A stretch of DNA of 64,000 bases from Brumimicrobium glaciale (GTDB lineage: Bacteria; Bacteroidota; Bacteroidia; Flavobacteriales_D; Crocinitomicaceae): contig NZ_SETE01000002.1 in NCBI RefSeq assembly GCF_004152935.1, positions 248,001 through 312,000 on the forward strand, written 5' to 3'. The notes below the pieces were generated by a model, which had not been told where the DNA came from, did no database searches, and saw only the letters and a list, made by a program, of their open reading frames with translations. Positions 1 through 64,000 of the stretch are shown here, piece by piece (the first letter of the stretch is position 1; every line of letters starts with the position of its first letter). The position numbers and the translations under genes were made by a program.

Positions 1-641
1 TTTCCTAAACCAATCATCAAACTCGTTGAAATCATGTTTAAAATCAATTTCTGTGCTGTTCCTGATTTCAAACGTGTACTTCCAGTCACAAACTCGGGCC
101 CAACCACAGCAACTAATCCATGTTGAGCTACTTTACTCAATGGACTATCAGGATTACAAGTAATTCCAGCAGTTAAGTTTCCCGCTGCATTTGCTTTTTC
201 TAAAGCTCCCAAAACATAAGGTGTTGTTCCAGAAGCTGCAATTCCAACTATAATATCATCTTTTTGGATATTCATTTTCTGCAATTCCTCCCAACCTAAT
301 TCCGTATTATCCTCCGCATTTTCAACTGCAATTCTAATCGCAGCATCTCCACCAGCGATTAATCCAACCACTAAACCTTGTTCAACTCCAAATGTTGGGG
401 GACACTCCGAAGCATCAAGAATTCCTAGTCTTCCGCTCGTTCCAGCACCAAGATAGAATAATCTTCCACCTCTTTTCATGCGAATTAATGCTTCTTCAAC
501 AAATGCTGTAATTTCGGGTACGATTGCCTCAACTGCCAAAGGAACCAATTGATCCTCTTTGTTCATTGCCGTTAATTGTTCATGAATTGTTAACTCTTCA
601 AGTTTATCGTAATTGCTGGATTGTTCTGTAACTTTATTCAC
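1..641 (-). CDS. murQ: N-acetylmuramic acid 6-phosphate etherase (partial, 3' end outside window)
   Basis: MurQ cleaves the lactyl ether of MurNAc-6-phosphate to GlcNAc-6-phosphate and D-lactate in cytoplasmic recycling of cell wall sugars. About 213 residues are present, with the SIS-fold motifs GAGTSGRLG, DASECPPTFG and GIAASGTTPYV; the C-terminal part lies beyond base 1. The reading frame has no ATG near the N-terminus: a GTG at 641 (complement) gives NKVTEQSSNYDKL, which fits the family start, and an in-frame TAA lies 24 bases upstream. The GTG start is an inference. It is the only peptidoglycan recycling gene in view, and its neighbours on the left cannot be seen. Confidence 0.93.
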   Translation of the reverse strand, partial: MNKVTEQSSNYDKLEELTIHEQLTAMNKEDQLVPLAVEAIVPEITAFVEEALIRMKRGGRLFYLGAGTSGRLGILDASECPPTFGVEQGLVVGLIAGGDAAIRIAVENAEDNTELGWEELQKMNIQKDDIIVGIAASGTTPYVLGALEKANAAGNLTAGITCNPDSPLSKVAQHGLVAVVGPEFVTGSTRLKSGTAQKLILNMISTSLMIGLG

Positions 642-691
642 TGATAAATGTTTTATAGAATGGTGTTAAAAGAAATAATTGAAAATAATTC

Positions 692-1030
692 CTATTCTAA
701 GAATAGCTTTTTGGTTGTAGTTTTCCATCCTGCTTGACTTTCATATTGCACATAGTAGATTTTAATATCAGCTTGACTCTCATAATCTACAAAGAAAATA
801 CTTTTATCAGACTGACTTTGAAATTGTACAAAAAACCAATTTCCGTCGTTTATTCCAGCTTCACTTTCATATTCAACTCTATAAACCAATAGGTCCGCTT
901 GACTTTCATAATCTACGACATAAGCTGTTAAGTCAGCACCACTTTTATAATCTGAAATATGAATTTTCTGACCAAAAGAGATAGTCACAATGAGCAGAGT
1001 AAGTATTAAAAGTAAGTATTTTGATTTCAT
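692..1030 (-). CDS. Secreted tandem-repeat protein, DUF6150 family
   Basis: A 112-residue protein with a clear signal peptide (about residues 1-20, ending SFG before Q). The mature part is built almost wholly from six imperfect repeats of 12-16 residues with the pattern [DEQ]-[YF]-x-S-[QGE]-[AS]-[DG]-x-x-[VIA]-Y-x-V, for example DYESQADLLVYRV and DYESQADIKIYYV. This pattern is that of DUF6150, a Bacteroidota family of unknown function; the alternation of polar and beta-branched residues suggests a small beta-solenoid or repetitive beta sheet. It is convergent with nothing and sits 50 bases upstream of murQ on the same strand. Function is unknown; export to the periplasm or surface is inferred from the signal peptide. 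Confidence 0.8.
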   Translation of the reverse strand: MKSKYLLLILTLLIVTISFGQKIHISDYKSGADLTAYVVDYESQADLLVYRVEYESEAGINDGNWFFVQFQSQSDKSIFFVDYESQADIKIYYVQYESQAGWKTTTKKLFLE

Positions 1031-1154
1031 AGATTTTCGACTTATAAACTACTAAATTAAGTAAAAAACTCGCCTTCAAAGCAACCCTAATACGATTAAT
1101 GTAAAAGATGGATCAAAGAATAGTCTGTGTTTCTTCATTACAGAATAAAAATAG

Positions 1155-1162
1155 TATTTTTG
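1155..1162 (+). promoter_or_regulatory. Bacteroidota -7 box (TAnnTTTG) before the SulP gene
   Basis: TATTTTTG matches the Bacteroidota housekeeping -7 consensus and lies 20 bases before the ATG at 1183. No good TTTG -33 element is seen at the expected distance. Confidence 0.45.
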
Positions 1163-1182
1163 CACCCCATTAAAAAAATACA

Positions 1183-2844
1183 ATGAATAAATTTATCCGA
1201 AGATTCACCACTAATCCTAAAAACGACATTCTAAGCGGAATTACCGTTTCATTGGCAATGATTCCAGAAGTGGTTGCATTTGCTTTTGTTGCGCAAATTG
1301 ATCCGTTGATGGCGCTTTCAGGTGCATTTATTGTTGGATTAATTGCTGCTATTTTTGGAGGAAGACCAGGACTTATTTCTGGTGCTGCAGGTGCGGTGGC
1401 AGTAATATTTGTTGCTATGATTGCTGAAGGTCATTCTAAAGGAATGCTTTTCGACCAACCCATTGAAAACATGGGATTCTTCTATTTAATGGCTACCGTT
1501 ATTTTAATGGGAATTATTCAAATTTTAGCGGGTGTATTTAAGTTAGGACGCTTCGTTCGCTTAATTCCTCACCCTGTAATGTTGGGATTTGTGAACGGTT
1601 TAGCTATTGTTATCTTCTGGGCACAAGTAAAAATGTTTACACATAAATCATTGGTGGTTTCAGATACTGGAGTGAAAGAATATGCGAGCACATTTATGCA
1701 AGGTTCGGAGCTCTATTTGATGATTGGTTTGGTTGCTTTAACCATGGCAATTATGTGGGGATTACCTAAAATCACAAAGAAAATCCCAGCTGCTTTAACG
1801 GCAATTTTAGTGACAACCTTTATCGCTATTGGACTTAATCTCGATGTTTCAACAGTTGGATCTTATATCATTGAAGGTGGTGGAACAGGATTAAAAGGTG
1901 AATTCCCAACTCCTAATCTAGAGCTTTGGCAGCATCTTCCTTTTAATTTAGACACCCTGAAATTCATCTTGCCTTATGCATTTCTAGCCGCTTCAGTTGG
2001 ATTAATTGAGTCACTAATGACAATGAATTTAGTCGATGAATTAACCGAAACCAGAGGAAATGGTGACCAAGAATGTATCGCTCAAGGAACTGGAAATATC
2101 ATGTCAGGACTTTTTGGAGGAACTGGTGGTTGTGGAATGATTGGTCAAACGGTAATCAATATTAACGCTGGTGGACGTGGTCGTTTATCAGGTATTATGA
2201 TGGCGCTGACTTTACTTACATTTATTCTTTTTACAGATAAATTGATTGAACAAGTGCCAATCGCAGCATTGGTCGGTGTTATGTTTATGATGGTTATTGC
2301 AACTTTCGCTTGGTCTAGTTTCCGAATCATCAAAAAGATTCCTAAATCTGATGCAATAGTTTTGGTAATCGTTTCTGCTGTTACTGTGATTTTCGATTTA
2401 GCAATTGCAGTATTCGTAGGTGTGATAATTTCTGCATTATCATTCGCATGGCAGAATGCGATTCGTATTCGCGCTAGAAAACGTGTTAAAGAAGATGGTA
2501 CTAAAGTTTACGAAATTTGGGGTCCTTTATTCTTTGGTTCAATTCAAGCTTTCAATGAAAAATTTGATCCAAAAAATGATCCTGAAAGTGTGGAAATCGA
2601 TTTTGTCGAATCTCGTGTAAGTGACCATTCAGCCCTCGAAGCAATTTTCAACATAGTTGGAAAATATGAAGCGGAAGGAAAAACCATTAAACTTAAACAC
2701 TTGAGTGAAGATTGTAAACAGTTGATGTACAAAGCGAGTCCGAAGTTTAAAGAAGTGATACTTAATGATATTGATGACCCGAGATATCATTTAGCAGCTA
2801 ATCCTGAGGATTTTCCACGGCCACTTTCGGAATACCCTCTATAA
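1183..2844 (+). CDS. SulP-family anion (sulfate/bicarbonate-type) transporter with STAS domain
   Basis: A 553-residue inner membrane transporter. The N-terminal 400 residues hold about a dozen hydrophobic segments with SulP features, such as the early stretch SGITVSLAMIPEVVAFAF and the glycine-rich GGTGGCGMIGQT in the middle. The last 120 residues form a cytoplasmic STAS-like domain (around VEIDFVESRVSDHSALEAI). SulP proteins move sulfate, bicarbonate or other anions coupled to Na+ or H+; the substrate cannot be told from sequence. The gene appears monocistronic, with its own -7 box upstream and a heptamer repeat array starting at the stop codon. Confidence 0.9.
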   Translation: MNKFIRRFTTNPKNDILSGITVSLAMIPEVVAFAFVAQIDPLMALSGAFIVGLIAAIFGGRPGLISGAAGAVAVIFVAMIAEGHSKGMLFDQPIENMGFFYLMATVILMGIIQILAGVFKLGRFVRLIPHPVMLGFVNGLAIVIFWAQVKMFTHKSLVVSDTGVKEYASTFMQGSELYLMIGLVALTMAIMWGLPKITKKIPAALTAILVTTFIAIGLNLDVSTVGSYIIEGGGTGLKGEFPTPNLELWQHLPFNLDTLKFILPYAFLAASVGLIESLMTMNLVDELTETRGNGDQECIAQGTGNIMSGLFGGTGGCGMIGQTVININAGGRGRLSGIMMALTLLTFILFTDKLIEQVPIAALVGVMFMMVIATFAWSSFRIIKKIPKSDAIVLVIVSAVTVIFDLAIAVFVGVIISALSFAWQNAIRIRARKRVKEDGTKVYEIWGPLFFGSIQAFNEKFDPKNDPESVEIDFVESRVSDHSALEAIFNIVGKYEAEGKTIKLKHLSEDCKQLMYKASPKFKEVILNDIDDPRYHLAANPEDFPRPLSEYPL

Positions 2845-2870
2845 TTGTTAATTATCAATGGTTAATTTTA
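2843..2870. repeat. Period-7 AATTNNN array
   Basis: Four 7-mers in register (AATTGTT, AATTATC, AATGGTT, AATTTTA) begin inside the stop codon of the SulP gene. The same heptamer family recurs at several other intergenic sites in this window. Confidence 0.6.
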
Positions 2871-3026
2871 AACGCGATAGGGATGATAATAATTAATGGG
2901 TAAGAGATTTATTTTAATTCAGAATTGGAATGATTGATGATTGATATTTGCCAAGTAAGTTTCATTTGCTTTAATGTAGGCTATGTTTTAACTTGGTAGA
3001 ATAATTCTTCATCAAAATATTTTGTT

Positions 3027-3605
3027 ATGAGGCTACACTTTACACAAATTACATTTATACTACTACTCTTATTCCCTATCCATTCTATTGCGCAAGACAA
3101 TATTGGTATTAAGTTTTTTGGTTTGAGTCTGCACCCAAAAGGAGAACACGAAAATGCTTTTCTGATGCCTAACAAGTTAGATGAAAATGGTTATTTCGTA
3201 ATGAATTTTGGTACGGAAATCATGTATGAAAAATTCATTTACAAAGATATTTTATCAATTAAAGTTATTCAAGCAATCTATTCAGACTGTGCTGCAAGAT
3301 TAGGTGGCTTTAGTCATATTGGATTAAGAGCAAAGATTTTCAAAATAGGAAAACACACTTTAAACGGTGGAATTGGGCCGACACTAGTTTTTAGAAGAAA
3401 CTGGTTAGATTTAGAAGGATATGTCAACCCAAACCGTTTCAAAGGAGGTCCTGAAAATACGTTCCAATATTTATTCCTTTGGTATGGAGGAGAATTTGAA
3501 TACAAATATCAGATGAATGAAAAGCTAGATTTTGCTATTTCCTTTGTCCCCGGGTATCCCGATTTAATGAGTTTGGCCTTTGGAGTGAATTTAAGATTTA
3601 ACTAA
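3027..3605 (+). CDS. Hypothetical secreted/outer-membrane protein
   Basis: A 192-residue protein with a signal peptide (about residues 1-22, ending HSIAQ). The mature chain alternates hydrophobic and polar residues and is rich in Gly and aromatic residues, ending with FGVNLRFN, whose terminal aromatic pattern is common in outer-membrane beta-barrels. A small barrel is therefore likely, but I do not recognise the family. The ATG at 3027 is the first in frame and gives a normal signal peptide. It lies alone between the SulP gene and a lipoprotein gene, with about 170 bases of non-coding DNA on each side. Confidence 0.7.
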   Translation: MRLHFTQITFILLLLFPIHSIAQDNIGIKFFGLSLHPKGEHENAFLMPNKLDENGYFVMNFGTEIMYEKFIYKDILSIKVIQAIYSDCAARLGGFSHIGLRAKIFKIGKHTLNGGIGPTLVFRRNWLDLEGYVNPNRFKGGPENTFQYLFLWYGGEFEYKYQMNEKLDFAISFVPGYPDLMSLAFGVNLRFN

Positions 3606-3774
3606 TAACTTTTAGGCTATTTGTCAGAGAGATTTTTAATGGTATATGGAATAATTATATACTATGCTTTTACCCCAACAAAATCATTATAATTGCTAAC
3701 CATTGCACTCTATTACTAAATGACTAGATTTAAGCATTCAAACGACTGTTTTATTGCAGCCAAATAATTTCATT

Positions 3775-4203
3775 ATGAAATATCAGAGAGGATTACTTTT
3801 GTTTTTTTCCATAGCACTATTTACATCTTGTGTTAACGAAGACAAACCTGCACGTGTGATTCCTGAATATAATAGTTGGAAAAAAATGACCGTTAAAGCT
3901 TCGGCTTACAATTCGCTGAACAACCAAACAAAAGGTAATCCCGTGATTGCAGCTTGGGGAGATTCATTAAAAGAAGAAATGAAAGCCATAGCGGTATCAC
4001 GCGATTTAATTGCCCAAGGACTTACTCACAATACACGCGTTAAAATTGACGGTTTTGATGGATACTATCTTGTAAAAGACAAAATGAATGATCGCTGGAA
4101 AAACAAAATCGACATTTACATGGGCACAGATGTGAAAAAAGCACGAAAATGGGGAAGGAAGAAAGTGGTTATTTATGTAGACACTTTAGAGGTGAGTGAA
4201 TAA
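3775..4203 (+). CDS. 3D-domain lipoprotein (double-psi beta-barrel, RlpA/MltA-like)
   Basis: A 142-residue lipoprotein. From the ATG at 3775 the signal peptide ends in the lipobox LFTSC with Cys19; a TTG seven codons upstream is possible but would only lengthen the n-region. The mature part begins VKASAYNSL and contains RVKIDGFDGYYLVKDKMND followed by KIDIYMGT, the spaced aspartates of the 3D domain, a double-psi beta-barrel shared with lytic transglycosylase-type proteins. Many 3D proteins act on peptidoglycan. The gene is monocistronic, flanked downstream by two period-7 repeat arrays. Enzymatic activity is an inference from family membership only. Confidence 0.8.
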   Translation: MKYQRGLLLFFSIALFTSCVNEDKPARVIPEYNSWKKMTVKASAYNSLNNQTKGNPVIAAWGDSLKEEMKAIAVSRDLIAQGLTHNTRVKIDGFDGYYLVKDKMNDRWKNKIDIYMGTDVKKARKWGRKKVVIYVDTLEVSE

Positions 4204-4216
4204 AGATCTTGATTTC

Positions 4217-4251
4217 AATTCGTAATTCGCAATTCTTAATTCGTAATTAAT
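4217..4251. repeat. Period-7 AATTNNN array
   Basis: Five heptamers in register: AATTCGT, AATTCGC, AATTCTT, AATTCGT, AATTAAT. It lies 14 bases after the stop of the 3D-domain lipoprotein gene. Confidence 0.75.
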
Positions 4252-4317
4252 TCAACCTACATTTAAATAATACTGATTTTTCATTTTATTGAATTATTTC
4301 TTTCACCAAATCTATTT

Positions 4318-4352
4318 AATTCGTAATTTTCAATTCGTAATTCATAATTAAT
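4318..4352. repeat. Period-7 AATTNNN array before PqiA-like gene
   Basis: Five heptamers in register: AATTCGT, AATTTTC, AATTCGT, AATTCAT, AATTAAT. It ends 7 bases before the ATG at 4360, so it occupies the expected leader or promoter of that gene. Confidence 0.75.
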
Positions 4353-4359
4353 TAACACT

Positions 4360-5655
4360 ATGTCGCGATTCAAGATTCGAAAGATTATTCTTTTTACCGT
4401 TACAATTCCGCTACTGGCTTTGGCTTCGTACTTTGCTTATAACGTATATCAGGATTCAATTAAGCGATCTGAAATCAAGGATGATTACAGTACGCTTAAC
4501 TATATCAATAAAGGAATGCTGTCTGTAACCGCTTGGAAAGGGACGATGATGAACATTGTTGAACATCAAATTACGGATTTTGAATTAACCAAAAGTCAGG
4601 ACAGTTTATTACATCTTCAATTGACAGAATTGATTCGCAGTTTGGTAGATCAAGCGGATAAAACTATTCAGGCAAATGATGAAGGTTTCAAAAATACCAT
4701 TCGTAAATGGGCTGTTAATACTTTTGTTGATGCAGATGAAATTAAAGCTGGAGCTCCTCAATTTAGTCGACGAATAATCGACGAGGTAATGAAGGAGAAG
4801 AACAAAGATCGAATGAAAACTTTGGCAATTAGTAAATTGACTGAGTTTGCAGATGAAACTTATGATTTGCAGGACTCACTCGAGATAAAAGACATTCATG
4901 CGAAATACGATATTTCTTTGGGTGAAGATATCAACTCAATTCTGCTGGTAAAAGCGAAGGAATTAGAAATTAAAAACTACAGAGAAACTTTTTTCATTTT
5001 AGGAATTGTAGTTATCTTCTTATTGCTTTGGTTTTTTGTATTCAAATTTATTGCTTTACAAAAATCACTTTTCTTTTTATCCGTTATTTTAGCGATAATC
5101 GTTCTACTCGTTGGTCTCACAAGCGCCATGATTGAAATTGATGCGCGAATAAATCAATTGGACTTTGTTCTACTGGGAGAAAGTGTGGTTTTTAAAGATC
5201 AAGTAATTTTCTATCAAAGTAAAAGTATTCTTCAATTGGTAAATATCCTGTTACAAACCGGAAAAGTGGATTCAATTTTGGTTGGAATTTTAGTTCTTGG
5301 CTTCAGTGTGGTTCTTCCTATTACGAAATTGATATCTACTCAAGTTTATCTATTTGGTAAAGATAAATGGCAAAATAACAAGCTCATTTATTGGCTAGCA
5401 TTCAAGTCCGGAAAATGGTCGATGGCGGATGTTATGGTCGTAGCGATTTTCATGGCTTATGTAGGATTCAATGGAATTTTAGAAGACCAAATGGAATACC
5501 TCAATGTACAATCAGATGCCATGAATAGTATTGCCACTAACAACACTTCGTTGCAACCTGGTTACCTCTTATTCATCGCTTATGTTCTTTTCGGATTAAT
5601 CCTAGCAGCAATTTTAAAGCACATTATTAAAAAACAGCACAAGAGAAGCGTTTAA
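4360..5655 (+). CDS. PqiA-like (paraquat-inducible protein A family) inner membrane protein
   Basis: A 431-residue membrane protein. One transmembrane segment lies at about residues 7-27, followed by a charged extracytoplasmic region to about residue 205, then about five more hydrophobic segments. The C-terminal half carries PqiA features, notably VLPITKLISTQVYLFG and GKWSMADVMVVAIFMAYVGF. PqiA proteins work with MCE proteins in lipid transport in Proteobacteria, but no MCE gene is nearby, so the role here is open. The zinc-ribbon cysteines of classic PqiA are absent. Heptamer arrays lie both before the start and after the stop. Confidence 0.75.
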   Translation: MSRFKIRKIILFTVTIPLLALASYFAYNVYQDSIKRSEIKDDYSTLNYINKGMLSVTAWKGTMMNIVEHQITDFELTKSQDSLLHLQLTELIRSLVDQADKTIQANDEGFKNTIRKWAVNTFVDADEIKAGAPQFSRRIIDEVMKEKNKDRMKTLAISKLTEFADETYDLQDSLEIKDIHAKYDISLGEDINSILLVKAKELEIKNYRETFFILGIVVIFLLLWFFVFKFIALQKSLFFLSVILAIIVLLVGLTSAMIEIDARINQLDFVLLGESVVFKDQVIFYQSKSILQLVNILLQTGKVDSILVGILVLGFSVVLPITKLISTQVYLFGKDKWQNNKLIYWLAFKSGKWSMADVMVVAIFMAYVGFNGILEDQMEYLNVQSDAMNSIATNNTSLQPGYLLFIAYVLFGLILAAILKHIIKKQHKRSV

Positions 5656-5659
5656 AAAT

Positions 5660-5687
5660 AATGGTTAATGTTCAATTATTAATGTTT
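5660..5687. repeat. Period-7 array (AATGGTT type)
   Basis: Four heptamers in register, AATGGTT, AATGTTC, AATTATT, AATGTTT. It begins 5 bases after the PqiA-like stop and runs into the first copy of the 135-bp repeat. Confidence 0.6.
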
Positions 5688-5963
5688 AACGCGAACAGAC
5701 AATTTAGAATTGATAATTATTTTCACTCTCACCTTTCTACTAAACACTACTTAGTTGGGTGAGGTTACTTTAAAATATACAATTTCGAAAAGGGTGCTTT
5801 TTGAAATTATCAATTGTCTATTGTTAATTGTTTAACGCAAACAGACAATTTAGAATTGATAATTATTTTCACTCTCACCTTTTTACTAAACACTACTTAG
5901 TTGGGTGAAATTACTTTTAAATAAACAATTTCGAAAAGGGTGCTTTTTGAAATTATCAATTGT
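5683..5963. repeat. Tandem 135-bp direct repeat, two copies
   Basis: Copy 1 is 5683-5817 and copy 2 is 5829-5963, offset by exactly 146 bases, with about six mismatches and no indels. Each copy contains a potential hairpin (CTCACC ... ACTAA / TTAGT ... GGTGAG in copy 1, about 5729-5764; the outer stem is lost in copy 2). Both copies end in the same period-7 array (5805-5832 and 5951-5985). No reading frame is open through the repeat. It fills most of the 453-base gap between the PqiA-like gene and the ECF sigma gene. Confidence 0.9.
5805..5832. repeat. Period-7 AATTNNN array
   Basis: AATTATC, AATTGTC, TATTGTT, AATTGTT in register at the junction between the two 135-bp repeat copies. Confidence 0.65.
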
Positions 5964-5985
5964 TAATTATCAATTTTCAATTAAA
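5951..5985. repeat. Period-7 AATTNNN array
   Basis: AATTATC, AATTGTT, AATTATC, AATTTTC, AATTAAA in register, at the end of the second 135-bp copy. A two-unit remnant follows at 6028-6041. Confidence 0.75.
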
Positions 5986-6044
5986 TTGTAACTTTAAGAA
6001 TAGTTAATCGTCATACACGTAGATTTGAATTATCAATTGAATTT

Positions 6045-6098
6045 TTGAATCATTGAATCATTGAATCGTTGAATCATTGAATCGTTGAATCGTTGAAT
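6045..6098. repeat. 8-bp microsatellite (TTGAATCR, 6.75 copies)
   Basis: Six full units TTGAATCA, TTGAATCA, TTGAATCG, TTGAATCA, TTGAATCG, TTGAATCG plus a partial TTGAAT run without interruption. The array ends only 10 bases before the TTG start of the ECF sigma gene, so a change in copy number would alter promoter or leader spacing of that operon. Confidence 0.9.
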
Positions 6099-6108
6099 TT
6101 CTATATAA

Positions 6109-6588
6109 TTGAATAAAAAAGAATACCATAGCGCAGTAAAGGATTTCAGTGATGGATTATATCGTTTTGCCATTAAATTGTCCAAAAGTGAGGCTTTGGC
6201 GCAGGACCTTGTTCAAGATGCTTATGAGAAAGTGTGGATTAAAAAAGAAACCATTCAAGCAGAAAAAGTCAAATCTTATCTTTTCCGAACCGTTTTCAAT
6301 CAATTTTTGGATGGAAAGAAAAGGAATAAAGTTATTTCTATTGATGAATATCATACCGAGCCAGAAATTCATCAAGAAACTAGTGATTTAAAGGAAATTC
6401 TTGAAAAAGCTTTGGCCACTCTTCCTCCAATTCAAAAATCAGCTCTTCTTTTACGTGATTATGAAGGCTATAATTATGATGAAATCGGAGAAATTCTTGA
6501 ACTCAATGCCTCACAAGTTAAAGTTTACATTTATAGAGCAAGAAAACAATTACAAAAATATATCGGAAAATTAGAATCAGTAATATAA
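6109..6588 (+). CDS. ECF-type RNA polymerase sigma factor
   Basis: A 159-residue sigma-70 family protein with region 2 (about residues 12-77, DFSDGLYRFAIKLSKSEALAQDLVQDAYEKVW split over two helices) and region 4 (about 100-152, with the helix-turn-helix NYDEIGEILELNASQVKVYIY). There is no ATG near the start; TTG at 6109 gives MNKKEYHSAV, and an in-frame TAA sits immediately upstream, so TTG is the only reasonable start. The gene overlaps the next one by one base (TAATG), so both are translated together; the partner is probably its regulator. The upstream region is dominated by tandem repeats. Confidence 0.9.
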   Translation: MNKKEYHSAVKDFSDGLYRFAIKLSKSEALAQDLVQDAYEKVWIKKETIQAEKVKSYLFRTVFNQFLDGKKRNKVISIDEYHTEPEIHQETSDLKEILEKALATLPPIQKSALLLRDYEGYNYDEIGEILELNASQVKVYIYRARKQLQKYIGKLESVI

Positions 6589-7706
6589 TGGAAATTAACA
6601 AGGGAAATTATGAAGCTTATTTACTTGATCTTTGGGAAGGAAATCTTTCTGAGGAGTTGAAAGTGATGCTGAATAAATTCTTGGAAAAGTATCCTGAGCT
6701 TGATGATGGTGATCATTTGAATTTATTGAGTGACATTTCAATTACTGAATCTAAACTTAGTTTTGATAAAACATCAATCAACTTTGATGAGATTAATTCA
6801 AAAAATTATGAATTCTTTTTTATCGCTTATTCAGAAGGTGACCTTTCTAAAGATGAAATGAATTCAATTGAAGGTTTCTTAATTGAAAATCCTGAATTAA
6901 ATAACAAATTCCTACAATTCAATAAAGCTAGATTACCATTAGAAACGATTAAATATCCAAACAAAGAAAAATTGATTTTAGGAAAAACCCACATTATTTC
7001 TATTCCAGCAAGACGATGGTTTATGGGAGTTGTAGCAGCTTCAATTGTATTCTTAATTTGGATTAAACTTCCAATTGAAGAATCACCTTATTTATATACG
7101 ATTTCACAGCCAGTAGATTTAGAAATTGAAAAGTACACATCGGATTCATTTAAGATTGATTCAAATGAACCAATTAACTCAGTAGTTCTTAGATCAGAAA
7201 ACAAAATTTATAAGCAACTTTTCACTTCGAATTCTCCAATAGACTCTATTCAAAATAGTATAAAAATTAAAGAATTAGACAAAGAATCTTTAGCTAATTC
7301 AGAAAGCAAAAAACAAAAGGCAGAATCTCCATTAAAAGATCAAAATAAAGCACAATCGATAGATAACGACCTAATAAATGTTTCACAATTAAAAGCAATA
7401 GAAATCTCCGGAGTCGTTACCTCTGTTGCTTTAGTTAAAGAAATTGATACGAATAAAGGTTCAATAATTTCAGAAAACGATAATCAAAAAACTCCAACCA
7501 TAGTTGATTTAACTGCTGAATATCTACAACGAAAAAATATTCTTAACGAAGAACGTAGACCTAATTTAAAAGGGATTATAAACAATACGCTCACAAATGT
7601 GAATAAAAATGAGAAACCGATTATTTATATTCAAGATATGCCAAAAACCAAAACCACTATTTTTCAACTTGGAAGTCTCAAAATAGAGCGTCAATCAAGA
7701 AAATAA
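6588..7706 (+). CDS. Membrane-anchored putative anti-sigma factor
   Basis: A 372-residue protein translationally coupled to the ECF sigma gene. The N-terminal cytoplasmic part contains two copies of a 32-residue motif, at about 7-38 and 73-104, both following NYE-x(6)-[WS]-EG-[ND]-LS ... FL-x(2)-[YN]-PEL. A single transmembrane helix lies at about 144-160 (WFMGVVAASIVFLIWIK). The remaining 210 residues, predicted extracytoplasmic, are Ser, Lys and Asn rich with low complexity. Motifs of the NYE ... NPEL sort are common at the N-terminus of Bacteroidota anti-sigma-like proteins; no zinc-binding HxxxCxxC is present. The role as anti-sigma factor rests on position and topology. Confidence 0.75.
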   Translation: MEINKGNYEAYLLDLWEGNLSEELKVMLNKFLEKYPELDDGDHLNLLSDISITESKLSFDKTSINFDEINSKNYEFFFIAYSEGDLSKDEMNSIEGFLIENPELNNKFLQFNKARLPLETIKYPNKEKLILGKTHIISIPARRWFMGVVAASIVFLIWIKLPIEESPYLYTISQPVDLEIEKYTSDSFKIDSNEPINSVVLRSENKIYKQLFTSNSPIDSIQNSIKIKELDKESLANSESKKQKAESPLKDQNKAQSIDNDLINVSQLKAIEISGVVTSVALVKEIDTNKGSIISENDNQKTPTIVDLTAEYLQRKNILNEERRPNLKGIINNTLTNVNKNEKPIIYIQDMPKTKTTIFQLGSLKIERQSRK

Positions 7707-7884
7707 AATTAACTACATTATTTGAATCAAATCTTAATGGTATTCTTAAATCCTAAAAGTTCAGAAGTGAAATTCACTTAAATAAAAGTTCTTTTAGATA
7801 TTATACCAATGTCATTTTAGGTACAAACTTCAATTAATAGAAGGTTTCTAGGTAAAACATATTATCTTAAAAAAGTATAAATTG

Positions 7885-7916
7885 TTTGTCTAAGCGGCAA
7901 TGAATTAGTATATTTG
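7885..7916 (+). promoter_or_regulatory. Full Bacteroidota promoter (TTTG-N20-TATATTTG)
   Basis: TTTG at 7885-7888 and TATATTTG at 7909-7916 are separated by exactly 20 bases, matching the -33/-7 consensus. It lies 23 bases before the ATG at 7940. This is the best promoter match in the window. Confidence 0.8.
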
Positions 7917-7939
7917 AAGGAATCAAAAAAAACAATATT

Positions 7940-9211
7940 ATGAATAAAATTTACTTATCCGCATTGGCTTTAATCGCTGGTGCTAGTATTAGTGCTCAAG
8001 TTAACAACGCTGGTTTTGAAAACTGGACAACTGGATCACCAAATGACTGGATCAACTTTAACATTACATCAACTATTGGTGACATTACAGACGGAAGTAC
8101 AAACGTAATTACTCCAGCTACAGAAGTAACAACTGGAGCAACTGAAGGAAATAGTTTTGCTAAACTTACTTCTTTCAATTTAGCGAACTCAACAGATGCA
8201 ACCAACTATCCTGATGGAGATTATGGTTCTATATTAGTACAAGACATTGTTTCTACTGACAAGTATGAAGACTTTACTTTTGATGTAAAGTATGATGTTA
8301 AACCAAATGATACAGCAATCTTTATTGTACAAGCTTATGATGGTGCTGGTAATTTAGTTGGTGCAGGTTCTGAAATATTTGGAGGAACACAAAATGCATT
8401 CTCTACGGTAACTGTTGATATGAATTATATTGGTGCAGTAACTGAGTACACTGTTTTTATTGCAAGTAGTGAAGGACAAATTTTTAACAATGCATTATCT
8501 ACTTTGGCACCAGGATCATGGATATCTGTTGATAATATTGTTGTAGGAGCTATTATTCCTAATGTTCCTGATGTTACTAACGTTTTAGCAACTGATATTT
8601 CTGATAATGAGGATGGTTCTGATTTAGAACTTACTTTTGATATTCCAGATGAATCAAACATTAATGCTTATTATGTTGTAGCAATGCAGTCTAATGTTAG
8701 CCCATTTGATTTATCAAACGCTGAAGCTTTTATTGCAGGTAGTGGTGTTATGATTGCAACAACTGGTGCTAATCAAACTTTTAACTTTACAGCTGCTGGT
8801 GAATACTGGAGAATTAATGCTGCTGGAGATGCTGTAGAAAATGTAGCTATCGAAGAAGACGTAGAAATGAAAATTTATGTTTTAGTTGAAGCAGCTACTG
8901 GATATAGCAGTGTTATTGCTACTTCAAATGCTATAACATTAACATCTCCTGTTTCTGTTACAGATCAGTATAAAGAAATTAGTATCTACCCTAACCCAGC
9001 AAACAATTTTGTTAACTTCAAGATTGATGGTTTAGAGAACGGTACAGTTATCATTAACTCTGTTACAGGACAAGAAGTTGTGAATACTACAATTTCAAAT
9101 GGTATGAAACAAGTTGATGTAAGTAACCTAAACAATGGTGTTTACATTTACACAATTCGTAACAACAACAATGAAGTTATTAAAACAAACAAATTGGTTG
9201 TTCGTAAATAA
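7940..9211 (+). CDS. Secreted protein with T9SS type A sorting domain
   Basis: A 423-residue exported protein. The signal peptide is residues 1-19 or so (MNKIYLSALALIAGASISA). The N-terminal domain starts NNAGFENWTTGSPNDW, a pattern seen in carbohydrate-binding-like beta-sandwich domains of Bacteroidota surface proteins. The last 75 residues form a T9SS type A C-terminal domain (ISIYPNPANNFVNF ... GQEVVN ... LNNGVYIYTI), which targets the protein through the outer membrane. It has its own strong promoter and a terminator, so it is a single-gene unit; abundant expression is likely but inferred. No catalytic motif is recognised. Confidence 0.85.
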   Translation: MNKIYLSALALIAGASISAQVNNAGFENWTTGSPNDWINFNITSTIGDITDGSTNVITPATEVTTGATEGNSFAKLTSFNLANSTDATNYPDGDYGSILVQDIVSTDKYEDFTFDVKYDVKPNDTAIFIVQAYDGAGNLVGAGSEIFGGTQNAFSTVTVDMNYIGAVTEYTVFIASSEGQIFNNALSTLAPGSWISVDNIVVGAIIPNVPDVTNVLATDISDNEDGSDLELTFDIPDESNINAYYVVAMQSNVSPFDLSNAEAFIAGSGVMIATTGANQTFNFTAAGEYWRINAAGDAVENVAIEEDVEMKIYVLVEAATGYSSVIATSNAITLTSPVSVTDQYKEISIYPNPANNFVNFKIDGLENGTVIINSVTGQEVVNTTISNGMKQVDVSNLNNGVYIYTIRNNNNEVIKTNKLVVRK

Positions 9212-9233
9212 TTGAATACATTTTATGTTAAGG

Positions 9234-9267
9234 AGAGGTTATCTGAAAAGGTAGCCTCTTTTTTTTT
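9234..9267 (+). terminator. Rho-independent terminator
   Basis: Stem AGAGGTTA / TAGCCTCT (one G-U pair) with a ten-base loop is followed by nine Ts, 22 bases after the stop of the T9SS cargo gene. The following 225 bases up to the next promoter hold no gene that I can see. Confidence 0.85.
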
Positions 9268-9492
9268 GCGCTACATACTAAATCAATAGGTTCAACTTAA
9301 CAATTGCGTTTTATGAAGATTTCCTAAAAGCAATATGCCATCAACCCATCTCTATTTATTCTATCATTCATATTTACCAGACAATTCAAAATAATATAAT
9401 TAATGTGACACCATAAAATATGGATTTATAACTTTTTAACAATTGATTACCAACGTATAATATATTTATATTTTAGAATTTATTGTGATATG

Positions 9493-9500
9493 TAACTTTG
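9493..9500 (+). promoter_or_regulatory. -7 box (TAACTTTG) before the YtxH operon
   Basis: TAACTTTG matches TAnnTTTG and lies 64 bases before the ATG at 9565. The -33 position has only a TTTT tract. Confidence 0.5.
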
Positions 9501-9564
9501 AATAACCTCATTAAAAACGTATCTTTATTAAAAGAAATATTAACAAATAAAAAACAAAATTATT

Positions 9565-9789
9565 ATGGACGAAAAATCAAAAATCATCGTAGCAGCATTA
9601 GCAGGAGCAGTTGTAGGAGCAGGAGTTTCTTTATTATTAGCACCAGCAAGCGGGAAAGATACGCGTGATGCAATTGCAACAAAGTTTGGAGAAGCAAAAA
9701 ATGCAACTGTAGATGCTTTAGGAACTGCTAAAGATGCGGTAATGGAAAAAGGAGATGAACTTTTAAAAAAAGCACACCTAAAGTCGTAA
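9565..9789 (+). CDS. YtxH-domain small membrane protein
   Basis: A 74-residue protein. A Gly/Ala-rich hydrophobic segment (about residues 6-28, IIVAALAGAVVGAGVSLLL) is followed by LAPASGKDTR, the hallmark of YtxH proteins, and then an amphipathic Ala/Lys helix. YtxH proteins are small stress-linked membrane proteins of unclear function. It is the first gene of a three-gene unit with a holin-X-like protein and a hypothetical protein, resembling in layout the YqjD-YqjE-YqjK set of enterobacteria, which associates with ribosomes in stationary phase. That parallel is an inference. Confidence 0.85.
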   Translation: MDEKSKIIVAALAGAVVGAGVSLLLAPASGKDTRDAIATKFGEAKNATVDALGTAKDAVMEKGDELLKKAHLKS

Positions 9790-9822
9790 ATTACTTACTG
9801 CGATTAATAACTACAAGAGACT

Positions 9823-10164
9823 ATGAGGGAAAATAAGACTACTGAAGAAGGTATAGATGAAGTTAAACGACTATTAAAGTCTACTTTGACTTTGCTAAAA
9901 ATTAAAGGAATTAAGAAGATTACTGGGGTTTTAGCTAACGCTACCTATGGATTCTTGAAAATTATTCTAATAATGACAGGTTTATCTTTCTTTGGTTTTG
10001 CTTTGGCAATCTACTTAGGTGGTTTATTAGAAAGCTATACACTAGGTTTCTTAATTGTTGGAGCGCTTCCCTTTCTAGCTATTATTTTAATGCGTATCTT
10101 CAATAAGTACACACTCCGTTATTTACTCAATGGTTTCACACGTATAATGACTAAGAAATTATGA
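9823..10164 (+). CDS. Phage holin-X/YqjE-like membrane protein
   Basis: A 113-residue protein with a charged N-terminal 40 residues (amphipathic, containing RLLKSTLTLLKIKGIKKI) and two hydrophobic segments at about 48-70 and 75-95. The pattern fits the Actinobacteriophage holin-X superfamily (PF07332), whose bacterial members include E. coli YqjE; these are not true phage holins. It follows the YtxH gene by 33 bases and overlaps the next gene by four (ATGA), so the three are co-transcribed. No phage genes are nearby. Confidence 0.7.
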   Translation: MRENKTTEEGIDEVKRLLKSTLTLLKIKGIKKITGVLANATYGFLKIILIMTGLSFFGFALAIYLGGLLESYTLGFLIVGALPFLAIILMRIFNKYTLRYLLNGFTRIMTKKL

Positions 10165-10559
10165 ATACAATAAAGAGCTATAAGGAATTACTCTTAGAAG
10201 AAGAGCGCATTGAAACAGAAATTCAGTTGTCAAAAGACTTTATTGAAGAAAACATCAAATCCTATTTAAAGCCGAGTAACTTATTTAGTTTCTTGGAAAA
10301 GAAAGTAGAAAAAGAAGATAATCAAAGCTTTTCAGGCGATTTCAAATTAAAGAAATACTTGGTAGGTTTATCGTTAGACTTCTTGTATAATAAAGTGTCA
10401 GATAAGTTGCTCACAAGCAAAGATGAAAAGGATGAAGGTATAGATTGGAAACTTATCGTTAAAAGTTATGCTGACCAAATCTATATCGGTAACAAAATCG
10501 CAGTTACCGATGCAGTTTCTGAATTCATAGACCAAAACATTGAAAAGTTGAAGAAATAA
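10161..10559 (+). CDS. Hypothetical cytoplasmic protein of the YtxH operon
   Basis: A 132-residue Lys/Glu-rich protein with a helical N-terminus (KSYKELLLEEERIETEIQL) suited to a coiled coil. No signal peptide or strong membrane segment is seen, although KYLVGLSLDFLYNKV in the middle is moderately hydrophobic. It overlaps the holin-X-like gene by four bases and is followed by a strong terminator, so it is the last gene of the unit. I do not recognise the family. Confidence 0.75.
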   Translation: MNTIKSYKELLLEEERIETEIQLSKDFIEENIKSYLKPSNLFSFLEKKVEKEDNQSFSGDFKLKKYLVGLSLDFLYNKVSDKLLTSKDEKDEGIDWKLIVKSYADQIYIGNKIAVTDAVSEFIDQNIEKLKK

Positions 10560-10573
10560 AATATTATTTCTCA

Positions 10574-10610
10574 AACAAAAAAGGCGCAATACTATTGCGC
10601 CTTTTTTGTT
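10574..10610. terminator. Bidirectional terminator between YtxH operon and rimO
   Basis: A perfect 17-base-pair stem (arms 10574-10590 and 10594-10610, core GGCGCAAT/ATTGCGCC) with a three-base loop has A- and T-runs on both sides. It serves the + strand YtxH operon and the convergent rimO. Confidence 0.93.
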
Positions 10611-10660
10611 TTTATAATTATTTGCAAGGTAACGTCAAATACTGCGTTTCAACAAAAATA

Positions 10661-11974
10661 TCATTCTGCCAAATTACCATATAAATCATAATGATCCGCT
10701 GACGTAATTAAGATCGGTGCAAAGTCACCAATTCTTACATAGTTATCTTTTGCTTTGATTAAAACTTCGTTGTCCACTTCTGGAGAGTCAAACTCTGTTC
10801 TTCCAATGAAATATTCCCCTTCTGCTCTATCAAACAATACTTTTCTTACTTGACCAATATGTTTTTGGTTTAAATCGTAACTGATTCCAGATTGTAATTC
10901 CATGATCGTATCGGCACGTTCACGTTTTAAAGCTGCTGAGACATTATCCTCAAATTTATGAGCATGTGTATTTTCTTCGTGTGAGTACGTAAAAATCCCT
11001 AAACGTTCAAATCTAGATTTCTCAACCCAGTCATACATTTCATCAAAATCTGCCTCTGTTTCTCCAGGGTAACCAGCTATTAATGTCGTTCTGATTGCAA
11101 TTCCAGGAACTCTATCACGAATATCAGAAATTAGTTTTTCTGTCTTTTCACGCGTTGTACCTCTTCTCATGGCTTTCAACATATTCGTTGATCCATGTTG
11201 CAATGGCATATCTAAGTAATTACAAACATTACTTCTCTCTCTCATTACATCCAAAACATCCATTGGGAAACCTGTAGGGAAAGCATAATGTAATTTAATC
11301 CATTCTATTCCTTCCACATCAGCTAAACGGTCAACCAATTCAGCTAAAGCACGTTTCTTATATAAATCTAATCCGTAATAAGTTAAATCTTGTGCGATTA
11401 ACATTAATTCTTTCACCCCTTTTGCAGCTAAACTTTGTGCTTGCTTTACCAATTCCTCAATAGGAGTTGAACGGTGAGCACCACGCATAATTGGAATAGC
11501 ACAGAATGAACATGGACGATCGCAACCTTCTGCAATCTTAAAGTATGCATAGTGAGAAGGAGTTGTTAATAAACGTTCTCCAACCAACTCATGCTTATAA
11601 TCCGCTTTTAATGTTTTCAACATACGTGGCAATTCACGTGTACCGAAATAAGCATCAACCTCTGGAATCTCTTTTTCTAATTCGTCTTTGTAGCGTTGAG
11701 ATAAGCAACCTGTAACGTATACTTTATCAACTTGACCATCTTTTTTTGCTTGTGCATAACGTAAAATAGTATCAATTGATTCTTGTTTTGCGTTATCGAT
11801 AAATCCACATGTATTGATAATTACAATCTCGGAATCATCTTGCTTTGCCTCATGCTCAACATCAAATTTATTTGCTTTCAATTGTGCCATTAGCACCTCA
11901 GAGTCATATATATTCTTTGAACACCCTAAAGTGACAACATTCACTTTGTTTTTCTTCAGCGTTTTTGTCTTCAT
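10661..11974 (-). CDS. rimO: Ribosomal protein uS12 methylthiotransferase RimO
   Basis: RimO adds a methylthio group to the conserved aspartate of ribosomal protein S12. The 437 residues show the three domains in order: UPF0004 with cluster cysteines C18 (TLGCSKN), C56 (INTCGF) and C90 (VTGCLSQ); radical SAM core with C151, C155 and C158 (EGCDRPCSFC); and a C-terminal TRAM-like domain (VRKVLFDRAEGEYFIGR). SPEVDNEV near the end is typical of RimO rather than MiaB. A TAACTTTG box ends only four bases before the ATG, which suggests a leaderless or nearly leaderless transcript. The gene is monocistronic and complete. Confidence 0.96.
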   Translation of the reverse strand: MKTKTLKKNKVNVVTLGCSKNIYDSEVLMAQLKANKFDVEHEAKQDDSEIVIINTCGFIDNAKQESIDTILRYAQAKKDGQVDKVYVTGCLSQRYKDELEKEIPEVDAYFGTRELPRMLKTLKADYKHELVGERLLTTPSHYAYFKIAEGCDRPCSFCAIPIMRGAHRSTPIEELVKQAQSLAAKGVKELMLIAQDLTYYGLDLYKKRALAELVDRLADVEGIEWIKLHYAFPTGFPMDVLDVMRERSNVCNYLDMPLQHGSTNMLKAMRRGTTREKTEKLISDIRDRVPGIAIRTTLIAGYPGETEADFDEMYDWVEKSRFERLGIFTYSHEENTHAHKFEDNVSAALKRERADTIMELQSGISYDLNQKHIGQVRKVLFDRAEGEYFIGRTEFDSPEVDNEVLIKAKDNYVRIGDFAPILITSADHYDLYGNLAE

Positions 11975-11978
11975 GCCG

Positions 11979-11986
11979 CAAAGTTA
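11979..11986 (-). promoter_or_regulatory. -7 box (TAACTTTG) immediately before rimO
   Basis: On the minus strand TAACTTTG matches TAnnTTTG and leaves only four bases before the rimO ATG, so the transcript would begin at or next to the start codon. Confidence 0.5.
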
Positions 11987-12223
11987 CAGCTTAAAAAAGA
12001 TTTACAAGCAATCCGTTATAAAAAGAATGATAAACAATAAAACTATTCATATCTTTTTTGGCTCTATATGATTTTGTGTGGGTAGATTTAAAATCTATGA
12101 TTTTAATTGAAGCCAAAAGATTGTCAATTTGGTTCTGCTTTTACTTAAATGGAATTTTTCTTTTAAAACACAATTGGCTAAATTTGATAAGCCTTTGTTA
12201 TTTAAGTATTTATAATTCAAAAA

Positions 12224-12414
12224 TCCCAGAGGGACGACATATTAATAGGGATGGGCTAAAGCCCTTCCGTCAAACGATACAATCCGAAACATAACCCCAC
12301 AAAATCGACCTAATTGCATGCAATTATGTCGATTTTGTGGGGTTATGTTTTATATCTATTTGTTTTAAACCAAGGACTTACGTCCTTGGCTATTAATATG
12401 CCGTTACTCCGGGA
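12224..12414. repeat. Palindromic REP-like module with nested hairpins
   Basis: The outer arms 12224-12248 and 12390-12414 are inverted repeats (21 of 25 identical, sharing CTATTAATATG). Inside lie three stem-loops: GGGCT-AA-AGCCC at 12253-12264, a 64-base near-perfect palindrome at 12287-12350, and CCAAGGAC-TTAC-GTCCTTGG at 12370-12389. The whole 191 bases could extrude as a cruciform or fold as RNA. Confidence 0.8.
12287..12350. repeat. 64-bp near-perfect palindrome
   Basis: Arms of 23 bases (12287-12309 and 12328-12350) flank the 16-base perfect palindrome TAATTGCATGCAATTA (12311-12326), with one mismatched pair (12310/12327). It is the centre of the REP-like module. Confidence 0.9.
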
Positions 12415-12632
12415 CTAACCAGCTGGAATACAGACCATCATATGCTTGTTTGTGAAAATGAAATGACAATTTTGATAAATACTTTAAAATACAACTCGTA
12501 TAGGTTACAGTTAAATTCGTAGTAGAACTATTAATTTTTCGAAGGATTAAAATTGATTACCCACAGTATTTCATATAGAGCCATATCTTTTTTACTAAAA
12601 TGGATAAATTACCAGTGATTCAAACAAATTTA

Positions 12633-12640
12633 TATCTTTG
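12633..12640 (+). promoter_or_regulatory. -7 box (TATCTTTG) before the DUF1015 gene
   Basis: TATCTTTG matches TAnnTTTG, 39 bases before the ATG at 12680. The transposon-like element ends 40 bases upstream of it, so the core promoter is probably intact. Confidence 0.5.
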
Positions 12641-12679
12641 TTGTCATTGCTTGCAATACAATTATGAAATTCATAAACT

Positions 12680-13924
12680 ATGACAAAAATTAAAGCTTTT
12701 AAAGCAATTCGTCCTGTTCGAAGCAAAGCTCATTTAGTAGCTTCTCGTGCTGTTTCTACTTACAAAAATTCAATTCTTGAAGCAAAGCTGGAATCTAATC
12801 CTTTTTCATTTATTCATATAATTCACCCAGAATTTTTTGAAAATGACAATACCAGAACTTTGCCCAATACAATAGAGCGTTTTCTAAAGGTAAAGGACAA
12901 GTACGAAGAGTTTGCGGAAAGAGGAATTCTGCAACAAGATGAAGAAGAAGCTTTTTATGTCTACAGACAATCCACTCCAAATCATTCGTACTTAGGTGTA
13001 ATTGGTGGGGCGAGTATTCAAGAATACAAAGACAATAAAATCAAAAAGCATGAAGCAACATTGGCTTCAAGAGAGGCTATGTTCACAAATTACCTTGACA
13101 TAGTTGGTTTTAATGCTGAACCGGTACTATTGAGCCACAAAAAAAGTGAGGAACTAGATTTAGTTCTTTCGAAAATTGTTGAGAAACGTCCAGAATATGA
13201 ATTCGCTACTACAGATGAGTCAACCCATGAGTTATGGATTACCACTCAAGAAGAAGTAAAACTAATTCAAGATGCTTATGCAAATATCGAAACTTGTTAC
13301 ATTGCGGATGGTCATCACAGGTCAGCTTCTTCAGTTCGATTACATGATTTAATTGCTGCAAAAGGCGATTATTCTAAAGAAAAAAATTACAATTCTTTCT
13401 TGAGCTTTTTCATAGATGAAGAAAGATTGAACATCATGCCTTTTAATCGTTTATGTAATACTTTAAACGGCCATTCAAAAAGCAGTCTATTGAATTTGGT
13501 GGAGAGTCACTTCGAAGTAAAAGAATTAAAAAGACCAAAACCGCCAGAGCAGTTACATGATATTCATATGTTTATCGACAGAACTTGGTATAGACTTCGT
13601 TTAAGGACGGACATGCACAGTAAATTAGATGCAGTGAGTAGCATTGATGCTGAAATATTAACACGTTATATCCTCTCCCCTGTTTTAGGAATTCATGATT
13701 TAACAACAGATGAAAATATTTCTTTTCAAAGCGGTGAAGACGGAATTCTAGCCATAGAACATTCCGTAAATTCTGGTGTTAATCAAGTAGGTTTCTTATT
13801 GTATCCAGTAACAATGGAACAACTCAAAGCAGTTGCTGACGAAAATGCGATTATGCCACCAAAGTCAACATACATTGAACCAAAAATGCGCAGTGGCTTA
13901 ACAATTTATAGAATAGACGAATGA
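12680..13924 (+). CDS. DUF1015 family protein (SerK-like)
   Basis: A 414-residue cytoplasmic protein that matches DUF1015 along its length: IKAFKAIRPVRSKAHLVASR at the N-terminus, an internal IADGHHRSASSVRL segment and HSVNSGVNQVGFLLYPVT towards the end. One archaeal member is an ADP-dependent free-serine kinase (SerK); whether bacterial members do the same is unclear, so serine or phosphoserine metabolism is only a suggestion. It overlaps the YggS gene by four bases (ATGA), linking it to PLP homeostasis; in many Bacteroidota it sits next to phosphoserine pathway genes, but serA and serC are not in this window. Confidence 0.85.
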   Translation: MTKIKAFKAIRPVRSKAHLVASRAVSTYKNSILEAKLESNPFSFIHIIHPEFFENDNTRTLPNTIERFLKVKDKYEEFAERGILQQDEEEAFYVYRQSTPNHSYLGVIGGASIQEYKDNKIKKHEATLASREAMFTNYLDIVGFNAEPVLLSHKKSEELDLVLSKIVEKRPEYEFATTDESTHELWITTQEEVKLIQDAYANIETCYIADGHHRSASSVRLHDLIAAKGDYSKEKNYNSFLSFFIDEERLNIMPFNRLCNTLNGHSKSSLLNLVESHFEVKELKRPKPPEQLHDIHMFIDRTWYRLRLRTDMHSKLDAVSSIDAEILTRYILSPVLGIHDLTTDENISFQSGEDGILAIEHSVNSGVNQVGFLLYPVTMEQLKAVADENAIMPPKSTYIEPKMRSGLTIYRIDE

Positions 13925-14586
13925 TTTCAGAGAATTTATTAAAAGTAAAAGCTAACCTTCCAACAGATGTTACACTGGTTGCTGTTTCCAAAACTAAGCC
14001 CAACGAGGCTATTTTAGAAGCTTACGCAACTGGTCAACGTATTTTTGGAGAAAATCGTGTACAAGAACTGGTCGATAAATACGAAGCGCTACCTAAAGAT
14101 ATTGAGTGGCACATGATTGGTAATTTACAAACCAAAAAAGTTAAATATATTGCTCCTTTTGTTACTTTAATTCATGGAGTGGACAATTTTAAATTACTCA
14201 AAGAAATTAATAAACGCGCCAAAAATGAAGATCGTATTATTGACATTTTGATTCAATTTCATATTGCACAAGAAGACACCAAATCTGGTTTCACCTTTGA
14301 TGAAGCCAAAGAAATGTTGGAGAGTGGTGATTTTGTAGAACTTGAAAACATAAATGTTCGTGGAGTTATGGGAATGGCGACATTTACTGATAACAAAGAA
14401 CAAGTACAAGATGAATTCAGAACATTAAATAATTATTTCAATGTTTTTAAAAGTCATTTCTTTAAATTTAACGAGACCTTCTCTATAGTTTCAATGGGAA
14501 TGAGCGGTGATTATGATATTGCCATTGAAGAAGGAAGTAGCATGGTAAGAATTGGAAGTACTATTTTCGGTGAAAGAAATACTTAG
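13921..14586 (+). CDS. YggS family PLP homeostasis protein
   Basis: A 221-residue protein of the PLP-binding YggS/PROSC family, a single alanine-racemase-like TIM barrel that buffers pyridoxal phosphate. The PLP lysine is K24 in LVAVSKTKP. Other family signatures are FGENRVQE, WHMIGNLQTKK and SMGMSGDYDIAIEEGSSMVRIGS split across the phosphate-binding end. The start overlaps the stop of the DUF1015 gene, so the two form an operon. Length is normal for the family. Confidence 0.95.
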   Translation: MISENLLKVKANLPTDVTLVAVSKTKPNEAILEAYATGQRIFGENRVQELVDKYEALPKDIEWHMIGNLQTKKVKYIAPFVTLIHGVDNFKLLKEINKRAKNEDRIIDILIQFHIAQEDTKSGFTFDEAKEMLESGDFVELENINVRGVMGMATFTDNKEQVQDEFRTLNNYFNVFKSHFFKFNETFSIVSMGMSGDYDIAIEEGSSMVRIGSTIFGERNT

Positions 14587-14628
14587 ATTAATTTAGATAT
14601 TCTACAATAAACGTATAAAAACACTGCT

Positions 14629-15231
14629 ATGAAGTTAAACTTATTGGCTGCATTATTTTTCTTATCCTTAGGAGTTGTTAATGCTCAAAACTATTATTTA
14701 GATTCTATTCAAATAGAAAGAGATAATTTTGAGCATAAATTATTACAAACAGATTCAATTATAAATAAAGAAGAACAGCAATCAATTGAAAAGCTGAATC
14801 ACTTTCCTATCGACTCATCTTGGGTTTTAACGGCAAAGTTTAAGAAGAAAAAAGGTAAGATTTTTGACATGCCAACTACCACAAGTAGAACTCCAAAATA
14901 CCAAAGAATAGGCTATCTTCATTTTGAAAAAGACAATGAAAAATTCAAATTAGCAGTTTATAAAAATTTAGGTTTGACAGCTGAAGAATATAAAAACTAT
15001 GTATTCGTCCCTTTTGTGGATGCTAATGCACCAGAAATCACTTATGGTGGAGGAAGATATTTAGACCTAGAGATGTCTATCAAAGATAAAACAGTAAGCG
15101 TTGATTTTAATAAGACTTACAATCCTTATTGTGTTTATTCTTATCGTTATTCCTGTCCTATTACACCAAAAGAAAATCACATTGATGTGAAGGTGAATGC
15201 TGGGATTATGAATCCTGATAAAACGTTGTAG
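14629..15231 (+). CDS. Secreted DUF1684 family protein
   Basis: A 200-residue protein with a signal peptide (MKLNLLAALFFLSLGVVNAQ). The body has the DUF1684 layout: RYLDLEM, then VSVDFNKTYNPYCVYSYRYSCPITPKEN in the last 45 residues, where DFN-x-AYNPxC-x-Y-x-YxCP is the family hallmark (written here in two parts around YSYRYSC). The function of DUF1684 proteins is unknown. The gene lies 42 bases after yggS and may be read through from it. It is convergent with the gene at 15238, only 6 bases away, with no obvious terminator between. Confidence 0.8.
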   Translation: MKLNLLAALFFLSLGVVNAQNYYLDSIQIERDNFEHKLLQTDSIINKEEQQSIEKLNHFPIDSSWVLTAKFKKKKGKIFDMPTTTSRTPKYQRIGYLHFEKDNEKFKLAVYKNLGLTAEEYKNYVFVPFVDANAPEITYGGGRYLDLEMSIKDKTVSVDFNKTYNPYCVYSYRYSCPITPKENHIDVKVNAGIMNPDKTL

Positions 15232-15237
15232 GCACCC

Positions 15238-15945
15238 CTATTCCGTTTCACAATCCAATTTATAATCCCAATCGAAATCTTTGAATGTAATTCTAGATTC
15301 GAACCAAATTGTCTTGGCGTTGACTTCTAATGTATCATTTTGAATAAACTGAATTTGCTGAACAGCTTTTGTTAACATCAAATCACTTTTTGAAAAATCA
15401 ACTCTTCCTGTTGTTTTCATAGCCTTGATGATTTCTTGTTGATCTTTTGTTGCTAATCCCCTGGCTTTACACTGAGAATAATTTGATTTATCGATAAAAA
15501 CTAAAGCAGAATCTTTCGGTAAACGTATCATTTCTCCCCAGCCATCAAGGTGTTCATAACGTTGTGGTTTTTCTTCTTTTTTCAAGGCATGAACGATAGT
15601 TATGTAACTGTCTTCGTACAACGAAAATTGTAAACGCTTGTCTATAGAATCGTTTTCTTCAATTATATATACCTTCGGGAATTTATCTTTTAGACTGTTT
15701 GAAAAATCTACATCTCCATTTACCAGAAACTTATAGATGTTGTCTTTATTTAATCCAAGTGCTTTCAATGAAACAATCTGATCCTCTGGAAAAACAATGA
15801 TTTTATCTTGAATGGAGTTTTTTACTCTATTAGCAGGTGTCCAAGAACAACCACGGTCTTTAAAAAGAATACTAACGAAAATTGTTCCGATAAGAAATCC
15901 GATCAAATAATATCTAAGCCTTTTCCAAATTCCTTGCATAATCAC
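15238..15945 (-). CDS. Hypothetical single-pass membrane protein with internal duplication
   Basis: A 235-residue protein with one N-terminal transmembrane helix (about 10-28, RYYLIGFLIGTIFVSILF) followed by RGCSWTPANRVKN, then a soluble region. Two segments of the soluble region look related: ALGLNKDNIYKFLVNGDVDFSNS (about 63-85, given here split) and ARGLATKDQQEIIKAMKTTGRVDFSKS (about 161-187), suggesting a duplicated unit containing GxVDFSxS. This pattern resembles Bacteroidota proteins of unknown function. A second in-frame ATG lies two codons in. A TATTTTTG box lies 13 bases upstream. Confidence 0.7.
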   Translation of the reverse strand: MIMQGIWKRLRYYLIGFLIGTIFVSILFKDRGCSWTPANRVKNSIQDKIIVFPEDQIVSLKALGLNKDNIYKFLVNGDVDFSNSLKDKFPKVYIIEENDSIDKRLQFSLYEDSYITIVHALKKEEKPQRYEHLDGWGEMIRLPKDSALVFIDKSNYSQCKARGLATKDQQEIIKAMKTTGRVDFSKSDLMLTKAVQQIQFIQNDTLEVNAKTIWFESRITFKDFDWDYKLDCETE

Positions 15946-15958
15946 GTATATTAAAATG

Positions 15959-15966
15959 CAAAAATA
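15959..15966 (-). promoter_or_regulatory. -7 box (TATTTTTG)
   Basis: Minus-strand TATTTTTG lies 13 bases before the ATG at 15945. The next 240 bases towards the alanine dehydrogenase gene contain no gene that I can see. Confidence 0.45.
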
Positions 15967-16210
15967 GGAGGATTACCAACATGTTTATCAAATGGCGCAT
16001 AAGAATCTGAATTATCTTTTAATTCAATGAAATAAAAAAATTGTTCCACCACTATTTTAATGGAAACTAATTGAATTCTATAACCAAAGTATTTATCAAT
16101 ATAACTTTCGTTTTTCAATTAATAAGCTGCAGAGGAATTACATAATGATAGCTATGGACACAAGTACTTAGTATAAATACAAACCCGAACTCGGTAAATG
16201 TGGTATAACC

Positions 16211-17431
16211 TTACATTCCCATTAATAAAAGCTCGATTTCTTTATAATTAAGGTCAAATATTTTTCCAAGCACTTCACTTGTCAATGTTCCTTTATACAT
16301 ATAGACTCCACTTCTGAATCCGTGATCTCTTTTTATCAACTCTTTGTCACCTCCTTTTTCTCCCATTTTAATTAAAACAGGTGCAAAAATATTTGAGATT
16401 GCAAAAGATGCCGTTCTTGAAACACGAGAAGCAATATTAGGAACACAATAATGAGTTACACCATATTTATCGAAAGTAGGCGATTCGTGATTGGTTAATT
16501 CTGAAGTTTCAAAACAACCCCCTTGATCAATGCTAACATCTATAATTATAGCACCCGTTTTCATGTTACTCACCATTTCTTCGGAAACGATACACGGTGT
16601 TTTTCCAAATGGAGAACGTACAGCACCAATTACAACATCCGCTCTCATTAAAGCTTTACTCAAAACTTTTGGTTGAATAATCGAAGTGTAAATTCTATGT
16701 CCGATAGCTGTTTGTAATCTTCTTAATTTACCCAAAGAATTATCAAAAACCTTCACAGAACATCCCAATCCCAATGCAGAACGTGCGGCAAATTCACCAA
16801 CAGTTCCAGCACCTAGAATTACAACTTCTGTTGGCTGAACTCCTGCAATACCGCCCAACATTACTCCTTTACCATTCTTAAAAGCATTGAGCAATTCGGC
16901 TGCGATATGAATAGATGTATTTCCAGCAATTTCTCCCATTGCACTCACAACAGGAAAATGACCTTCATCGTCACGCATATAATCCCAAGCAATTGCAGTG
17001 ATCTTCTTTTGCATCATTTTCTGCAAAATCTGTTTTGGCTGTAAACTGATTTGAAGTGCAGAAATTAAAGTTTGACCCATTCCCATCATATCTACTTCTT
17101 CCTCAATTGGAGGAGAAACTTTAAACACAATATCACATTGGAACACTTCTTTTCTGTCGTAAACGATTTCAGCTCCTGCTTCAGAGTAAGCACGATCCGA
17201 GAAATTGGCGTTTTCACCTGCTTTGGTCTCGATTTTAATATCATGTCCATTGGCAACCAATAGCGATACAGCCTCTGGAACAAGTGCTACACGGCGTTCT
17301 TGAAATGAATATTCTCTTGGAATCCCAATTTTGAGACTGCCTTTTTTACGGGCAATTTCCAACATTTCCTCTTGTGGAAGTAACCTTCCCTCTTTCATTA
17401 AGCTTTTTAAAATCTCTGGATCTGTCTTCAT
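16211..17431 (-). CDS. ald: Alanine dehydrogenase
   Basis: A 406-residue enzyme of the AlaDH/PNT family that converts L-alanine to pyruvate and ammonia with NAD. The N-terminal domain contains KIGIPREYSFQERRVALVPE and the Rossmann domain starts near VVILGAGTVGEFAARSALG; VSIDQGGCFETSE and HYCVPNIASRVSRTAS are further AlaDH signatures. Transhydrogenase alpha subunits share the fold, but this chain lacks their membrane part and no beta subunit is present, so alanine dehydrogenase is preferred. It is slightly longer than the Bacillus enzyme, as is usual in Bacteroidota. Its start overlaps tsaE by four bases. Confidence 0.88.
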   Translation of the reverse strand: MKTDPEILKSLMKEGRLLPQEEMLEIARKKGSLKIGIPREYSFQERRVALVPEAVSLLVANGHDIKIETKAGENANFSDRAYSEAGAEIVYDRKEVFQCDIVFKVSPPIEEEVDMMGMGQTLISALQISLQPKQILQKMMQKKITAIAWDYMRDDEGHFPVVSAMGEIAGNTSIHIAAELLNAFKNGKGVMLGGIAGVQPTEVVILGAGTVGEFAARSALGLGCSVKVFDNSLGKLRRLQTAIGHRIYTSIIQPKVLSKALMRADVVIGAVRSPFGKTPCIVSEEMVSNMKTGAIIIDVSIDQGGCFETSELTNHESPTFDKYGVTHYCVPNIASRVSRTASFAISNIFAPVLIKMGEKGGDKELIKRDHGFRSGVYMYKGTLTSEVLGKIFDLNYKEIELLLMGM

Positions 17432-17844
17432 ATATCTACTTCAATCTCCCGACCTTCATGATCATTCTTAGTAATATTTACCCATACGCAATCTTCAGGT
17501 AAAAGGTTCTCAATATTTTCCGCCCACTCCATTAAGACTATGTTGTCACCATAAATATATTCCTCAATTCCAATATCATAGGCTTCGTCTTCACTTTCAA
17601 TTCTATATAAATCAAAATGATAAACCTTTCCATAGAATGGACTTTCATATTCATTAACATAACCATAGGTTGGGGAACTTACTTGATCCACAATTCCCAT
17701 TGCTTTAGCAAGATAAGAAATAAAAGTGGTTTTCCCGACACCCATTTCTCCTTTAAAAGCAAAGCATTTGTATTCCTGCATTAAATCAAGAAATTCTGTG
17801 CTAACACTAATTAAATCTTCTTCTGTTCTGGCGTAAAACTTCAT
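17428..17844 (-). CDS. tsaE: tRNA threonylcarbamoyladenosine biosynthesis ATPase TsaE
   Basis: A 138-residue P-loop ATPase that drives the TsaB-TsaD complex in making t6A on ANN-decoding tRNAs. The Walker A motif is GEMGVGKTTF (K38), followed by SPTYGYVNEY and HFDLYRIESEDEA, both diagnostic for TsaE, and VLMEWAENI near the end. Length is normal. It forms a two-gene operon with ald, overlapping by ATGA; porX lies upstream on the same strand with a 72-base gap. Confidence 0.95.
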   Translation of the reverse strand: MKFYARTEEDLISVSTEFLDLMQEYKCFAFKGEMGVGKTTFISYLAKAMGIVDQVSSPTYGYVNEYESPFYGKVYHFDLYRIESEDEAYDIGIEEYIYGDNIVLMEWAENIENLLPEDCVWVNITKNDHEGREIEVDI

Positions 17845-17916
17845 ATAAAGAGGAGTTTCATAAAAAAAAGAATACGAAGATACTAAATTAGCGGCTTCGT
17901 ATTCAAATTGTAAAAC

Positions 17917-19461
17917 CTATTTTTTTCCTCTCATCTCAACAAAAGGAATTAAAATCTCTTCTAATGAGATTCCACCATGCTGAAAAGTATCATTATAGAA
18001 CTTAGAATAATGATTGTAATTATTAGGGTAAACAAAGAAATCATTGTTTCTACTGAACACATAATTATCTGAAATATTGTCCTTTGGTAAATAGGCTTCA
18101 TCAGGATTTTTAACTTCGAAAACCTCTTTTTCCTTGTAATTTAAGTTCTTTCCAATTTTATAACGCAAATTGGTATTCGTCTCCCTTGGTCCAACAATTT
18201 TAATTGCATTATTTACTTTTATTGTCCCATGGTCTGTTGTCAAAATCACCTTTGCTCCTGTTTTAGCAATCTCTTTCATGATATCTTGCAATGGAGAATG
18301 ATCAAACCAGCTTGAAGTCAATGAACGGTATGCAGCTTCATCATCAGCCAATTCTCGAATTACCTTCATATCTGTTCGGGCATGAGAGAGCATGTCTACA
18401 AAATTGTAAACAATCACATTTAAGTCATTATTCTTTAATTGATTGAAGTTTTCATAGAGTTTCTTTCCTGCTTCTAAATTGGTGATTTTTCTATATCCAA
18501 CTTTTACATCACTTCCAAGACGTTTCAATTGCTTGTTCAACAATTCTTCCTCGTGGTTGTTTTTACCACCTTCTTCGTCCTCACCTACCCAAAGGTCTGG
18601 ATATTTCTTTTTTATTTCGCTAGGCATTAATCCCGCAAAAAATGCATTTCTCGCATACTGAGTCGCTGTCGGTAAAATCGAATAAACAATATCTTCTTTA
18701 TCAAAAGAAAAATATTTACTCAACGCCGGACGTAAAACTTGATATTGATCGTAGCGTAAATTATCAACGACCAATAAATAAACAGGTTCTTTTAAATGTG
18801 GCGCAACTCTATCCTTAAATAGTGTGTGCAACATTTGTGGTGCTTGTTCCACTCCATTCAACCAATCTAAATAATTTTCTTCAATAAATTTAGAGAATGA
18901 AGAATTGGCTTCCTTCAATTGCATATCGAATATTTCTTGCATTCCCTGGTCTTCCATTTTTGAGAATTCTAAATCCCAATTGACCAGTTTCTTATACATT
19001 GCACTCCATTCCTCTGCATTCAAGCGATCGCCTAAATCCATCCCAATCTGTCTAAATTCTCTTTGATAGTTGGTATTTATCTTTTCAGAAACCAACTTAG
19101 ATTGATCAAGATTCTTCTTCAAACTCAAAAGAATTTGATTCGGATTTACTGGTTTAATTAAATAATCAGCGATTTTTCCGCCAATTGCTTCTTCCATGAT
19201 GCTCTCCTCCTCACTTTTGGTGATCATCACCACGGGAACCATTGGACGCAGTTCTTTAATTCTCGCCAAAGCATCCAATCCAGAAATTCCAGGCATATTT
19301 TCATCTAAAAAGACGATATCATAAGCTGTTTCCTCACATTTTTCAATTGCTTCGCCTCCACTATGAACGGCCTCCACCTCGTATCCTTTCTGAGTTAAGA
19401 ATATAATATGTGGTTTTAATAAATCGATTTCGTCATCTGCCCAAAGAATTTTCACCTGCAT
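17917..19461 (-). CDS. porX: T9SS response regulator PorX (REC plus alkaline-phosphatase-fold effector)
   Basis: PorX is the response regulator of the PorX-PorY system that controls type IX secretion and gliding. The receiver domain (1-120) has the acidic pair DDE at 9-11, the phospho-acceptor D53 (FLDENMPG) and the conserved lysine in MITKSEEE. The C-terminal effector is a PglZ/alkaline phosphatase-type domain with VDNLRYDQYQVLRP, LTTDHGTIKVNNA and the metal-binding end FQHGGISLEEILIPFVEM; structural work on PorX showed oligonucleotide phosphodiesterase activity. An upstream ATG at 19515 would add 18 residues absent from homologues, so ATG 19461 is chosen (514 residues). It diverges from the HD-domain gene with only 23 bases between. 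Confidence 0.95.
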   Translation of the reverse strand: MQVKILWADDEIDLLKPHIIFLTQKGYEVEAVHSGGEAIEKCEETAYDIVFLDENMPGISGLDALARIKELRPMVPVVMITKSEEESIMEEAIGGKIADYLIKPVNPNQILLSLKKNLDQSKLVSEKINTNYQREFRQIGMDLGDRLNAEEWSAMYKKLVNWDLEFSKMEDQGMQEIFDMQLKEANSSFSKFIEENYLDWLNGVEQAPQMLHTLFKDRVAPHLKEPVYLLVVDNLRYDQYQVLRPALSKYFSFDKEDIVYSILPTATQYARNAFFAGLMPSEIKKKYPDLWVGEDEEGGKNNHEEELLNKQLKRLGSDVKVGYRKITNLEAGKKLYENFNQLKNNDLNVIVYNFVDMLSHARTDMKVIRELADDEAAYRSLTSSWFDHSPLQDIMKEIAKTGAKVILTTDHGTIKVNNAIKIVGPRETNTNLRYKIGKNLNYKEKEVFEVKNPDEAYLPKDNISDNYVFSRNNDFFVYPNNYNHYSKFYNDTFQHGGISLEEILIPFVEMRGKK

Positions 19462-19475
19462 TGTCTGATTATTTT

Positions 19476-19483
19476 TAAATTTG
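19476..19483 (+). promoter_or_regulatory. -7 box (TAAATTTG) for the HD-domain gene
   Basis: TAAATTTG ends one base before the ATG at 19485, so transcription from it would start inside the annotated N-terminus. If real, the HD-domain protein starts further downstream than 19485. Confidence 0.4.
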
Positions 19484-19484
19484 T

Positions 19485-20756
19485 ATGATTTATAAAAGTA
19501 AAGATTTGCGTCCAAACCTCAACATAATTAACAAGAAGAAAATTATTAACGACCCGGTGTATGGTTTTATTTCCCTACCGAAGGATATAATTTTCGATTT
19601 AATAGAACATCCGTTTTACCAAAGATTGAGAAGAATCAAGCAATTGGGAATGTCTCATTTGGTATATCCTGGAGCTTTGCATACGCGATTTCATCATGCC
19701 CTTGGTGCTACTCATTTGATGACCAAAGCAATTCATGCTTTACGTTATAAAGGAATTGAAGTTACCGAAGAGGAAGAAACAGCTGTTTTAATTGCGATTT
19801 TGTTACATGATATTGGACATGGTCCATTTAGTCATACGCTAGAAAGAGATATTGTGAAGAATGTAAGCCATGAAGAAATTTCTTTATTGTTTATGAAACG
19901 CTTATCAACAGAATTTAAAGGCAAGTTAGACTTAGCCATTGAGATTTTTGAAGATAAATATCCAAAATCATTCTTACATCAATTGGTTTCTAGCCAATTA
20001 GACATGGACAGAATGGATTATTTGAACAGAGACAGTTTTTACACTGGAGTTTCTGAAGGAGTAATCGGAAGTGATAGAATAATTGCCATGCTTGATGTTG
20101 TAGACAATCAATTGGTTGTTGAACAAAAAGGAGTTTATTCTATTGAGAAATTTTTGGTTGCTCGCAGGCTAATGTATTGGCAAGTTTACATGCATAAAAC
20201 GGTGGTTTCATCAGAAGTGATGTTAACTTATATACTGCGCAGAGCGAAAACTTTAGTTCAATCAGGTAAAGATCTATTTGCAAGTCCAGCCTTTAGGTTG
20301 TTTTTAGAAAGAGATATTGGATTAGCTGATTTTGAGAAAGATAAAGGTTTGTTGGACCAATTTGCTTTGATAGATGATTTCGATATAATGGGAGCTGTTA
20401 AAGTTTGGCAATTCAATGAAGATAAAGTACTTTCATTGTTGGCGGAACAATTAATTAATAGAAAGTTATTTAAAATTGAAATCTCAACTGAAGCTTTTTC
20501 AAAAGAACGCATTCAATATGAAGTAGATCTAGTCATAAATAATTTTGGTTTAAATCAAGAAGATGCAAACTATTTTGTACATACCGACGTTTTAAGAAAC
20601 AATGCATATAATGAACAAAAGGAAAACATTAATTTATTGATGAAAGATGGAAGTGTAAAAGATATAAGTTTGGCGGCTGATAATTTGAATATTCATGCTT
20701 TGTCGGAACCTGTTGAAAAATATTTTTTATGTTATCCCTCGCATAAGATGAATTAA
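19485..20756 (+). CDS. HD-domain phosphohydrolase (dGTPase/SAMHD1-like)
   Basis: A 423-residue metal-dependent phosphohydrolase. Metal ligands lie in HTRFHHALGATHLM, ILLHDIGHGPFSHTLE and DMDRMDYLNRD, the H..HD..D set of the SAMHD1/dNTPase-like branch of the HD superfamily; a dNTP substrate is plausible but not shown. The start is uncertain: homologues usually begin close to KKKIINDPVYGFI, about 17 residues inside this ATG, and a -7 box directly abuts the ATG. TTG at 19506, or an ATT codon nearer the conserved region, are alternatives. In this order the gene commonly precedes the lpxD-lpxC-lpxA cluster in Flavobacteriales. Confidence 0.85.
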   Translation: MIYKSKDLRPNLNIINKKKIINDPVYGFISLPKDIIFDLIEHPFYQRLRRIKQLGMSHLVYPGALHTRFHHALGATHLMTKAIHALRYKGIEVTEEEETAVLIAILLHDIGHGPFSHTLERDIVKNVSHEEISLLFMKRLSTEFKGKLDLAIEIFEDKYPKSFLHQLVSSQLDMDRMDYLNRDSFYTGVSEGVIGSDRIIAMLDVVDNQLVVEQKGVYSIEKFLVARRLMYWQVYMHKTVVSSEVMLTYILRRAKTLVQSGKDLFASPAFRLFLERDIGLADFEKDKGLLDQFALIDDFDIMGAVKVWQFNEDKVLSLLAEQLINRKLFKIEISTEAFSKERIQYEVDLVINNFGLNQEDANYFVHTDVLRNNAYNEQKENINLLMKDGSVKDISLAADNLNIHALSEPVEKYFLCYPSHKMN

Positions 20757-20844
20757 AGTATGGAAATAGGTGTTTAAATCACCTATTAAAGTTGAATTGT
20801 GGAAAAATAAAGCGAATCAAAGGGTTTTGAACAAACTCTTTTTA

Positions 20845-20852
20845 TATTTTTG
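20845..20852 (+). promoter_or_regulatory. -7 box (TATTTTTG) directly before lpxD
   Basis: TATTTTTG ends four bases before the lpxD ATG at 20857, consistent with a leaderless transcript for the lipid A operon. Confidence 0.45.
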
Positions 20853-20856
20853 AAGA

Positions 20857-21885
20857 ATGGAATTTTCAGCAGAACAAATTGCGGGCATCTTGGAGGGTGA
20901 AGTTCATGGTAATGGACAAGTTATGGTATCTGGCCTCTCTAAAATTGAAGAAGGTCAACCCAATACTCTTACCTTTTTATCAAATATGAAGTACGAACCT
21001 CATATTTATAACACAAATGCTTCTATTGCAATTGTTGCCAAAACTTTCAATCCAACGAAAGAACTACCTTCTACCCTTACCTTGGTAAAAGTTGAAGATC
21101 CATATAGTTGTTTTGCGAAATTACTGGAGGTCTACGACCAAATGAACCAAAAAGCTCCTCAAATTGAAAGAAATGCATTTATTTCTGAATCTGCGAAAGT
21201 GGGGAACGAAGTTTATATTGGTGCAAATGCTTACATTGGTGAGAATGCTGTTATTGGTGATAACGTACGGATTTATCCCAATTCTTATATTGGAGACAAT
21301 GTGAAAGTTGGAGACAATACTACAATTCATCCAAATGTTTCTATTTATCATGACTGTGTGATTGGAAAATCATGCTTAATTCATGCAGGAGCAGTAATTG
21401 GATCAGATGGATTTGGATTTGCGCCTAACGAAAAAGGTGAATTTCAAAAAGTTCCTCAAATTGGAAATGTTATATTAGAAGATCATGTAGACGTTGGAGC
21501 AAACGCTACTATAGATAGAGCTACATTGGGTTCAACTATATTACGCAGAGGTGTGAAAATTGATAATTTAGTTCAAATTGCACATAACGTTGAAATTGGA
21601 ATTAATTCTGCAATGGCTGCACAAGCTGGAGTTGCTGGATCTACAAAGATTGGTAAAGGTGTTCTTATAGGAGGACAAGTTGGAATTAGTGGACATATCA
21701 AAATTTCTGATGGAACACAGATTGTAGCACAGTCAGGAATTCCAGGAAGTGTGAAAAAGCCAAATACTGTATTAATGGGCTCTCCTGCCATTCCAATGGA
21801 TGACTTTAAAAAATCATTTGTTGGTTTTAGAAGATTACCTTTAATATTGAAACGTTTACAAGAAATAGAAGAAAAACTTAAATAA
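20857..21885 (+). CDS. lpxD: UDP-3-O-(3-hydroxyacyl)glucosamine N-acyltransferase
   Basis: LpxD adds the second hydroxyacyl chain to UDP-3-O-acylglucosamine in lipid A synthesis. The 342 residues contain the N-terminal uridine-binding domain (about 1-95) and the left-handed beta-helix of hexapeptide repeats (about 100-285), including [11 protein letters not shown]-type residues seen here as [13 protein letters not shown], with the catalytic histidine in QIAHNVEIG. The C-terminal helix ends with [10 protein letters not shown]. It is the first gene of the lpxD - lpxC/fabZ - lpxA operon, 28 bases before the next start. Confidence 0.97.
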
Positions 21886-21913
21886 AATTACCCGAATCGG
21901 ATATTATTAAGAT

Positions 21914-23326
21914 ATGATTGAGAATCAAAGAACATTAAAAAGTGCTGTAAAGCTTGTCGGTGTAGGATTACACACTGGTGAAAAAGTGACAATAGAATTA
22001 TGTCCAGCTCCAGACAATTACGGATACAAATTCCAACGTATCGACATCGAAGGCGAACCTACTATTGATGCAGATGCAGATTTAGTTGTTTCAACTGAAA
22101 GAGGTACAACATTAGAACAAAATGGTGCTAAAGTTTATACAACTGAGCATGTTTTGGCAGCTTTGTATGGAATGCAAGTCGATAATGCACTGATAAAAAT
22201 TTCTGGTCCAGAGATTCCAATTATGGACGGAAGTTCTTACCCTTTCGTTCAAGCGATCGAATCTGTAGGTTACGAAGAACAAAAAGCAATTAGAGAATAC
22301 CTTATATTGGATGAAGTTATTCCATGGGAAGACACCGAAAAAGGAATTGAATTTTTAGCTGTTCCAGACAGTGAATATAGATTAACTGTAATGGTTGATT
22401 ATAATTCACCAGTTTTAGGAACACAGCACGCTACGATATATAAGATTGGTGAATTTAAGGAGCAAATTTCTACTTGTAAGACATTTGTATTCTTGCGTGA
22501 ACTAGAGTTTTTAGCAAAAAATGGATTGATTAAAGGTGGAGACATCGATAATGCAATCATTTTAGTTGAGCGTGATGACGTAAAGCAAGAGGAATTAGAT
22601 CATTTAGCAAAAATATTAGGCAAAGAGGCTTTAAAAATTAAGCCTCAAGGAATTGGTACTTTGAACAACTACCAAATGAAATTCCAAAATGAGCCAGCAC
22701 GTCATAAATTGCTTGATATCGTTGGAGATTTAGCTTTGGTAGGTAAGCCAATTAAAGCGCATATTTTAGCTGCACGTCCAGGTCACTCCGGAAATACGCG
22801 TTTCGCTAAAGTATTGAAAGATCAAATCAAGAAACAGAAAAATGCTCCACGTAAATTTGATTTAACGAAGGAACCATTATATAACATCAACGATATTGAG
22901 AAAATGCTTCCACATCGTTATCCATTCTTATTGGTGGATAAAGTGATGGAAATTACTGAAGACACAATTGTTGGAGTAAAGAATATCACGATGAATGAGC
23001 CACAATTCACAGGACATTTTCCAGGAAACCCTATTTTCCCGGGTGTTTTGCAAGTTGAAGCAATGGCACAATGTGGTGGAATTTTCGCTTTAAGTAAAGT
23101 AGATGAACCACACCTCTACTCGACTTATTTCATGAAAATTGATAATGTTAAGTTTAAACAAAAGGTAATTCCTGGTGATACAATAGTTTTTGAATTGAAA
23201 TTATTATCTCCTATGAGACGTGGTCTAGTAAATATGGGTGGAAAAGGTTATATTAACGGAATATTAGCTGTAGAAGCTGAAATGTTAGCACAAGTAATTA
23301 AAGATAAAGTAGAAAATGATCAGTAA
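21914..23326 (+). CDS. lpxC-fabZ: Bifunctional LpxC deacetylase / FabZ dehydratase
   Basis: This 470-residue fusion is typical of Bacteroidota. Residues 1-300 are LpxC, the zinc deacetylase committing UDP-3-O-acyl-GlcNAc to lipid A, with GVGLHTGEKVTIELCPA, TTEHVLAALYGM, IMDGSSYPF and the zinc-site region HKLLDIVGDLALVG ... HILAARPGHSGN. Residues 325-470 are FabZ, the 3-hydroxyacyl-ACP dehydratase, with MLPHRYPFLLVDKV, catalytic His in GHFPGNPIFPG and Glu in QVEAMAQ. The fusion ties lipid A commitment and fatty acid elongation to one polypeptide. It overlaps lpxA by 11 bases. Confidence 0.97.
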   Translation: MIENQRTLKSAVKLVGVGLHTGEKVTIELCPAPDNYGYKFQRIDIEGEPTIDADADLVVSTERGTTLEQNGAKVYTTEHVLAALYGMQVDNALIKISGPEIPIMDGSSYPFVQAIESVGYEEQKAIREYLILDEVIPWEDTEKGIEFLAVPDSEYRLTVMVDYNSPVLGTQHATIYKIGEFKEQISTCKTFVFLRELEFLAKNGLIKGGDIDNAIILVERDDVKQEELDHLAKILGKEALKIKPQGIGTLNNYQMKFQNEPARHKLLDIVGDLALVGKPIKAHILAARPGHSGNTRFAKVLKDQIKKQKNAPRKFDLTKEPLYNINDIEKMLPHRYPFLLVDKVMEITEDTIVGVKNITMNEPQFTGHFPGNPIFPGVLQVEAMAQCGGIFALSKVDEPHLYSTYFMKIDNVKFKQKVIPGDTIVFELKLLSPMRRGLVNMGGKGYINGILAVEAEMLAQVIKDKVENDQ

Positions 23327-24092
23327 TCTAGCGTCTGTTTCCTCTGAAGCTAAGATAGGAACCGATGTAACCGTTGAAGCCTTTACATCTATTTATGAAG
23401 ATGTTACTATTGGCGATGGCTGTCACATTGGTCCAAATGTTACCATATATCCTGGAACAAGAATTGGAAACAATTGTAAAATTTATCCTGGCGCTGTGAT
23501 TGGTGCTGTTCCACAAGATTTAAAGTTTGGGGGAGAATACACAACTGTAGAAATTGGAAACAATACTACGATACGTGAATGTGTAACAATTCACAGAGGT
23601 ACCACAGATAAAATGAAAACTTCTGTTGGTGATAATTGTTTACTAATGGGATATGTGCACGTAGCGCATGATTGTACTTTAGGAAACAATGTGATTTTAG
23701 CGAATTATGTTGGTTTATCTGGCCATGTTACCATAGATGATTATGCAATTATTGAAGGCAAGGCTGCAGCACAGCAATTTGTTCATATCGGAGCACATTC
23801 ATTTATAGCCGGAGCTAGTTTAATTCGTAAAAACGTTCCTCCTTTCGTTCGTGCAGCACGTGAACCATTGAGTTATGCAGGAATTAACGCTGTTGGTTTA
23901 CGCAGAAGAGACTTCTCAGACAACGACATTAAAGTTATTGAAGATATTTACAGAATTCTTTTTATTCAAAATAATAATATTTCCAACGGTTTACAATGTT
24001 TGGAAACTGAAATGCCAGATCATAGATTAAAAACTTTGGTGATTGATTTCGTGAAAAGCAGTGAAAAAGGAATTATTCGAGGATTGATGTAA
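23316..24092 (+). CDS. lpxA: UDP-N-acetylglucosamine O-acyltransferase
   Basis: LpxA carries out the first acylation of UDP-GlcNAc in lipid A synthesis. The 258 residues consist of a beta-helix of hexapeptide repeats (about 1-190), with the catalytic histidine region YVHVAHDCTLGNN and the diagnostic GAVPQDLKF ... IRECVTIHRGT, followed by a C-terminal helical domain (RRRDFSDNDIKVIEDIYRILF). The start overlaps the lpxC-fabZ stop by 11 bases. It is the last gene of the operon; about 100 bases separate it from the next gene. Confidence 0.97.
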   Translation: MISNLASVSSEAKIGTDVTVEAFTSIYEDVTIGDGCHIGPNVTIYPGTRIGNNCKIYPGAVIGAVPQDLKFGGEYTTVEIGNNTTIRECVTIHRGTTDKMKTSVGDNCLLMGYVHVAHDCTLGNNVILANYVGLSGHVTIDDYAIIEGKAAAQQFVHIGAHSFIAGASLIRKNVPPFVRAAREPLSYAGINAVGLRRRDFSDNDIKVIEDIYRILFIQNNNISNGLQCLETEMPDHRLKTLVIDFVKSSEKGIIRGLM

Positions 24093-24196
24093 TTATTCTT
24101 CTTCTAAGACAATACATAACAATAAATTAAGTGTCTGAACTTGATAAGTAATTTTAAATTCAGATACCAAATAATCATATTAAACTTCATATTCAA

Positions 24197-25627
24197 TTGG
24201 TAAAACGCGGTGAAACAATAGAACTAACTATTGAAAATTTAGCTTTTGGTGGTCAAGGAATTGCTCGTATTCACGATGATAACGGTGCATTTATACTCTT
24301 CGTTCAGAATTCTTTTCCAGGTCAAAAAGTATTAGCAAGAGTAACCAAAAAAAGAAAAAAACACGCTGAATGTAGTTTATTGAAGGTTTTGGAAAGATCT
24401 CCTCAAGAAATTATCTCAGAATATCAAGAAATTAGTGGTGCACCTTACATTCATGTTCCTCCAACTATTCAAGAAGAACAAAAAGAAAAGGTGACTTTAG
24501 AAGTTTACCGCAGACTAGCGAATCTTCAGAACATTGATGAAATATTTGATGAATTTATACCTTCACCAGATCATTATCATTACAGAAATAAAATGGAATA
24601 TTCATTTTCAAGTATTGAACATGACATCCATACAGATGAAGAAATAGATGATGCATTTGCACTAGGGTTTAAGCACCGCGGAACATGGTGGAAAGTAGAA
24701 AGCTTAAACAAAGCTTCTGGTTTATTTGATGAGCAATGGGAAAACTTCTTAAAAGAATTTAGAGAATTCTTATTTAAAACAGGTTTACCAGCATGGCATC
24801 CACCAAGAAAAGATGGATTCTTTAGACATATCGTAGTCCGTAAATCTTTCCATGAAGATAAATTATTGATTAATCTTGTTACTTCATCTGAAGGAATTGA
24901 AAACTTTGATCTTCATTCTGTTGCTGAATTCTTGAAAGAGAAAATGGGCGACAGAATTGCAGGCTTCCAACATACAATTAACAATAATGTAGCAGACAGA
25001 GCCAAAATTGAAAATGGCGATTGTGTTTTAGCTTTCGGTAAAGATCATGTCATCGAAGAACTCAATGGATTATTCTTCGAAATAAGCATGGAAAGTTTTT
25101 TCCAAACCAACCCAAAAAGTGCTGAACGTTTATACAATAAAGCATTGGATTATGTTTTTGAAGGAAATCGCTCATTAAAAGGGAAAGTCGTGATGGACTT
25201 ATTCTGCGGAACTGGAACAATTGGTCAGCTATTGACGCAGCGCACTGAGGACACAAAAATCATTGGAGTTGATATTGTTGCAGAAGCGATTTCTGATGCC
25301 AAAAGAAATGCGAAAAGAAATAACATCAGTGGAGTTGAATTTTATGCAGCGGATGTGGGTAAATTCTTAAAAGCTTATCCAGATTACGAAGGAAAAATTG
25401 ACACAATTGTACTAGATCCTCCTAGAGCTGGAATAGCGCCAAAAACATTGCTTAAAGTGATTCAATTGGGAGCTGAAAGAATAGTTTACATTTCATGTAA
25501 TCCTTCAACTCAAGCAAGAGACATCAAAACACTTGAAGAATATGGATACAAGACAAAGAAAATTAGTTTAGTTGATCAATTTCCACATACTAGCCATATT
25601 GAGGCTATTGGATTATTTGAAAGATAA
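24197..25627 (+). CDS. 23S rRNA m5U methyltransferase homologue (RlmD/RumA family) lacking the Fe-S cysteines
   Basis: A 476-residue protein with an N-terminal TRAM domain (about 1-60), a central domain, and a C-terminal SAM methyltransferase domain with MDLFCGTGTIG, VLDPPRAG and the nucleophile cysteine in YISCNPSTQARD. These are the RlmD/RlmC/TrmA hallmarks for C5 methylation of uridine. The stretch after the TRAM domain (about residues 75-95, EISGAPYIHVPPTIQEEQ) replaces the usual CxxxxxCGxC iron-sulfur motif: no cysteines are there. The exact rRNA position is therefore uncertain. No ATG exists near the start; TTG at 24197 gives VKRGETIELTIENLAFGG. Confidence 0.88.
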   Translation: MVKRGETIELTIENLAFGGQGIARIHDDNGAFILFVQNSFPGQKVLARVTKKRKKHAECSLLKVLERSPQEIISEYQEISGAPYIHVPPTIQEEQKEKVTLEVYRRLANLQNIDEIFDEFIPSPDHYHYRNKMEYSFSSIEHDIHTDEEIDDAFALGFKHRGTWWKVESLNKASGLFDEQWENFLKEFREFLFKTGLPAWHPPRKDGFFRHIVVRKSFHEDKLLINLVTSSEGIENFDLHSVAEFLKEKMGDRIAGFQHTINNNVADRAKIENGDCVLAFGKDHVIEELNGLFFEISMESFFQTNPKSAERLYNKALDYVFEGNRSLKGKVVMDLFCGTGTIGQLLTQRTEDTKIIGVDIVAEAISDAKRNAKRNNISGVEFYAADVGKFLKAYPDYEGKIDTIVLDPPRAGIAPKTLLKVIQLGAERIVYISCNPSTQARDIKTLEEYGYKTKKISLVDQFPHTSHIEAIGLFER

Positions 25628-25650
25628 AATATTTTATATATCGATTTATA

Positions 25651-25680
25651 AAAGCTGCTCCTTAAAGAGTGGCTTTTTTT
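25651..25680 (+). terminator. Rho-independent terminator after the rRNA methyltransferase gene
   Basis: AAAGCTGCTC / GAGTGGCTTT pair with two wobble pairs around a six-base loop, followed by T-run; 24 bases after the stop codon. The T-run touches the stop codon of the convergent patatin gene. Confidence 0.75.
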
Positions 25681-26563
25681 ATTTATGCTTTTTCCAATCC
25701 ATAATTAAACGTTCAAATAAGGCTTTATTTTGATCAATATAGGATTTGCCATCAGCTACAAGTTTTTCAATGTTTTCAGGTGTTGCATTGTCCATTTGTG
25801 GCATTGCTGTCAAAATATCTGGCTGAAATCTGTAGTAGATTAAATTATCATTTGACTTAGCCGTTTCAATCAATAAATGATCCACTGCATCTACATCCTT
25901 TTCTATATCGTCATACATTTCTCCTGTTAGCTGACCTGTTCCGAAGCTTAGCAATAAGTATGCTTCATCAGGATAATAAGTCTTTGAATGATTAAATGCA
26001 ATTTCAGAAGGATTCTTTGCAGCCATAATTCCATCTATCAATTCGAGTTCATTGATTTTTACAGGAGAAAAATATCCAGGAACTGCGCTACAAGCAGCCA
26101 AAGCGGTACTTAGTGCAACGGTTGATAACTCACTCCTATTCCTTCCAAATACAAAGGGAAGCTTTGTGGTCTTGTCATAACTTACAAAGGCATAATGGGA
26201 TTCTAAATCCGAGAGTAAAATGTCTTTAAAGCGTCTTTTGAGAACAAGTCTAAGTCCTTCCGATTTTTCATTTGACGGACTAGATAAATTAAATAATTGT
26301 GGACCTCTCAATGTATAAAGAGCCAACAAATCATCAATTGAATAAAGGTTCTTATTATCTTCTTTTACAATTAATCCAGCTGAAATAATTGCACCAGTTG
26401 AGGTTCCAGCAATTAAATCAATATTACTGCTAAGGCTGTCTCCAAGATCGTTTTGTTTGATCAATGTTTCAATATGATTAAGAATTAAAAGCGGTAAAAC
26501 ACCCCTTATTCCTCCACCATCAATTGAAACAATAACTTTTAGCTTTCTTTTATTGATTTGCAT
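25679..26563 (-). CDS. Patatin-like phospholipase
   Basis: A 294-residue patatin-fold lipid acyl hydrolase. The oxyanion loop is SIDGGGIRGVLPLLIL (starting at about residue 13), the nucleophile S55 lies in GTSTGA, and the catalytic aspartate is in LIDGIMAAKNP, where DGG/DGA is usual but DGI occurs. No signal peptide is present, so it is probably cytoplasmic or membrane-associated and acts on phospholipids. It stands alone between convergent and same-strand genes; no nucleotide cyclase or other CBASS gene accompanies it, so a defence role is not supported. Confidence 0.88.
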   Translation of the reverse strand: MQINKRKLKVIVSIDGGGIRGVLPLLILNHIETLIKQNDLGDSLSSNIDLIAGTSTGAIISAGLIVKEDNKNLYSIDDLLALYTLRGPQLFNLSSPSNEKSEGLRLVLKRRFKDILLSDLESHYAFVSYDKTTKLPFVFGRNRSELSTVALSTALAACSAVPGYFSPVKINELELIDGIMAAKNPSEIAFNHSKTYYPDEAYLLLSFGTGQLTGEMYDDIEKDVDAVDHLLIETAKSNDNLIYYRFQPDILTAMPQMDNATPENIEKLVADGKSYIDQNKALFERLIMDWKKHK

Positions 26564-26621
26564 TTTATTAAGATAAATAAAAGTAAACTAAAAACCTATA
26601 GAAATTTTTGAGATACTCAAT

Positions 26622-27602
26622 CTACCTTACCCTAAGTCTTCTACCAATTTTTAAAGTAGTTGAAGGTTTGATATTATTTAATCGACATAACTTACTAACA
26701 GTAGTTCTGTTACGACTAGCAATATGCCCTAAAGTATCACCACTTCTAACACGGTAATAAGCTTCAGAAACCTTTGCAGAAGAAGCTGCCATTGTATGTC
26801 CTGTTGAAGCAGTTAAGTTATTTGGTGAATGACTTGGAGAAGCACCTGGTCTAAACAAGCCGTTGTGCACGAACAAATTCTCATCTCTAATTTTCTTATT
26901 CTTAAAATCAATAAACTCTTCAGGATTCATTGGAGCATCATAGAAACGTGTTTCAAAATGCAGGTGTGAACCGTAAGAATTCCCAGTATTTCCACCTAAA
27001 CCTATTAAATCACCAGCTTTAACAAATTGATTTGGAACAACAGTTAATTCAGATAAATGCGCATAGAAAGTTTCTAATCCGTTGTAGTGACGAATAATTA
27101 CTAAGTTTCCGAAACCTGATTTATTAAATTTAGAATATCTAACTTTTCCATCAAATGCAGCAACTACAGAATCTCCAGTGTTTAAATCAATATCAATTCC
27201 ATTGTGGTAGCGACCTCTTCTATAACCGTATCTTGAAGTTACTTTACCATTGAAAGGCATTACAAAATCAGAGTATATTGAATCCGTTATACACAGCCAT
27301 AGTGTATCCTTCATTAATGATAAATCGTTTGATTTGTTAGAAGAATAGCATAATTCACTGTCCCATGGCCACTGATAATTCAATAACGAGTCATTTGAGA
27401 AGTAATCGTGAACAAGTTCATTCAATACACCATCAAAGGCTAAATCATCAAGGTATTCCCATGTGTGATTATCATACATTAAGATTTTCCCGTTAGGAGA
27501 ATCAATCGTGTCTTTTACTGACTGAGCAGATAAAGGGTTAACTATTGCTAAAAGAACAGTTACTAAAAAAAGAATCTTCATTAATGTGTAAATATTTCTC
27601 AA
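26622..27602 (-). CDS. M23 family peptidoglycan endopeptidase with C-terminal LysM
   Basis: A 326-residue exported metallopeptidase. The signal peptide ends near NPLSAQ; an internal ATG at residue 8 (27581) would give an equally good signal. The M23 domain (about 115-225) shows the zinc ligands in RYHNGIDID and SHLHFETRF (the HxH of HLHFE). A LysM domain closes the protein (about 283-326, YYRVRSGDTLGHIASRNRTT). Such proteins cut peptide cross-links in peptidoglycan, or act as activators of other hydrolases, during growth and division. A TAAATTTG box lies about 29 bases upstream. Confidence 0.92.
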   Translation of the reverse strand: MRNIYTLMKILFLVTVLLAIVNPLSAQSVKDTIDSPNGKILMYDNHTWEYLDDLAFDGVLNELVHDYFSNDSLLNYQWPWDSELCYSSNKSNDLSLMKDTLWLCITDSIYSDFVMPFNGKVTSRYGYRRGRYHNGIDIDLNTGDSVVAAFDGKVRYSKFNKSGFGNLVIIRHYNGLETFYAHLSELTVVPNQFVKAGDLIGLGGNTGNSYGSHLHFETRFYDAPMNPEEFIDFKNKKIRDENLFVHNGLFRPGASPSHSPNNLTASTGHTMAASSAKVSEAYYRVRSGDTLGHIASRNRTTVSKLCRLNNIKPSTTLKIGRRLRVR

Positions 27603-27630
27603 TCTTAAAATTAGATTGAAATTAATGAAA

Positions 27631-27638
27631 CAAATTTA
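27631..27638 (-). promoter_or_regulatory. -7 box (TAAATTTG) for the M23 peptidase gene
   Basis: Minus-strand TAAATTTG matches TAnnTTTG, 28 bases before the ATG at 27602. Confidence 0.45.
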
Positions 27639-27692
27639 GAACTAAATGTAATCGGAAAATTTAATTTATGTTAAAAGTTGTAAACAGAAGAT

Positions 27693-28133
27693 TTATGAAA
27701 ACTCATTTGCAAACTCTTCAATGGCATATTGCAGTTTCATTTGCGCTCCATCTTGCGAACCAAAGAAAGAATATAGGACCTCTTGTTTATCATTCATTAA
27801 AACCCAATGAGGTGTTCCTTCACACTGAAAAAAGTCATACAACTCATGGTTTGACTCTCTGTAGATTGGGATCGGACTTTCTTGATCAGTAAAAACAGAT
27901 AACACCTCACCTCCTGAGAAAGATGTTTTTCTAAAATTGGAGTGAATGACAGTTAAAGCCAAAAAAGAATGTTGTTGATGTAATTTATAAGCCAATGGTA
28001 TCGCTCTTCCTGTGCAACCCAAACAATTTGTATTGTAAAAAAGAATCAAATTCAATTTATTCTTCTGAATTAAAGAAGTTAGAGAATGTGTCTCTTCTTT
28101 GAGATCTATTAATTCTATATCTGGAAATATCAT
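27693..28133 (-). CDS. Thioredoxin-like (redoxin/AhpC-TSA) protein
   Basis: A 146-residue protein with a thioredoxin fold. The N-terminus FPDIELIDLKEETHSLTSLI has the redoxin layout, the redox motif is CLGC (about residues 38-41) followed by the conserved segment GTPHWVLMNDKQEVLYSFFG, whose cis-proline threonine-proline pair is TP. No signal peptide is seen, so it may act in the cytoplasm as a thiol-disulfide oxidoreductase or peroxide-related protein. It follows the mntR-like gene on the same strand with an 87-base gap, and may share its transcript. Confidence 0.82.
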   Translation of the reverse strand: MIFPDIELIDLKEETHSLTSLIQKNKLNLILFYNTNCLGCTGRAIPLAYKLHQQHSFLALTVIHSNFRKTSFSGGEVLSVFTDQESPIPIYRESNHELYDFFQCEGTPHWVLMNDKQEVLYSFFGSQDGAQMKLQYAIEEFANEFS

Positions 28134-28220
28134 TGTCCTATTTTTCCTGCGAAGTTAGTCTTTTAACTCATCTTAAAAGGTGAGTTTTGTTACCTAATAA
28201 TTATAAAAAAGAATGAACAA

Positions 28221-28886
28221 CTATTTAACTTGCACCGTAATCTTTGAAGATGCTTCTGCAGAAAGATTCAATTCTTTTCCGTTCAAAAGAACTTCTGTTG
28301 AATGATCAAATTCAAAACGGTCTTTAACTTTTACAGTAATACCCAATTGAATACCATGTTTGTCAAGATATTTTAGAAAAGATGCCGAATTATCTGCTAC
28401 ACCGATTACAATTGCAGGAACATCTACTTCCAAGTCAATTAATTTATAGGTTTCTTCTCTTAGTACAAATGCACCGTTTTGATCAGGAATAGGATCTCCA
28501 TGCGGATCAAATTTCGGGAAATCTAAAAACTCATCTAATCGATTGGTTAATTTAACAGATTGAATATGCTCTAATTGCTCTGCGATTTCATGTACTTCTT
28601 CCCATCCAAAGTTTAATTTCTCAACTAAAAATGTTTCCCAAAGTCTGTGTTTTCTAATCGTTTTCAAAGCTGCTCCTTCACCTGTTTCAGTTAATTCGCA
28701 ACCTTTGTATTTTTCATAGATAATCAACGATTTTTCAGACAGTCGTTTTACCATATCTGTAACAGAACTCGCTTTCGTATCCATTCTACTAGCCAAATCA
28801 TTTGTTCCAACAGGTTTGTCTAAAACTTTTTGTAAGTAATAAATAGCTTTAATGTAGTTTTCCTCACTTTGTGTTAAGTAATCCAT
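28221..28886 (-). CDS. DtxR/MntR family metal-dependent transcriptional regulator
   Basis: A 221-residue regulator. The winged helix DNA-binding domain is residues 1-65 (SEENYIKAIYYLQ ... TNDLASRMDTKASSVTDMVKRL), the dimerisation and metal-binding domain about 66-140 (LEHIQSVKLTNRLDEFL, FPKFDPHGDPIP), and a FeoA/SH3-like domain about 150-220. This three-domain form represses Mn or Fe uptake genes when metal is bound. The proteins of the metal transporter are not in this window. A TATATTTG box lies 21 bases before the start. Whether manganese or iron is sensed is not decided here. Confidence 0.92.
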   Translation of the reverse strand: MDYLTQSEENYIKAIYYLQKVLDKPVGTNDLASRMDTKASSVTDMVKRLSEKSLIIYEKYKGCELTETGEGAALKTIRKHRLWETFLVEKLNFGWEEVHEIAEQLEHIQSVKLTNRLDEFLDFPKFDPHGDPIPDQNGAFVLREETYKLIDLEVDVPAIVIGVADNSASFLKYLDKHGIQLGITVKVKDRFEFDHSTEVLLNGKELNLSAEASSKITVQVK

Positions 28887-28907
28887 TTGGCATAATTAAA
28901 TGATGTA

Positions 28908-28915
28908 CAAATATA
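28908..28915 (-). promoter_or_regulatory. -7 box (TATATTTG) for the DtxR/MntR-like gene
   Basis: Minus-strand TATATTTG lies 21 bases before the ATG at 28886. DtxR-type autoregulation would act here, but I see no clear dyad operator. Confidence 0.5.
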
Positions 28916-29259
28916 AATACTTATTTAGTTTTATCTAAAAAATGTCAATTTCAATCTTAATGAAATTACAAACTAATTTTAAGAAAATGCTTAGTGTCCG
29001 CAAGAAAACCAATGATTTTTAAGACTTTGATAAGAAAAATTCAAAGATAATCTCTACCAAACATTAATTATCAGGAGTTTATCTTTATAAATGCTGCTCT
29101 TCATTGTGCAGCGTTGCGGAGAGCTTATCGAAGTATGCTTGCAGAAGGGACTGCAAATTAAAACACCTGCGCAGAGCTTGCGTTGCATTGAGCATACTAA
29201 GATATAACTTAATTATTTTGCTCTTATTTTCATTCTTTTCAAAACGTTTTTCCATTTGC

Positions 29260-29341
29260 CTGCATTGCCTTCGACAGGCTAGTCAACGGATTACTCTTCG
29301 GTGACTGTGCTTGTCGAAATGTCGAAGTGAGCATAATGCAG
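29260..29341. repeat. Imperfect palindromic repeat (TTCGACAGGC ... GCTTGTCGAA type)
   Basis: CTGCATT (29260) pairs with AATGCAG (29335), and TTCGACAGGCTAGTCA (29270-29285) pairs imperfectly with TGACTGTGCTTGTCGAA (29302-29318). A related, more degenerate stretch with AGTATGCT/AGCATACT inverted repeats lies at 29133-29198. The 541-base gap 28887-29428 otherwise contains no convincing gene; a 66-codon frame at 29104 is made of this repeat material. Confidence 0.6.
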
Positions 29342-29375
29342 TATTTGGAGTTTTCTTGGAAAGACTTCTTAAAAC

Positions 29376-29407
29376 AAAAACGACCGTTATTGCTAACGGT
29401 CGTTTTT
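29376..29407. terminator. Terminator after the large type B T9SS gene
   Basis: A perfect 14-base-pair stem (AAAAACGACCGTTA / TAACGGTCGTTTTT) around TTGC lies 22 bases beyond the stop codon of the minus-strand gene at 29429, with T-runs in both directions. Confidence 0.92.
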
Positions 29408-29428
29408 CTGTTGGTTCTATAAGCTAAA

Positions 29429-32122
29429 TTATTTTAAGATTGTCACAGTACCGTTAAATTCATATTTATTATCATTCTCGAAGTCATGCGCTTTAATTAT
29501 CCATACGTAAGCACCTTCTTTCACAATTCTACCATCACCATAAGTTCCGGCCCATTCTCCATCTGGATCTAATGATTCGAATACTTTTTCACCCCATCTA
29601 TTAAATATTTCTAGTTGGAAGTTTTGAATATCGATTCCTTGAATTTGAACTTTCCAAGTATCATTCAAACCATCACCATCAGGTGTAAAAGTATTTGGAG
29701 AAAAAATCAATACCTCGTTTTCAATTCTTACTAATTTCTGCAATGTATCTGTACAACCGTATCCATTTTCAACGACAAGTATTAAAGGATAGTTTTGTAT
29801 CTCGTTTGAGTATTTAAAAGTCGGATTCTGAATTGAAGAATAATCTGGTTTTGCTCCTTCAGCAAACCATTTAGTACTCAAAACATCACTACCAGATTGG
29901 CTGTAAGCCGTTACTTTAGGTTCAAAGATAGAAGCTGGGTTTGGATTAACATAAAAACTTGCTTCTGGATAAGGGAACCCTTCAATAAGATTAGGGAATG
30001 ACTTTTTATAACTACACCCTCTATTTGTAACAACTTCCATATCAATTCCAAAAATTCCTTCTCCAAATTCATGAACTACAGGATTTTCTCCTGGAACTGT
30101 ATCTTTTTCTCCATCCGAGTAAGTCCAGATTGTATAACTTACTATTTCAGTAGTATTTGTTGTATTATCAAAAGTTACTTCAATTGGGAAACACTCACCC
30201 GTTTTATCTGGAACTAAACTAGGATTTACTTCATCCGGATATTTAACAGTAACACAAGCGTCTGCCATTGGTGAACTACATTGCTCACTTAAAACTAGAC
30301 AATACTCCGTCAATGGTCCACTAGGAGTTACATAAATCTCACTTCCATTACCTACACCTTGATTGTTTTTAGACCAATTATAAATATATGGACTACTTCC
30401 ACCTGCACCTTGAGCATAAAGTCGAACTGAATCGCCTATACATATTACTGTATCCTGTGACATTTGAGCTATTGATAACGCTGTTGGTTGACCTATGCTA
30501 ATATCTTCTGTTACAACACAAGCTTTAGCATCTAAAACAGTAACTGTAGTTACTCCAAAGGATAAATCATCAGATAATTCAGTGTTTGAATTAGAACCTG
30601 TCCAAGAGTAAAAATAAGGTGCAGTTCCATCTGTAATTAATATTTCAGCTATTCCATCATTTCCGCTATTACAAGTGACATCTACTTGATTTACCACTTG
30701 AAGAATCATTTCTGGAATTTCAGATACAATTACAACAACTGTTTCTGAACAACCAATACTTGATGTAACCAAACATTCATAAGTTCCAGCAGCTAATCCA
30801 GTTGCTGTACTTGTTGTTTGATTGTTTGGATCATTCCAAGAATAAGTTACGTTTCCTAATACTGGTAACATTTCTGCCGTTGCAGTTCCATCAGCTCCAC
30901 CAGGACAAGAAACAGGCGTTACACTTGATGGGAAAGTTGCTGGTGTATCACCAACTGCTACGTTTGTAGAAGATGAACATCCATTACCATCAGTCATTTG
31001 CACGGTATAAGTACCTGCTGATACATTATTTACAGTTGCTGTTGTTGCGTTTCCAAGACCTGGCCACAAAAAAGTGTAAGGAGCAATACCTGATGTTGGA
31101 GTCGCTGTTACACTTCCAATACCCGCAGAACACATATCGTCAACTTTTGAGGCAGAAACGCTAGAAGTTAAGCCTGTAACAAATGTTGTATCAGAAACAG
31201 CACCTACTTGTGAAGTACAGTTACTTCCTGTTACTGTTAAGAAATAACCGACTGTACCTGTTGCTGCACTTGGTATATTTAAAGTACCATTATTGTAAGG
31301 GAAGTTTTGACCATTAGTGTTTTGCCATCCAAAAGTTGCGCTACCAGAAAGTACAGTTTTAGAAGGAATCACAGTATTCACATAAGCGGCTGTATTGGTA
31401 GGACTTGTTGGTTGAAAAAGCTGTCCATCATTTAATGCTAACCATTGCGTATTATTCCTACCAGGAGTAATAGTAGCAGCCGTACCAGTATTGTTTTGAA
31501 CACCTTGAATGGCTAAACCTCCATTCCAACCAGTATTTAAAGTTTTATTTGAAATGTGATATTCAATATTGTTACTTCCTTCAAACAGAATAAGAGCCAT
31601 ATAGTTACAATCTTGAGCTGAGAACATAGGAATATTCGCATAAACAACATAAAATTCTCTATTTGGCGCTGTCCCAATTGTTTTATAAAAAACAGAACCC
31701 CCAGACGCTGGATTTATATCTGAATAACACAGCATCGCCGAATTTTTAGTGTTATTGTTGTTGCCATTTGGTAATTGTCCAGTTCCACCAAGACTCCAAC
31801 CATTTGAACCATTTGCACTTGAAGTATTAAAAGTAACTACCCCGTTTGATCCTATCAAACATTGCGTATAAGTAGTTCCGTAAAAGCTAAATGAAAAACC
31901 GATGTTTACCACACTAGACCATGAATCATCAGAGAGTGAAACAGTGGTTGGATTTTGCAATACAATTGCTGTACCTCCAATTACAGATCCTCCACAATTA
32001 CTAATTTGAACGCTTGTTCCTGCACATACAGAAATATCATTACCCAAACAGACTGTTTGCTGCGACATAGCACTTGCTGAAGCAAACAAAACAGATATGG
32101 CTATAAATAAATTCTTGAACAT
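29429..32122 (-). CDS. Large secreted protein with SprB-like repeats and T9SS type B sorting domain
   Basis: About 897 residues from the second ATG (32122; a first ATG at 32134 adds four residues). A signal peptide ends near ASAMSQ. The middle holds Ig-like repeats of the SprB/gliding type: phrases such as TVQMTDGNGCSSSTNV, GTYECLVTSSIGCSETVV and VTVLDAKACVVTEDI recur roughly every 80 residues. The end is the gliding-motility-associated (type B) C-terminal domain: FSPNTFTPDGDGLNDTW, EIFNRWGEKVFES, EGAYVWIIKA. The protein is exported by the T9SS and probably lies at the cell surface as an adhesin. Cysteines are paired within repeats. Confidence 0.92.
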   Translation of the reverse strand: MFKNLFIAISVLFASASAMSQQTVCLGNDISVCAGTSVQISNCGGSVIGGTAIVLQNPTTVSLSDDSWSSVVNIGFSFSFYGTTYTQCLIGSNGVVTFNTSSANGSNGWSLGGTGQLPNGNNNNTKNSAMLCYSDINPASGGSVFYKTIGTAPNREFYVVYANIPMFSAQDCNYMALILFEGSNNIEYHISNKTLNTGWNGGLAIQGVQNNTGTAATITPGRNNTQWLALNDGQLFQPTSPTNTAAYVNTVIPSKTVLSGSATFGWQNTNGQNFPYNNGTLNIPSAATGTVGYFLTVTGSNCTSQVGAVSDTTFVTGLTSSVSASKVDDMCSAGIGSVTATPTSGIAPYTFLWPGLGNATTATVNNVSAGTYTVQMTDGNGCSSSTNVAVGDTPATFPSSVTPVSCPGGADGTATAEMLPVLGNVTYSWNDPNNQTTSTATGLAAGTYECLVTSSIGCSETVVVIVSEIPEMILQVVNQVDVTCNSGNDGIAEILITDGTAPYFYSWTGSNSNTELSDDLSFGVTTVTVLDAKACVVTEDISIGQPTALSIAQMSQDTVICIGDSVRLYAQGAGGSSPYIYNWSKNNQGVGNGSEIYVTPSGPLTEYCLVLSEQCSSPMADACVTVKYPDEVNPSLVPDKTGECFPIEVTFDNTTNTTEIVSYTIWTYSDGEKDTVPGENPVVHEFGEGIFGIDMEVVTNRGCSYKKSFPNLIEGFPYPEASFYVNPNPASIFEPKVTAYSQSGSDVLSTKWFAEGAKPDYSSIQNPTFKYSNEIQNYPLILVVENGYGCTDTLQKLVRIENEVLIFSPNTFTPDGDGLNDTWKVQIQGIDIQNFQLEIFNRWGEKVFESLDPDGEWAGTYGDGRIVKEGAYVWIIKAHDFENDNKYEFNGTVTILK

Positions 32123-32205
32123 AGTTTCTAACATTTTACGGGTTTATTATTGTTAAAACGTTTTGTCAACGCTTATGGTTGTCTAAAATAGAAAAGATTA
32201 ATAAA

Positions 32206-33105
32206 TTATTTTGTAATAAAGGAAAGAATACTGTCTGAGTATATTTCTAACCCCATAAATTGAGGCACATCGGTATGTCCAGCGCCTTGCATTTCGTTTT
32301 TCATTTTCCAATTTCCTTTGTGATTATTATACACCAATCTTCCGTGTGTTTCAATGGCTAAAAAATCATCATTTACACCATGAAGCCAATATAAAGGAAC
32401 AGTACATTTCTTTATTTGTTCAGCATTATCAATTTTAGAATTTACAAAATACGAAGAAGGCATACCGATAATTGAAGCATCTTGAACCATAACTTCACTA
32501 CTCGCAAATGGAGCCTCTAAAATAATTTTACTGGGATTCATAACAAAAGGTTTATCACCAACAGACTTACTTGCAGGAGCGCTACCCAAAGAATAGCCGT
32601 AAATGATTAATCTATCATCTGTCAATTCTTTTTCTTGTAACCACTTCATAGCTCCATTTGTTGCAGCATATACATTTTGTTCTGAAGGTATTCCTTGTGA
32701 CAAACCAAAGCCAGGATAATCAAACATTAAAACTCCAAACCTTCCTTGCTCCCCTATATGACTTAACAGTTTTTGTCTAGGCCAATAATGATCCATGTGG
32801 TCTTTATTTCCATGACAATATAGAATAACTGTATCCGTTTTAATTTTATCAATATTACCCACGAAAATTGCAGATACTTTTAATTTCGATCCTTCATCCA
32901 TTATTTCATATTCAAATAAATGAATATCGCTATTTGGAACAAGGTAATCTATTGGAAGGTTTAATGCTAATTCACCGCCATAGCTGTCTAATTTATATTC
33001 TGTTATGGAATTATCATTATTAAAAAGAAAACTGTCCAGTCTTTTTTTACATCCTATTGACAGAAATAGAATTCCAATGATACCTAATGGTAGTAATTTT
33101 CTCAT
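32206..33105 (-). CDS. Alpha/beta hydrolase lipoprotein
   Basis: A 299-residue lipoprotein (lipobox ending SIGC, Cys19) with an alpha/beta hydrolase domain of the BEM46/ABHD17 sort. Oxyanion loop: LYCHGNKDHMDHYWPRQK; nucleophile elbow: GYSLGSAPAS; acid region: LHGVNDDFLAIETHGR; catalytic His in GAGHTD. The substrate is unknown; esterase or thioesterase activity in the periplasm is likely. It starts 4 bases after the stop of the lipoprotein gene at 33110, so the two form an operon and probably function at the same membrane. Confidence 0.88.
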   Translation of the reverse strand: MRKLLPLGIIGILFLSIGCKKRLDSFLFNNDNSITEYKLDSYGGELALNLPIDYLVPNSDIHLFEYEIMDEGSKLKVSAIFVGNIDKIKTDTVILYCHGNKDHMDHYWPRQKLLSHIGEQGRFGVLMFDYPGFGLSQGIPSEQNVYAATNGAMKWLQEKELTDDRLIIYGYSLGSAPASKSVGDKPFVMNPSKIILEAPFASSEVMVQDASIIGMPSSYFVNSKIDNAEQIKKCTVPLYWLHGVNDDFLAIETHGRLVYNNHKGNWKMKNEMQGAGHTDVPQFMGLEIYSDSILSFITK

Positions 33106-33109
33106 TTGA

Positions 33110-33829
33110 CTAAAATTTTCTGATTAAACCTAAATAAACTCCTGTTGCTCCATTCTTTCCAGTTAAACTAAAATAATCAACAACTAGGTTTTCATTTGAA
33201 GTAAATGGTGCGATCAATTTAAGCTCTGTTTTTAAAGTCCATCTACTCCAATTTAAATCATGTCCAAAATTAAGCATGGGTATTACTAAAGTCTGTTGTC
33301 TTTCACCATGGGCTTTTGTTCGGTCTAATTCATACCAAGTCCCCACTCCGAAATACAACAGATTAGATACTTTACGGCCACTGGTCAACAAGTCTTCTTG
33401 ATTTATTTGTTTATGGTTATATTTAAAATAATAATGCGCATCTAATTGTGGCCAAAATTTAAAGTTATTCTCAAAGACATCAATGGCGGTATTAAAACCA
33501 AGCATTGTTGAAATACCATGTTTATTTCTTTTACTCTTCCAAATACCATAAGTTGCCCCTGCTCCTATTTGAGCAACACCAAAAATAGCAGCTGTTGTAT
33601 ACCAACTTCCGTGAATAGTTAATTTATTGGTGATTCCTCGACCATACGTAATTGATGAAAATGGAATCGGTGTAGTCGCAACATCAGGAACACTAATTAC
33701 AGGACCACCTACATCCAATGCAATAGCATTTTGATATTTCCTGAGCGGTTCAACAAATCTTGCTGGACCACAAGAATTCAAACCTATTAAAACTCCTATT
33801 ATAAGGAAGAAATTAAAAATTGATTTCAT
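33110..33829 (-). CDS. Hypothetical lipoprotein, probable beta-barrel-like outer membrane protein
   Basis: A 239-residue lipoprotein with Cys20 in LIGLNSCGPARF. The mature chain has alternating beta-strand character, Gly and aromatic residues (ITYGRGITNKLTIHGSWYTT, MLGFNTAIDVFENNFKFWP) and ends with GVYLGLIRKF, an aromatic C-terminus as in outer membrane barrels. No known domain is recognised. It is the first gene of an operon with the alpha/beta hydrolase lipoprotein. A TATTTTTG box ends four bases before the ATG, another leaderless candidate. Confidence 0.78.
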   Translation of the reverse strand: MKSIFNFFLIIGVLIGLNSCGPARFVEPLRKYQNAIALDVGGPVISVPDVATTPIPFSSITYGRGITNKLTIHGSWYTTAAIFGVAQIGAGATYGIWKSKRNKHGISTMLGFNTAIDVFENNFKFWPQLDAHYYFKYNHKQINQEDLLTSGRKVSNLLYFGVGTWYELDRTKAHGERQQTLVIPMLNFGHDLNWSRWTLKTELKLIAPFTSNENLVVDYFSLTGKNGATGVYLGLIRKF

Positions 33830-33833
33830 AATT

Positions 33834-33841
33834 CAAAAATA
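33834..33841 (-). promoter_or_regulatory. -7 box (TATTTTTG) directly before the lipoprotein operon
   Basis: Minus-strand TATTTTTG leaves four bases to the ATG at 33829. The remaining gap to 34129 is AT-rich and holds no gene or clear signal that I can see. Confidence 0.45.
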
Positions 33842-34129
33842 GCTAATTTTATCAATATTAGGAAGGTGACAAATAATTACAATAAATTCTCTGAAATAGA
33901 ATGAGAATTTTAAGTATTATGTAATTTAATGCACAATTTGCATTTATGATTTTTTCATTGAGATTGCCGCTTATTTTTGGTATTTTGTCAGATTAAATAG
34001 ATTCTAAGCCCTAATTTTGAAGGAAATTGATAAAAAACCCTTAACATGAATTAACGGTTTTGAATTAAATATTGAACCAGAAATAGAAATTAATTATATT
34101 CATATAAAGAAAACCTTAATACAAAAACT

Positions 34130-35137
34130 ATGTTGAAAATCGATATGCATACCCACATCATCCCTAAAACACTTCCAGATTGGACAAAGAAATTTGGTTA
34201 TGGTGATTTTATATTTTTAGAAGGAAGAGATGATGGAAAAGCAGACATGATTCAAGGTGGTAAATATTTCAGAACCATTAAAGAAAACTGCTGGGAAGAA
34301 GATGTACGTATTAATGAGTATAAAGAATTTAATACTTCGGTTCAAGTGGTATGCACCATTCCTGTGTTATTTTCTTATTGGGCCAAACCAAAAGATGGAT
34401 TGGAAGTGAGTGAATTTTTAAATGATCACATCATAGATTTAGTTGATCGTTATCCAAAACACTATATTGGATTAGGAACAATTCCTATGCAAGACACAGA
34501 GTTAGCGATTCAAGAATTGGAGCGCATTGCTAAGCTAGGAATGAAAGGAATTCAAATTGGATCAAACATCAATGGATTAAATTTAAGTGAAGAAAGATTT
34601 TTTCCAATATTTGAAGCTTGTGAAAGATTAGGAATGGCAGTTATGATTCATCCGTGGGATATGATGGGCTTTGATGATATGCAAAAATATTGGCTCCCTT
34701 GGTTAGTTGGAATGCCTGCAGAAACTTCTCGTGCAGCTTGTTCATTAATTTTTAGTGGAACTTTAGAACGTTTACCTGAATTACGTGTATGTTTTTCACA
34801 TGCTGGAGGTTCTTTCCTTTCAACAATAGGTAGAGTTGAGCATGGATTTAACTGCAGACCTGATTTGGTGGCTATTGATAATCCAATTAATCCAAGAGAA
34901 TATATCGGGAAGTTTTGGATTGATTGCATTACTCACGACATTGACATGTTGAAGTATTTATTAAAAATGCAAGGAAGCAAGAAAATATGTTTGGGGTCAG
35001 ACTATCCTTTTCCTCTGGGTGATCTTGAAATTGGTAAATTTATTGAAGACAGTGATTTATCAAATCAAGTGAAAGAAGATATTTTTGCAAATTCTACGGT
35101 AGAATGGTTGAAATTAGATAAGAATAACTACATTTAA
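34130..35137 (+). CDS. 2-amino-3-carboxymuconate-6-semialdehyde decarboxylase (ACMSD)-type amidohydrolase
   Basis: A 335-residue metal-dependent decarboxylase of the amidohydrolase superfamily. The zinc HxH is in MHTHIIP at the N-terminus; further ligands and catalytic residues are in VMIHPWDMM, FSHAGGSFLSTIGR and the C-terminal LGSDYPFPLG. Length and spacing match ACMSD, which removes CO2 from ACMS in the kynurenine or 2-nitrobenzoate pathway. Other kynurenine genes are not nearby, so the pathway context is missing here; related enzymes act on other aromatic acids. The gene is single, 29 bases before a META lipoprotein gene that could be co-transcribed. Confidence 0.9.
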   Translation: MLKIDMHTHIIPKTLPDWTKKFGYGDFIFLEGRDDGKADMIQGGKYFRTIKENCWEEDVRINEYKEFNTSVQVVCTIPVLFSYWAKPKDGLEVSEFLNDHIIDLVDRYPKHYIGLGTIPMQDTELAIQELERIAKLGMKGIQIGSNINGLNLSEERFFPIFEACERLGMAVMIHPWDMMGFDDMQKYWLPWLVGMPAETSRAACSLIFSGTLERLPELRVCFSHAGGSFLSTIGRVEHGFNCRPDLVAIDNPINPREYIGKFWIDCITHDIDMLKYLLKMQGSKKICLGSDYPFPLGDLEIGKFIEDSDLSNQVKEDIFANSTVEWLKLDKNNYI

Positions 35138-35166
35138 TTGAATATTAAAAAGTATAAATAAGAAGA

Positions 35167-35937
35167 ATGAAAAAAATAACAGTATTATTATTGTCTTTTA
35201 CCCTATTATCTCTTGGGTCATGTGGCAATTCTAAAGAAAGAGAAAACAAAAGTAACGATAAAGTGACATCAGAAGTTTCACATCAAGACATTAGCGGAGT
35301 TGATTTCCATGCAGAATCGAAAGATGATTCTTGGAAATTATCAATCACCTTTGATGGTAAAATCGTTTTTACAGACACAGAAAACGACATTCAATTTATG
35401 GCTGAGGAGAATGAGCTAATTGTGGCTCAAGGAGCTGATGTTGTAAATGTTATGGCACAAAATGCAACACATGTAATTCGTGTAAACATTGACATTGCTG
35501 ATTGCATGCGAGATGGAAAGCAAGTGAATATCATGATAAGAAAAATCAAGGTGAAAGATGGTTTAGACTATACAGGATGCGGGTATTACCGTGGAACTCC
35601 ACAATTACATGATATTTGGGCGCTACATCAAATCAATGGAAAAGAAATCTCAGCGGATCAATTTCCTAAAGAACTTCCTCATTTCGAGTTTAATTTAGTT
35701 ACAAAACAGATGAGTGGCTTTGCAGGTTGTAACCAAGTAAACGGTGCTTTAAAGTTTGAATACAACAAAATGATTATTGAACCATTATCATCTACAAAGA
35801 TGTATTGTGGAGAAGCATCAAATCATGAAAACGAAATTTTAAATATTTTAAGAAGTCAACCTATATATAGTCTCAATAACTTACATTTAACCCTTGAATC
35901 AACAGTAGGAAGTATCACATTAAAAAAAGTTGACTAA
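35167..35937 (+). CDS. META-domain lipoprotein (HslJ-like)
   Basis: A 256-residue lipoprotein with Cys19 in SLGSCGNS. An N-terminal region (about 40-135) resembles the COG3650-type predicted membrane domain (FHAESKDDSWKLSITFDG, YTGCGYYRGTP at its end). A C-terminal META domain (about 145-256) has WALHQINGKEI, FNLVTKQMSGFAGCNQVNG and TKMYCG. META/HslJ proteins are envelope proteins tied to heat-shock and antibiotic resistance in E. coli, with unclear mechanism. The stop overlaps the next start (TAATG), so it is translationally coupled to the 190-residue membrane protein downstream. Confidence 0.85.
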   Translation: MKKITVLLLSFTLLSLGSCGNSKERENKSNDKVTSEVSHQDISGVDFHAESKDDSWKLSITFDGKIVFTDTENDIQFMAEENELIVAQGADVVNVMAQNATHVIRVNIDIADCMRDGKQVNIMIRKIKVKDGLDYTGCGYYRGTPQLHDIWALHQINGKEISADQFPKELPHFEFNLVTKQMSGFAGCNQVNGALKFEYNKMIIEPLSSTKMYCGEASNHENEILNILRSQPIYSLNNLHLTLESTVGSITLKKVD

Positions 35938-36509
35938 TGAAATCAGAAGATAATGACAAAGTACCAACAAAACATGAAGAAACAAGCGCTTCTTCAACTG
36001 TTGGAGTGAAAGAAGAAAAGAAAAAACCGTTTTGGAAAAAGCATTTCTTAAAGCTGTTTTTGGTATTGCTACTCATCGTGAGTATTGTTTGGGGATATGC
36101 TGAAAAAAGATCAACAATATCCACTTATGAAAAGCAAATTACAGAGATCAATACTGCTCATGAAAATGAAATAGAAGTATTAGAAGGTGAACATTTGAAA
36201 CAATTAGTGAGTACACTTGCATTAGCTGTTCGTAGCGAAATGATTGCTGAGAATATGAATCAAGTGAATCAATATTTCGTTCAGTCTTTGAAAACTGTTA
36301 ATGTTCAAAGAATACTTTTAGTTAATCAAAATACTGGAAAAGCAATATTGAGTACGAACAAGAAGGACGAAGGTGCAATCTTTGATAAAAAGGAATTGGT
36401 TAACACTAAAAACCCAGTCACAAAAGTTTATGATAATTCAACTTATGCTGCTACACCAATTATGGGATTAAATACGCAATTGGGTGTGTTGATCATGCAG
36501 GTGAATTAG
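35937..36509 (+). CDS. Hypothetical membrane protein with extracytoplasmic Cache-like domain
   Basis: A 190-residue protein. Residues 1-36 are charged and cytoplasmic, a transmembrane helix lies at about 38-57 (FLKLFLVLLLIVSIVWGYAE), then a short coiled coil (STYEKQITEINTAHENEIEVL) and a compact domain. The domain, with QRILLVNQNTGKAILSTNKKDEGA and a C-terminal PIMGLNTQLGVLIMQV, has the layout of a single-Cache sensor but carries no output domain. It is translationally coupled to the META lipoprotein and followed by a terminator. The Cache similarity is a judgement from pattern only. Confidence 0.65.
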   Translation: MKSEDNDKVPTKHEETSASSTVGVKEEKKKPFWKKHFLKLFLVLLLIVSIVWGYAEKRSTISTYEKQITEINTAHENEIEVLEGEHLKQLVSTLALAVRSEMIAENMNQVNQYFVQSLKTVNVQRILLVNQNTGKAILSTNKKDEGAIFDKKELVNTKNPVTKVYDNSTYAATPIMGLNTQLGVLIMQVN

Positions 36510-36529
36510 AAAGTTAATATAATGATTAG

Positions 36530-36560
36530 AAGCATTCTCAATTTGAGGATGCTTTTTTTA
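36530..36560 (+). terminator. Rho-independent terminator
   Basis: AGCATTCTCA / TGAGGATGCT with loop ATT and seven Ts, 21 bases after the 190-residue membrane protein gene. Confidence 0.88.
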
Positions 36561-36651
36561 TTGAAAAAATTGAAGGAAAGAAAACCAAGAAATGAAAATA
36601 ATTATTAAAATTGGAATCATTCTTGCTTAACTAATATCAAATTAAGAAATC

Positions 36652-36861
36652 ATGGATTTACAAGAAGTAAAAATACCGAAATGGAAAAACAAAGAAGAGT
36701 TGTTCAAAAAACAAACTTTTGACGCTGCACTTAAAGAATTGGGTGAAAATGGGTCTTTTATTAACCCAAAGGAGGTGGAGAAACAATTAAAGTCCCCTAC
36801 TCAATCTTCTGAAACGGAAACAGAGGTAGAAACAGCATCTAAGCCATGCACTGCGGAATAA
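36652..36861 (+). CDS. Small hypothetical hydrophilic protein
   Basis: A 69-residue charged protein (MDLQEVKIPKWKNKEELFKK at the start) with a Ser/Thr/Glu-rich tail ending PCTAE. No signal peptide or membrane segment is present. It resembles short Bacteroidota proteins of unknown role and may be real because it has a plain ATG, lies after a terminator, and is followed directly by a period-7 repeat array. I cannot assign a function. Confidence 0.5.
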   Translation: MDLQEVKIPKWKNKEELFKKQTFDAALKELGENGSFINPKEVEKQLKSPTQSSETETEVETASKPCTAE

Positions 36862-36864
36862 AGT

Positions 36865-36899
36865 AATTGATAATTCACAATTGATAATTGACAATTGTG
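36865..36899. repeat. Period-7 AATTNNN array (left flank of the kdsC relic)
   Basis: Five heptamers in register: AATTGAT, AATTCAC, AATTGAT, AATTGAC, AATTGTG. It bounds the decayed gene copy on the left, with a partly complementary array at 37154-37181 on its right. Confidence 0.75.
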
Positions 36900-36934
36900 T
36901 TTTACATTCCATATAGAAAATACAGCATAAAAAT

Positions 36935-37150
36935 AGACACTCCTGTCTAATCTTAAAGCATCGAAGTCATCTCCGATAAGTCAAATTTCAAATAAATCAA
37001 TATCTAGCTTTTTAGATTAATCTTTTACACTATAAATTTGGAATGTTTTATTTTGTTATCGTCAAACATAAACATGTTCAATTCAATAGTCCTTCCCCTG
37101 ATTGTACAATTTGAATCCATAAAAGATAATCCTAACATCATTACCAGTTT
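36935..37150 (-). pseudogene. Decayed partial copy of the adjacent KdsC-family phosphatase gene
   Basis: The stretch aligns collinearly with kdsC bases 37320-37525, same orientation. Matching blocks include TCATCTCCGATAA (versus TCGTCTCCGATAA), AAATCAATATCTAGCTTTTT (versus AAATCAATATTTAGCTTTTT), AACATAAACATGTTCAATT (versus AACATAAAGATGTTCAATT) and CAATTTGAATCCATA (versus TAATTTGAATCCAGA). It corresponds to about residues 110-172 of the phosphatase (from GIISSG to GDDIND) and has no open frame. It is bounded on both sides by heptamer arrays, so a duplication between repeats followed by decay is the likely origin. Confidence 0.75.
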
Positions 37151-37153
37151 ATT

Positions 37154-37181
37154 AATTATCAATTGTTAATTGTTAATTCAA
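37154..37181. repeat. Period-7 AATTNNN array overlapping the phosphatase stop codon
   Basis: AATTATC, AATTGTT, AATTGTT, AATTCAA in register. The last unit contains the stop codon (complement of 37178-37180) of the KdsC-family gene. Confidence 0.75.
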
Positions 37182-37849
37182 CCCAGTGGCTCGTCTAATA
37201 AATAGTTATCGATAAATTCACGTACACAACCACGACCACCTTTGCTATTCAAAACAAGATCGACTTGTGCTTTTACTACTGGCACAGCATCTGAAGGCGC
37301 AGCAGAGAAACCAACACTTTTCATCACTTGCAAATCGTTGATATCGTCTCCGATAATTCCAACTTCCGACAAATCAATATTTAGCTTTTTGCACCAGCCG
37401 TTTAGAATGTCAATTTTAGGATCTCTTCCAACATAAAGATGTTCAATTTTCAATAGTTCTGCTCTAGCTTTTACCATTTGTAATTTGAATCCAGAGGAAA
37501 TAATTCCTACCTCAACACCAGACTTTTTCAGGGCCATTATTGCCATTCCGTCTTTGGCGTTGTACTTTTTGATTTGGTCGCCATTCTCAGTAAAAAACAT
37601 TCCAGCATCCGTCATCACTCCATCGACATCTAAAATCAATAATTTGATTTTCTTTGCTTTTTGAGGATCAACTGTCATGTTGTATGACAAAAGATTGACG
37701 AAATCTAGATCATTTCGGTAACAGAAAAGCTCAAGTGTGCCTAAAGTTAAATCTTCAACTTTAGACACCTTGTTCTCTTTTAAATATTGTTCTAAACTGC
37801 TTTTGTTTTTAACTAAAACAGCTTCGATATTTGCGTTTAATAATTTCAT
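37178..37849 (-). CDS. KdsC-family HAD phosphatase with N-terminal extension
   Basis: A 223-residue protein whose C-terminal 155 residues are a KdsC-type (C0 cap-less, tetrameric) HAD phosphatase: LILDVDGVMTD with nucleophile D74 and D76, IISSG at 117-120, K145 in GRDPKID, GDDINDL with D168 and D169, and the KdsC-typical tail GGRGCVRE. KdsC removes the phosphate from Kdo-8-phosphate; relatives act on KDN-9-phosphate. Residues 1-67 (containing VEDLTLGTLELFCYRNDLDF) are not part of KdsC, which is usually about 170 residues. It abuts the DAHP-synthase-like gene upstream, sharing a base (TAATG), and is the third gene of the unit. Confidence 0.88.
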   Translation of the reverse strand: MKLLNANIEAVLVKNKSSLEQYLKENKVSKVEDLTLGTLELFCYRNDLDFVNLLSYNMTVDPQKAKKIKLLILDVDGVMTDAGMFFTENGDQIKKYNAKDGMAIMALKKSGVEVGIISSGFKLQMVKARAELLKIEHLYVGRDPKIDILNGWCKKLNIDLSEVGIIGDDINDLQVMKSVGFSAAPSDAVPVVKAQVDLVLNSKGGRGCVREFIDNYLLDEPLG

Positions 37850-38847
37850 TATACGATTTTATACCCAACACTATTTGCAACAGGTTCGATTGCTGATTTC
37901 ATCGCTCTAAATTGATCATGAGTTAATTGCTGCGCTGCATCAGACTTCGCTACAGAAGGATCTGGATGCGCTTCTATAATTAATCCGTCAATTCCCATTG
38001 CTACACAAGCTTTGGCTAATTTTTCAACTCCGTAACGGTAACCCAATGCATGACTAGGATCCAAAACGATGGGTAAGTTTGTGTATTCTTGTAAATAAGC
38101 TACTCCACAAAGGTCAAGCGTAAATCTTGTTTTCGTTTCGAAAGTTCTAATTCCACGTTCACATAAAATAACTTGGTCGTTCCCTCCTGCTAAAATAAAC
38201 TCAGCTGCCTGAACGAATTCCTGAAGTGTAGAACCAAATCCACGTTTTAATAAAACTGGTTTGTTAATTTTAGCACAAGCACGTAAAATCCCTTGATCGT
38301 ACATTGCTTTTGCTCCAATTTGAATAATATCACTGTGTTCAATCACTTCATCAACATGAGTAGCATCTCTTACTTCTGTAATAACGCTTAATCCGTGTTC
38401 TTTTCGCATTTGAGCTAACAATTTCAACCCTTCCAAGCCTAAACCTTGGAAACTATAAGGCGAAGTTCTTGGTTTGTAGCATCCACCACGCAAAGTTGTT
38501 AATCCTAAAGATTTGATCAATTGAGCACTTTCTTGAATTTGCTCTAAAGACTCTACAGAACAAGGTCCACCAATTAGAATCGTGTTTTTTGAATTTCCAC
38601 CAATTGTTAAATCACCGATTTTTACCTCACGTGTTTCTTTTTGGAATTCACGAGAAGCCAATTGCATATCATTTGCGAATACCCAATTTTGATCAACCTT
38701 ACCTTCTAAAGCTGCTGGAACTTCTTTAACAGAAGAAGAAGTAATCAAATGTTCACTTCCCTTGTAAGAAATGTGAAACGCTTTGTGCTGTTCTGCTAAT
38801 TTTGCAGCTTCCGCACTATGAACCGATGTATTTAGTTTTAAAATCAT
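37849..38847 (-). CDS. DAHP synthase / Kdo8P synthase family enzyme (3-deoxy-7-phosphoheptulonate synthase type)
   Basis: A 332-residue PEP-dependent aldolase-type synthase. An N-terminal ferredoxin-like domain (about 1-70) as in type I-beta DAHP synthases precedes the TIM barrel. Metal ligands match the Thermotoga enzyme: C96 (GGPCSVES), H266 (DPSHALG), E292 (IEAHPDP) and D303. KPRTSPYSFQGLG at 125-137 fits erythrose-4-phosphate users rather than Kdo8P synthase. However the usual GARNMQN is replaced by GAKAMYD (178-184), so substrate choice may differ. Its start overlaps the RPE-CBS gene by four bases. It may be the shikimate entry enzyme, or serve a sugar-acid pathway with its neighbours. 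Confidence 0.87.
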   Translation of the reverse strand: MILKLNTSVHSAEAAKLAEQHKAFHISYKGSEHLITSSSVKEVPAALEGKVDQNWVFANDMQLASREFQKETREVKIGDLTIGGNSKNTILIGGPCSVESLEQIQESAQLIKSLGLTTLRGGCYKPRTSPYSFQGLGLEGLKLLAQMRKEHGLSVITEVRDATHVDEVIEHSDIIQIGAKAMYDQGILRACAKINKPVLLKRGFGSTLQEFVQAAEFILAGGNDQVILCERGIRTFETKTRFTLDLCGVAYLQEYTNLPIVLDPSHALGYRYGVEKLAKACVAMGIDGLIIEAHPDPSVAKSDAAQQLTHDQFRAMKSAIEPVANSVGYKIV

Positions 38848-39845
38848 ATTTCTCCTTTAATTAAGTTTATAAAGGTAACAATACCTTTTGCTTTATTATT
38901 ATTGTCAATCACGGGCATATACATTACCGGATAGCTTTGCTTTCTTACCATCAATAGCATTTCATCTACGTTTGCCTCTGCATCAATCGTAATTGGATTA
39001 CTGTTGATCATTTCTTTAACATGCAATCCTGGAATATCTTCAAAGTTTTTAATCAATGCTTTTCTAACATCGGCATTTGAGATAATTCCTTCGAAATCTC
39101 CATTCTTTTCAACTAAAGTGAATCCTTGTTTCCCACTGTCAATGGCTTCTAAAACTTGCTTGAAAGTCATAGTTCCAAAATCAACAGTTGGACACTCTTC
39201 AATTGGAATCATGAAATCTTTAATCATAAACCTAGATTCGATTGCACGCTTCGTTAAATCCATCAATGCATGACCAACGCTTGCTCCTTTAAACAGAAAG
39301 CTTCCAGAAACTGAGGAATGAACTCCCATGTTTCTTAATATAAATGATACTTCACCATTTACTCCACCATCAACGTGAACGTTTTTACTTGGATATTTCT
39401 TTTTGAAAGCTCTGATTTTTCTAAAGTTCTCAGGGTCGAAAACTCCACCGCTTTGTCCAGGAATTGTTGCCATAAACAATACAAAGTCAAATGAACTGTA
39501 TTCGTCAAAAGCGGTAACTGGCGTTGGAGTGATTAATGCTAAGCCTTTTTCTCCTGTGATATCCGCTGGAATTTCTAATTTCTCTGATAATTGCTCATAC
39601 TGAAACGTAACATATTCGACTGGATGTTTTCTCAATAAGTCAAAATACTTTTCTGGTGTTTCTGTGATAATGTGCAAATCAATTGGCATATCGCACCAAG
39701 TTCTAATCTTTGCTATATCATCAAAAACACGGACATCATCGTTACAATCAACATGAAGTAAATCAACTTGATGTGCTTCAAGATCGAGGATAGTTTCCTT
39801 GAGTGTTCTATTTTTATCAGAGTATATTGATCCTGAAATTTTCAT
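38844..39845 (-). CDS. Ribulose-phosphate 3-epimerase-like barrel fused to a CBS-domain pair
   Basis: A 333-residue fusion. Residues 1-200 follow ribulose-5-phosphate 3-epimerase: MKISGSIYSD, HVDCND with metal ligands H31 and D33, DLHII with H58, the loop IPGQSGGVFDP, HVDGGVN with D159, and VSGSFLFKG binding phosphate. All four epimerase metal or catalytic positions are kept. Residues 205-333 are two CBS domains (GIISNADVRKAL in the first; ITIDAEANVDEML and PVIDNNNKAKGIV in the second) closely resembling the CBS pair of KdsD arabinose-5-phosphate isomerase. The fold is therefore a KdsD-like architecture with an RPE barrel in place of SIS. It is the first gene of the unit with the synthase and phosphatase. 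Confidence 0.88.
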   Translation of the reverse strand: MKISGSIYSDKNRTLKETILDLEAHQVDLLHVDCNDDVRVFDDIAKIRTWCDMPIDLHIITETPEKYFDLLRKHPVEYVTFQYEQLSEKLEIPADITGEKGLALITPTPVTAFDEYSSFDFVLFMATIPGQSGGVFDPENFRKIRAFKKKYPSKNVHVDGGVNGEVSFILRNMGVHSSVSGSFLFKGASVGHALMDLTKRAIESRFMIKDFMIPIEECPTVDFGTMTFKQVLEAIDSGKQGFTLVEKNGDFEGIISNADVRKALIKNFEDIPGLHVKEMINSNPITIDAEANVDEMLLMVRKQSYPVMYMPVIDNNNKAKGIVTFINLIKGEI

Positions 39846-39849
39846 ATAA

Positions 39850-40230
39850 TTATCTTTTTAATATTGGTCGAAAAGTATTGTCGGTAATCATTATCTCCAC
39901 GTCTTCGTGAAAGATTTCCTTTTTCAACGCTCTTTCTAATTCTTGTAACATTGCTTCCTCATTAATTGTAAATGAATCTGAATGATACATTTCGCGTTCA
40001 ATAAGTTTTATGACTACTGTTTTCTCTTCTCGTTCCAATTGAATTATTTGTTTCTCTTCCCCTAGAAAACCATTGTTTCTCCAGTATTTAGAAAATTCAA
40101 TGGCTTTTTCTTTATTTATTCCTTCCAAAAAATAAACACTTAAATTTCCGTTATCGATTCGGTCTCCCATCGATATTCCACAGCCTTGAAAAAGTAAAGC
40201 AACCAAGAATATAACAATCCAATTTCTCAT
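39850..40230 (-). CDS. Hypothetical lipoprotein
   Basis: A 126-residue lipoprotein from the second ATG (40230), with the lipobox ALLFQGC (Cys17). The first ATG at 40239 overlaps a TATTTTTG box, so the second is preferred. The mature part is charged and mixed alpha/beta (INKEKAIEFSKYWRNNGFLG, KKEIFHEDVEIMITDN). I do not recognise the family. The gene is five bases upstream of the RPE-CBS gene on the same strand, so it is probably the first gene of the same transcript. Confidence 0.72.
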   Translation of the reverse strand: MRNWIVIFLVALLFQGCGISMGDRIDNGNLSVYFLEGINKEKAIEFSKYWRNNGFLGEEKQIIQLEREEKTVVIKLIEREMYHSDSFTINEEAMLQELERALKKEIFHEDVEIMITDNTFRPILKR

Positions 40231-40236
40231 GATGTT

Positions 40237-40244
40237 CAAAAATA
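40237..40244 (-). promoter_or_regulatory. -7 box (TATTTTTG) for the lipoprotein/RPE-CBS/synthase/phosphatase unit
   Basis: Minus-strand TATTTTTG ends six bases before the ATG at 40230; probable promoter of the whole four-gene unit. Confidence 0.45.
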
Positions 40245-40322
40245 TAAAGATAATCTTAATTGGGATTGGTTTAGTGAGGAAAAAGATGGGTAATTAAAGG
40301 AATTATCGAATTCAACAACCTT

Positions 40323-40660
40323 TTATTCTAACTTTTTAATTTGATGGCTATAATATGTCTTTTTATAATCTAAATTAGAGGGAATAGAAGAACTAGTCGA
40401 AATACTCTTTACAAAAGCAGATATTTCAAAATCTGTATCTTTTGTTTCTGAAGTCAACGTACTCAAATAATCCTGTACTATTTTTGTTCAACTCATTTGT
40501 TTTTCGAATGCTTAGACTTTTGCTTTGTCAGCAATCTGCTTATCTATTATTAGTGTTAATTGGACTCCATATCTGAAAGTAAATATTGAACTCCATAAGT
40601 TAAAGAAATCAACTGAATGGGACAAGGATAAAAACAGATGATTCAGCAGGCTCTTAACAA
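40323..40660 (-). pseudogene. Possible gene relic
   Basis: Read on the minus strand, one frame ending at 40323 gives 53 codons of protein-like text (KIVQDYLSTLTSETKD, then ISAFVKSISTSSSIPSNLDY, then YYSHQIKKLE) and, across two in-frame stops, continues upstream as FFNLWSSIFTFRYGVQLTL and IIDKQIADKAKV. This looks like the C-terminal end of a decayed gene. The remainder of the gap 40231-40973 shows nothing recognisable. Low confidence, because AT-rich non-coding DNA can look similar. Confidence 0.35.
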
Positions 40661-40973
40661 CTGCTAGCAACGCTGATTAAAAAGCGTTTAAAAAAAAATA
40701 ATTAAAGGACATCCCTCAATTCTTTAAAATCTTTAGTTGAAAATATCGATTTAAACGTCATCACATTAATCCGAATTTATCGCAGTGAAAATTACTGTAA
40801 TTTCTATTTAAGAATTACGACTTAGTATAGCTTAATCATTTATGAAATAAAGCATATTATAAAGTATTCAAAATTCGATTTTGTAAACAACTCACTCATT
40901 CCATTTATTTCCTCAAAAAGCAAGCTAAAGTACATGAAAATCCATTAGATTTACAGAAAACAAGGAAAGTCAA

Positions 40974-41810
40974 ATGAAGCTTACAAATATGTTTTACGAA
41001 GGAGCAAATGGTCGAGAATCACAAATTGATTTTGAAGCACCAGATAGCTTTGAATACACTGATATTGTGGTTTTTATTCATGGTTACAAAGGATATAAAG
41101 ATTGGGGAGCATGGAACTTGGTTCAAAAGTATTTCGTTTCGAATGGAATAGGATTTTGCAAGTTCAATATGAGTCATAATGGTGGAACGGTTGATGATGG
41201 TATTGACTTTCCAGATTTAGAAGCTTTTTCTCTGAATAGATATAGTTACGAAGTGGAAGATGTTAAGCATGTTTTGGATTGGTTAGCGCAAAAAGTTGAT
41301 CTCGAAAACAAACGTGTACACTTAATTGGTCACAGTCGAGGAGGTGGAATTGCAATTTTATCGGCAAATGATCCTCGTGTTTCTTCTGTAATAACTTGGG
41401 CTAGTATTTCAAATATTGAAAGTCGTTTTCCTAAAGGAGAAACTTTGGAGAAATGGAAAGAAAAAGGTTTTTATACTGTAAAGAATTCGCGTACAAAGCA
41501 GGACATGCCTCATAAATATGTTTTATACGAAGATTATTTAGAAAATAAGGACAAGCTTGATATTGAATTTAAAGCTAGAAACATTAAAGTTCCGGCATTA
41601 CATATTCATGGCGATGCAGATGATTCGGTTTCTTTAACGGAATCTGAAGCGTTAGGACTTTGGACAGGTGGTAAATTAATTATTATCAATAAAGCAAATC
41701 ATACTTTTAATACGTACCAACCCTACGAAGAAGATGATATGCCAAATAAACTACATGAAGCCTGTGTATTGAGTTTTCAGTTTATTGAAACACAAGCAGA
41801 AAACGACTAA
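40974..41810 (+). CDS. Alpha/beta hydrolase
   Basis: A 278-residue cytoplasmic serine hydrolase. HGYKGYKDWGAWN forms the oxyanion region, GHSRGGGIAILSA (about residues 121-133) the nucleophile elbow, HIHGDADDSVSL the acid and NKANHTFNTYQP the catalytic histidine. The layout resembles dienelactone-hydrolase-like and BAAT/acyl-CoA thioesterase-like esterases; the substrate is not known. It is followed 9 bases later by a small membrane protein gene, probably in one transcript. Confidence 0.88.
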   Translation: MKLTNMFYEGANGRESQIDFEAPDSFEYTDIVVFIHGYKGYKDWGAWNLVQKYFVSNGIGFCKFNMSHNGGTVDDGIDFPDLEAFSLNRYSYEVEDVKHVLDWLAQKVDLENKRVHLIGHSRGGGIAILSANDPRVSSVITWASISNIESRFPKGETLEKWKEKGFYTVKNSRTKQDMPHKYVLYEDYLENKDKLDIEFKARNIKVPALHIHGDADDSVSLTESEALGLWTGGKLIIINKANHTFNTYQPYEEDDMPNKLHEACVLSFQFIETQAEND

Positions 41811-41819
41811 AAATAAGTA

Positions 41820-42035
41820 ATGTTAGAATCCCTTAGAATAAAAATTAGTAAAATGTCGTTGGGTGTGAAATTCATCGTTCGAATCATATACCCAGTGTTA
41901 ACTTATTTAGTTTTCTACTTTATTTTGCATGTGAATATGCAGGTAGAATTACAAACAGTTCAAATGTTGTTTATATTTCTGTGGCTATTGATTGAATGGC
42001 AGGTATTTTTTAAGAAACCGCAGGAGGAAAAGTGA
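41820..42035 (+). CDS. Small hypothetical membrane protein
   Basis: A 71-residue protein with two predicted transmembrane segments, about 18-38 (VKFIVRIIYPVLTYLVFYFI) and 47-64 (VQMLFIFLWLLIEWQVFF), and a basic C-terminus. It lies 9 bases after the alpha/beta hydrolase gene. No family is recognised. Confidence 0.6.
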   Translation: MLESLRIKISKMSLGVKFIVRIIYPVLTYLVFYFILHVNMQVELQTVQMLFIFLWLLIEWQVFFKKPQEEK

Positions 42036-42125
42036 TTTTTTAAGCCATTTTTAGGGAGCTTCATTCAACGCTGTACACTTTAAAACATGGGATTTTGATA
42101 GTTAATATGTATGTGTAAACATATT

Positions 42126-44453
42126 CTATTTCACCACCGTATAAACGGCTCCATCAACATGCAAAAGATAAACTCCAGAAGATAAATTTGTACTATTGAT
42201 TTCAGCCGAATTCTCAGTATAATCAACTTCAAAGTTCAGCTTCTTTCCATCAATTGAAAATAGTCTTAATGTTGAATTCTCTTTGATTCCTTCAATTGTA
42301 ATTTGATCACTAAATGGATTAGGATAAATGCTTACCAATTGTTTTTCAATACTTTCTAACTCATTACCTAATGGACTTCCATCAGTAATATAGAAATTAT
42401 CAAAAGCGGCGTTAGTGATGTTATTCGACAACTCATAATTTGAAGTTTGCACAAAAATCTGCATTGTAGAAGATGGAGTAAGATAATCCGAAATTTTCTT
42501 AAAAACTGGAACCCAAACACCTAAAATAGAGAATTCATATCCTTGTTTATCAATTTCAATAATTTCAGTTCCATTTGAAATAGCAATTCTTAAGGTATCG
42601 TTGAATGGCTGAAATCCATGAAAATTAAAAAACCAACGTTCATAATTTAAAAATGGCTCATTGAAAGAGGATAAATCAAAAACTGGAGAAATCAATGTTA
42701 CTTCTCCTCTCATAACGCTTACGCCTTCTTGGTTTCCAGTAATAAAACAAGATTCACCACAATCATTCGGACTATCATTATCTGGACTTGAACGCAAAGT
42801 TGGATCAGCATTAAAAAATGGAACACCTCTTTCCCAGTCGCCAGTTTCGGCAGAAGAAGTTTCAGACCAACCAAAATCAAAAGTAAAATCGTCCATGTAA
42901 CCTTTCTCCAGAACCAAGGTCAATTGATTGATATTTGGCGAGAACTCAAAGTTTTCGCAAGTTGTGATCTTTTCCCATTTACCGGCAGCAACAAAGAAAG
43001 TATCGGTATAACTTACGTCCTGGTTCACAATACCTAAACCATTTGTTTGCAATTCAAAGACAACTCCTTCATGAACAATCTTAACATCTGCGCCTAAAAT
43101 TGGAGTATCGAATTCATCCACAACTTTTATTTCTATACCATATTGTTGGAGAGGCTCTAGTTGAATATCTTGATTGTAAACAGTGTTAGCTGATAATGTC
43201 AATTGTATTTCTTGGGGAACAAATCCATATTTCTCATATCTTATTGAATAATTCCCTGGTACTCCAATTCCAGTTTTATAAGTTCCATTCACTTTAGAAA
43301 TTTCAGTCTGCACATCTCCTAAAATTGTCACATCAACACCCTGAATTGGATTTCCATTATTTTGATTCGTAATTGTTCCTTCTATTCTTGAAGCATAATT
43401 GAAATCAGAGCCAAGAATAAAAAGTCCATTCTCAATATCTGTTGCTAAAATGGTTCCAGATGCAAAATATGGGAAAGCTCCCCAATTTCCAATCGTGTAA
43501 TTGGCTGACCCTGGATATGTGTCGTAACGTGCAACTTCAATCATGTTGCTTGGGTCAGAAATATCGTGTACTATAATTCCATCAGCATAATACGAAGTGA
43601 ATAGAAAATCTCCTTTCACATGGACATTATGTGGTACTACTCCACTTCCAGGACTTGACTGAGTGCGGTCAACTTCAATAATATTACTTGGATCTGAAAC
43701 ATCATAAGCTCCTATAAATGATCTTGTTAGTTCATCCGTTGTAAAAACAAAATTCTGATCATCAGTTGGCCATATATTATGAGCGAAACTTGAAGGTGTA
43801 ACTTGACTTCCCAGAATAATAGGATTCGCTTTATCTGATACATCCACGATAGTGAAAAATCCATCATTTATATGAGCGGCATATAGCATATCGTTGACAA
43901 CATAACCGTCATGAATGTACCAATTATCGTAAATTCCTACTTCAATTGGCTGCATTGGGTTGGTAAACAAATCAAGAATTATTGCACCTCCATTTCCTCG
44001 ATTACTTCCAAAAATATATCCGTAACCATTTTCATCGATATATAAATTATGTGCTGAAGACCAATAATCTGAAGTATTGTAATAATTTGCTGTGTTAATA
44101 ATCGGGTTTCCAGGCAATGGAGATAAATCAATGATTAACAAGCCGTCATCCGCTTCTGTTGTTACATAAGCGTAGTCTCCAAAGGTTTTGATATCTCGCC
44201 AAATGCTTGACATTCCAACATGCCAATATACTTCAACTGGATTTTGAGGATCAGTAATATCAACAACACTCACTCCTTTTTCAGCACCAACTAAGGCATA
44301 TTCATTCCCTAATTCGTCGGTATACCCCCAAATATCGTTTAATTCTGAACTGTGCAGTACATTATAATCAATATGTGAAAGGGAGTCTAGGTTGTAGTTT
44401 TGAGTCCAACCAGATAAAGAGATAAGAAATGTCAGTACAAAAAGATATTTCAT
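42126..44453 (-). CDS. Choice-of-anchor B family protein with LVIVD repeats and T9SS type A sorting domain
   Basis: A 775-residue exported protein. An ATG at 44453 gives a good signal peptide (MKYLFVLTFLISLSGWTQ); an ATG 19 codons upstream would precede it with an atypical stretch. Residues 40-390 form a beta-propeller-like domain of LVIVD-type repeats (ALVGAEKGVSVVDITDPQNP, GLLIIDLSPLPGNP, GIIVHDISDPSNM). Two carboxypeptidase-regulatory-like Ig folds follow (SRIEGTITNQNNGNPIQGVD), then a MAM/jelly-roll-like domain, and the T9SS type A domain at the end (VSIYPNPFSDQITIEG). Predicted surface or secreted protein; no catalytic residues are recognised. Confidence 0.9.
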   Translation of the reverse strand: MKYLFVLTFLISLSGWTQNYNLDSLSHIDYNVLHSSELNDIWGYTDELGNEYALVGAEKGVSVVDITDPQNPVEVYWHVGMSSIWRDIKTFGDYAYVTTEADDGLLIIDLSPLPGNPIINTANYYNTSDYWSSAHNLYIDENGYGYIFGSNRGNGGAIILDLFTNPMQPIEVGIYDNWYIHDGYVVNDMLYAAHINDGFFTIVDVSDKANPIILGSQVTPSSFAHNIWPTDDQNFVFTTDELTRSFIGAYDVSDPSNIIEVDRTQSSPGSGVVPHNVHVKGDFLFTSYYADGIIVHDISDPSNMIEVARYDTYPGSANYTIGNWGAFPYFASGTILATDIENGLFILGSDFNYASRIEGTITNQNNGNPIQGVDVTILGDVQTEISKVNGTYKTGIGVPGNYSIRYEKYGFVPQEIQLTLSANTVYNQDIQLEPLQQYGIEIKVVDEFDTPILGADVKIVHEGVVFELQTNGLGIVNQDVSYTDTFFVAAGKWEKITTCENFEFSPNINQLTLVLEKGYMDDFTFDFGWSETSSAETGDWERGVPFFNADPTLRSSPDNDSPNDCGESCFITGNQEGVSVMRGEVTLISPVFDLSSFNEPFLNYERWFFNFHGFQPFNDTLRIAISNGTEIIEIDKQGYEFSILGVWVPVFKKISDYLTPSSTMQIFVQTSNYELSNNITNAAFDNFYITDGSPLGNELESIEKQLVSIYPNPFSDQITIEGIKENSTLRLFSIDGKKLNFEVDYTENSAEINSTNLSSGVYLLHVDGAVYTVVK

Positions 44454-44469
44454 AATGTAGTTTGAATGT

Positions 44470-44571
44470 TTAGAGATAGAACAGAAGAGCCAGAATAAAT
44501 AAGATAACAATGACTAAATATTGCCATACATCGACAAAATAAGGCAAATACTTCTTTATAAATTCCTTCAC
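44470..44571 (-). CDS. Putative 33-residue single-pass membrane peptide
   Basis: A GTG-initiated small frame: KEFIKKYLPYFVDVWQ followed by YLVIVILFILALLFYL, then TAA. It has a basic amphipathic N-terminus and one strong transmembrane helix. It starts 10 bases after the stop of the gene at 44581 and ends 17 bases before the choice-of-anchor B start, so it could be the last gene of the pcm operon. The open frame extends upstream of the GTG without an ATG. The residue pattern is far from random, but its short length keeps confidence moderate. Confidence 0.45.
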   Translation of the reverse strand: MKEFIKKYLPYFVDVWQYLVIVILFILALLFYL

Positions 44572-44580
44572 AAGCCGAAG

Positions 44581-45345
44581 TTAGTTCAAATTTTTAAATT
44601 CACTAAATCCTTGAAAGCCTAATTTCATGAATTTGTCTTTTGTAGCTTCAAAAGCGTCTTTTCCTGAGTTCTTTTTTGGTGTTGGATAAACAATTGTAAT
44701 CTGAAATTCTTGCAGCGCATTACTAATCAATTCCAATTCGTATAATTTTCTATTCAAACTCGTTTCGCTTAGATCAAAATCAATTCCTTTAATGATTTTC
44801 TTATTTTCTAAATCTGCTAAATCAATTCTTAAACTTAAAGATGAATTAGGAAGAATTGAAGAAATAGGTAGATCTCTTTCCCAAGCTTTAAACTTTACAG
44901 AATGATAAAATGATTTCCACTTTAAATGAAAAACGGGTCTTTTATTCGGTGAGGAATTCCTTGTTTCGCCAAAGAAAGACTTGGTTAATTCAGTAAAGAA
45001 GTTGGAGTCCAACCATTCATTAATCGTTGTTGGCTGACTGTATGCTATTGTGTTTTTTGATCGTTGAGACAATAAGTCCATTTGTTCGACAGAAAAAACG
45101 GGATCGAATAATAGAATTCCAGCGGCTTCGTTTCTGTGCTTTCCAACTTTTTCAAATAGAAATTTGAGATGTCTCCTTACGGAAAGAAAAGTATTGGGAT
45201 GCAGTACTTTTTTCAATAAATCTAAACGCGCATTTGAAATATACATAAATGGCCCTTCTCCTCCACCTGCCAAGAGTCCGATACTCACCATTTCGTCGGT
45301 AAGCGGGTTTGTTTTGTAATATATTATTGAATAGAAAGATTCCAT
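44581..45345 (-). CDS. Hypothetical protein of the pcm operon (DUF3037-like start)
   Basis: A 254-residue cytoplasmic protein. The N-terminus YSIIYYKTNPLTDEMVSIGL resembles DUF3037, but the match is weak and further residues do not settle it. No signal peptide, membrane helix or catalytic motif is obvious; the C-terminus has KKNSGKDAFEATKDKFMKLG. It starts 2 bases after the stop of the gene at 45348, so translation is tightly linked. With that gene it forms a pair of unknown function behind the repair methyltransferase pcm. Confidence 0.7.
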   Translation of the reverse strand: MESFYSIIYYKTNPLTDEMVSIGLLAGGGEGPFMYISNARLDLLKKVLHPNTFLSVRRHLKFLFEKVGKHRNEAAGILLFDPVFSVEQMDLLSQRSKNTIAYSQPTTINEWLDSNFFTELTKSFFGETRNSSPNKRPVFHLKWKSFYHSVKFKAWERDLPISSILPNSSLSLRIDLADLENKKIIKGIDFDLSETSLNRKLYELELISNALQEFQITIVYPTPKKNSGKDAFEATKDKFMKLGFQGFSEFKNLN

Positions 45346-45347
45346 AT

Positions 45348-46052
45348 TTATAATTTCAAGAGGTAATTTTCAGCCTCTGCACGAGCATACGTCTTAAATT
45401 CAGGTTCAAAACATTGTTTAAGTTCATTCCAGTATTTATTTCTAATTGTTGGATACAAACTCACTTGATATTTTAAATCTTTGTACAAGTTATCGTGATG
45501 TAAAACTAAAAAATCATCTATTATTTGTGCTAAATCTTTATGTAAATAACTGAAAAGCTTTTTGAATTCTACTTTAGTCAGTCCTAATTCATTTAGATTG
45601 ACTGGACGAAAACGAATTCCTTCATTCTTTGATAAATTGGGATAGGCGTCCATCACAAATCTGTCTTTTTTCCCTGGCAACATCAACTTTCTTGTTGTTG
45701 AAAATAATGGAAAGAAAAGATTAATTAAATACATCTTAAACAATGCATTTGGATTCAACAAGTGATTGAACTTCCTTTTTGAAGTCCATAAACAATCTAA
45801 CCAATCATCAACATTGAGAACTCCTTCAGGTTCTTCAGCTAATAAATATTTAACTTCCTTCAGTTTAAACGTACCTGCTTCCAGCATTTCCACTTTAAAA
45901 TGCTTGTGAATTAAGGTATAAATCGTTTGGGCAAGAATAAAATCTGGATTTAAAGGTTGGATAAAAGAGAATTTCTCCATCTCTGGAGTTAATAAAACAG
46001 ACGGCGCTGACTTTATACTATTAGATATTGTAAGCGGCCGTAACTCCCTCAT
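45348..46052 (-). CDS. Hypothetical protein of the pcm operon
   Basis: A 234-residue cytoplasmic protein, Leu, Phe and Lys rich, predicted alpha/beta, with no signal peptide. Phrases such as MKLKEVKYLLAEEPEG-like (seen as FKLKEVKYLLAEEPEG) and HHDNLYKDLKYQVSLYP do not match a family that I know. Its ATG overlaps the pcm stop by one base (TAATG), so it is translationally coupled to pcm. DUF3037 proteins elsewhere are often paired with a HipA-like partner; a relationship of this gene with such partners is possible but not supported by motifs that I can see. Confidence 0.7.
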   Translation of the reverse strand: MRELRPLTISNSIKSAPSVLLTPEMEKFSFIQPLNPDFILAQTIYTLIHKHFKVEMLEAGTFKLKEVKYLLAEEPEGVLNVDDWLDCLWTSKRKFNHLLNPNALFKMYLINLFFPLFSTTRKLMLPGKKDRFVMDAYPNLSKNEGIRFRPVNLNELGLTKVEFKKLFSYLHKDLAQIIDDFLVLHHDNLYKDLKYQVSLYPTIRNKYWNELKQCFEPEFKTYARAEAENYLLKL

Positions 46053-46696
46053 TATTTAGCCGTTTTGGTCAACATTGGAACAAAACTAAAATCTCCATAG
46101 GTTTCAGTTTCAAATTCACCATTTTCCAACTTTGTGAGTCTTGTCATGATTTGCATTTTTCCTTCACCAATAGGAATAACGAGTCGTCCTCCAACTTTCA
46201 ATTGATCTTTCAATTCTTGAGGTATAAATGGAGCTCCACAAGTCACTAAAATAGAATCATAAGGAGCATAAGAAGCTTTCCCTTTGTAGCCATCTCCATA
46301 AAATAAATTTGGAGAATATCCCAAATGAGAAATGATTGGTTTTGCTTTAATGTATAGCTCTTTTTGACGTTCAATTGAAACAACTCTAACACCAATAGCA
46401 CAAAGAATTGCAGTTTGAAAACCACTACCAGTTCCAATTTCTAAAACACGGTGTCCACGTTCCAATTCGAGTAAAGTCGTTTGAAAAGCCACAGTAAATG
46501 GATGGCTAATTGTTTGTTTAGCTCCAATTTGAAAAGCCATATTGGTATAAGCTTGATTCATAAATGAAGAATCTAGAAAAAAATGCCTAGGCACTTTATC
46601 AAATGCGTCTAAAACTGCTTGATTAGAAATTCCTTTTTCTTTCAACTCATCAATTAGTTGGCGTCTGAGCCCTTTGTGTCTATAACTGTCAATCAT
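46052..46696 (-). CDS. pcm: Protein-L-isoaspartate O-methyltransferase
   Basis: A 214-residue SAM-dependent methyltransferase that repairs isoaspartyl residues in damaged proteins. Motif I is VLEIGTGSGFQTAIL (about residues 78-92); the PCMT signatures SHPFTVAFQTTLLEL and LVTCGAPFIPQELKDQLKVG (post-motif region) are clear. Length is normal. A TATTTTTG box ends five bases before the ATG. It leads an operon with two proteins of unknown function and perhaps a small membrane peptide. Confidence 0.95.
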   Translation of the reverse strand: MIDSYRHKGLRRQLIDELKEKGISNQAVLDAFDKVPRHFFLDSSFMNQAYTNMAFQIGAKQTISHPFTVAFQTTLLELERGHRVLEIGTGSGFQTAILCAIGVRVVSIERQKELYIKAKPIISHLGYSPNLFYGDGYKGKASYAPYDSILVTCGAPFIPQELKDQLKVGGRLVIPIGEGKMQIMTRLTKLENGEFETETYGDFSFVPMLTKTAK

Positions 46697-46701
46697 CGGA
46701 A

Positions 46702-46709
46702 CAAAAATA
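46702..46709 (-). promoter_or_regulatory. -7 box (TATTTTTG) directly before pcm
   Basis: Minus-strand TATTTTTG leaves five bases before the pcm ATG, another leaderless candidate. The rest of the gap to 46939 holds no visible gene. Confidence 0.45.
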
Positions 46710-46939
46710 GGGAAACAATTAAGATTTGCTTACTTACGTTGGTTTTCTTTTCGGTTGTGGAGTTTAAATTGTGGTTAATATAGTCTTGGTTAATTTAACT
46801 TCCAATTAAATCACACTGTTCGTTTCAGTACAATTTCTTAATGAACAATAGAAAATCGTTTTACAAATAGCTTTTCATCTGAATAGAAAACTTCTACTTT
46901 AATCCATTTTGTTTTCTATTTTTACCCAAAATTATATCC

Positions 46940-48418
46940 TTGGGAATTTTATTAATATTAGTTTATACTTCTCTCTTCCTACTGTTGTGTTATTGGCTTA
47001 ATAAAAAGTACATCAAAGTACTGCCTAGTTATACACTCCCTCTTTTATTTTTGGTTAAAATAGCCTACGCATTTTTCTTTTTATATGTGTACACTTACCA
47101 TTATGGTGGTGGAGAATTGACAGCAGATGCAGGTGTTTTCTTTAAAGAAAGTAAAGTTTTACATAGTGTTTTCCAACAATCTCCTTACGATTTTTTTCAG
47201 TTCATTTTTGGACTTAATGATAGTCAAGAATTTATAAATAAATATTTAGAAACCACGATGCATTGGAATGGTGGAGATCGCTTTCTACCCAACGATTCAC
47301 GTCATGTAATCAGAGTAAATGCACTGCTATTGTTCATTTCGAATGGTGAAGTGATTATACATTTTATGTTTTTTAGTTTCGCTTCTTTCATGGGCGGATT
47401 TGATCTTTTTCAATGGCTAAAAAAGAAGTCAAATATTCCTCCTCTCCTACTTTTAATTCTTCTAACACTGGCTCCAAGTCTTGCTTTTTGGAGCAGTAGT
47501 ATTATTAAGGAACCTTTAATGATTTTAGGTTTATCTCTGTTTATTCGCGGTATTTTCGATGACATTTCTATTTCTAGAAAAACTTGGAGAATCATCATCG
47601 GTGGAGTGCTTACAATCGCATTTAAACCTTATGTTTTCATTTGTTTAATAGTGGTTTTGATCTATTACTTCATCTTTAGCAAGTTCTTTCAGAAACAATG
47701 GAAAGCAATTTTAGCATTTGGTATTTTCGGAATTAGCGTTTTAGTAATTACAGGCTATTCAGATAAAGCGGCATATATAATCGCTAATCAACAAGAAGAT
47801 TTCATCAATTTAAGAGATGGTGGTCTTTATCTTCATGGAGACGAAGAGCATTACTACTATATTTATTATTCGAATAGGGATCATTTCAGTATTGAGAATG
47901 GAAACGCAACGCTATTGGAGCCAGTTGGTGCTTATTATTTAAAAAAGAATGAAAATTTTGAGCGTTTTCCGATGAAATTAAATGAAGTTGGAGCAACTTA
48001 TCCTGTATATTTAACTTTAAACGAATCTGGAAGTAAAGTAAAAGTCACTTTAATTAAAGACAACTTTTGGCAAATGTTATTGAATATTCCCGAGGCTATT
48101 TTTAATTCATTTTTACAACCCATTCCGAATAAAAAAAGCACGTGGCTTCAATATCCAGCGTTTATCGAAAACCTGCTTTATGTATTTGCAGCTGCTTTAA
48201 CATTCTTTTTATTCCCAAAATCGCTTTCTCAGAAAGAAAAAAGAATTGCTATTTCATTGAATTTATTTGCTGTTTTTATTGCTATGATTGTAGGTTGGAC
48301 AACTCCAGTTTCCGGAGCAATTGTTAGATATATCATTCCTGCGCATGTTGCAATTTTAGTGATAATCGCTTTAAAACTAGATTATGAAAAGTTGAGGAAA
48401 AAGATCTTTAAAGGGTGA
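46940..48418 (+). CDS. Polytopic membrane protein (possible GT-C-type glycosyltransferase)
   Basis: A 492-residue protein with about eight to ten transmembrane helices in two groups and a large extracytoplasmic stretch at about 270-375 (LRDGGLYLHGDEEHYYYIYY). The layout of many helices with a first loop containing acidic residues (ELTADAGVFFKESK) recalls GT-C glycosyltransferases or PMT-like proteins, but no diagnostic motif is found. No ATG lies near the start; TTG at 46940 begins directly with the first helix and is a guess. The 3' end overlaps the convergent histidine kinase gene at 48408 by 11 bases. Confidence 0.65.
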   Translation: MGILLILVYTSLFLLLCYWLNKKYIKVLPSYTLPLLFLVKIAYAFFFLYVYTYHYGGGELTADAGVFFKESKVLHSVFQQSPYDFFQFIFGLNDSQEFINKYLETTMHWNGGDRFLPNDSRHVIRVNALLLFISNGEVIIHFMFFSFASFMGGFDLFQWLKKKSNIPPLLLLILLTLAPSLAFWSSSIIKEPLMILGLSLFIRGIFDDISISRKTWRIIIGGVLTIAFKPYVFICLIVVLIYYFIFSKFFQKQWKAILAFGIFGISVLVITGYSDKAAYIIANQQEDFINLRDGGLYLHGDEEHYYYIYYSNRDHFSIENGNATLLEPVGAYYLKKNENFERFPMKLNEVGATYPVYLTLNESGSKVKVTLIKDNFWQMLLNIPEAIFNSFLQPIPNKKSTWLQYPAFIENLLYVFAAALTFFLFPKSLSQKEKRIAISLNLFAVFIAMIVGWTTPVSGAIVRYIIPAHVAILVIIALKLDYEKLRKKIFKG

Positions 48419-49853
48419 TTTTAAATTCTGTTCCTCGTCCTTCAGTAGAATTCACAACAATTTTTCCTTTGTGCATATTAATAATATTTAAAGTTGCAGT
48501 CATTCCTAATCCAAGACCATTTTTGCGGTTTGTAAAGAACGGGTCAAACATATTAATTTGTGTGTCTTGATCCATTCCTTTTCCATTGTCACGGATATAA
48601 ATCACAGGGCTTTCCTCCTCTTCTGTCAAAGTAATCAGTAATTCAGGAATACCGGTTTCTCCCATCGCTTCTATCGAATTAATGATAATATTTACCAAAG
48701 CAATTTTAAGTTTTTCAGGATCCCATTCCCCTCTTATTTCATGATTACAGAAGTCTTTTTCTAGGTTAACATTGAGTAATTCAACGCGGTCTTGACAAAA
48801 ATCGATTGCGGCATTAATGATGGTTTTTAAATCCGAAGGAACTTTTTCCAATTCCGATGGACGTGCTGATTTCAGTAAATCATCAATTAAATCTGAAATT
48901 CTGATTGTATTTCTTTCAATCATTTGTTCCAACAGCTTTGCATCGCTATTTTCTTCTGTTTGATCCGATAGAGCTGATAATTCACCAACTGCCAAGCGAA
49001 TATTCGTTAATGGATTTCTAACTTCATGTGCGATCATTCGTGCCATACGCCCAGACATACTCATTTTTTCAGCCTTTTTCAGTTCGGCTTCTTGCTCCAT
49101 TATTTTAGTTAGATCACTTATTGCAACATGATAAGCATTCTCCTCAATATCACCACTTTTTGGAAGATGAGCAATGGAAAGAATAGCTACGACATCCTTG
49201 TCATGGTCAAGAAGTGTAGTTTTAAATCCTTTTACAAAACCCTCTTTTTCTAATTGTTGTATTAGTGCTTTAAAATCAAAATCATATTTAAAAAGTTCAC
49301 TAAATGCTTTAGATTTTAAATGATCTAAAGGTGTATTTTGATCATGAAAAACATGCAAAAATGCAGCGTTGTATTCAGAAATATTTAATTCTTCATCCAA
49401 CACTAAAAAGGGTTCTAGACTGAGCTCAAATAAACTTCTGTACTTTTTTTCTTGTGCTCTGATATAGCGTTGCTGATGATATCTTTCAATTGCATAACGC
49501 ATGGCACGTTCAATTGTATCCACGCGAACCTCTTTCTTTACTAAAAAGTCAGAAGCTCCTTTGGCCATGGCTTTTTCATCAACAGAATAATCACTTGAAC
49601 CAGTTAATAAAATCATTGGTTTCAAGATGTTTCTTGCACGAATTTTCTCAATAATTTCTATCCCCTCGCCTTTTCCAAGAAAATGATCGATAAGGTAAAT
49701 ATCGTGCTCGCCTTTTAGAATTTCCTCTTCAGCAAAATCGTAATCATTGCACCAAAAAACTTCATATTCTTCTGTTTGAATTTTTGACAAGAAGTGACTC
49801 ATGATTACAAAATCATCTTCATCATCATCTATAATTAGTACTTTGATACTCAT
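48408..49853 (-). CDS. Hybrid REC-PAS-histidine kinase
   Basis: A 481-residue signalling protein with a reversed hybrid order: N-terminal receiver (1-125, phospho-acceptor D56 in YLIDHFLG, acidic DDDEDD at 9-14), a PAS domain (about 140-250), HisKA with H276 (ARMIAHEVRNPLTNIRL) and HATPase_c (about 375-481, with NIIINSIEAM, RDNGKGMD and GLGLGMT). No membrane helix is present. It lies 4 bases after the membrane histidine kinase gene and is the last of four linked two-component genes. The receiver may take phosphate from the upstream kinase. Confidence 0.92.
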   Translation of the reverse strand: MSIKVLIIDDDEDDFVIMSHFLSKIQTEEYEVFWCNDYDFAEEEILKGEHDIYLIDHFLGKGEGIEIIEKIRARNILKPMILLTGSSDYSVDEKAMAKGASDFLVKKEVRVDTIERAMRYAIERYHQQRYIRAQEKKYRSLFELSLEPFLVLDEELNISEYNAAFLHVFHDQNTPLDHLKSKAFSELFKYDFDFKALIQQLEKEGFVKGFKTTLLDHDKDVVAILSIAHLPKSGDIEENAYHVAISDLTKIMEQEAELKKAEKMSMSGRMARMIAHEVRNPLTNIRLAVGELSALSDQTEENSDAKLLEQMIERNTIRISDLIDDLLKSARPSELEKVPSDLKTIINAAIDFCQDRVELLNVNLEKDFCNHEIRGEWDPEKLKIALVNIIINSIEAMGETGIPELLITLTEEEESPVIYIRDNGKGMDQDTQINMFDPFFTNRKNGLGLGMTATLNIINMHKGKIVVNSTEGRGTEFKITL

Positions 49854-49857
49854 TATT

Positions 49858-51261
49858 CTAATTTACAGGTAAATAAATTACAAATGTTGCTCCTTTTCCT
49901 TCAACTGAATGAGCAGAAATACTTCCTTTATGATTTTCAGTGATTTTCTTACAAATTGAAAGCCCAATTCCTGTTCCTTCATAAGCTGAACGACCGTGTA
50001 GACGCTGAAAAACTGCAAATATTTTGTCTACATATTTCTCGTCAAATCCAATTCCATTATCAGCAATTGAAATTTTCCAGTAATTCTGGATATCGCTATT
50101 CACTAATTCTTCTATTTCAATTTGATTGCTATTCACTCGTTCACTATGAATTTCAATTATTGGATCTACATCAACATTTTTGAATTTAATTGCATTACTA
50201 ATTAAATTTTGAAATAATTGACGCATCTGAATTTGATCAGCATTTATTGCGGTTGGTAATTCATGAATATTAACAATCGCATTATTTTCTTTAATGCTAA
50301 CTTCTAAATCACTAATCACGGTATTCACTACCTCTTTTAGGTTAATTTGCTTAACAATATCAAACTGGCGAGAAATTCTTGAATAAGAAAGTAAATCTTC
50401 AATCAATTCTTGCATTCTCGATGAAGCGGCTTGCATTCGATTGACATGTGAAACTATCGTGTTGTGATCAACTTTCTCATTGGCTAACTCAATTTCTATC
50501 AGATCACCAAAAGTTTTTATTTTTCTAAGTGGTTCATTTAGGTCATGCGAGGCAACGAAAGCGAAGTTCTCTAAATTTTCATTCATCGAGCTCAGCTCTA
50601 AATTAATTTGATTTATTTCTTTTAAATAACGCTCATTTCTTAGGATTTCTTTTCTCATTTTGAAAAAGCTGATGAAAACAATGAGTAACATTACCGCTCC
50701 AAAAAGAGTCAATAAAACCATGGCGTTTCTATTTGACATTTCAGCATCTTTCTGACTCTTTTCACGCATTTCAGTATTCATAGCGCGAATTTTCTTGAGC
50801 GTATTCAGAATTGCCATGGTCGTTTCATTACCGAATGACATTTGCTGCATTTGCATTTCTGTGGTCATTGAATCTTGGACCATCATATTGTCTAGGGTGG
50901 CAATTCTTTGAGAAATTAGTCGATTGAGCTTTTCAGTTTCATGATTTGCGAAATGATGAGCAGAACAATGATCCCCAAGTTTTTTAGCATATTTGATTAA
51001 CCTTTCCTTCTTGTGCATGTAAATCGCCTCACTTTCTTTTGTTTTAGTGATCACATAGCTATAAGAAGAAGTTTCTAATTGTGTAATTTGTTGAATAACG
51101 GAGTTTGTCTTTTCAACAGTCATCCCAAACTGTTCGGCTTGTTTCCCTGATTTGGAAGTCCTGTTCAAAAAAATTAGAGAAGTAAAGAAATAACCAGCAA
51201 TTAGCGCCAGTGACAACATTAAAAAATAATTATAATAACTTGATTTCCTACCTTTTATCAT
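49858..51261 (-). CDS. Membrane histidine kinase with CHASE3-like sensor
   Basis: A 467-residue kinase. Two transmembrane helices (about 13-31 and 184-203) enclose a helical periplasmic domain with CHASE3-type features (ETSSYSYVITKTKESEAIYM). HisKA follows with the phospho-acceptor in FVASHDLNEPLRKIKTFGDL, typical of phytochrome-like kinases, and HATPase_c with QNLISNAIKF, IADNGIGFD and GTGIGLSICKKI. It overlaps the NtrC-type gene by four bases. The signal is unknown. Confidence 0.93.
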   Translation of the reverse strand: MIKGRKSSYYNYFLMLSLALIAGYFFTSLIFLNRTSKSGKQAEQFGMTVEKTNSVIQQITQLETSSYSYVITKTKESEAIYMHKKERLIKYAKKLGDHCSAHHFANHETEKLNRLISQRIATLDNMMVQDSMTTEMQMQQMSFGNETTMAILNTLKKIRAMNTEMREKSQKDAEMSNRNAMVLLTLFGAVMLLIVFISFFKMRKEILRNERYLKEINQINLELSSMNENLENFAFVASHDLNEPLRKIKTFGDLIEIELANEKVDHNTIVSHVNRMQAASSRMQELIEDLLSYSRISRQFDIVKQINLKEVVNTVISDLEVSIKENNAIVNIHELPTAINADQIQMRQLFQNLISNAIKFKNVDVDPIIEIHSERVNSNQIEIEELVNSDIQNYWKISIADNGIGFDEKYVDKIFAVFQRLHGRSAYEGTGIGLSICKKITENHKGSISAHSVEGKGATFVIYLPVN

Positions 51262-52679
51262 TCTTCCAGTAAACCGTAAACATTCAATTTATTGTATAAC
51301 GTTTTTCTATCAACGCCTAAAATATCAGCAGCTTTGGTCTTATTGTTATTAGCAATAGATAAAGCTCTCAAAATAGCTTTTGTTTCAGCCTCAGCTGCAA
51401 CATCTTTCAATAAGAGAGATTTCTGCTTTGTATCAGTATCATTTTTACTGCCATTATTGTTCCAATTTGTATTGTGTGGATTTAAAATATCATAAGGCAA
51501 GTCATTTTTTGAAATAGAATCATTTTCGGTCATTAAAACAGAAAGTTTTATTGCATTTTTTAATTCACGAATATTCCCAGGCCATGAATAAGAATTAAAT
51601 ACTTCCCATACCTTGTCGTCTATTTTATTTACTGATTTTGAGAGCTCTTGGTTTGATTTCTGTAAGAAAAAATCAACAAAATCTGAAAGTTCTTCTTTGC
51701 TCTCTCTCAAAGGTTTTAATTCAATTTTAAACTCATTAATTCTGTAATAAATATCTTCTCTAAAAGTGGACTTATGCATTGCTACTTTCAAATCTTCGTT
51801 TGTTGCGACGATTATACGTACATCAATTGGCATATCCTTCTCACTTCCAACTTTTCGAATAACCCTTTCTTGCAGTACACGTAAGAGTTTCACTTGATTC
51901 TCATAAGATAAATTACCAATCTCATCTAGGAATAAAGTCCCCCCATCAGCCAATTCAAAGCTTCCTTTCTTATCAGAAAATGCTCCCGTAAAAGCACCTT
52001 TAACGTGTCCAAAAAGCTCACTTGAAGCTAATTCTTGAGGTAAAGCTCCACAATCTACAGGTATAAAAGGTTGTCCTTGTCGAGTAGATGCTTCGTGGAT
52101 CATTCTTGCGACTACTTCTTTTCCGGTTCCACTTTCACCTAATATCACGACAGTCATGTTTGTTGGAGCAACCAACTTTATGAGTCTTTGCGCCTTTTTC
52201 GCTGATGGACTATTTGGAATTAGAAAGTTATCGTTTTTGGTATTGGATTTTTTTACGGATTTAGGCTTAGGTTCTAAAACAACATCCTTTTCCGTAAATT
52301 GAGGTTCGTTTTTCTGTTTTTTTAAAGCATCTTGAACAAGCAATAATATTTCCTCTGGATAAATTGGTTTAGTAACATATTCATAAGCTCCTAAGCGAAT
52401 GACTTTAACGGCCTGATTGACATCTGAATAACCAGTAATTACAATAACAGGGATATTTTTATTGATTTCTTTAATGGCTTCAATCATTTGAAAACCATCT
52501 TTATCAGGCAATCTGAAATCTGTTAATATAATATCAACTTTTTCGTTTTTCACGTAATTTAATCCCTCCATACCTTTGAAGGCAATCTTTACTACGTACC
52601 CGTTACGCTCAAAAAAACGTTTGAGTAACATGCAAATATCGACATCATCGTCAATAATAAGAATCTTATCTTTTGTCAT
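51258..52679 (-). CDS. NtrC-type sigma-54 activator response regulator
   Basis: A 473-residue regulator with receiver (1-120, D54 in LTDFRLPD), AAA+ sigma-54 interaction domain (about 155-390: [15 protein letters not shown] Walker [20 protein letters not shown] with the GAFTGA loop, [12 protein letters not shown] Walker B) and a Fis-type helix-turn-helix at the C-terminus ([19 protein letters not shown]). It activates RpoN-dependent promoters on phosphorylation, presumably by one of the two kinases downstream. It starts directly after the stop of the small REC gene and overlaps the kinase gene by four bases. Confidence 0.96.
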
Positions 52680-53051
52680 TTACCATGATTTATGCATTTG
52701 TTTAAGGTACTCCACAAGTGCTTCTTTTTCAAAAGGTTTTGACAACAAACCAACCGCTCCGAGCTCTGCAGCTCTATTTTTTTCTTTGCAGTGATTAAAA
52801 GCTGTAATGACTAAAAACTGAACATTTGGATTCGCTTTTTTTAACGCTGGAACTACATCGAATCCAGAACCATCTTGTAAACATAAATCCAAAAGTACAT
52901 AGTCAGGAGCACAATCCATCAAAACACTCTGTAGCGCTTTAATAGAGTTTGCTTCAACAATATCAAAATCAAAGTGTCTATTCACAATCGATTTATACAA
53001 TGCTTTGATATCACACTCATCGTCAACTATTAATAAAATTGGGCGTTTCAT
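52680..53051 (-). CDS. Single-domain response regulator
   Basis: A 123-residue stand-alone receiver domain. From the ATG at 53051 it reads MKRPILLIVDDECDIKALY, with D55 in LLDLCLQDGSG and a C-terminal K in SKPFEKEAL; an upstream ATG at 53084 would add 11 unneeded residues. It is the first gene of the four-gene two-component cluster, directly followed by the NtrC-type gene with no gap. It may act as a phosphate sink or relay for the kinases downstream. Confidence 0.92.
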   Translation of the reverse strand: MKRPILLIVDDECDIKALYKSIVNRHFDFDIVEANSIKALQSVLMDCAPDYVLLDLCLQDGSGFDVVPALKKANPNVQFLVITAFNHCKEKNRAAELGAVGLLSKPFEKEALVEYLKQMHKSW

Positions 53052-53188
53052 TACAAATAAATTAATGCTTTGAATAAGAAACAATGCAACACTTGCTTAG
53101 TTCAAAATTAACACAAATTAAAGATTGGGAATGCATGAATCGAAATTATTGTAGAAAATAATTCACACAATCGGGAAATAATCTACAG

Positions 53189-53722
53189 TTATGTAAAAAA
53201 CTGTAAGTTCAAATCTTCAGAAGCAAAATATCCTTTAATTAAAGGAATAATTTGATCTCCATTTATTCTAGAACGATAAACTGTAAGCTTATTGATACCA
53301 GAAAAATCTAGATATGGATTGGATGGCTTAGGAAGTCCGTCTATTACCGTTACAAATAATTTTTGATGTTTAGCAAAACAGATTTTTATCCAATTGTCAA
53401 CTTTCTTAATTGCTTTATCCTTTCTTATTTCTTTTAGGTCATTAATCATCGGTTCTGAACCTATTGGTGAAACCTTCAATTGAATAACAATAAACAAAGG
53501 ATCAGTTGTTCTACTAAAAAAACACAATCGTTTTTGAAACTCTGGTTTGAGCTCGTCTTCTTGTATATATAATAAGTTTGCTTCCACTTTGGCAAAACTC
53601 ATCAAAATATCAGTGTAGAAGAATGATTTTGGTGGTAAAATAAAATGATTAAAATCAGTATTTGAAGGAAATGAGGTAATTATTAGATTTTGGAGTGGCG
53701 TTAACTTTTTTTTCTTTACCAC
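53189..53722 (-). CDS. Hypothetical protein
   Basis: A 177-residue protein with a basic N-terminus (MVKKKKLTPLQNL) and mixed alpha/beta composition (FHILPPKSFFYTDILM-like, seen as FILPPKSFFYTDILMSFAKV). No signal peptide, membrane helix or known motif is seen. It lies upstream of the two-component cluster on the same strand with about 137 bases between, so it is probably separate. The family is unknown to me. Confidence 0.6.
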   Translation of the reverse strand: MVKKKKLTPLQNLIITSFPSNTDFNHFILPPKSFFYTDILMSFAKVEANLLYIQEDELKPEFQKRLCFFSRTTDPLFIVIQLKVSPIGSEPMINDLKEIRKDKAIKKVDNWIKICFAKHQKLFVTVIDGLPKPSNPYLDFSGINKLTVYRSRINGDQIIPLIKGYFASEDLNLQFFT

Positions 53723-54063
53723 AAAGGTTTAGCTCTTGTTTGGAGTCCGTCGCAGTTAAGGTTAGTAAAGCTTATTTATCATCAGTGAAATAAAGAATAG
53801 AGAAAAAGAAATTGAAAAATTAAGGAAGTGGATGAGATGCGGTAAACGAAGATCCAGAAAATTCGATCTATATAAATTGCAGAGCACCGTTATACATCAA
53901 AGTACAACTATTATGAAATTCTAAAACAATCTTCTTCCTTAAAAAATGTATTAACAACAAAGCTTTAGGTTTTAAAATTCAAAATAGTTCAATTGATATA
54001 ACAGATCATGTTTCAACTAGGATTCCACCACCTTTCACTTTATTAAGGATTTGGAATCATCAT
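53723..54063. other. Non-coding gap
   Basis: 341 AT-rich bases between two minus-strand genes. I see no gene, repeat or terminator in it. Confidence 0.5.
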
Positions 54064-54876
54064 TTAAAAATTCTTCTGCATAAGTGATTTCATTTCATTC
54101 ACCTGATTTTGGATTGATTTTACAGACTTCAATAAATCATTTTCTGAGATAGTCACCTCAGGTAAATCATGAGAAATGTAGTTAACGAATTTCCATATCT
54201 CAATCACCTCGTTGATATCCAACATATAAGGTTCGTACATTGGATTAGTTGAAGACAATTGAATAAAATGCTCTCTGCCTGGAACTTTGTTGACAATTTT
54301 AAAAACTATCCCATCTTCTTTTGTTATGATAATATAGGGATGATTGTTTTTTATTGATTCCCAATTTTGAATGTATTCTGCAACAACATAAGAACCTGGG
54401 GAAACAGGCGGCATACTGTCACCAGAGATTGGAAATGAACGGTATTTTTTATCTTTCTTCAGAAAAGGCAATTGGAATGTTGGCAGAACTTTAATATAAT
54501 CTGGATCTGCATATCCTAAAGTGTATCCAGCACTGGCTTTTTGTGGAATCATTTCGATGACGTCATCATTCGTTTCTGAAACCATCGCTGTTAAAACACG
54601 CAATTTTCTTCCTTTAACATCAGCATAAACTCCTTTTTCAATAGCTTCCCAATCACTTTCGGTCAAGTCTACCATATTTTTCTTTAGCAAATCGTCCAAT
54701 GGAATTCGGTAAAACTTACTCATCTTCACCAAATTTTCAATTCCAGGTTCAGCTACTCCATTTTCATAACCGGAATACGAAGATCGGGTCAAACCAAGTT
54801 CTTGAGCAACATCTTCTTGAGATTTCTTACGGTTCTTTCTCAATAATTTTAAGTTTGATGATAAGTAAATTTGCAT
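54064..54876 (-). CDS. XRE-family repressor with S24/LexA-like peptidase domain
   Basis: A 270-residue regulator. An HTH_3 domain (about 8-62, RKKSQEDVAQELGLTRSSYS) is joined to an S24 domain. S24 features are a possible Ala116-Gly117 self-cleavage bond in KASAGYTLGY, the serine S154 in SGDSM and the lysine K193 in GIVFKIVN. Such proteins cleave themselves or are inactivated in the SOS response, as LexA and phage CI do, although some are not cleaved. The gene is divergent from a 46-residue coiled-coil gene, and matching repeats occur before both (54898-54931 and 55211-55245), suggesting a switch-like control. Confidence 0.9.
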   Translation of the reverse strand: MQIYLSSNLKLLRKNRKKSQEDVAQELGLTRSSYSGYENGVAEPGIENLVKMSKFYRIPLDDLLKKNMVDLTESDWEAIEKGVYADVKGRKLRVLTAMVSETNDDVIEMIPQKASAGYTLGYADPDYIKVLPTFQLPFLKKDKKYRSFPISGDSMPPVSPGSYVVAEYIQNWESIKNNHPYIIITKEDGIVFKIVNKVPGREHFIQLSSTNPMYEPYMLDINEVIEIWKFVNYISHDLPEVTISENDLLKSVKSIQNQVNEMKSLMQKNF

Positions 54877-54897
54877 GTTTCGCCGTTTAATTGTTTA

Positions 54898-54931
54898 TAT
54901 ATTAATCAAATATACGAAAATATTTTAATCA
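54898..54931. promoter_or_regulatory. Operator-like repeats and promoter upstream of the XRE/S24 gene
   Basis: TATATTAATCA (54898-54908) and ATATTTTAATCA (54920-54931) share TTAATCA, spaced 23 bases apart. A minus-strand TATATTTG -7 box (54907-54914) lies on top of them, so binding would block transcription of the repressor gene. Confidence 0.55.
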
Positions 54932-55210
54932 AATAGAGTTTTATTAGAAAATAATATTGATGAGCATCATTAATTTAGACAAACCTTATACTATTTTGCA
55001 GCTTATCCAAAGAATGAATACATCCAGTTTTTTATACCGTAAAACCCTAACGCCAAAAGCAGTTGTTCAGAAATACCAATCAATTAAATTTTAATGTGAG
55101 ATTTTGTATAAATAACAAATTGATATCAAAAAAACCCATAAGTAGCTGTAAATATGGGTCTTTAAATCAGCTATACATCTCATTTGTTTTATTGCAAATA
55201 TATAAAAACA

Positions 55211-55245
55211 ATATTTTAATCACAATAATGTCGATATATTAATCA
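55211..55245. promoter_or_regulatory. Second operator-like pair upstream of the 46-residue gene
   Basis: ATATTTTAATCA (55211-55222) and TATATTAATCA (55235-55245), the same two words as at 54898-54931 in swapped order, lie between the repressor and the divergent small gene. Confidence 0.55.
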
Positions 55246-55295
55246 TATTTACATATATTCGTAAAAATATTGAAAGTGGATTAAAACCTAAACAC

Positions 55296-55314
55296 AACGT
55301 AAAATTTTTACGTT
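55296..55314. promoter_or_regulatory. Palindrome before the 46-residue gene
   Basis: AACGTAAAA-T-TTTTACGTT is a nine-base-pair perfect dyad, 73 bases before the ATG at 55388. It could be an operator or part of a leader; function unknown. Confidence 0.45.
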
Positions 55315-55317
55315 CTG

Positions 55318-55380
55318 CACTTCTATATTTGATGATAATTAACTAAGAACACTTCTATTTGAAGAGAATTAACTAAAAAC
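55318..55380. repeat. Two direct 31-32 bp repeats in the small gene leader
   Basis: CACTTCTATATTTGATGATA... at 55318-55349 and CACTTCTATTTGAAGAGAAT... at 55350-55380 share the start CACTTCTAT and the end AATTAACTAA, adjoining the ATG at 55388. Confidence 0.65.
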
Positions 55381-55387
55381 TAAAGCC

Positions 55388-55528
55388 ATGAGTAAAAAGG
55401 AAATTGAAAATCAAATTGTAGCGCTAGAGAAGGAAAAAATTGAAGCTATTAAAATTCAGAATTATGCTCATGTGGCATTGATGAGAGACAAAGTTCGAGA
55501 GATGATGTATAAGTTGAGGGAGCTTTAA
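55388..55528 (+). CDS. Small 46-residue coiled-coil protein divergent from XRE/S24 repressor
   Basis: An ATG-started 46-residue frame, Glu and Lys rich: MSKKEIENQIVALEKEKIEA, then QNYAHVALMRDKVREMMYKL, ending RREL-like (KLREL). The heptad spacing of I, V, L and A fits a coiled coil. It is not part of another frame and lies 511 bases from the divergent repressor start. Direct repeats and a palindrome precede it. No family is recognised. It could be the target or partner of the repressor, by analogy to antirepressor pairs, but that is inference. Confidence 0.55.
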   Translation: MSKKEIENQIVALEKEKIEAIKIQNYAHVALMRDKVREMMYKLREL

Positions 55529-55710
55529 ATTGAGTTTTGAGTGGTGAGTTTTGAATAGAGGTAGAAGCGGAAATAATATGCGTATTCATAGACGCTATTC
55601 AAATGTATTAGTGATAAAAACTTTGAAATCTCAATGTTGAATTATTCAAAAGTCTGAATTATAAATTATTGATTAAAAGTCAATTCATTCAAAACCTCAA
55701 ACCCACAAAA

Positions 55711-55747
55711 AAAACGCCACTTCGACCATAACCAAAGCGGCGTTTTA
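55711..55747. terminator. Bidirectional terminator
   Basis: AAAACGCC-A-CTT / AAG-C-GGCGTTTT forms a stem with a short mismatch around a loop, with A- and T-runs on both sides. It serves the small + strand gene region and the minus-strand paaH-like gene. Confidence 0.85.
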
Positions 55748-55765
55748 ATAAATAATGTAATAATA

Positions 55766-56929
55766 TCAAAAGAACTTTCTGTCTTCTCTGACCATTCTTT
55801 TCAACATTGGACTAGGTCTGTAACGATCTTCTCCATACTCTTCGAAAAGTTTATTTAATTCATTCAAGACATTGTCTATACCTAATTCGTCAGCCCATTT
55901 CAATAATCCTTTTGGATAATTTACGCCTTTGGTCATTGCTAAATCGATGTCTTCTTTTGTAGCAACATTCAAGAATAAAGCATCTGCTGCTTCATTAATT
56001 AACATCACTAAAATTCGATTTAAAATTTGTTTTCCTAAAACTTCATCTTTCTTTGGGGATAATGCAACAGCATTTTCACTGTAATCGAAATAACCTCTCC
56101 CCGATTTCCTTCCTAAATAACCAGCTTCTGAATGTCGTTTTTGAGTAAACGAAGGCTTATATCTTGGATCGTAATAAAACGCTTTAAAAACAGATTCTGT
56201 AACCGTATAATTGATGTCGTTCCCAATGTAATCCATTAGCGTAAATGGTCCCATTCTAAATCCTCCAAGTGCTGTCATTGCCCAATCAATTGTCGCAAAG
56301 TCAGCTATTCCTTCTTCGTAAATGCGCAATGCTTCTCCGTAAAATGGACGTGCAACTCTATTCACAATAAAACCAGGTGTGTCTTTCGCCAAAACAGTAA
56401 CTTTCTCCCAGGAATCAATGATTGATCTTGCTTCTTTTGTTACAGATTCACTTGTTTGAACCGCTGGAATAATTTCAACCAATGGCATTAACGGTGCTGG
56501 ATTGAAAAAATGAATTCCAATTACACGACTTGGATTCTTTAAAATAGATCCAATTGCAGCAATTGAAAGTGAAGAAGTGTTTGATGCTAAAATGCACTTT
56601 TCATCAACTATTGATTCTAATTTTGAGAAAACAGCGTGTTTTACTTCAATATTTTCTACAATTGCTTCGATAATCATTCCTGAACCTTCGAAATCCTGCA
56701 TTTCAGTAGAAAACTTGATTCTACCATAAACGCCATTTCCATATTCATCTGTCCATTTTCCTTTCTCAATCAAACGTTCAATGATTTTTCTTAGCTTTTC
56801 TTTGGCAGATTCTATTGCGTCTTTATTGACATCAACTAAAACAACCCTGTGTCCAGATTGAGCAGCAACTTGAGCAATTCCTGCCCCCATCGTTCCAGCA
56901 CCTAATACACCAACTTTAATTTTACTCAT
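55766..56929 (-). CDS. 3-hydroxyacyl-CoA dehydrogenase (PaaH/FadB-like)
   Basis: A 387-residue NAD-dependent dehydrogenase. The Rossmann motif is VGVLGAGTMGAGIAQVAAQSG, SIHF-type catalytic region GIHFFNPAPLMPLVEIIP carries the active-site His, and the C-terminal domain has GFIVNRVARPFYGEALRI and RMGPFTLMDYIGNDIN. Enzymes of this type act in fatty acid beta-oxidation or phenylacetate degradation (PaaH). It follows the enoyl-CoA hydratase gene on the same strand with a 36-base gap, so the two form a beta-oxidation pair; other paa genes are absent from the window. Confidence 0.9.
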   Translation of the reverse strand: MSKIKVGVLGAGTMGAGIAQVAAQSGHRVVLVDVNKDAIESAKEKLRKIIERLIEKGKWTDEYGNGVYGRIKFSTEMQDFEGSGMIIEAIVENIEVKHAVFSKLESIVDEKCILASNTSSLSIAAIGSILKNPSRVIGIHFFNPAPLMPLVEIIPAVQTSESVTKEARSIIDSWEKVTVLAKDTPGFIVNRVARPFYGEALRIYEEGIADFATIDWAMTALGGFRMGPFTLMDYIGNDINYTVTESVFKAFYYDPRYKPSFTQKRHSEAGYLGRKSGRGYFDYSENAVALSPKKDEVLGKQILNRILVMLINEAADALFLNVATKEDIDLAMTKGVNYPKGLLKWADELGIDNVLNELNKLFEEYGEDRYRPSPMLKRMVREDRKFF

Positions 56930-56965
56930 TATTTTAAATTCTTTAAATATCGTTTAAACAGTATT

Positions 56966-57739
56966 TTATCTTCCTTTAAATTCTGGTTTACGTTTTTCTA
57001 AAAACGCTTGTGTTCCTTCTTTAAAATCTTCTGTTGAACCCGCTTCAGCTTGCAATTTCTCTTCAACATCTAATTGTTCTTTCAAAGAATTATTAAATGA
57101 AGCATTTACCGCTTTCTTGGTCAAACCATAACCTCTTGTTGGCATTTTCGCCATTTTGGAAGCCATTTTCTCAATATAAGCATCAAAATCTTCATCTGCG
57201 ATTGCTTTATAAATCATGTTCATCGCTTCTGCTTCTTCGGCCAAAACTTTATCTCCTGTCATCATTAAAGCCAATGCCTTTTGCGCTCCAACTAATCTTG
57301 GCAAAAAGAATGTTCCTCCGGAATCTGGAATTAATCCAATGGCTGCGAAAGCTTGAATAAACGCTGCCGATTTTTTCGCTACCACAATATCACAAGCTAA
57401 AGCAAGGTTTGCCCCTGCTCCTGCTGCTACACCATTCACGGCTGCGATAATTGGTTTTTCAATTTCACGCAAACGCATAACGATTGGATTGTAATGTTCT
57501 CCAACGATGTTTTTCAAAGGCGGTCCATTCGGATCTGTTGCTTCTGCCAAATCTTGACCAGCACAAAATGCTTTTCCTTCTCCTGTGAGAACAATTACAC
57601 GAACCGAATCATCGTCTTTACAGTCATCTAGTGCTTTTTGAACAGCGAATGCCATTTCTTGATTGAAACTATTGTATTTATCTGGGCGGTTAAACTTTAA
57701 CGTTGCAACGCCATTTTCTTTTGTGAATTGTAGAACCAT
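56966..57739 (-). CDS. Enoyl-CoA hydratase/isomerase (PaaG-like)
   Basis: A 257-residue crotonase-fold enzyme. The ATG at 57739 is chosen; an upstream ATG at 57808 would add 23 atypical residues. GEGKAFCAGQDLAE is the oxyanion loop, and HYNPIVMRLREIEKPIIAAVNGVAAGAGANLALACDI (in separate parts) plus IGLIPDSGGTFFLPRLVG match PaaG, the oxepin-CoA-forming isomerase of phenylacetate degradation. The more general call enoyl-CoA hydratase is safe. It precedes the PaaH-like dehydrogenase gene. Confidence 0.9.
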   Translation of the reverse strand: MVLQFTKENGVATLKFNRPDKYNSFNQEMAFAVQKALDDCKDDDSVRVIVLTGEGKAFCAGQDLAEATDPNGPPLKNIVGEHYNPIVMRLREIEKPIIAAVNGVAAGAGANLALACDIVVAKKSAAFIQAFAAIGLIPDSGGTFFLPRLVGAQKALALMMTGDKVLAEEAEAMNMIYKAIADEDFDAYIEKMASKMAKMPTRGYGLTKKAVNASFNNSLKEQLDVEEKLQAEAGSTEDFKEGTQAFLEKRKPEFKGR

Positions 57740-57846
57740 TTTTATTTCTTTTTTGCTAAAAATATAAAAGAATCGACCATAAATGGAACTTAGTAATTGA
57801 TTTTTCAATTTATTCTCTTCATTTTTGAAGATTAATTCAATTAGAC

Positions 57847-58434
57847 ATGGTAAAAAAGTATTTCGCAGTTTTCAAACCTTATGATATGTTATCACAATTC
57901 ACAGGAGATGAAAATGCTAGTTTGTTGGGTGATTTACATAAATTTCCAATCGATGTTTATCCTATTGGACGTTTGGATAAGACAAGCGAAGGCTTATTGC
58001 TTTTGACCAATGACAATGAATTTAAAAATCGTGTTTTAGATCCAATGAATAAATCCCCTAAAACATATTACGTTCAAGTGGATCACGAAATAACTCCAGA
58101 AGCTTGCAAGGAATTAGCAGCAGGAACGATTTCCATCAAACACAATGGAAAACAACACCGAGTTGCTAAAGCGGAATGTGAGAAAATAGAAACACCAAAT
58201 TTACCAGAAAGAAGTGTTCCAATTCGCGTGAGAAAAGAAATTCCGACAAGTTGGATTGCTTTGACCTTAAGGGAGGGTAAAAATAGGCAAGTAAGAAAAA
58301 TGACAGCCGCTGTTGGATTTCCAACCTTACGATTAGTAAGATTTTCGATTGGTGAATTTGATTTGGGAGAAATGAAACCCGGTGATGTGGTGGAAATCGA
58401 TCCGAATGATGTTATTGCGGGTTGGCGGTTATAA
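57847..58434 (+). CDS. Pseudouridine synthase, RluE/RsuA family
   Basis: A 195-residue pseudouridine synthase without an S4 domain. The catalytic aspartate D44 lies in GRLDKTSEGLLLLTND, with KTYYVQVDHEIT, WIALTLREGKNRQVRKMTAA and VGFPTLRLVRFSIG following. The short form without S4 matches RluE, which modifies U2457 of 23S rRNA in E. coli. A non-ATG leader is unnecessary. It is divergent from the PaaG-like gene. Confidence 0.93.
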   Translation: MVKKYFAVFKPYDMLSQFTGDENASLLGDLHKFPIDVYPIGRLDKTSEGLLLLTNDNEFKNRVLDPMNKSPKTYYVQVDHEITPEACKELAAGTISIKHNGKQHRVAKAECEKIETPNLPERSVPIRVRKEIPTSWIALTLREGKNRQVRKMTAAVGFPTLRLVRFSIGEFDLGEMKPGDVVEIDPNDVIAGWRL

Positions 58435-58497
58435 TTGAATACTGTGGCAGTTGTATAATTATAGCAATATTAAATGCTAAGCACAGCTACAGCTGCA

Positions 58498-59019
58498 CTA
58501 CTGCGGCTTACTTTTAGCTCCATAAACAATCTCTAAAATCACAACTTCTCGCTCCTCACCTCCTAAAGAAAGTCGTGCTATTTCTCCTACTTTTTTTCCA
58601 ATCATGGCTTTGGCAATTGGGGCAATAAAGGCTATTTTCTTTTCTCGAATATTTGCTTCATCCACTCCTACGATTTTTAAAGTAACTGGAGTTTTTGATG
58701 AATCAATTTTATAAGTTACCGTTGCACCAAATCTTACTTCATCTAAATTTTGATCTTTAGCATCTAGAATTCTTGCAGAATTTATGCGTTCATTCAGTAA
58801 ATTTAGTTTTCCGTCAATTTCGGCAGATTTCCTTCTTTTTTCTCTTTCATCAGTCTTTTCAAAATTCGACAATTCATGCAAAAGTTCAATTTTTTCAGAC
58901 TTCAGTGCTTCGAAGCCTTCTTGTGTAACGTAATTTGTTACATTATTCGGTAAAGCAGCTCTAGGTGGAATAACTGGTGCTTCTTCTTGATCTCCTTCTC
59001 TAACAAATCCTCTGCTCAT
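58498..59019 (-). CDS. GreA/GreB-family transcript cleavage factor
   Basis: A 173-residue protein with the Gre layout: an N-terminal coiled coil (about 35-95, with YVTQEGFEALKSEKIELLHEL) and a C-terminal FKBP-like domain (about 100-170, FGATVTYKIDSSKTPVTLKI, ISFIAPIAKAMIGKKVGE-like, seen as AFIAPIAKAMIGKKVGEIA). The first 25 residues (RGFVREGDQEEAPVIPPRAA) are an extension. GreB-like proteins rescue backtracked RNA polymerase; which Gre type it is cannot be said with certainty. Confidence 0.85.
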   Translation of the reverse strand: MSRGFVREGDQEEAPVIPPRAALPNNVTNYVTQEGFEALKSEKIELLHELSNFEKTDEREKRRKSAEIDGKLNLLNERINSARILDAKDQNLDEVRFGATVTYKIDSSKTPVTLKIVGVDEANIREKKIAFIAPIAKAMIGKKVGEIARLSLGGEEREVVILEIVYGAKSKPQ

Positions 59020-59333
59020 TTTGACTCTGTTTTATTTTGAGTGAAATCTGAATATACGGATTTTAAACTTCTGTTTATAATTCTAAGGAATTCATAATCA
59101 TAAGTTTTCACAAATTGAAATAAAAAAAAGCAATTAAACCTCACTTTAATTTGTAATGTAAAAGTTGCTCTAATTGTCTTCTACTTCTGCTTATACACCT
59201 CAAACTATCGCTGTTATTTTTCAAATAAAAAATTTATGAAAAGAGCGTTTGAAAATAATTAAATGTGCTTTAATATTGACAGATAGTTTAATATAGCTTT
59301 TTTTATAAAATGTATTTATGTATTTTTAGAGTA
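59020..59333. other. Non-coding gap
   Basis: About 310 AT-rich bases between the Gre-type gene and the T9SS cargo gene promoter box. No gene or repeat is visible. Confidence 0.5.
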
Positions 59334-59341
59334 TAAATTTG
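59334..59341 (+). promoter_or_regulatory. -7 box (TAAATTTG) before the T9SS cargo gene
   Basis: TAAATTTG leaves seven bases before the ATG at 59349, consistent with a very short or absent leader. Confidence 0.45.
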
Positions 59342-59348
59342 AATTAAC

Positions 59349-61421
59349 ATGCGCATCACTACATTCTTATGTTTCATTATACTCTCTCATTATATGGTGG
59401 GACAGGATTTCAGAAAAACTAACTTTTCGATTAACAAGTCAAAAACTATCACTGATTTTCAGAAACAAAGTCCATATTTAGAAGTGGTCAATAATTTAGA
59501 AATGCCCTTGCCAGATGGAAACTCAACAAAATCTCATTTATTGAGACAGAAAAAGTTGAGTAAAGAATATTTTAGCACACAAAAAAAAGGTTTTCAATCT
59601 ACTTATCTTAAATCAGTTGCCCAGCCAGTTGTTGGTGATTCGTTTATTCCTAGTCGATGGTACAATGGTTCAAAAAAACCAATTCCTGGAGGAATACCAA
59701 GTGACAATACCTTAGCTATTTCAAATGATGGAATCCTTATGTTATCGATGAACAGTACTGTTTGGGCTTATGACATGACTTCGGACACTACATTATTCGA
59801 AGATCAAATGATTTCATTAAAAAGTTTTGTTGCTGGAATTCCTTCTAGTAATTATTACGATCCAAAGCTCGCCTACGATTCTGAAGAAGATAGATTTGTC
59901 CTTGCTTTTCTCAAAGACAATGATCCATTGAAAAGCGAAGTTATCATGTGTTTCAGCTCCACAAATGATCCACGTGATCCATGGTTTATTTACAATTTAC
60001 CTGGAAACCCGCTTAACAGCAATAGGTGGACTGATTTCCCTACTATTTCAATAACGAATGACAAAGTATACTTCACTGGAAATTTAATTGTTCCTAATGA
60101 GCCTTGGCAAACTGGATTTGATGGTTCTATCATTTGGGAAATGGATAAATTTAAGGCGTACTCTGGAGACACCACAATGCAAGCCACGCTTTATGACAAC
60201 ATCACTTATGATGGAAATTATCTTCGTAATCTGCACTTGATAACTGGAGCAAAAGGAAATTCGGATAAACAGTTTTTACTTTCTAACAGGAACTTTGATA
60301 TTCAAAACGATACTATTTTCTTTTTAGAAATCGATAATGGATCATTACTCATTTCACCCTTAACTTCTGATGTTTCTTACGGTGTCCCACCAAATGCAAG
60401 ACAGATTGATACGGATACATCTGATGCGACCAGTGGTCTTCAAACCAATGATGGACGTGTACTTGGCGGAATTCTAATAGATGATGAGATACAATTTGTA
60501 AGTAATACCATTGATCCTTCTACAGGCTATTGCGGTGTTTATCATGGCTTAATATCCAGTGTTTACAATTCTCCAATTGTTTCAGGACGTATAATTGGAG
60601 ATTCTGAAAGAGATTATGGATATCCAAATATTGCATGGTCTGGAAATGAGACTTGTGATCGAGAAGTAATTATTGGATTTAATCATAGCTCATTTACTGA
60701 TTACCCTGGTAATTCAACCATTTATTGTAATAATGAACGTCAATATTCACCAGTTCTCAAAATAAAAGCTGGAAGCAATTATGTAAATCGATTGAGTGGA
60801 GGCTACGAAAGATGGGGCGATTATTATGGACTGCAGCGAAAGTACAATACTGGAGAGATTTATTCTTTTGGATTTCTAGCCTTATCAAATAGTGGCAATT
60901 CAGGTTTTATGGCTCAACTATTCAGTCCAGATACCACAAGAATAAGATTGCAATTAAAAGTCATAGACTACAGTTTTTGCAATGTCGTGATAGAAGCTTC
61001 ATCCATTGGAGGAGTTGCACCTTTTGAATACTCTTGGAATAACCAAAATTATTCCACTGACAATAAATTCAAAGGTGGTTGTACAAACGACACCGTTCAA
61101 TGCGTAGTTAGAGATTCAAGAGGTTGTTTTGACACACTTAAATATGTTATTCCTCCAAATAATATTTCGTCAGGTAATGTTTATCCAAATCCAACATCTG
61201 ATCAAGTGGCTATTCAATTTGAAATAGATCAAGCACAAATCGTTTATATTGAGATTTATGATACTGGTGGGAAATTGGTGAAGAAATTAGAAACATTACC
61301 AGCAAAAAAAGGACTTAATGAATATGTTTTTTCAATGAGTCCACTAGCAAACGGTATTTATACTGTCCTCCTTATTTCAAATGAAGAGGTTCTTCAAAAA
61401 GAGAAAATTGTTAAACAGTAA
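59349..61421 (+). CDS. Secreted protein with T9SS type A sorting domain
   Basis: A 690-residue exported protein with signal peptide MRITTFLCFIILSHYMVGQ. The long middle region (about 110-540) has propeller-like features (GVLMLSMNSTVWAYDMTSDT-like, seen as GILMLSMNSTVWAYDMTSD; SVYNSPIVSGRIIGDSERD). A cysteine-containing SprB-like repeat precedes the end (FEYSWNNQNYS ... FDTLKYVIP). The T9SS type A domain is at about 620-690 (NVYPNPTSDQVAIQF, KKLETLPAKKGLNEYVF). Likely surface or secreted; function unknown. Confidence 0.87.
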   Translation: MRITTFLCFIILSHYMVGQDFRKTNFSINKSKTITDFQKQSPYLEVVNNLEMPLPDGNSTKSHLLRQKKLSKEYFSTQKKGFQSTYLKSVAQPVVGDSFIPSRWYNGSKKPIPGGIPSDNTLAISNDGILMLSMNSTVWAYDMTSDTTLFEDQMISLKSFVAGIPSSNYYDPKLAYDSEEDRFVLAFLKDNDPLKSEVIMCFSSTNDPRDPWFIYNLPGNPLNSNRWTDFPTISITNDKVYFTGNLIVPNEPWQTGFDGSIIWEMDKFKAYSGDTTMQATLYDNITYDGNYLRNLHLITGAKGNSDKQFLLSNRNFDIQNDTIFFLEIDNGSLLISPLTSDVSYGVPPNARQIDTDTSDATSGLQTNDGRVLGGILIDDEIQFVSNTIDPSTGYCGVYHGLISSVYNSPIVSGRIIGDSERDYGYPNIAWSGNETCDREVIIGFNHSSFTDYPGNSTIYCNNERQYSPVLKIKAGSNYVNRLSGGYERWGDYYGLQRKYNTGEIYSFGFLALSNSGNSGFMAQLFSPDTTRIRLQLKVIDYSFCNVVIEASSIGGVAPFEYSWNNQNYSTDNKFKGGCTNDTVQCVVRDSRGCFDTLKYVIPPNNISSGNVYPNPTSDQVAIQFEIDQAQIVYIEIYDTGGKLVKKLETLPAKKGLNEYVFSMSPLANGIYTVLLISNEEVLQKEKIVKQ

Positions 61422-61583
61422 GTGAAACAGTCTTCAGTAGTGAGTAGAAAGTTTTGAGTAGAGAGTTAGGAGCAAGGAATTTTGAATTTATAGGAATTGG
61501 GATTAGAATGAAACCAATTTCATAAAAAGATCTCAATCTACTATTGTTTTCAATTAATCTATGCTTTCAAGCAATCGAATGAT

Positions 61584-61591
61584 TATTTTTG
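61584..61591 (+). promoter_or_regulatory. -7 box (TATTTTTG) before the MATE gene
   Basis: TATTTTTG lies 20 bases before the ATG at 61612. Confidence 0.45.
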
Positions 61592-61611
61592 CGGCTTATT
61601 GAAAATTTGAT

Positions 61612-62943
61612 ATGCAGCTTTCTATTTCATATAAACAAATCTTAAAAGTCGCTTTACCTTTAATGCTGGGAACGTTTATTCAGTCAATCGTTATGATTAC
61701 TGATGCCGCTTTTCTTAGTCGATTCAGTACTTTAAGTTTTGATGCGAGTGGAAATGCAGGATTAATTTACGTGACATTATTCATGGGATTAACTGGATTA
61801 GGTGATGCAGCTCAAATTATCATGGCGCGACGAATTGGTCAAGGTGAAAATAAAGCTTTAAATGCCACTTTTCAATCTGCCCTTTTTGTGATTTTTTTAT
61901 TTGCAATTGTATTCTTTTATTTGATTCAAAATCATGTAGGAGATATGCTCATGGGATATTCTAGAAACAAAGAATTAGCGCAAGAACAAATTAACTTCCT
62001 TTCTATTCGGTCCTACGGATTTTTCATGGGCGTTTTAATGTTGGCCCTGAATAGCTTCTTTATGGCGACTGGAAAAACATGGGTAATCATGGTCAGTACA
62101 GCATTTTTTGCTACTTCAAATATCATTTTAGATTATTTACTCATCTTCGGGTTTTGGGATATCGAACCCATGGGTGTTAAAGGGGCTGCACTGGCTTCTG
62201 TGATTTCAGAAGGATTAACTGCTTTGGTACTGTTGGTACTTCTATTTTCTTCGAAAGAACGCATAACTTACGGAATTTTCTCCAAATTCCAGGTTACACT
62301 GAAAAGTCTGCGTCGCTTATTTAACGTAGGAATGCCATTGGTAATTCAAGGTTTTTTCGCTTTAGCAACTTGGACAGTTTTCTTTACTTGGATAGAACAA
62401 ATGAGTACTTATGATTTAACTGTCTCACAAAACATCCGGGCCATTTATTTTTTGGCATTTGTTCCCATATTTGGATTTGGAGCCACCACAAAAACTTATG
62501 TAGCACAATATATGGATGCCAAGGACAAAACCATCATTCCAAAAGTTGTGAAGCGGATTCAGTTCTTAACGATGTTATTTCTATTGGCAATTTTCCATGG
62601 CGCACTGCTCTATCCAGAACAATTAATTTCCATAATTAATCCGGAAGAAGCATATTTAGAAGACAGTGCTTATATATTAAGGATGGTTTTTGGTTCAATA
62701 TTGATATTTGGACTTTCCACGCCTTACTTTCAAACGATTAATGGATCTGGAAATACAAGGGTCAGTTTGGCAATTGAAATTTTCGGAATGATTGTTTATA
62801 TTGCCTATGCTTATTTCACTATTAAAGTATGGAACTGGAGTATCGCAGCAATATGGACTGTTGAATATCTCTACTTCATCTCTCTTGGGGCATTGTCACT
62901 ATTGTATTTATCTATATTTAACTGGCGTAAAAAAGAATATTAA
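61612..62943 (+). CDS. MATE family efflux transporter
   Basis: A 443-residue membrane protein with about twelve transmembrane helices in two homologous halves (LPLMLGTFIQSIVMITDAAFL near the start and MPLVIQGFFALATWTVFFTW in the second half). This is the MATE/MOP superfamily layout; such transporters export drugs or metabolites with Na+ or H+ exchange. The substrate is unknown. It overlaps the next gene, fmt, by one base (TAATG), and is translated with it. Confidence 0.92.
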   Translation: MQLSISYKQILKVALPLMLGTFIQSIVMITDAAFLSRFSTLSFDASGNAGLIYVTLFMGLTGLGDAAQIIMARRIGQGENKALNATFQSALFVIFLFAIVFFYLIQNHVGDMLMGYSRNKELAQEQINFLSIRSYGFFMGVLMLALNSFFMATGKTWVIMVSTAFFATSNIILDYLLIFGFWDIEPMGVKGAALASVISEGLTALVLLVLLFSSKERITYGIFSKFQVTLKSLRRLFNVGMPLVIQGFFALATWTVFFTWIEQMSTYDLTVSQNIRAIYFLAFVPIFGFGATTKTYVAQYMDAKDKTIIPKVVKRIQFLTMLFLLAIFHGALLYPEQLISIINPEEAYLEDSAYILRMVFGSILIFGLSTPYFQTINGSGNTRVSLAIEIFGMIVYIAYAYFTIKVWNWSIAAIWTVEYLYFISLGALSLLYLSIFNWRKKEY

Positions 62944-63899
62944 TGAAAGAAAAGAAGGATTTGAATATCGTATTTATGGGAACCCCAGAATTTGCGGTTA
63001 CGATTTTAGAAAAATTGATTTCAGAATCATACAATATAAAAGCGGTAGTTACTGCACCGGACAGACCAGCTGGACGTGGACGTAAATTGCAAGGAAGCGC
63101 CGTGAAAGATTGTGCTATTAAACATGATTTAACTGTTTTACAGCCTACTCAATTAAAGGACGAAGATTTTATTCAAGAATTACAGTCCTACAAAGCTGAT
63201 TTATTTATTGTTGTTGCTTTCAGAATGCTGCCGAAAGTTGTTTGGGAAATTCCAACAATGGGTACATTTAATTTACACGGATCTTTATTGCCACAATATA
63301 GAGGAGCGGCCCCTATAAACTGGGCTGTGATAAATGGAGAAACAGAAACAGGAGTGACTACTTTTTATATAGATGAAAAAATAGACACAGGTCAAATCTT
63401 GATGAGCGATAAAATATCGATAGGTAAAAATGAAACAGCTGGTGAACTGCATGACCGTATGATGGTTTTAGGAGCACAAACAGTTGCAAACACAGTTGAA
63501 TTAATTCGTTTAGGGAATGCGCAAGCAAAACCACAACCAGAAAGTGATTTAAAAGCAGCTCCAAAAATTTCAAAGCAGGATTGTTTATTGGATTTGAATC
63601 AACCTATTGAAGCAATTCATAATTTTATTAGAGGAATGTCACCATATCCTACAGCTTGGATTAAACTTCAACATAAGGAAAGTAAAGATGAAAAGACCTT
63701 GAAATTATTTCACTCCGAAGTACGCGATACTGAAAAGTATTCAGAAACGGTTTTAGTAAATGATAATAAAAGTTTAATCTTAGAAACTTCATTTGGCGCA
63801 TTAACTTTAAGTGAAGTACAATTAGAAGGAAAGAAAAGGTTAGCTGCAGTTTCATTTTTAGCTGGATTTCCAATTGAGGATTGGGAAATTGTAAATTAA
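62943..63899 (+). CDS. fmt: Methionyl-tRNA formyltransferase
   Basis: A 318-residue enzyme that formylates the initiator Met-tRNA using 10-formyl-THF. Signatures are IVFMGTPEFAVTIL, PDRPAGRGRKLQGSAVK, the catalytic NLHGSLLPQYRGAAPINWA segment (H and the following D in DTGQIL), and the C-terminal domain SPYPTAWIKL ... FPIEDWEIVN. Complete and of normal length. It is coupled to the MATE gene, an arrangement not obviously functional. Confidence 0.97.
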   Translation: MKEKKDLNIVFMGTPEFAVTILEKLISESYNIKAVVTAPDRPAGRGRKLQGSAVKDCAIKHDLTVLQPTQLKDEDFIQELQSYKADLFIVVAFRMLPKVVWEIPTMGTFNLHGSLLPQYRGAAPINWAVINGETETGVTTFYIDEKIDTGQILMSDKISIGKNETAGELHDRMMVLGAQTVANTVELIRLGNAQAKPQPESDLKAAPKISKQDCLLDLNQPIEAIHNFIRGMSPYPTAWIKLQHKESKDEKTLKLFHSEVRDTEKYSETVLVNDNKSLILETSFGALTLSEVQLEGKKRLAAVSFLAGFPIEDWEIVN

Positions 63900-64000
63900 G
63901 CGATCCTATTCTTGATTATATTACATTCGAATTGATGTTTTTTTTGTTTTCGAATGGTGTAATTAGCCTATTTAGAAGGTGTTTTAGTCGATTAAAACTA
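63900..64000. other. End of window, no gene visible
   Basis: The last 101 bases after fmt are AT-rich with T-tracts and contain no identified start of a gene. Confidence 0.5.

Follow-up and report, generated by a model that had tools for sequence, protein, structure and literature searches.

Kdo, the acidic sugar that anchors outer-membrane lipopolysaccharide, is made by what is generally regarded as a fixed Gram-negative pathway, and one of its enzymes, KdsA, is regarded as a drug target. The E. coli-type set KdsD-KdsA-KdsC consists of a CBS-bearing sugar-phosphate enzyme, a PEP-condensing synthase and a phosphatase. The window analysed here, a stretch of 64,000 nucleotides from Brumimicrobium glaciale, contains a three-gene unit with a counterpart of each (Table 1), and KdsB and WaaA are encoded in the same genome. 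However, the CBS-bearing protein has a ribulose-phosphate epimerase (RPE)-like enzyme instead of a SIS domain, and the synthase (SYN) is of the DAHP synthase type I-beta and not KdsA. We found no description of this RPE-CBS/SYN/KdsC unit in open-access literature text.

Organisation of the three-gene unit

Table 1. Features of the unit, in window positions.
Feature	Position	Strand	Models matched
RPE-CBS fusion, 333 aa	38844-39845	-	PF00834 + PF00571
SYN (DAHP-synthase-like), 332 aa	37849-38847	-	PF00793, TIGR01361, NF006421
KdsC-type HAD phosphatase, 223 aa	37178-37849	-	TIGR01670
RPE-CBS/SYN stop/start overlap, 4 bases	38844-38847	-	
SYN/KdsC-like gene overlap, 1 base	37849	-	

The ORF coordinates agree with the two overlaps that had been described in a sequence-only reading of this DNA, and the longer one suggests translational coupling of RPE-CBS and SYN. 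The three genes were closely collinear in 32 of the 36 loci of relatives and in 72 of 80 named loci (kept from a larger scan and at least 59% identical); at loci with both genes, RPE-CBS and SYN follow one another without a gap in 31/35 and 73/77 cases, respectively. KdsC was not found next to the RPE-CBS and SYN pair in L287, L300 and L301, and four of the 13 class loci were scored in the gene-order count as lacking RPE, probably as a result of the bit threshold used. The unit is found across many marine and freshwater bacteria; a scan of 84,980 gave 416 relatives at a loose cut-off, among which there may be ordinary Rpe. The KdsC-like protein scores 153.3 bits with TIGR01670 (cut-off 106.95) in a match that starts at residue 68, and it has an additional N-terminal segment of ~62 residues.

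The epimerase-like fusion and the synthase

RPE-CBS consists of an RPE-like TIM barrel (residues ~1-200) and a CBS pair (~205-333), and its AlphaFold model (pLDDT 88) is matched by Foldseek to RPE and, in the CBS part, to 4o9k. It has in common with ribulose-phosphate 3-epimerase the barrel and the metal/catalytic residues H31, D33, H58 and D159, which had already been recognised as kept; they are invariant in 129/129 RPE-CBS rows and present in 11/11 housekeeping Rpe sequences. It differs from Rpe in the added CBS pair and in a set of substitutions (N35 and I60 for M, Q82 for H, PGQSGG for PGFGGQ and H157 for E) at positions that, by RPE structures, we take to line the substrate pocket, and with the rpe equivalog TIGR01163 it reaches 68.7 bits, below the cut-off of 212.6. 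No SIS domain was detected by Pfam. Both by sequence (E = 1.8e-10) and by fold, the best solved match of the CBS pair is 4o9k, the CBS pair of a putative arabinose-5-phosphate isomerase. Among NCBIfam models the kpsF match is modest (E = 5.5e-6, tied with that of the c-di-AMP protein CbpB, 5.2e-6) and covers residues 208-323 only, at 26.2 bits versus a cut-off of 203.7. Two proteins of family f15 that were scanned have the RPE domain and no CBS match.

The solved structures nearest to SYN are type I-beta DAHP synthases, that of Pyrococcus furiosus among them. With these enzymes (Thermotoga maritima, 1rzm; P. furiosus, 1zco) SYN shares the fold, the C/H/E/D metal ligands (C96, H266, E292 and D303, invariant in our alignments) and the KPRTSPYSF loop, and its N-terminal domain can be aligned to the Thermotoga enzyme; the KdsA motif QIPAFLCRQTD is absent. 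SYN passes the cut-offs of TIGR01361 (327.4 bits versus 267.75) and NF006421 and falls below that of the KdsA model TIGR01362 (119.7 versus 314), and since the DAHP synthase models accept it, it is probably misnamed in annotations. What sets it apart from the type I-beta enzymes is R160 in place of M160, its gene order with RPE-CBS, its own group in the tree, and GAKAMYD in place of GARN.QN. The last of these, first pointed out in the sequence-only reading, is real: the trp-side DAHP synthase of B. glaciale itself has GARNAQN, and K180, Y183 and D184 are each conserved in at least 93% of 126 SYN rows. The motif alignment kept 127 rows and the row from the window after removal of rows that were shorter than 315 residues, late-starting or duplicated, and the group counts leave out L090 and L307.

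In a rebuilt tree, made with fewer rows and subject to a warning about long branches meeting, SYN forms a group of its own, apart from seven Bacteroidia DAHP synthases and from KdsA. A very long DAHP synthase-chorismate mutase row was left out of this tree; because of that one row, SYN had been a single group in only 23% of bootstraps in the first tree, from which seven intended rows were also missing. One paper on the P. furiosus type I-beta enzyme reportedly bears a title beginning 'Substrate ambiguity'.

Distribution relative to KdsA, KdsD, KdsB and WaaA

In the B. glaciale genome, which is 99.98% complete, neither KdsA over the cut-off nor a SIS-type KdsD was detected, and both KdsB (TIGR00466 equivalog, 232 versus 155.2 bits) and WaaA (PF04413) were found. 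A canonical housekeeping Rpe is encoded separately. Nor is SYN the only DAHP synthase-like protein, as there are three PF00793 genes, and the two others, the trp-side enzyme and a protein of 358 residues, resemble aromatic-pathway DAHP synthases. On these points (kdsD and kdsA, the number of DAHP synthases, a separate Rpe) the sequence-only reading had made its proposal depend, and none of them speaks against it.

Among 59 relatives, tallied by hand from the rows, RPE-CBS is present at full length in 37 and KdsA over the cut-off in 18, and no genome has both. A KdsD search of the same 59 genomes gave kpsF matches of at least 150 bits that covered the SIS part in 0/37 genomes with RPE-CBS and in 18/22 without it. 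PF02348 was found in 36 of the 37 (as a fragment in G054; absent from G011) and PF04413 likewise in 36 (absent from G030). The sample of 395 Bacteroidia divides in the same manner: RPE-CBS was found in 82, all without detected KdsA, KdsA (E < 1e-50) in 288, both in none and neither in 25. No KdsA over the cut-off was detected in 48 genomes taken from the 80 named loci, including that of Marivirga sericea, which belongs to another order. It is unlikely that KdsA was overlooked through assembly gaps, given the completeness of the B. glaciale genome and counts of 0/82, 0/37 and 0/48. A tree-based test of the exclusion on the KdsB tree, which offered two independent pairs only, was not significant (median p 0.5). 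Both states, RPE-CBS and KdsA, occur within each of 13 families (f3, f10, f17, f23, f28, f32, f35, f39, f40, f45, f49, f57 and f73) and within each of four genera (g57, g61, g64 and g86), and the swap therefore happened repeatedly.

A protein of the SYN group coexists with KdsA and SIS-KdsD in two genomes, G055, with the order kdsD-kdsA-kdsB-SYN, and G044, where it is part of a SYN-KdsC arrangement. Both proteins place among the other SYN rows, on branches of 1.45 and 0.74, respectively, versus a median of 0.33. They could be leftovers after re-acquisition of KdsA; given these two cases, SYN may also have a role besides Kdo-8-phosphate synthesis.

The models for KdsB (PF02348) and WaaA (PF04413) each match 57 of the 59 relatives. 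Our comparison drew on KdsB from 42 of these 57 and on WaaA from 21, and a separating column was defined as one at least 80% uniform inside each group and differing between the groups. For KdsB, with a KdsA group that included G040 and G050, where KdsA was not detected, four of 240 columns separate the groups (24, 103, 141 and 208), three through I/L/V exchanges and the fourth through Y/F versus E. For WaaA, one of 404 columns does so. These group-specific columns gave no sign of an altered sugar, and the likeness of KdsB and WaaA in the two groups points to the same product, Kdo, made by unrelated enzymes. Within family f3, the KdsB of the RPE+ genome G048 groups with those of the KdsA+ genomes G037 and G055. 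The stretch ETPNID was considered as RPE-specific in this comparison and rejected, as ETPNVD occurs in the KdsA+ L252 and the stretch is absent from G048 (L241).

A proposed route to Kdo and its alternatives

The unit probably takes the place of KdsD and KdsA as a non-orthologous replacement, with Kdo still the product. RPE-CBS would supply D-arabinose-5-phosphate through the metal-bound enediolate chemistry of the RPE barrel, either from ribulose-5-phosphate by C1-C2 isomerisation or from ribose-5-phosphate by C2 epimerisation, and its CBS pair would probably read CMP-Kdo as a feedback signal. SYN, as a divergent type I-beta DAHP synthase, would then condense arabinose-5-phosphate with PEP to Kdo-8-phosphate, from which the KdsC-type phosphatase would produce Kdo, to be activated by KdsB and transferred to lipid A by WaaA, both encoded elsewhere in the genome. 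Gene order, retained catalytic residues, the lack of detected KdsA and KdsD, the mutual exclusion with KdsA and the similar KdsB and WaaA are observations; we infer the reactions, substrates, CBS ligand and product. Formation of arabinose-5-phosphate fits the exclusion between RPE-CBS and KdsD among the 59 relatives. Against the replacement stand the two genomes in which SYN accompanies KdsA, the 25 of 395 with neither system, the DAHP-synthase-type loop that SYN retains and the modest CBS match to KdsD. If true, the replacement would correct the annotation of many genomes, close a pathway gap and offer a natural test of how unrelated folds come to share one reaction step and one feedback domain.

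The sequence-only reading was right that the unit mirrors KdsD-KdsA-KdsC, but its different sugar acid is not our first choice, given how alike KdsB and WaaA are. Kdo would in that case give way to another 3-deoxy-ulosonic acid, either a stereoisomer or an analogue with seven carbons. RPE-CBS would epimerise erythrose-4-phosphate, ribose-5-phosphate or another sugar phosphate, SYN would add PEP, and KdsB and WaaA would be tolerant enough to handle the product. Such a scheme would fit GAKAMYD and the conserved R160 of SYN, which are unlike both DAHP synthase and KdsA, as well as the residues that RPE-CBS conserves as its own (N35, I60, Q82, PGQSGG and H157). We nevertheless think it unlikely: few KdsB and WaaA positions set the groups apart, in one family the KdsB of an RPE+ genome falls together with those of KdsA+ genomes, and repeated swaps inside families and genera would be easier with an unchanged product. 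The presence of SYN alongside KdsA in G055 and G044 could instead mean that SYN acts in making another, linked ulosonic acid or in regulation, and that the true replacement of KdsA lies elsewhere and co-occurs with it; with SYN directly after RPE-CBS in most loci, and the two other PF00793 proteins of its own genome aromatic-pathway-like, this appears improbable.

An ordinary neighbourhood of shikimate and Kdo genes, the alternative offered in the sequence-only reading, would mean that SYN is a DAHP synthase of the shikimate pathway, that RPE-CBS is a housekeeping epimerase under regulation and that KdsC is there as a bystander, in line with family models that name a DAHP synthase and, below the cut-off, a ribulose-phosphate epimerase. 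We reject such a coincidence as very improbable, as the canonical Rpe, the trp-side DAHP synthase and the 358-residue DAHP synthase are all separate and the gene order is conserved; moreover, it gives no reason for the mutual exclusion with KdsA.

A second fusion lends support to the proposed replacement of KdsD and KdsA. Two genomes that have KdsA and no SIS-KdsD, G037 and G039, encode a fructose-6-phosphate-aldolase (FSA/TalC) barrel fused to a KdsD-like CBS pair, whose kpsF matches have E-values of 4e-19 and 5.4e-15. As in RPE-CBS, the CBS pair is carried by another catalytic fold where SIS-KdsD is lacking, but here the enzyme is an aldolase, not an isomerase, and is paired with an ordinary KdsA. 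FsaA has been used as an 'arabinose 5-phosphate aldolase' on glycolaldehyde and glyceraldehyde-3-phosphate (PMC9947464). Taken together with the fusions in G037 and G039, this use suggests that the CBS pair accompanies whichever enzyme could supply arabinose-5-phosphate. More tentatively, Kdo synthesis in Bacteroidota may be modular, with a CMP-Kdo-reading CBS pair placed on three unrelated folds that supply arabinose-5-phosphate (SIS, RPE-like and FSA-like) and the condensing enzyme repeatedly replaced by a re-purposed DAHP synthase through swaps of the whole unit. The FSA/CBS gene follows kdsA in G039, and in G050, of the same family, the fusion was seen by its CBS end.

Kdo genes in the host genome and its relatives

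The families assigned by the sequence-only reading to the three genes, which encode an RPE-barrel/CBS fusion (RPE-CBS), a DAHP-synthase-like enzyme with GAKAMYD (SYN) and a KdsC-like HAD phosphatase, are borne out for all three by family models, and the genes overlap by 4 bases and then by 1 base. The host genome (4.27 Mb, 99.98% complete; the window lies on contig C2) has an additional housekeeping Rpe on C4, found with PF00834, and three PF00793 matches: SYN, a 336-aa synthase that carries GARNAQN and whose adjoining frames read as trpA and trpB from their translations, and a synthase of 358 aa that, read from its translation, would end in a chorismate mutase. No KdsA was found in this genome above the cut-off, and no KdsD above that of the kpsF model for the textbook arabinose-5-phosphate (A5P) isomerase (SIS-KdsD); kpsF matches below the cut-off lay in the CBS region of RPE-CBS, in that of a 490-aa IMPDH-like frame, and over 51 positions of a 202-aa frame. 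KdsB exceeds its TIGR00466 cut-off (232 vs 155.2 bits), and WaaA matches PF04413 at 139.5 bits, yet is under all five WaaA equivalog cut-offs. Because KdsB and WaaA were matched and neither KdsA nor KdsD rose over its cut-off, the end of the Kdo pathway is present here and its known beginning is missing.

Full-length RPE-CBS occurs in 37 of 59 relatives (36 of the host's own family, f1, and 23 from other families of the order), namely in 35 f1 genomes, G048 and G054; in G029, where the gene abuts a contig end, the match starts from residue 20, and the f1 genome G024 (79% complete) is without RPE-CBS and still has SYN (L308). KdsA is above cut-off in 18 of the 59, all without RPE-CBS, and G045 has a KdsA fragment at a contig start (303 bits). 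Matches to kpsF of at least 150 bits are found in none of the 37 RPE-CBS genomes as against 18 of the 22 others. PF02348, which also catches NeuA-like proteins and whose match in G054 is a fragment, is present in 57 of 59, as is PF04413. Across 395 sampled Bacteroidia genomes, the identical set for both searches (E <=1e-30 for RPE-CBS, <1e-50 for KdsA), 82 have RPE-CBS, 288 have KdsA (279 above the curated cut-off), none has both and 25, many of them incomplete, have neither. Both types occur within families (f17, f23, f28, f32, f35, f39, f40, f45, f49, f57 and f73 in the class set; f3 and f10 among the relatives) and within genera (g57, g61, g64 and g86); no fewer than 13 switches between RPE-CBS and KdsA are required, provided that the groups are natural ones. 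The one tree-corrected test of the exclusion comprised 2 pairs and gave no significance. Genomes were also searched for 48 of 80 named loci (RPE-CBS at least 59% identical), and none has KdsA above cut-off, including Marivirga sericea; this species belongs to another order, yet its RPE-CBS shares 72% identity with that of the window, and the gene was thus probably acquired by transfer. The nearest named relatives of RPE-CBS are from Brumimicrobium oceani (92%), B. aurantiacum (89%), an uncultured Brumimicrobium (86%) and B. salinarum (81%), which makes a host within the Crocinitomicaceae probable.

Gene order and the core proteins

The genes for RPE, SYN and KdsC lie close in line in 32 of 36 loci from relatives; SYN lies farther off in two others (765 bases in L081, 11.4 kb in L113), and the contig ends after RPE in one and before KdsC in one. 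They are in line in 72 of the 80 named loci, the rest comprising four that end before KdsC, one scored apart (L133, whose SYN match misses the N-terminal part) and three without SYN in reach (L126, L149 and L145, the last covering the stretch that L113 also represents). RPE-CBS and SYN adjoin without a gap in 31/35 relatives' loci, 73/77 named loci and 4/9 class loci. As KdsC was not found adjoining the pair in L287, L300 and L301, the steadiest core is RPE-CBS with SYN. Family f15 (L283-L285) has an RPE barrel, then SYN, then a KdsC-type gene, and the two RPE proteins scanned (L283, L285) gave no CBS match; a kinase-like frame, presumably resembling HldE/RfaE, lies nearby on the opposite strand. 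Among the papers listed by searches confined to open-access text, we found no description of the unit.

In RPE-CBS, H31, D33, H58 and D159 are invariant (129/129 rows). Compared with 11 housekeeping Rpe proteins, N35 replaces M (N in 120/129), I60 M, T61 I (T in 115/129), Q82 H, T127 V, H157 E (H in 125/129) and S180 A (S in 127/129), and PGFGGQ becomes PGQSGG at 131-134 (Q131 in 109/129). The acid-base residues are thus retained and their neighbours altered, a pattern expected if the substrate or the reaction is new. In the AlphaFold model (pLDDT 88, with low values at 129-132) the barrel matches RPE structures, and the first CBS match, by fold and by sequence, is 4o9k, the CBS pair of a putative arabinose-5-P isomerase, which we take to contain CMP-Kdo.

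SYN retains four metal-ligand positions and the KPRTSPYSF loop, R160, K180, Y183 and D184 are each shared by 93% or more of its 126 rows, and the structures nearest its model (pLDDT 89) are type I-beta DAHP synthases. In a 36-row tree the SYN rows all lie to one side of a branch with SH-aLRT 95, away from 7 Bacteroidia DAHP synthases, and they are also away from KdsA (100); the program warns of long branches coming together in this region. An earlier tree that included one very long row needed two changes for SYN.

Possible A5P suppliers and the likely product of the unit

Inspection of KdsA-containing genomes without SIS-KdsD revealed a third fold. In G039, kdsA is followed by a frame with PF00923 (transaldolase/fructose-6-phosphate aldolase, FSA) and PF00571, then by a HAD frame; in G037, which is one contig of 3.98 Mb, such an FSA-CBS fusion lies distant from kdsA, and G050, of G039's family, has the CBS end at a contig end and no detected KdsA. 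The CBS pairs of the two complete fusions match kpsF at 4e-19 and 5.4e-15. PMC9947464 describes FsaA as serving as an A5P aldolase with glycolaldehyde and glyceraldehyde-3-phosphate as substrates. FSA-CBS is a possible third source of A5P. A possible supplier is then found in 58 of 59 genomes (RPE-CBS 37, SIS 18, FSA-CBS 3, this last number counting G050 by its CBS end only and coming from a search of part of the 59); this tally, FSA-CBS included, is the strongest hint that RPE-CBS forms A5P.

On balance, we consider the best reading, and a fairly probable one, to be that RPE-CBS and SYN are a non-orthologous replacement of KdsD and KdsA. Against it counts the coexistence of SYN with KdsA in two genomes, G055, with kdsD, kdsA, kdsB and SYN in one row, and G044, with SYN-KdsC plus KdsD and KdsA on contig C23. 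Their SYN rows sit among other SYN rows, on longer branches, 1.45 and 0.74 against a median of 0.33, and may be remnants after a return of KdsD-KdsA or the sign of a further SYN role.

It is unlikely, in our view, that the unit makes another ulosonic acid. KdsB of 21 RPE-CBS genomes differs consistently from that of 21 others, two of them without detected KdsA, at 4 of 240 columns, three being I/L/V exchanges, and WaaA (11 vs 10) at 1 of 404; since most RPE-CBS rows are from one family, these columns may reflect kinship. Within f3, KdsB of the RPE-CBS genome G048 groups with that of the KdsA-containing G037 and G055. These comparisons of KdsB and WaaA favour an identical product in both groups, and a tolerant KdsB accepting a different product is conceivable.

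The phosphatase and flanking frames

Features of the unit and of loci in relatives
Feature	Position	Strand	Remark
RPE-CBS	38844-39845	minus	333 aa
SYN	37849-38847	minus	332 aa
KdsC-like	37178-37849	minus	223 aa
N-terminal extension of KdsC-like	37664-37849	minus	
Counterpart in G044	L315:4579-5250	minus	
Decayed second copy of KdsC-like 3' part	36860-37177	minus	3' of KdsC-like gene
Small frame	39850-40239	minus	129 aa; ends 4 bases ahead of RPE-CBS
kdsD-kdsA-kdsB-SYN (G055)	L090:4968-8113		
SYN-KdsC (G044)	L315:4579-6247		
FSA-CBS fusion	L329:3965-4978	minus	directly after kdsA
FSA-CBS fusion	L331:2977-3987	minus	
FSA-CBS, CBS end only	L332:3578-3994	minus	contig end

The small frame, lipoprotein-like by eye, was without a match in family-model scans. 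The N-terminal extension of the KdsC-like protein has a counterpart in G044 with a weak Cro/C1-type helix-turn-helix match (PF01381, 23.1 bits), a match that the window's protein does not show. A domain once used for DNA binding or dimerisation, and since decayed, may be present in the phosphatase. The degraded KdsC-like copy gives a local score of 60, as against at most 20 in 200 shuffles.
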